DNA from: Pseudomonadota bacterium
GTDB taxonomy: Bacteria > Pseudomonadota > Alphaproteobacteria > Acetobacterales > Acetobacteraceae
Length of the DNA stretch: 11,699 nt
Assembly: GCA_021841985.1 (NCBI GenBank)
Contig: JAKCCP010000329.1
Span: 1-11,699 of the forward strand
Direction: 5' to 3'
A program made the position numbers and the translations under genes. Position 1 is the first letter of the stretch, and each line of letters opens with the position of its first letter. Positions 1 to 11,699 of this stretch are shown in pieces. A model generated the notes under the pieces. It ran no database searches, was not told the DNA's origin, and worked only from the letters and a program-made list of their open reading frames with translations.

Positions 1-380
1 CGGGCTTGCGGTTCCAGGATGTGCAGTGCGCCGCTGCCAACCGAGAGATAGGTTCCGGGAGGAATGACATAGAGGTGGTTGGGCTCAAGCGGCATTCCCT
101 CCGCCGCTTGCCGAACGATCATCGAAGTGTGGCTGGCCAGCAGATCGACCATCATGCTTTTGTGGATCGGATCGAGATGCTGGACCAGGATGAGGGCCAG
201 GTGGTTGTCGGTTGGCAGCGCGTTCACCAGCTTCATGCACGCATCCAGGCCACCCGCCGAGGCCCCGATGCCGACCACCAGGAAGTCGTCAGGGCCGCGC
301 GGCCGCGCCGGCGCCGCCTGAGAGCGCCGGCTCACACGCGGCCGGGCTATTTTTCCCCGATGTGGACGACCTTCCGACAT
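1..380 (-). CDS. CheB-type methylesterase domain protein, N-terminal part (probable CheB/CheR-type sensor), cut by window edge
   Basis: Only the first 126 codons lie in the window; the reading frame stays open to the left edge. After a basic, Ala/Pro/Arg-rich leader of about 30 residues comes a CheB methylesterase fold: DDFLVVGIGASAGGL at 31-45 with the expected nucleophile Ser41 in GASAGG, then LILVQHLDP with catalytic-type His68, and HLYVIPPGTYLSV at 102-114. CheB domains deamidate or demethylate chemoreceptor glutamates. No receiver domain precedes this one, which is the arrangement of CheB/CheR/PAS-kinase fusion proteins rather than classical CheB; that extension is inferred because the rest is outside the window. 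ATG at 380 was chosen because an AGGGG ribosome-binding site lies about six bases upstream; a GTG at 335 is the alternative. It diverges from the Dps-receiver gene, with 385 bases between. Confidence 0.82.
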   Translation of the reverse strand, partial: MSEGRPHRGKIARPRVSRRSQAAPARPRGPDDFLVVGIGASAGGLDACMKLVNALPTDNHLALILVQHLDPIHKSMMVDLLASHTSMIVRQAAEGMPLEPNHLYVIPPGTYLSVGSGALHILEPQA

Positions 381-418
381 TCCACCCCTGTTCTCAACCC
401 GGCGTCAGGCAAGCGCAA

Positions 419-434
419 GCGAAATTTATTTCGC
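419..434. promoter_or_regulatory. AT-rich dyad upstream of the CheB-type gene, candidate operator
   Basis: GCGAAAT and ATTTCGC form a perfect 7-bp dyad around TT, about 40 bases upstream of the CheB-type start codon and AT-rich in an otherwise GC-rich sequence. The adjoining ATTTCGCGACAATT (428-441) recurs with one mismatch at 8281-8294 upstream of the ECF operon. Binding by a regulator is inference only. Confidence 0.3.
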
Positions 435-662
435 GACAATTTCAAGGCCGCGTTGATGCTGCCGCGAACCCACATGCGTGGCCACGAGAACTGCAAGCGG
501 GCCTAATCTGAGTATTTTCCGAGGCTGTTCGCGATGGCGTACCTCCGCTAGCGTACATTGATAGCAGGTTTCGCCGGTGCTGGCACGACAAACTTCGTCG
601 GTGCCGCCGGTGTCCGAGGCCCTCCGGGGTGGCCCTTCTTTGGGCGGTTCCTCCCTAGACTT

Positions 663-690
663 GAGGCCCTGGCGCGCGTGCCGGGGCCTC
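663..690. repeat. GC-rich hairpin in leader of the Dps-receiver gene
   Basis: GAGGCCC (663-669) pairs perfectly with GGGCCTC (684-690) around a 14-base loop. No T-run of terminator type follows. It may form in the 5' leader of the Dps-receiver transcript if the start of transcription lies upstream; its role is unknown. Confidence 0.35.
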
Positions 691-765
691 CCTTGTAGGG
701 ATCCGTGCCGGCCGTCCTTGTTGGTTAGGAACAGGGATCGAGCAGTTGCGATACGTGGAGATCCG

Positions 766-1833
766 ATGGTGCGAATGGCACACGGCGCCTCATCCGAGAG
801 CGCGCGGGCTGAAGCGTTCGGGCCGCGAGAGGTGCGGGCAGGATATGCGCTTTCGGGAAATATTCGCGCGCAGTCCCTCGATCTTCTGAACCGGCATCTC
901 GCGGCGGCGATCGATCTCCACGCCCAGATGAAACAGGCGCACTGGAACGTGCGCGGCGGTGGCTTCATCGTTATCCACCAATTATTTGACAAGATAGGTG
1001 TCGAAGTCACGGATTACTGTGATCTCCTCGCCCTGCGCGCCGAGGAACTCGGCGGTACTATCCAGGTCGCCGCGACCCCATCCTTCCTTCTCCCCTATAC
1101 GCTCGGGATCGCCAACGAGAGGGCGCATGCGCTCGCCGTCGCTGGGGCCCTGGCAACGTTTGGCAAATCCGTGCTCGCCGCCATCGCAGAAGCCGTGAAC
1201 TTCGGCGATGACGATACAGCCGAGCTGTTTGCCGAAATTCTGTGGAGCGTTGAGCAACAATTATGGCGGGTGCAATCGCAGCATTGCGCCGTGACGGCGC
1301 AGAGCGTCTATGCGCGGGCGCCGCCTCGCGACCGCGTTGACCGCGCCTGCGACCTGCGCGTCGCGGCGCGCGACGCCGGGGGGAAACGGCCCGAGCCGAG
1401 CGAGCGGAAAGTCAGCAGTGGCGCTGTCCATGCCGAGATCAAGCAGGTCAGGGCGCTGCGCGTTCTCCTGGCCGAAGATGACCGGTTGATGGCCATGCTG
1501 CTCACCGAGGTGCTGGAAGAGATCGGCCATGAGGTTTGCGCCATCGCGGCCACCGCGGCGGACGCGGTGAGCACTGCCTTGCGATGCAAGCCAGACCTAG
1601 TGATTGTCGATGCGCGACTGGGGGAGGGCAGCGGCATCGCGGCGATGGAGACGATACGTCGCATCCAGCCTGTTCCCCACTTGTTTATCAGCGGCGACAT
1701 TTCACGGGTCCGGGCGATGCGGCCCGACGCGGTGATGCTTGAAAAGCCGTTTCATGCCGCCGATCTCACTCATGCCGTGCAACGCGCTCTCGCCGCCGAT
1801 CATGCGCCGCCGGTCTCCGAGCGGCTGGGCTAG
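766..1833 (+). CDS. Dps/ferritin-like protein fused to a response-regulator receiver domain
   Basis: This 355-residue product has two parts. Residues ~35-175 are a Dps-type ferritin-like domain (LLNRHLAAAIDLHAQMKQAHW, then FIVIHQLFDK and the RAEELGG region). Dps proteins form 12-subunit shells that oxidise and store iron and can protect DNA. His59, His71, Asp75 and Asp86 match ferroxidase positions by spacing (12, 4, 11), but the glutamate expected four residues on is Leu90. Residues ~230-345 are a CheY-like receiver with acidic EDD (237-239), phospho-acceptor Asp282 in VIVDARL, Ser309 and Lys327 in EKPF. A basic, Pro-rich linker joins them. There is no stop, and no ATG in frame ahead of the receiver core, so this appears to be a true fusion. 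Start ATG 766 has GGAG five bases upstream. Its role may be stress or iron-linked signalling; the partner kinase is unknown. Confidence 0.88.
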   Translation: MVRMAHGASSESARAEAFGPREVRAGYALSGNIRAQSLDLLNRHLAAAIDLHAQMKQAHWNVRGGGFIVIHQLFDKIGVEVTDYCDLLALRAEELGGTIQVAATPSFLLPYTLGIANERAHALAVAGALATFGKSVLAAIAEAVNFGDDDTAELFAEILWSVEQQLWRVQSQHCAVTAQSVYARAPPRDRVDRACDLRVAARDAGGKRPEPSERKVSSGAVHAEIKQVRALRVLLAEDDRLMAMLLTEVLEEIGHEVCAIAATAADAVSTALRCKPDLVIVDARLGEGSGIAAMETIRRIQPVPHLFISGDISRVRAMRPDAVMLEKPFHAADLTHAVQRALAADHAPPVSERLG

Positions 1834-1856
1834 CGGCGGCCCCGCGTGTCATGGCG

Positions 1857-3002
1857 TCAGAGCCTGGAATCCTCCGGCGCGCCGCGCAGAGTTTCCGCGC
1901 GGAAACCATGCAGTTGTGCCGCAATGGACGGCAGCGCGAAGTCCTGGGCCCGCCGTTTTCCCGCCCGGGCGAGCGCTTCGCGGCGGGGCTCATCGGTGGC
2001 GAGTGTCAAGATCGCCGCCGCCAGCGCGGCGCTGTCTTCGGGATCGGCATAGAGCGCCGCGTCCGCCGCGATATCAGCCAGGGCGCCGCGCCGCGTGGTG
2101 ATCAGTGCCGCCCCACTCGCCATCGCCTCCAGCGCGCTCAGGCCAAACGGCTCCGCCCAGCGGCTCGGCACCACCACGATGGCGGCGCGCGCCATCGCGG
2201 CGAGCACGGCGGCATGCGGCTGATAGCCCTCCATGCGCACCCCTCCCGCCGCGGCCAGCGGCCGTAACCGGGCGAGAAACGGGGTCTCGGGACTCTCGCT
2301 GCCGAAACGATCGGCGCCGATCATGCGCGCCTGCCAGCCCGGCAGTTGCGGCAAGGCGCGGGCGCAGGCGGCGACAAACTGGTCCGCGCCTTTATCGGCG
2401 ACCACGCGGCCGGCGAACAGAATTTCCCGCGCCCGCGCCCCGAGCGGGGCCGGCGGCGGCAGGCGCGTGAGGTCAAGCGCGTTCGGGATCACCACGACCG
2501 GCGCCCCCAGTGGAGACGTGATCCCTTCGAGAAACCGTCCGCGCAGAAACTCCGACACCACGGCGAGGCCGCCCAGGCGCGCGAGCAGATCGGCACGCGC
2601 GCGTCGTGTGCGGCAGGACGGCATTCCCTGCGGATCGTTATGGAGAAACAGCACGACCGGCCGGTCGGCAAACTTGCCGGCAAGAAATCGCGCCAGATCG
2701 GGCCGATTATGGACCTCGATCAGGGCGGGATCGCGCGCGCGGAGAGCGTGCAACACGCCCGCGGCATAACGCGCGCCGAACGCCATCGGGCGGAAGACCG
2801 GACGCACCGGAATGAACGGCACCCCGGCGAAGGGCGGGTCTGGCGGCGGCATGCCGAACACCACCGGGGTAAAGGCGCCGGGCCGCGCGTGCAGTCGCTC
2901 GACCATGAGCGCGATCGCCCCCGCCGAAGCGGGAGAAAAATTCTCCCGCGGCGGCAAGACGATGGCAATGGAGGACAGTCGGGCGATTTCAGGCGCTGAC
3001 AT
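1857..3002 (-). CDS. Glycosyltransferase family 4 (GT-B fold)
   Basis: This 381-residue protein is of typical GT4 length. The N-terminal half has the FSPASAGAIALMVERL acceptor-side loop (22-37). The C-terminal half shows the nucleotide-sugar site: ILFAGRVVADKG (193-205; Arg199 and Lys204), VVVPSRWAEPFGLSALEAMA (276-295) with the EX7E pair Glu284/Glu292, and the usual SG AAL continuation. These enzymes transfer a sugar from a nucleotide-sugar donor, usually onto lipopolysaccharide, exopolysaccharide or a small acceptor at the cytosolic face of the membrane; neither donor nor acceptor can be read from the sequence. It ends 23 bases from the end of the convergent Dps-receiver gene and lies 49 bases downstream of wrbA on the same strand. 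The start ATG at 3002 has only a weak AGGG motif upstream. No polysaccharide cluster surrounds it, so it looks like a stand-alone gene. Confidence 0.88.
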   Translation of the reverse strand: MSAPEIARLSSIAIVLPPRENFSPASAGAIALMVERLHARPGAFTPVVFGMPPPDPPFAGVPFIPVRPVFRPMAFGARYAAGVLHALRARDPALIEVHNRPDLARFLAGKFADRPVVLFLHNDPQGMPSCRTRRARADLLARLGGLAVVSEFLRGRFLEGITSPLGAPVVVIPNALDLTRLPPPAPLGARAREILFAGRVVADKGADQFVAACARALPQLPGWQARMIGADRFGSESPETPFLARLRPLAAAGGVRMEGYQPHAAVLAAMARAAIVVVPSRWAEPFGLSALEAMASGAALITTRRGALADIAADAALYADPEDSAALAAAILTLATDEPRREALARAGKRRAQDFALPSIAAQLHGFRAETLRGAPEDSRL

Positions 3003-3051
3003 GGCGCGACCCTAGCCGAGGCGGTCGCGATCGCGCCAGCCAGTCGGCCGC

Positions 3052-3654
3052 TCAGCCAAACAGCTTGACGGCGAGCCCGGCGACGTGGGCCCCCTGGAAG
3101 CGGGCGATCTTCAGTTCGTTCGCCGAAGGCTGGCGAGAGCCGTCACCGGCGGCGATCGTGGTGGCGCCATAGGGCGTGCCACCGCTCATTTCGGTGAGAA
3201 TGGTCAGCCCCGGCTCGGAATAGGGAACGCCGACAATAATCATGCCGTGATGCAGCAGGGTGCTGTGGAAGGACGTGATGGTGGTTTCCTGGCCGCCATG
3301 CTGGGAGGCGGTCGAGGCAAAAACGCTGCCAATCTTGCCGATCAGCTTGCCCTGCGCCCAGAGGCCGCCGGTCTGGTCGAGGAAGTTGCGCATCTGCGCC
3401 GCCATGTTGCCGAAGCGGGTAGGCGTGCCGAAAATAATCGCGTCATAATCGGCCAGCTCGTCGGGGGTGGCAAGCGGCGCCGCCTGATCGAGCTTGACAT
3501 GCGCCTTCTCCGCCACCTCGCGCGGCATCAGCTCGGGCACGCGCTTGATCGCGACCGCGCTGCCAGCAACCGAGCGCGCGCCCTCCGCCACGGCGGCGGC
3601 CATGGTTTCGATATGGCCATAGGCCGAGTAGTAGAGGATCAGAATCTTCGCCAT
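3052..3654 (-). CDS. wrbA: NAD(P)H:quinone oxidoreductase, WrbA type
   Basis: WrbA is a tetrameric FMN flavoprotein that reduces quinones by two electrons and so limits redox cycling. The protein is about 200 residues, the usual WrbA length, and is recognisable throughout: [19 protein letters not shown] at the N-terminus carries the flavodoxin-like phosphate-binding loop, followed by the [20 protein letters not shown] segment, [14 protein letters not shown] and [20 protein letters not shown] near the end. I chose the second of two adjacent ATGs (3654 rather than 3657) because it matches the family's MAK start and puts the AGGAG site about seven bases upstream. It may be followed by the glycosyltransferase gene in one transcript, but the link looks accidental. 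A dyad at about 3729-3747 upstream could be a regulator site. Confidence 0.95.
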
Positions 3655-3728
3655 CATGGAGCTCCTTAAGAGGTGCGGGATCGTGTCCGCGGTGGGTATC
3701 GTGGGGAGCTTTACTTCGCTCCCATAAG

Positions 3729-3747
3729 ATAACGCACCTTCTTATCA
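3729..3747. promoter_or_regulatory. GATAA/TTATC dyad upstream of wrbA, candidate operator
   Basis: GATAA and TTATC flank nine bases about 75 bases upstream of the wrbA start, in an otherwise AT-poor region. WrbA-type genes are often controlled by redox- or quinone-sensing repressors, so an operator here is plausible. The arms are short (5 bp) and could be chance. Confidence 0.25.
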
Positions 3748-3781
3748 GATGCCCCGACCGCCGTCGAGAGCCCCCGCCTGA

Positions 3782-3863
3782 GAGTTTGAAAAAGAATGCC
3801 CTCGCGCCCCAGAATCGACCAGAAAAAAATCAATGTTTTCAGAGGGCAGTCTTTTTCAAGTTC
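3782..3863. terminator. Long inverted repeat, probable bidirectional terminator
   Basis: Positions 3786-3803 and 3842-3859 are inverted copies matching at 17 of 18 positions, extendable to 3782 and 3863 through two G-T wobbles. Each arm combines a GC part (TGCCCTC/GAGGGCA) with an A- or T-run (GAAAAAG/CTTTTTC). On either strand this yields a stem with a T-rich 3' side, as in Rho-independent terminators. It sits just after the amidase stop codon and before the wrbA promoter, the right place to end the ECF-amidase transcript. The loop of 38 bases is unusually long; part of it (GAAAA/TTTTC) could pair internally. Confidence 0.5.
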
Positions 3864-3890
3864 GATTGGTTTTCAGGCTCTGACGCGGCC

Positions 3891-4967
3891 TCAGCCCTCT
3901 GGCGCGGCAAACAAATCGCGGCGGATGCGCGCATGCACGCCCTGGCGGCCATCGACCACCTGGGTCACCGCGAAATCCGCCGCGACGCTCATCAGCGAAT
4001 AGGCGTCATCGCGGCTCAGCCCGTATTGCTCGGTCAATAGCCGCAGCATCTCAAGGCTCGCGGCGCGCATGGCGCCGTCGAGATCCGCGTCGAATCCATG
4101 CGTGATCCAGTATCGCGGGGTTTCCAGGAGCGGCGAGGGAAACGTGAAATCGCGGCGCAGGAACACCTGGAACACGACGTCGAGCGAGGCCTCGATGGCG
4201 GTGCCGCTGATCTCACCATCGCCCTGGGAGATATGCGGATCGCCGATCGAGAACAGCGCGCCCGTGACCGCGACGGGATAATACATCCGCGCCCCGGCGC
4301 CGATCCGCCAGTTGTCGATATTGCCGCCATGCCGCCCGGGCGGGATGGTGCTCACCCGACCGCGCTCATCGGGCGCGACACCGGCGGTGCCGAGATGCGG
4401 GCGCACCGGCACCCGCACGCCCTTGAGCGCCGGCTGGCGGCAACACGAACGCGCTTCCATGATGCGGCCGGGGGTGGTGTATTTTTCGGGATAGTCATAG
4501 GCGAACACGGCCTCGGCGGTGAGCGCACGGCGGTCGAGGCGATAGATCGTCACCCGCTCTTTCGCGCCGAATTCCTCATAGAGATGCCCCCAATGCGCCG
4601 CCAGGTTGGAGCCATAGCGCAAGCGCGGCGTCATCGCGAGATAATGCACTTCCAGCATGTCGCCCGGTCGCGCGTCCTCGACAAAAATCGGCCCGGTCAT
4701 GATATGCACGCCGGGATGGCGGTCGGCTTCGGGAACGCCCTGGTAAAGTGCTGTGATCGGCCCGTCCATCAGCAGTTCCGGGGCGTCGCCGGCATGGTGG
4801 GTGATGGCCTCGGCCTGGACGAGATCGCCGCTCCGCACCCGCAAGACCGGCGCCAGTGCCGCATCGAAATAGCCCCAATGCACCGTTTCCGGGCTCGCCT
4901 TCAGGATATGCAGTGCCGCGGGGGCCGCGCGACGCTCCCGGACGAGATCTTCATGCAGCAATGTCAT
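3891..4967 (-). CDS. Acetamidase/formamidase family hydrolase
   Basis: This 358-residue protein has the FmdA/AmdA-family hallmarks in order: HWGYFDAALAPVL (30-42), THHAGDAPE, GPIFVEDARPGDMLEV (92-107), VRPHLGTAGVAP (188-199), IPPGRHGGNIDNW (208-220) and FSIGDPHISQGDGEISGTAI (239-258). Family members hydrolyse simple amides or formamides to ammonia and an acid, using a metal bound by conserved His/Asp residues of such motifs. No signal peptide is seen, so it acts in the cytoplasm. It is the last gene of the ECF-transporter operon, 27 bases after the T component stop, with AAGGA about 13 bases before the ATG. I infer that it processes the imported compound; the actual substrate is unknown. Length and motifs appear intact. 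Confidence 0.9.
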   Translation of the reverse strand: MTLLHEDLVRERRAAPAALHILKASPETVHWGYFDAALAPVLRVRSGDLVQAEAITHHAGDAPELLMDGPITALYQGVPEADRHPGVHIMTGPIFVEDARPGDMLEVHYLAMTPRLRYGSNLAAHWGHLYEEFGAKERVTIYRLDRRALTAEAVFAYDYPEKYTTPGRIMEARSCCRQPALKGVRVPVRPHLGTAGVAPDERGRVSTIPPGRHGGNIDNWRIGAGARMYYPVAVTGALFSIGDPHISQGDGEISGTAIEASLDVVFQVFLRRDFTFPSPLLETPRYWITHGFDADLDGAMRAASLEMLRLLTEQYGLSRDDAYSLMSVAADFAVTQVVDGRQGVHARIRRDLFAAPEG

Positions 4968-4994
4968 GTTGTGTGCGTTTTTCCTTGATACATT

Positions 4995-5819
4995 CTAGCT
5001 CTGCGCCATGACCGCGAAGCGGCCGCTCGCGATCGCGATACCCAAAAGCAGAATTGCCGCCGCCACGACCGCGAGCCGGATCAGCCCGACATGGAGCGGA
5101 TAGTGGAGATCGTGGCGGAACACCCGGCGCGGCGACACACCGAAGCCGCGCGCCTCCATCGAGAGCGCGGTGGAAAAGCCGCGGCGCAGCGAGCGGAAGA
5201 TCACCGGAATGGCCAGCAGGCGCAGCCCGCGCAAGCTCATCCTGCGATAGCGCACACCGCGAATATCGAGCGCGTAGCGGCGGGTCTGGCTTTCGTGCTG
5301 GACGATCGGCACGTAGATCAGCGCGAGAAACACCGCCCAGGCATATTTGTAGGGCGCGCGCAACTCCTGCACCATCGATTGCACGAGATCGCGCGGATGC
5401 GTCGTCCAGAGCACGAGGAGCGACGCGATCCCGATGACGCTGCCACGCGCCGCGATCTTGAAGCCATAGTTGAGGCCGTAGCGGGAATAGGCGAAGTCCT
5501 GGCCGAGGAGGGAGAGATGCGCGGTGTCATTGGCGAGCCCGAGCATCCCGCGCTGAAGATGGAACAGCACCGGTGGCAGCAGGATGAAGGGCACCCAGAG
5601 CGGGATCAGCACCGACCAGGGACGGAGAAATGTCCTGAGATCGACGCCGCTGAAGGGCGCGATCGCGAACAAACCCAGCAGCATCCAGAAGTTGTAATCG
5701 ACCGGCGCGCCAATGGCGAAAACGATCACGCCCGCGAGCGCGATCAGCTTGGTGAGCGGGTCGATCCGATGCAAGGGCGAATGGCCATCCTGGTAGCCGA
5801 GCACGAGATCCCGCGACAT
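4995..5819 (-). CDS. ecfT: ECF transporter transmembrane T component (EcfT/YkoC-like)
   Basis: EcfT is the coupling membrane protein of energy-coupling-factor importers; it joins the substrate-binding S component to the ATPase pair. The 274-residue product begins with the typical SPLHRIDPLTKLIALAG segment (14-30), has several hydrophobic spans (about 25-55, 67-87, 125-140, 160-175, 242-265), and carries the two conserved coupling-helix signatures: LDIRGV (184-189, Arg187) and MEARGFG (221-227, Arg224), which dock into the ATPases. Its ATG lies three bases after the stop of the ATPase gene, and the amidase follows 27 bases later, so it belongs to a single operon. Confidence 0.93.
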   Translation of the reverse strand: MSRDLVLGYQDGHSPLHRIDPLTKLIALAGVIVFAIGAPVDYNFWMLLGLFAIAPFSGVDLRTFLRPWSVLIPLWVPFILLPPVLFHLQRGMLGLANDTAHLSLLGQDFAYSRYGLNYGFKIAARGSVIGIASLLVLWTTHPRDLVQSMVQELRAPYKYAWAVFLALIYVPIVQHESQTRRYALDIRGVRYRRMSLRGLRLLAIPVIFRSLRRGFSTALSMEARGFGVSPRRVFRHDLHYPLHVGLIRLAVVAAAILLLGIAIASGRFAVMAQS

Positions 5820-5822
5820 CGC

Positions 5823-7553
5823 CTAGACCTTTCTGAGGGCGCGGTGGAGGGCGCGCAGTGGCGGCTCGGCGAGGCCGAGTGTGGCGAGATCGACAGCGCC
5901 GCCGAAAAACACCTCGCGGGGCGCATCGGCAACGATTTTTCCCTCCCGCAGCACCATGACCCGGGTCGCCATCCGATAGATCAGGTCCATGTCGTGGGTG
6001 ATGACGACAATGGTGGTGCCGGCGCGGTGCAGCGCCAGCATGTCTTGCTCGATGAGAACCCGGTTGCGTTCGTCCTGCCCATAGGTGGGTTCGTCGAGAA
6101 TCAAAAGCGAGGGCGAGAGCAGCACGGTCGCGCGCACGCCGAGCCGGCGCTTTTCGCCGCCGCTCAACTCATAGGGATGGCAGGCGGGATCGTCGATGCC
6201 GATCTCGCCGAGCAGGCGGGTAATTGCCGCGTCCGCGAGATCCGGGCGGCCATGGCGCAGCTCGGCGGCCACGCTCTCGTGCAGGAACTGATGCTCGGGA
6301 TACTGAAAGACATAGCCGATCGGTGTCTCGCCGCGCCCGACCTGACGGCCGCGCCGATAGCGATAGGGCACGCCCGCGACCGTGATGTGGCCGCTGCTCG
6401 GCACGATGGCCCCGGCCAGCGTCAGCGCGAGCGTCGATTTGCCCGAGCCGTTGAACCCAACGAGGGCGACGATCTCGTGGCGGCGGATGCGAAAATCGAG
6501 TTTGTGCAGCACCTCGCGGCGGCCAAAGGAAACGCCGAGCCCCGCCACTTCGATCAGCGCCGGGGCATCGCTCGGTGCGGTTGGGGGCGGTGGGAGAAAT
6601 TCGGGCGGCAGGGTGGGGGAAATGCCAGCGCGGTGAACCATCGCGATGGCTTCATCGAGAGAGAGCGGCGCCTCGGTCATCGCCGTCCCGAGCATGGCCT
6701 CGGCCCAGCGCAGAAAAAGCGGAATTTCGAGACCCTGCTCGCGCAACAACGCAACATCGCGCAGCACTTCGCGGATCGGCCCGTCGGCGAGGATGCGCCC
6801 CTCGGCGATGATGACGACGCGGGTGAAAAGGTCGGCGAAGCCGGCGAAATCATGCGCCGTCATCACCAGGGCGCTGCCTTCCCGCCGCGCCGTCTCGGCG
6901 ATCAGCGGCATGACCAGGGCGCTGCCCACGGGATCGAGATTGCTGAGCGGCTCGTCGAGGATCAGCACCTCCGGCCGCCGCGCCAGGGCGCAGGCGATGG
7001 CGACACGCTGTTTCTGCCCGCCCGAGAGGGTATAGACCAAGGCGTCGCGCATCTCCGCCATGCCGCAGCGCGCAATGGCCTCATCGGTGCGGGCCATGAT
7101 CTCGGACTGGGGCAAGCCAAAATTCTCGAGCGCGAAGGCGATCTCGTCTTCCACCGTGAGGCAGGTGATCTGGCTTTCCGGATCCTGCATGACGATGGCG
7201 ACCTTGGCGGAAAAATCGGCAAGGCTGGTCTCGACCCGATTGGTGTCGATCCCGTCGAGCCGCACCATCCCCCGCACCACGCCGCCGATGATGCGGGGGA
7301 TGAGGCCAGCCAGCAGCATCAGCAGCGTGCTCTTGCCGCCGCCGCTCGGGCCGAGGAGCAGGATACGCTCGCCAGCGCCGATCGAGAGATCAAGATCGCG
7401 GAGGATTGTTTTCTCACCTTCCGCGAACGCGAAATCAACCGCGCCGAGGCCGAGCCGCTCGCCATCCGCGCGCGCGGCCTTTCCCCGCTCCCCCTGCTCG
7501 GGCGTCTTCGCCGCGGCCGAAACGGGTGGGGCCAGTGCCGAGGCCGCTGACAC
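5823..7553 (-). CDS. ECF transporter double ATPase (two fused ABC domains, YkoD-like)
   Basis: This 576-residue protein carries two complete ABC ATPase domains in tandem and would replace the separate EcfA1/EcfA2 pair. Domain 1: Walker A GPSGGGKST (68-76), Q-loop VMQDPESQ, signature LSGGQ (176-180), Walker B LILDEPLSNLD (197-207) and switch His234. Domain 2: Walker A GFNGSGKST (366-374), Q-loop VFQYPEHQ, signature LSGGE (463-467), Walker B LILDEPTYGQD (484-494) and His520. A Pro-rich linker (~315-330) joins them. All catalytic residues are present. The two-domain layout and PTYGQD ending of domain 2 resemble YkoD of the YkoEDC hydroxymethylpyrimidine/thiamine system. The start is a GTG at 7553 inside the S-component frame; the first ~30 residues are low-complexity, and the true start could be further in. 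Confidence 0.93.
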   Translation of the reverse strand: MSAASALAPPVSAAAKTPEQGERGKAARADGERLGLGAVDFAFAEGEKTILRDLDLSIGAGERILLLGPSGGGKSTLLMLLAGLIPRIIGGVVRGMVRLDGIDTNRVETSLADFSAKVAIVMQDPESQITCLTVEDEIAFALENFGLPQSEIMARTDEAIARCGMAEMRDALVYTLSGGQKQRVAIACALARRPEVLILDEPLSNLDPVGSALVMPLIAETARREGSALVMTAHDFAGFADLFTRVVIIAEGRILADGPIREVLRDVALLREQGLEIPLFLRWAEAMLGTAMTEAPLSLDEAIAMVHRAGISPTLPPEFLPPPPTAPSDAPALIEVAGLGVSFGRREVLHKLDFRIRRHEIVALVGFNGSGKSTLALTLAGAIVPSSGHITVAGVPYRYRRGRQVGRGETPIGYVFQYPEHQFLHESVAAELRHGRPDLADAAITRLLGEIGIDDPACHPYELSGGEKRRLGVRATVLLSPSLLILDEPTYGQDERNRVLIEQDMLALHRAGTTIVVITHDMDLIYRMATRVMVLREGKIVADAPREVFFGGAVDLATLGLAEPPLRALHRALRKV

Positions 7554-8203
7554 CAGCGCGCCGCGCTCGTCTCGGCGCCAAGGGCCGTGCCACCGAGCCG
7601 GGCGGCGCGCGAGGCCACCCAGATCTGCTTGATCGCCCGGCTGCCCGACAGGAGCTTGTAGAGCTGGATTTGCCCGAGCGCGATCAGCGCCCCGGTGAGC
7701 AGGCTCGCCCCACCATAGGCCCAGAGATAGCCATAGAGCATCGAGCCGGCGAGCGGGGCGACGCCGAGATAGATATAGAAAATCCCATCCACCAGGAAAT
7801 GGCAGAGCCCGCCGATCAGCAGCCAGCGCCAGAAGTTCGTGCGGTATTCCGCCCAGAACAGCGTCGCGAACCAGATCAGCGGGCCACCGATGATATAGGC
7901 CTGCAGGGCGATGAAGCCGAACGGATCGCCGGTGATCAGCCGCATCGACGCCTGCACCAGCATGGCAACGACGAAGACCAGCCCGCTCTTGCGGATCGGA
8001 TAGCCAAGCGTGAGCAGAATATAGAGGATGGCAAGCAGGAACGCGGCGAAGAACAGGCCGATCGGCCCCATGCTCTGCGCCACGCTGTTGATCAGCGGCG
8101 AGCCGACCAACATATAGGCCCAGGCAACGACCCCCGTGATGACGCCGACGATCAGGTCAACGGCGCGGAAGGTCTTGATATCGTCGATCAAGTTTTTGAT
8201 CAT
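7319..8203 (-). CDS. ECF transporter S (substrate-binding) component, YkoE-like; C-terminus runs out of character
   Basis: The first ~200 residues form a hydrophobic membrane protein with about six spans. The GPIGLFFAAF, YPIRKSGLVF, ITGDPFGFIALQAYIIGG and LLIGGLCHFLVDGIFY segments recall YkoE, the S component of a hydroxymethylpyrimidine/thiamine importer. It binds the substrate and docks on EcfT and the ATPases encoded downstream. ATG 8203 has an AGGA site about ten bases upstream. The frame has no stop at the expected end: from about residue 216 (near 7555) to the TGA at 7319 it reads Arg/Ser-rich sequence that is simply the ATPase gene out of frame, an overlap of 235 bases. The genuine protein is probably ~215 residues. 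A frameshift, a sequence error or an S-ATPase fusion are alternatives. Substrate assignment is by resemblance only. Confidence 0.8.
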   Translation of the reverse strand: MIKNLIDDIKTFRAVDLIVGVITGVVAWAYMLVGSPLINSVAQSMGPIGLFFAAFLLAILYILLTLGYPIRKSGLVFVVAMLVQASMRLITGDPFGFIALQAYIIGGPLIWFATLFWAEYRTNFWRWLLIGGLCHFLVDGIFYIYLGVAPLAGSMLYGYLWAYGGASLLTGALIALGQIQLYKLLSGSRAIKQIWVASRAARLGGTALGAETSAARWCQRPRHWPHPFRPRRRRPSRGSGERPRARMASGSASARLISRSRKVRKQSSAILISRSALASVSCSSARAAAARARC

Positions 8204-8350
8204 TGATGATTTTCCTACAACGGCGCTGGTGCATGCATGGCGTACGGGCAACAAAGACACGCAAAACCGATGCCAGGTAAATTTCGCGGCAATTCGAGAG
8301 GTAGACGACGGACTTGCCTTGTATTTGATCGGGGGTGCGCGGCAATTGCA

Positions 8351-8431
8351 TCATAGCCGGGCAATCATATCGATCTTGATCAGCCCGCCACGGGCCAGCG
8401 CGGTGACGCCGATAGTGATGCGCCGCTGAAC
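8351..8431 (-). pseudogene. C-terminal remnant of a RidA/YjgF-family protein
   Basis: The last 26 codons before a TGA at 8351 read VVQRRITIGVTALARGGLIK followed by IDMIARL, which resembles the C-terminal strand of Rid-family deaminases (typically R-T-x-G-V-x-x-L-P-x-G-A-x-V-E-I-x-x-I-A). Upstream in this frame the sequence no longer resembles the family and runs into a GC-rich palindrome. No start codon with a ribosome site precedes it, so this looks like a decayed fragment. Rid enzymes hydrolyse reactive enamine/imine intermediates. The match is short. Confidence 0.42.
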
Positions 8432-8455
8432 GACATATCCCTTGAGGAAGGGGGT

Positions 8456-8474
8456 CTGGGGCCACGGGCCCCAG
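8456..8474. repeat. GC-rich palindrome, possible dispersed repeat
   Basis: CTGGGGCC and GGCCCCAG form a perfect 8-bp stem around ACG. A second short dyad (GGGC/GCCC) follows just downstream. It sits where the Rid-like remnant ends and looks like the kind of REP-type intergenic repeat common in high-GC alphaproteobacteria. Membership of a repeat family cannot be judged from one copy. Confidence 0.35.
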
Positions 8475-8677
8475 CGGGTTGCGGGCAGCGCCCACACCTT
8501 ACTTTTCCCTCCTCGGCGCGCATTTTGTGCTTGATCCGGGGCTGGCGAGCGTCTATTTCCGCCGTGGTGCGGCGCGCCAAACCATGCGTGCGCGTTTGTG
8601 CCCCGGCTTCGGCCGGTTTCTGCAACCATTTGTAGGGATCACATGAACCCGCGATCTAGCAGCCAGCCCACGGAGAG
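8475..8677. other. Intergenic sequence without a recognisable gene
   Basis: Between the palindrome at 8456 and the dyad at 8678 I see no convincing gene. Open frames on both strands give Arg/Pro/Ala-rich peptides without family character. A 44-codon ORF begins at 8643 with AGGG upstream but is interrupted in the middle by the dyad and resembles nothing known. No TPP-riboswitch core is visible on either strand. Confidence 0.5.
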
Positions 8678-8678
8678 C

Positions 8679-8705
8679 CATAGTCGGCGCTTAGCGCCTG
8701 CTATG
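8679..8705. repeat. Imperfect dyad / hairpin
   Basis: CATAG (8679-8683) and GGCGC (8686-8690) mirror GCGCC (8694-8698) and CTATG (8701-8705) around TTA, with one wobble and one mismatch between the blocks. It lies upstream of the small ORF/NRAMP pair and could be a leader structure or a DNA-binding site. No T-run follows it. Confidence 0.35.
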
Positions 8706-8800
8706 CCGTATCTGTCGGGTTGGTCCACCGCCCGGGATCCGCATGTGACCGTTCAGACTCCAGCGCGCCGTCGCTAGGGTCTCGCGGCCAGGCCTCCCGG

Positions 8801-8820
8801 GCTCGAGCAACCGCTTGAGC
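8801..8820 (+). promoter_or_regulatory. Hairpin just before the ribosome-binding site of the small ORF at 8835
   Basis: GCTCGAGC and GCTTGAGC pair over 8 bp (one G-T wobble) around AACC, ending eight bases or fewer before the AGGAGG ribosome-binding site. It could influence translation or mRNA stability of the 8835-10738 transcript. It does not resemble the yybP-ykoY manganese riboswitch. Confidence 0.35.
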
Positions 8821-8834
8821 AAGAGGAGGCGAGT

Positions 8835-9041
8835 ATGGCCGCCCTTTTTTCCTTTGACCGGCCCCGGACGGGACTTTCCGCCGCGGCCAATATCCTGACC
8901 TTCCGGCGCGACACAAACGCCGGCGTGAGCCGCCCTCCTCTCAGCCTGCACTGGCAGCAGGATGTGCAAGGCCGTCTCTATGCCCATTGGGAGGCCGCGA
9001 GCGCCGCCCAAACCGGCCCGCAGCCCGCGCGCGTTGCGTGA
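8835..9041 (+). CDS. Small hypothetical protein, 68 residues
   Basis: This short ORF has a strong AGGAGG ribosome-binding site five bases before its ATG, the best in the window. The product begins MAALFSFDRPR and contains LSLHWQQDVQGRLYAHWEA (residues 36-54). A pattern of this kind (L-x-L-x-W-x-x-D-x-x-x-G-R-L-x-x-x-W) is, from memory, seen in many short uncharacterised alphaproteobacterial proteins. It has no signal peptide or membrane span. It lies 56 bases ahead of the NRAMP-type transporter on the same strand and is probably co-transcribed with it. The function is unknown; an accessory or regulatory partner of the transporter is only a guess from position. Confidence 0.68.
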   Translation: MAALFSFDRPRTGLSAAANILTFRRDTNAGVSRPPLSLHWQQDVQGRLYAHWEAASAAQTGPQPARVA

Positions 9042-9097
9042 GGACCACAACCACCCGATCCCCAAGGCACTTCCAGGCAACCCAACGGACGGCAGAC

Positions 9098-10738
9098 ATG
9101 ACCCATATCGACAATATCGAAAACCTAACCCATGAGGCCGTGCTGGACTCCGCCCATCTCGGCGATATCGAGGGCGCGCTCGGCACCATCAAGCGCGACG
9201 ATACCGCGCGACGGCGGACCTGGGGCGCGCGGATCGCGATGCTGGCGGCAGTCATCGGCCCCGGCCTCATCGTCATGGTGGGAGACAATGATGCCGGGGC
9301 CTATGCCACCTATACCCAGGCCGGGCAGACCTACGGTTCTTCGCTGCTCTGGACGCTCATCCTGCTGATCCCGGTGCTCTATGTCTGCCAGGAAATGGTG
9401 GCGCGCCTTGGCGCGGTCACCGGGGTTGGCCATGCGCGGCTGATTTTCGAGCGCTTCGGTAAGTTCTGGGGAGCGTTCAGCGTTATCGACCTCTTTCTGC
9501 TCAACGCCCTCACCATCGTCACGGAATTCATCGGCATCAGCCTGGCGATGGACTATTTCGGCCTGTCGAAAGCACTCGGCGTGGTGGTGGCAGCCGGGTT
9601 GACCATGGCCGCTGTCAGCACCGGCAGCTTCCGGCGCTTCGAACGGTTCGCGGTTCTGCTGTGCCTGGGCAGCCTCGTGGTCGTGCCGATCTTCCTCGCC
9701 GCGCACCCGGCGGTAGGCGACATGGCCCGTGATCTTGTGATACCCCGGCTGCCGCAGGGTAAGCTTTCCGACATCATGCTGCTCATCATCGGTATTGTCG
9801 GCACCACCGTCGCGCCCTGGCAACTGTTCTTCCAGCAGAGCTACGTGGTGGACAAGCGCCTGCGCCCGCGCCACATCGCCTATGAGCGCGGTGATATGGC
9901 GATCGGCGTGGTGTTTACGCAGATCGGCGCGATCTCGATGCTGGCCTTCGCCGCGGCCGCCTTCGCGGGCCGGCCGGAGTTCGGCAACTTCACCGATGCC
10001 GGCGGCGTGGCCGCCGGGCTCGCCAAGTATGTCGGCCGGTGGGCGGGCGACCTGTTCGCCATCGGCCTGATCGACGCGGCCCTGCTCGGCGCCGCCGCGG
10101 TCGGGCTGTCCACCTCCTATGCGCTCGGCGATGTGCTGTCGCTGCGCCACTCGCTGCACCGCAAGCCGACCGACGCGCTCGGCTTCTATGCGATCTACAG
10201 CGTGCTGATCGCGCTGTCCGCCGTGCTCGTGCTGATCCCAGGTGCACCGCTTGGACTGATCACGGAAGCCGTGCAGGTGCTGGCTGGCGTGCTGCTGCCC
10301 AGTGCGACGGTGTTCCTGCTGCTGCTGTGCAATGACCGCGCGGTGCTGGGCCCCTGGGTGAATGGCCGCTGGCAGAACCTCGTCACCGGGGTGATCGTCG
10401 CGCTGCTCGTCGTGCTGTCGCTCGTGCTGACGGCCGCCGTGGTGTTTCCTGACCTGACGGGTACGCAGATCCTCGGGATCATGGCCGGCGGCGCCGGGCT
10501 CGGCGTGCTCGCCTTTGGCGCGACGCGATTCCTCGGCAAGGACGAGGAAGAAAATCCGGCGCTCGCGGCGCTGGCCCGGGCGGATCGCGACACCTGGCGC
10601 ATGCCGCCGCTCCCCGAACTGGCGCCACTCCGCATGTCGCTGGCGAAGAAGGTCTGGCTGTCGGCACTCCGCGCCTATCTCATCGTCGCCTGTCTCGCGG
10701 TGGTCGTGCAGGTGGTGCTCATGGCCCTGCATGGATGA
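9098..10738 (+). CDS. NRAMP-superfamily divalent metal transporter with non-canonical metal-site motifs
   Basis: This 546-residue membrane protein has a soluble N-terminal tail of about 40 residues, then about eleven hydrophobic spans with the NRAMP/LeuT-fold order: GPGLIVMVGDNDAGAYATYT (54-73) as TM1, EMVARLGAVTGVGHARL, LFLLNALTIVTEFIGISLAM, and GIVGTTVAPWQLFFQQS (232-248) as TM6. NRAMP proteins are proton-coupled importers of Mn2+/Fe2+. Here the TM1 DPGN motif is DNDAG and the TM6 MPH motif is APW, so the metal-coordinating methionine is Ala239. Loss of this Met is described for the NRAMP-related magnesium transporter branch, so a different ion preference is likely but unproven. ATG 9098 was preferred over an upstream in-frame start at 8987, whose extra 37 residues are low-complexity and overlap the small ORF. 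The ribosome site is weak (GGAC). Confidence 0.9.
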   Translation: MTHIDNIENLTHEAVLDSAHLGDIEGALGTIKRDDTARRRTWGARIAMLAAVIGPGLIVMVGDNDAGAYATYTQAGQTYGSSLLWTLILLIPVLYVCQEMVARLGAVTGVGHARLIFERFGKFWGAFSVIDLFLLNALTIVTEFIGISLAMDYFGLSKALGVVVAAGLTMAAVSTGSFRRFERFAVLLCLGSLVVVPIFLAAHPAVGDMARDLVIPRLPQGKLSDIMLLIIGIVGTTVAPWQLFFQQSYVVDKRLRPRHIAYERGDMAIGVVFTQIGAISMLAFAAAAFAGRPEFGNFTDAGGVAAGLAKYVGRWAGDLFAIGLIDAALLGAAAVGLSTSYALGDVLSLRHSLHRKPTDALGFYAIYSVLIALSAVLVLIPGAPLGLITEAVQVLAGVLLPSATVFLLLLCNDRAVLGPWVNGRWQNLVTGVIVALLVVLSLVLTAAVVFPDLTGTQILGIMAGGAGLGVLAFGATRFLGKDEEENPALAALARADRDTWRMPPLPELAPLRMSLAKKVWLSALRAYLIVACLAVVVQVVLMALHG

Positions 10739-10751
10739 GGGAGATTTGGCC

Positions 10752-10868
10752 ATGCGAAAACTCTCACTTCTCGCTCGCGTTCTCCGCTCGCTCCTGCCGG
10801 CCTTGCGCCGGCAGGAAGTCACGCCCCCCTTGCGCTCTGGTGTCGCGCCAGCACGCTCCTCCTGGTGA
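10752..10868 (+). CDS. Doubtful small ORF, 38 residues, after the NRAMP gene
   Basis: MRKLSLLARVLRSLLPALRR begins 13 bases after the NRAMP stop, with GGGAG eight bases upstream. The N-terminal half would be a basic amphipathic helix. The hairpin at 10792-10816 lies inside it, and the ORF ends within the first copy of the duplicated block described at 10835-10905. It may be a leader peptide or chance; I do not recognise it. Confidence 0.22.
   Translation: MRKLSLLARVLRSLLPALRRQEVTPPLRSGVAPARSSW
10792..10816. terminator. GC-rich stem-loop downstream of the NRAMP gene
   Basis: TCCTGCCGGC (10792-10801) pairs perfectly over 10 bp with GCCGGCAGGA (10807-10816) around CTTGC. It lies 54 bases past the NRAMP stop codon, where a terminator is expected, but it is not followed by a T-run, so termination would have to be Rho-dependent or inefficient. 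Confidence 0.4.
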
Positions 10869-10905
10869 ACAGGCGCGAAAGGACGACAGACCACGGGCTT
10901 TCCTT
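10835..10905 (+). repeat. First copy of a diverged duplicated coding-like block
   Basis: From GAACAGGCGCGA (10867) onward this stretch matches 11097 onward (GACCAC and TTTCCTT in register, with one 3-base gap). Translated in the same relative frame it reads LLLVNRRERTTDHGLSFLP, against LLILNRRDEKMSDHKVSFPP in the second copy. This copy has no start codon in frame other than a GTG at 10865 and looks degenerate. Confidence 0.45.
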
Positions 10906-10970
10906 TCTGCCGGCGGCTTGCCCGCGGAGGGCTGCCCGCCAGGTAGCTTGGCGCGATTAACGGCGGGCGC

Positions 10971-11000
10971 TTGACAAAGAAAGTTAGCCTCTGCTACATA
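10971..11000 (+). promoter_or_regulatory. Sigma70-type promoter with overlapping operator-like repeats
   Basis: TTGACA (10971-10976) is followed after 18 bases by TACATA (10995-11000). The -10 region lies in TACATAATGTA, nearly palindromic, and GCTACA is repeated directly at 10993 and 11012 ahead of AAGTAG. Such an arrangement over and just after the -10 box is where a repressor would bind. It is the clearest promoter in the window and faces the 38-residue ORF at 11041. Confidence 0.55.
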
Positions 11001-11040
11001 ATGTATCACTTGCTACAAGTAGAATAGAGGCGAGAAGACC

Positions 11041-11157
11041 ATGATCGCAATGAATCATATCGCCCTTTGCTACCCCGCGCGCGTGCTGCTCATCTTGAAC
11101 AGGCGCGACGAGAAGATGTCGGACCACAAGGTTTCCTTCCCGCCCAGTCCGCGCTGA
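11041..11157 (+). CDS. Small ORF, 38 residues, candidate leader peptide
   Basis: MIAMNHIALCYPARVLLILN is followed by RRDEKMSDHKVSFPPSPR and a TGA that lies at the very base of a 22-bp stem-loop. A good promoter stands ~40 bases upstream, and GAGG lies about ten bases before the ATG. A related, degenerate copy of its C-terminal part is found ~230 bases upstream with codon-level (3-base) gap and conservative changes, which favours real translation. No family is recognised. A promoter, short ORF and strong hairpin in succession resemble an attenuator leader or a small-mRNA gene. Confidence 0.4.
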   Translation: MIAMNHIALCYPARVLLILNRRDEKMSDHKVSFPPSPR

Positions 11158-11206
11158 CCTCCCGTTCGGCGCGCGGCCTTCGCTGCCGCGCGCCGAACGG
11201 GGGGTC
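11156..11206 (+). terminator. 22-bp stem-loop at the stop codon of the 38-residue ORF
   Basis: Positions 11156-11177 pair with 11185-11206 over 22 bp with a single T-G wobble and a 7-base loop (CTTCGCT). This is the strongest structure in the window. Only TCAAATTT follows, not a clean T-run. The G-run of the 3' arm could also pair with the C-run at 11213-11217, giving an alternative fold. It could act as an attenuator, a 3' stabiliser or a repetitive palindrome. Confidence 0.5.
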
Positions 11207-11264
11207 AAATTTCCCCCGCTCAATCGACAAAAACCTCCCGGTTTCAGCCTCGTCTGAAGCTGCC

Positions 11265-11285
11265 TCAGAACACGACCTGAGGACC
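11265..11285 (+). promoter_or_regulatory. Hairpin covering the ribosome-binding site of the 11294 ORF
   Basis: CCTCAG and CTGAGG pair over 6 bp around an 8-base loop. The 3' arm contains the GAGG that would serve as ribosome-binding site for the ATG at 11294, so the site may be masked when folded. Confidence 0.3.
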
Positions 11286-11293
11286 GCCTGGTC

Positions 11294-11476
11294 ATGCCGT
11301 ACTCGTTTCGCCATCAACCGCGGCGCACGCGGGTTCTGTTGCGTGCGCTCTTGCTAACTTTGTTATCGCTGACGGCCATCGCCGAGGCATCGGCGCAGAC
11401 GGCGAGCTTGGCCACCGCCTGGCCCGCAATCAGATTGCAACAAGACCCCGCGCCAGGCCTGGGTTCGCGGTCATGA
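11294..11476 (+). CDS. Short ORF with signal peptide (60 residues), possibly a truncated gene
   Basis: The product starts MPYSFRHQPRRTRVLLRALL and continues LTLLSLTAIAEASAQTAS: a basic n-region, a hydrophobic core and an A-S-A cleavage site before QTAS, which is a textbook Sec signal peptide. Only about 26 residues follow the cleavage site, with no domain. GAGGA lies about ten bases before the ATG. The stop at 11474 falls 65 bases before the transposase-like frame ends, so the ORF may be the 5' stump of a secreted-protein gene cut by an insertion sequence. A genuine short secreted peptide is the alternative. Confidence 0.45.
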   Translation: MPYSFRHQPRRTRVLLRALLLTLLSLTAIAEASAQTASLATAWPAIRLQQDPAPGLGSRS

Positions 11477-11540
11477 GGCGCACGTGAGCAAACATCGGCT
11501 ATTTATCGATGAAGTTGGGAGGTAGATTCCGGGCGTGTGC

Positions 11541-11699
11541 CTAAGTGGCGGCCTGGGTTTCGGGGGGGTCCACAACGGAAAGCAATCGCTTTGGTGTTGA
11601 TATACCGAGTTTTTTCAGGATTTCACTGACGTCGGGGCCGATTTTTGTTCGCTGAACAATACCCCGGCCCTCGGCTTGATAGCGGACGGCTTTCAGGGC
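11541..11699 (-). CDS. C-terminal end of a probable IS transposase, cut by window edge
   Basis: The minus-strand frame is open from the right edge to a TAG at 11541 and gives 52 residues: ALKAVRYQAEGRGIVQRTKI, then GPDVSEILKKLGISTPKRLL and a short tail. The pattern of a final strand, Q-R-T, and I-L-K-x-L-G-I-x-x-P-x-R-L resembles the C-termini of IS4/IS1634-type DDE transposases. Composition is less GC-rich than its neighbours (several AAA, ATA and ACA codons), consistent with transfer. The catalytic DDE residues lie outside the window, so the family call is tentative. The element end should lie within 11477-11540. Confidence 0.5.
   Translation of the reverse strand, partial: ALKAVRYQAEGRGIVQRTKIGPDVSEILKKLGISTPKRLLSVVDPPETQAAT

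Follow-up and report, generated by a model that had tools for sequence, protein, structure and literature searches.

A Dps-like ferritin domain fused to a PhyR-like receiver beside a divergent CheB-CheR hybrid kinase

The described systems closest to the protein analysed here are the Dps mini-ferritins on one side and, on the other, PhyR and the single-domain regulators SdrG and MrrA of the alphaproteobacterial stress network. One glutamate of the Dps ferroxidase site is proposed, in the passages available of PMC7762939, to bridge the two irons, and the same passages describe some Dps proteins as using unusual ferroxidase ligands. The 355-residue protein P0001, encoded in the window (the whole stretch of 11,699 nt that was analysed), is like the Dps mini-ferritins in its fold as judged by sequence, in a His-Trp motif and in four of the five ferroxidase ligand positions, but it differs from them by a C-terminal receiver, by a leucine (Leu90) in place of the glutamate and by a four-residue deletion, and at 111.5 bits it falls below the NCBIfam Dps equivalog cut-off of 114. 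Its receiver resembles that of PhyR: the PDB entry 4qic, named PhyR, matches with E 2.5e-11, although the best PDB matches, 2n9u and 4g97, are labelled only response regulators, and the best NCBIfam receiver model is the PhyR family. However, that match is limited to residues 221-345, scores 80.9 bits against a cut-off of 240 and includes no sigma-like domain, which sets the fusion protein apart from PhyR. The unfused relatives of the receiver are, like SdrG and MrrA, receivers without an output domain, and they share with these two a non-aromatic residue three positions before the conserved Lys, a position that we take to be the coupling Tyr/Phe position of other receivers; the window receiver differs by the fusion to Dps and by reading PHLFISGD instead of the FATGUY motif. 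The available passages of PMC5964349 describe MrrA as lacking one Y-T coupling residue. The features of the fusion gene are as follows.

766..1833, + strand: Dps-receiver fusion gene for P0001, 355 aa (open frame, Pfam domains; same frame in L001)
757..760, + strand: candidate ribosome-binding site GGAG, read from the sequence, 5 nt before the ATG at 766
880..1281, + strand: Dps/ferritin domain, residues 39-172 (PF00210; PDB Dps matches 3ge4, 3ak8 and 1dps)
1033..1035, + strand: codon of Leu90, which replaces the bridging ferroxidase Glu (alignments; role of the Glu from the passages of PMC7762939)
1282..1455, + strand: linker, residues 173-230, mostly predicted to be disordered (AlphaFold), with 12 K/R and 7 D/E
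1462..1782, + strand: receiver domain, residues 233-339 (PF00072; PDB matches including 4qic)
1609..1611, + strand: codon of the phospho-acceptor Asp282 (Asp in all 53 other family receivers)

The original prediction, that a single uninterrupted frame joins a Dps domain to a receiver, is borne out. The frame is free of stops throughout 766-1833, and the domain search with the full protein matched both Ferritin at residues 39-172 (E 1.5e-13; 51.3 bits against a PF00210 cut-off of 24.5) and Response_reg at residues 233-339 (E 2.6e-13). A sequencing artefact or missed stop is rejected, because locus L001, a separate record (MAG 'Proteobacteria bacterium isolate FK3.bin97', here genome G001) with 99.6% DNA identity to the window and 0 gaps over 7830 nt, has the same open frame, and because the linker of a second relative, P0002, aligns without gaps at 47 of 58 identical residues. 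The fusion is real. An internal start giving two separate products is likewise rejected, since codons 176-241 hold 0 in-frame start codons and a complete receiver therefore has no start near the beginning of that domain; a longer protein from GTG 577 is unlikely, as it would cross an RF00519 RNA at 625-703. An AlphaFold2 model of P0001 from an alignment of 49 sequences (mean pLDDT 81.5, pTM 0.51) places helices 31-61, 67-94, 118-145 and 149-173 in a four-helix Dps domain, in which 10-residue blocks average pLDDT 83-97 over residues 31-170. The receiver, with block means of 87-98 over residues 231-350, is joined at the Dps C-terminus through the long disordered linker, where pLDDT is mostly below 50 between residues 175 and 225. 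In this model the protein looks like two sound domains whose mutual orientation is free.

The same fusion is present in L001 at 98% identity, and P0002 is fused and 84% identical, its listed protein ending at 304 aa inside the receiver. A third relative, P0003 (88% identical), breaks off as listed within the linker, a single residue short of the receiver part; none of the 55 listed was a close solo receiver, such as would point to an unfused P0003 lineage, the best solo receivers reaching 65%. No other fused protein turned up in what was searched. Only P0001 and P0002 carry both domains among 52 proteins listed by a first protein search, in which scoring was limited to the 7997 candidates with the most shared words, and the same two were the only ones (2/33) in a second search that took its score from the Dps part and admitted long proteins. 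None of 12 plasmid records held a Dps-receiver fusion, L001 was the only fused case among 11 Dps loci, and searches of 199, 299, 250 and 200 genomes (overlapping sets, with at most 6-10 candidates scored per genome) found it only in G001 among the candidates scored. No characterised Dps-receiver protein appeared in the literature listings, in keeping with the original prediction, whose reader knew of none.

Whether relatives keep the two parts fused or encode them as two genes, the point on which the original prediction was to stand or fall, has a divided answer. L001 and P0002, the nearest relatives that have a receiver, are fused, which argues against an error, whereas five more distant loci have two separate genes, with Dps 46-63% and receiver 49-61% identical to the parts of the fusion, which indicates that the fusion is derived. 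In L002 the regulator begins at 691, directly after dps, whose last position is 690; in L004 (Telmatospirillum siberiense strain 26-4b1) 61 nt lie between them; and in L007 a small ORF lies between the two and overlaps both. On a plasmid of Methylocystis sp. MJC1 (NZ_CP107559.1), dps, a 63-aa ORF and a response regulator follow one another with 4-nt overlaps, and a CheB-CheR hybrid, 64% identical to that of L001, lies divergently upstream of dps. Gene order and orientation there are as in the window, but three overlapping genes stand where the window has one fused gene. The spacing is wider elsewhere, at about 3 kb in L003 and about 9 kb, on one contig, in the genome of L006. Sixteen distinct Dps loci (18 rows, two places being held twice) have no receiver of the same family within the stretch covered, several of these stretches being short or ending at a contig end. 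The pairing is therefore not general, and the fusion is a narrow, lineage-restricted, derived state within an existing gene module. L074, the fifth of the separate-gene loci, the locus L077 and a family of small ORFs bear on its history.

L074, 6095-6733, - strand: Dps-like protein with 4/5 ferroxidase ligands replaced and a 57-aa tail; 4-nt overlap with the response regulator
L077, 4170-4532, + strand: ORF before a response regulator with only an apparently Dps-like start (MQPTLDTPSENIR)
L067 9459-9650; L003 6455-6673; L005 6471-6689; L007 439-567: small ORF family, unnamed, with start codons chosen by us

The Dps of L074 is a 212-aa protein with a long tail, from a genome assigned to the family of G001, and the ORF of L077 is possibly a remnant of dps. 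Each of the four small ORFs begins at the end of dps and closes with a W-x-NEGGAG-like motif, and the four are mutually similar (0/500 shuffles in each of six pairs); the small protein P0108 has no NCBIfam match. In P0111 and P0127 the same kind of motif ends a longer Dps tail, which makes P0111 a possible intermediate towards the fusion and suggests a stepwise joining of dps, small ORF and regulator. The window linker and the P0111 tail have RAPPxDRxD at the same offset, with shuffle p values of 0.069 (P0001), 0.042 (P0002) and 0.005 (P0003) among 27 comparisons, and the unrelated-looking tail of P0123 scores p 0.039 with the P0001 linker; descent of the linker from a P0111-like tail is weakly supported. 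Comparison with the four small ORFs (p 0.51 to 0.86) gave no support to the proposal that the linker is itself a fused small ORF.

The phosphorylation site of the receiver is intact as first described, with an acidic pocket at E237-D238-D239, the acceptor D282, S309 and K327. In the alignment D238 and D282 are invariant in the 53 other receivers of the family, Ser/Thr occupies position 309 in 52 and Lys position 327 in 50, and position 239 is variable (D 22, E 22, N 9). The family signature is PH-x-F-x-S-G, together with the non-aromatic residue three before the Lys. Residues 304-311 on strand 4 (PHLFISGD) do not read as a FATGUY motif, with the letters that we assume for it. One receiver of the same family, at L022 1504-3354 (+ strand), opens a 617-aa frame that is still open at the end of the locus and that, further along, matches a histidine kinase at 34%.

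A candidate partner for the receiver is encoded upstream, in the opposite orientation.

3..380, - strand: N-terminus of a CheB-CheR-PAS-histidine kinase-receiver-receiver-LuxR hybrid, divergent from the fusion gene and whole in L001 (1468 aa)

The L001 hybrid contains CheB, CheR, PAS, HisKA and HATPase domains, two receiver stretches and a LuxR-type domain. Among 36 loci with a strong receiver match (tblastn E <1e-20), which include the window with the near-identical L001 and the near-identical pair L049 and L050, a hybrid counted at >=50% identity is divergent in 23, convergent in 1 and by this rule missing in 12, of which 4 hold a weaker kinase match. It occurs at 0/12 loci with a weaker receiver match (Fisher p 9e-5 against 23/36), a set of 14 loci less L010 and L079, where the match is the hybrid's own receiver. 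Fourteen loci had been dropped before the count: seven duplicate or shorter copies (L012, L013, L014, L068, L069, L070 and L073) and seven from G001 and G002 (L015-L021). Of the latter, L018 and L019 would count as weak and lack a hybrid, the hybrid itself accounts for L016 and L017, and the others have no receiver match at the threshold. Most loci carry a flank of about 1.5 kb, and misses may be under-counted. In the set of 11 Dps loci, a hybrid homologue lies near dps in L001, L004, L006, L009 and L010, its C-terminal part lies in L007, and none was seen in L002, L003, L005, L008 and L011. This linkage is the strongest context evidence that we have, and the divergent pairing makes the hybrid kinase the likely phospho-donor for the receiver.

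The gap between the two genes and the remainder of the window hold the following.

625..703, + strand: suhB/mmgR-type small RNA RF00519 (Rfam 44.1 bits, gathering score 41)
728..752, + strand: EcfG-like promoter candidate GGAAC-N16-CGAT with one mismatch (p 0.014 in the 62-nt gap, 0.083 in 200 nt)
3891-8260, - strand: FmdA-like amidase beside an ECF transporter with a CbiQ-like T component and a double ATPase in one protein
7319-8260, - strand: membrane S component of the ECF transporter, in our reading; no NCBIfam match
9101-10738, + strand: Nramp-family transporter reading GDNDAGAY

The RNA lies in the gap between the two genes and ends 62 nt before the ATG of the fusion. The promoter candidate is weak to moderate. 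A stress-sigma promoter as a general feature of dps fares poorly: in a scan of ten dps genes most did no better than chance, p falling below 0.05 only in L002 (0.01) and L008 (0.027), and the scan of L009 used a position that was not a start codon. Canonical Nramp members have DPGN where the window protein has GDNDAGAY, and its substrate may differ.

The original prediction overlooked two changes in the fused Dps, the replacement of the glutamate by Leu90 and the four missing residues. Leu90 is inferred to correspond to Glu-62 via a conserved motif. The other ligand positions of P0001 (His59, His71, Asp75 and Asp86) are kept, but with Leu90 in place of the Glu the inter-subunit ferroxidase centre appears incomplete. 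In an alignment of 22 Dps rows, from which L001 was excluded as a near-copy that has Leu90 too, position 90 is Glu in 19 rows and Leu in the other three, which make up the fusion lineage (the window, P0002 and P0003); the same three rows alone have the four-residue gap, after a Gly close past position 90. A second alignment of 26 rows, drawing on 19 of the 27 new proteins from the second protein search, has Glu in 22 and Leu in the three of the fusion lineage; the remaining row, L074, has Tyr and also departs from His59, His71 and Asp86. Loss of ferroxidase residues is thus, as far as L074 indicates, not unique to the fusion. The N-terminal tail of P0001 is not strongly positive (4 K/R, 3 D/E). 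These changes hint that the function of the Dps part has shifted towards signalling or DNA protection; of the suggestion that the fusion couples two-component signalling to DNA binding or iron storage, the iron-storage half is weakened by Leu90 across the fusion lineage.

Our preferred reading, to which we give about an even chance of being right, is a phospho-regulated Dps body with weakened ferroxidase activity that acts with the CheB-CheR hybrid kinase. What is shown is that the gene joins two co-directional neighbours, dps and a gene for a single-domain, PhyR-like receiver, inside a module with the divergent hybrid kinase. The Dps part would still build the 12-subunit cage, from which the receivers would project outwards on their disordered linkers. 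Asp282 would receive its phosphoryl group from the hybrid kinase or else from a general-stress kinase, and this may alter cage packing, DNA binding or the recruitment of partners. Iron oxidation would be weak or absent, leaving a cage that is mainly DNA-binding or scaffolding and whose state is set by phosphorylation.

The main rival to a phospho-switched cage is passenger decay, in which selection acts on the receiver and the Dps is a decaying passenger, serving at most for solubility or oligomerisation. The window and L001 differ at 30 places over 7830 nt, and 11 of these fall within the 1068 nt of the fusion gene (14%; binomial p 0.001), 8 of them nonsynonymous and 3 synonymous (sites 793:272). 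The Dps stem of the fusion clade is 0.75 changes per site long, single unfused end branches reaching 0.70. Fast change of the gene and the long stem would also fit decay, as would the lost bridging Glu and deleted residues of the fusion lineage, the loss of 4/5 ligands in the Dps partner of L074, and the L077 ORF, if its apparently Dps-like start is all that remains of a dps. However, the nonsynonymous to synonymous ratio is not significantly unlike that of the other genes (8:3 against 6:8, p 0.23), the other four ligands are retained, and between P0001 and P0002 the Dps part (128/144 identical) is no less conserved than the portion of the receiver that P0002 has (55/67), with 47/58 in the linker and no stops or gaps, so that no part looks free of constraint. 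We regard decay as a possible but rather unlikely explanation.

A phospho-controlled iron store, in which iron is still oxidised and kept in the cage and phosphorylation of the receiver tunes the process, is improbable. It could draw on the four retained ligands, on the unusual ligands of some Dps proteins (PMC7762939, in the passages available) and on the fusion being the only PF00210 gene seen in the MAG G001, but the residue lost is the one proposed in those passages to bridge the two irons, is Glu in 19/19 unfused Dps of the alignment and is gone across the fusion lineage. Mere translational convenience, by which the fusion fixes a 1:1 ratio or the co-location of already cooperating proteins without allostery, would suit the tandem or overlapping genes of relatives, the flexible linker and the low pTM of 0.51, and is set against nothing direct, only the ligand loss, which suggests more than co-location; we think it equally improbable.

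The preferred reading of a phospho-regulated Dps body extends, in its boldest and more doubtful form, to up to 12 receivers displayed around a ferroxidase-less shell, through which nucleoid packing or a stress scaffold would come under the direct control of the CheB-CheR hybrid kinase. If true, this would be kinase control of nucleoid packing or of a stress scaffold without a transcription step. As a Rosetta-stone fusion, the gene makes a physical link between Dps and a family of receivers that is often encoded next to a CheB-CheR hybrid kinase in the relatives sampled. The arrangements seen, from separate genes through a small ORF joined to Dps and overlapping genes with a dead ferroxidase to the full fusion, form a series that suggests how a Dps-receiver architecture can arise. 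The fusion makes testable the question of whether two-component phosphorylation may control the Dps cage itself, not the transcription of dps.
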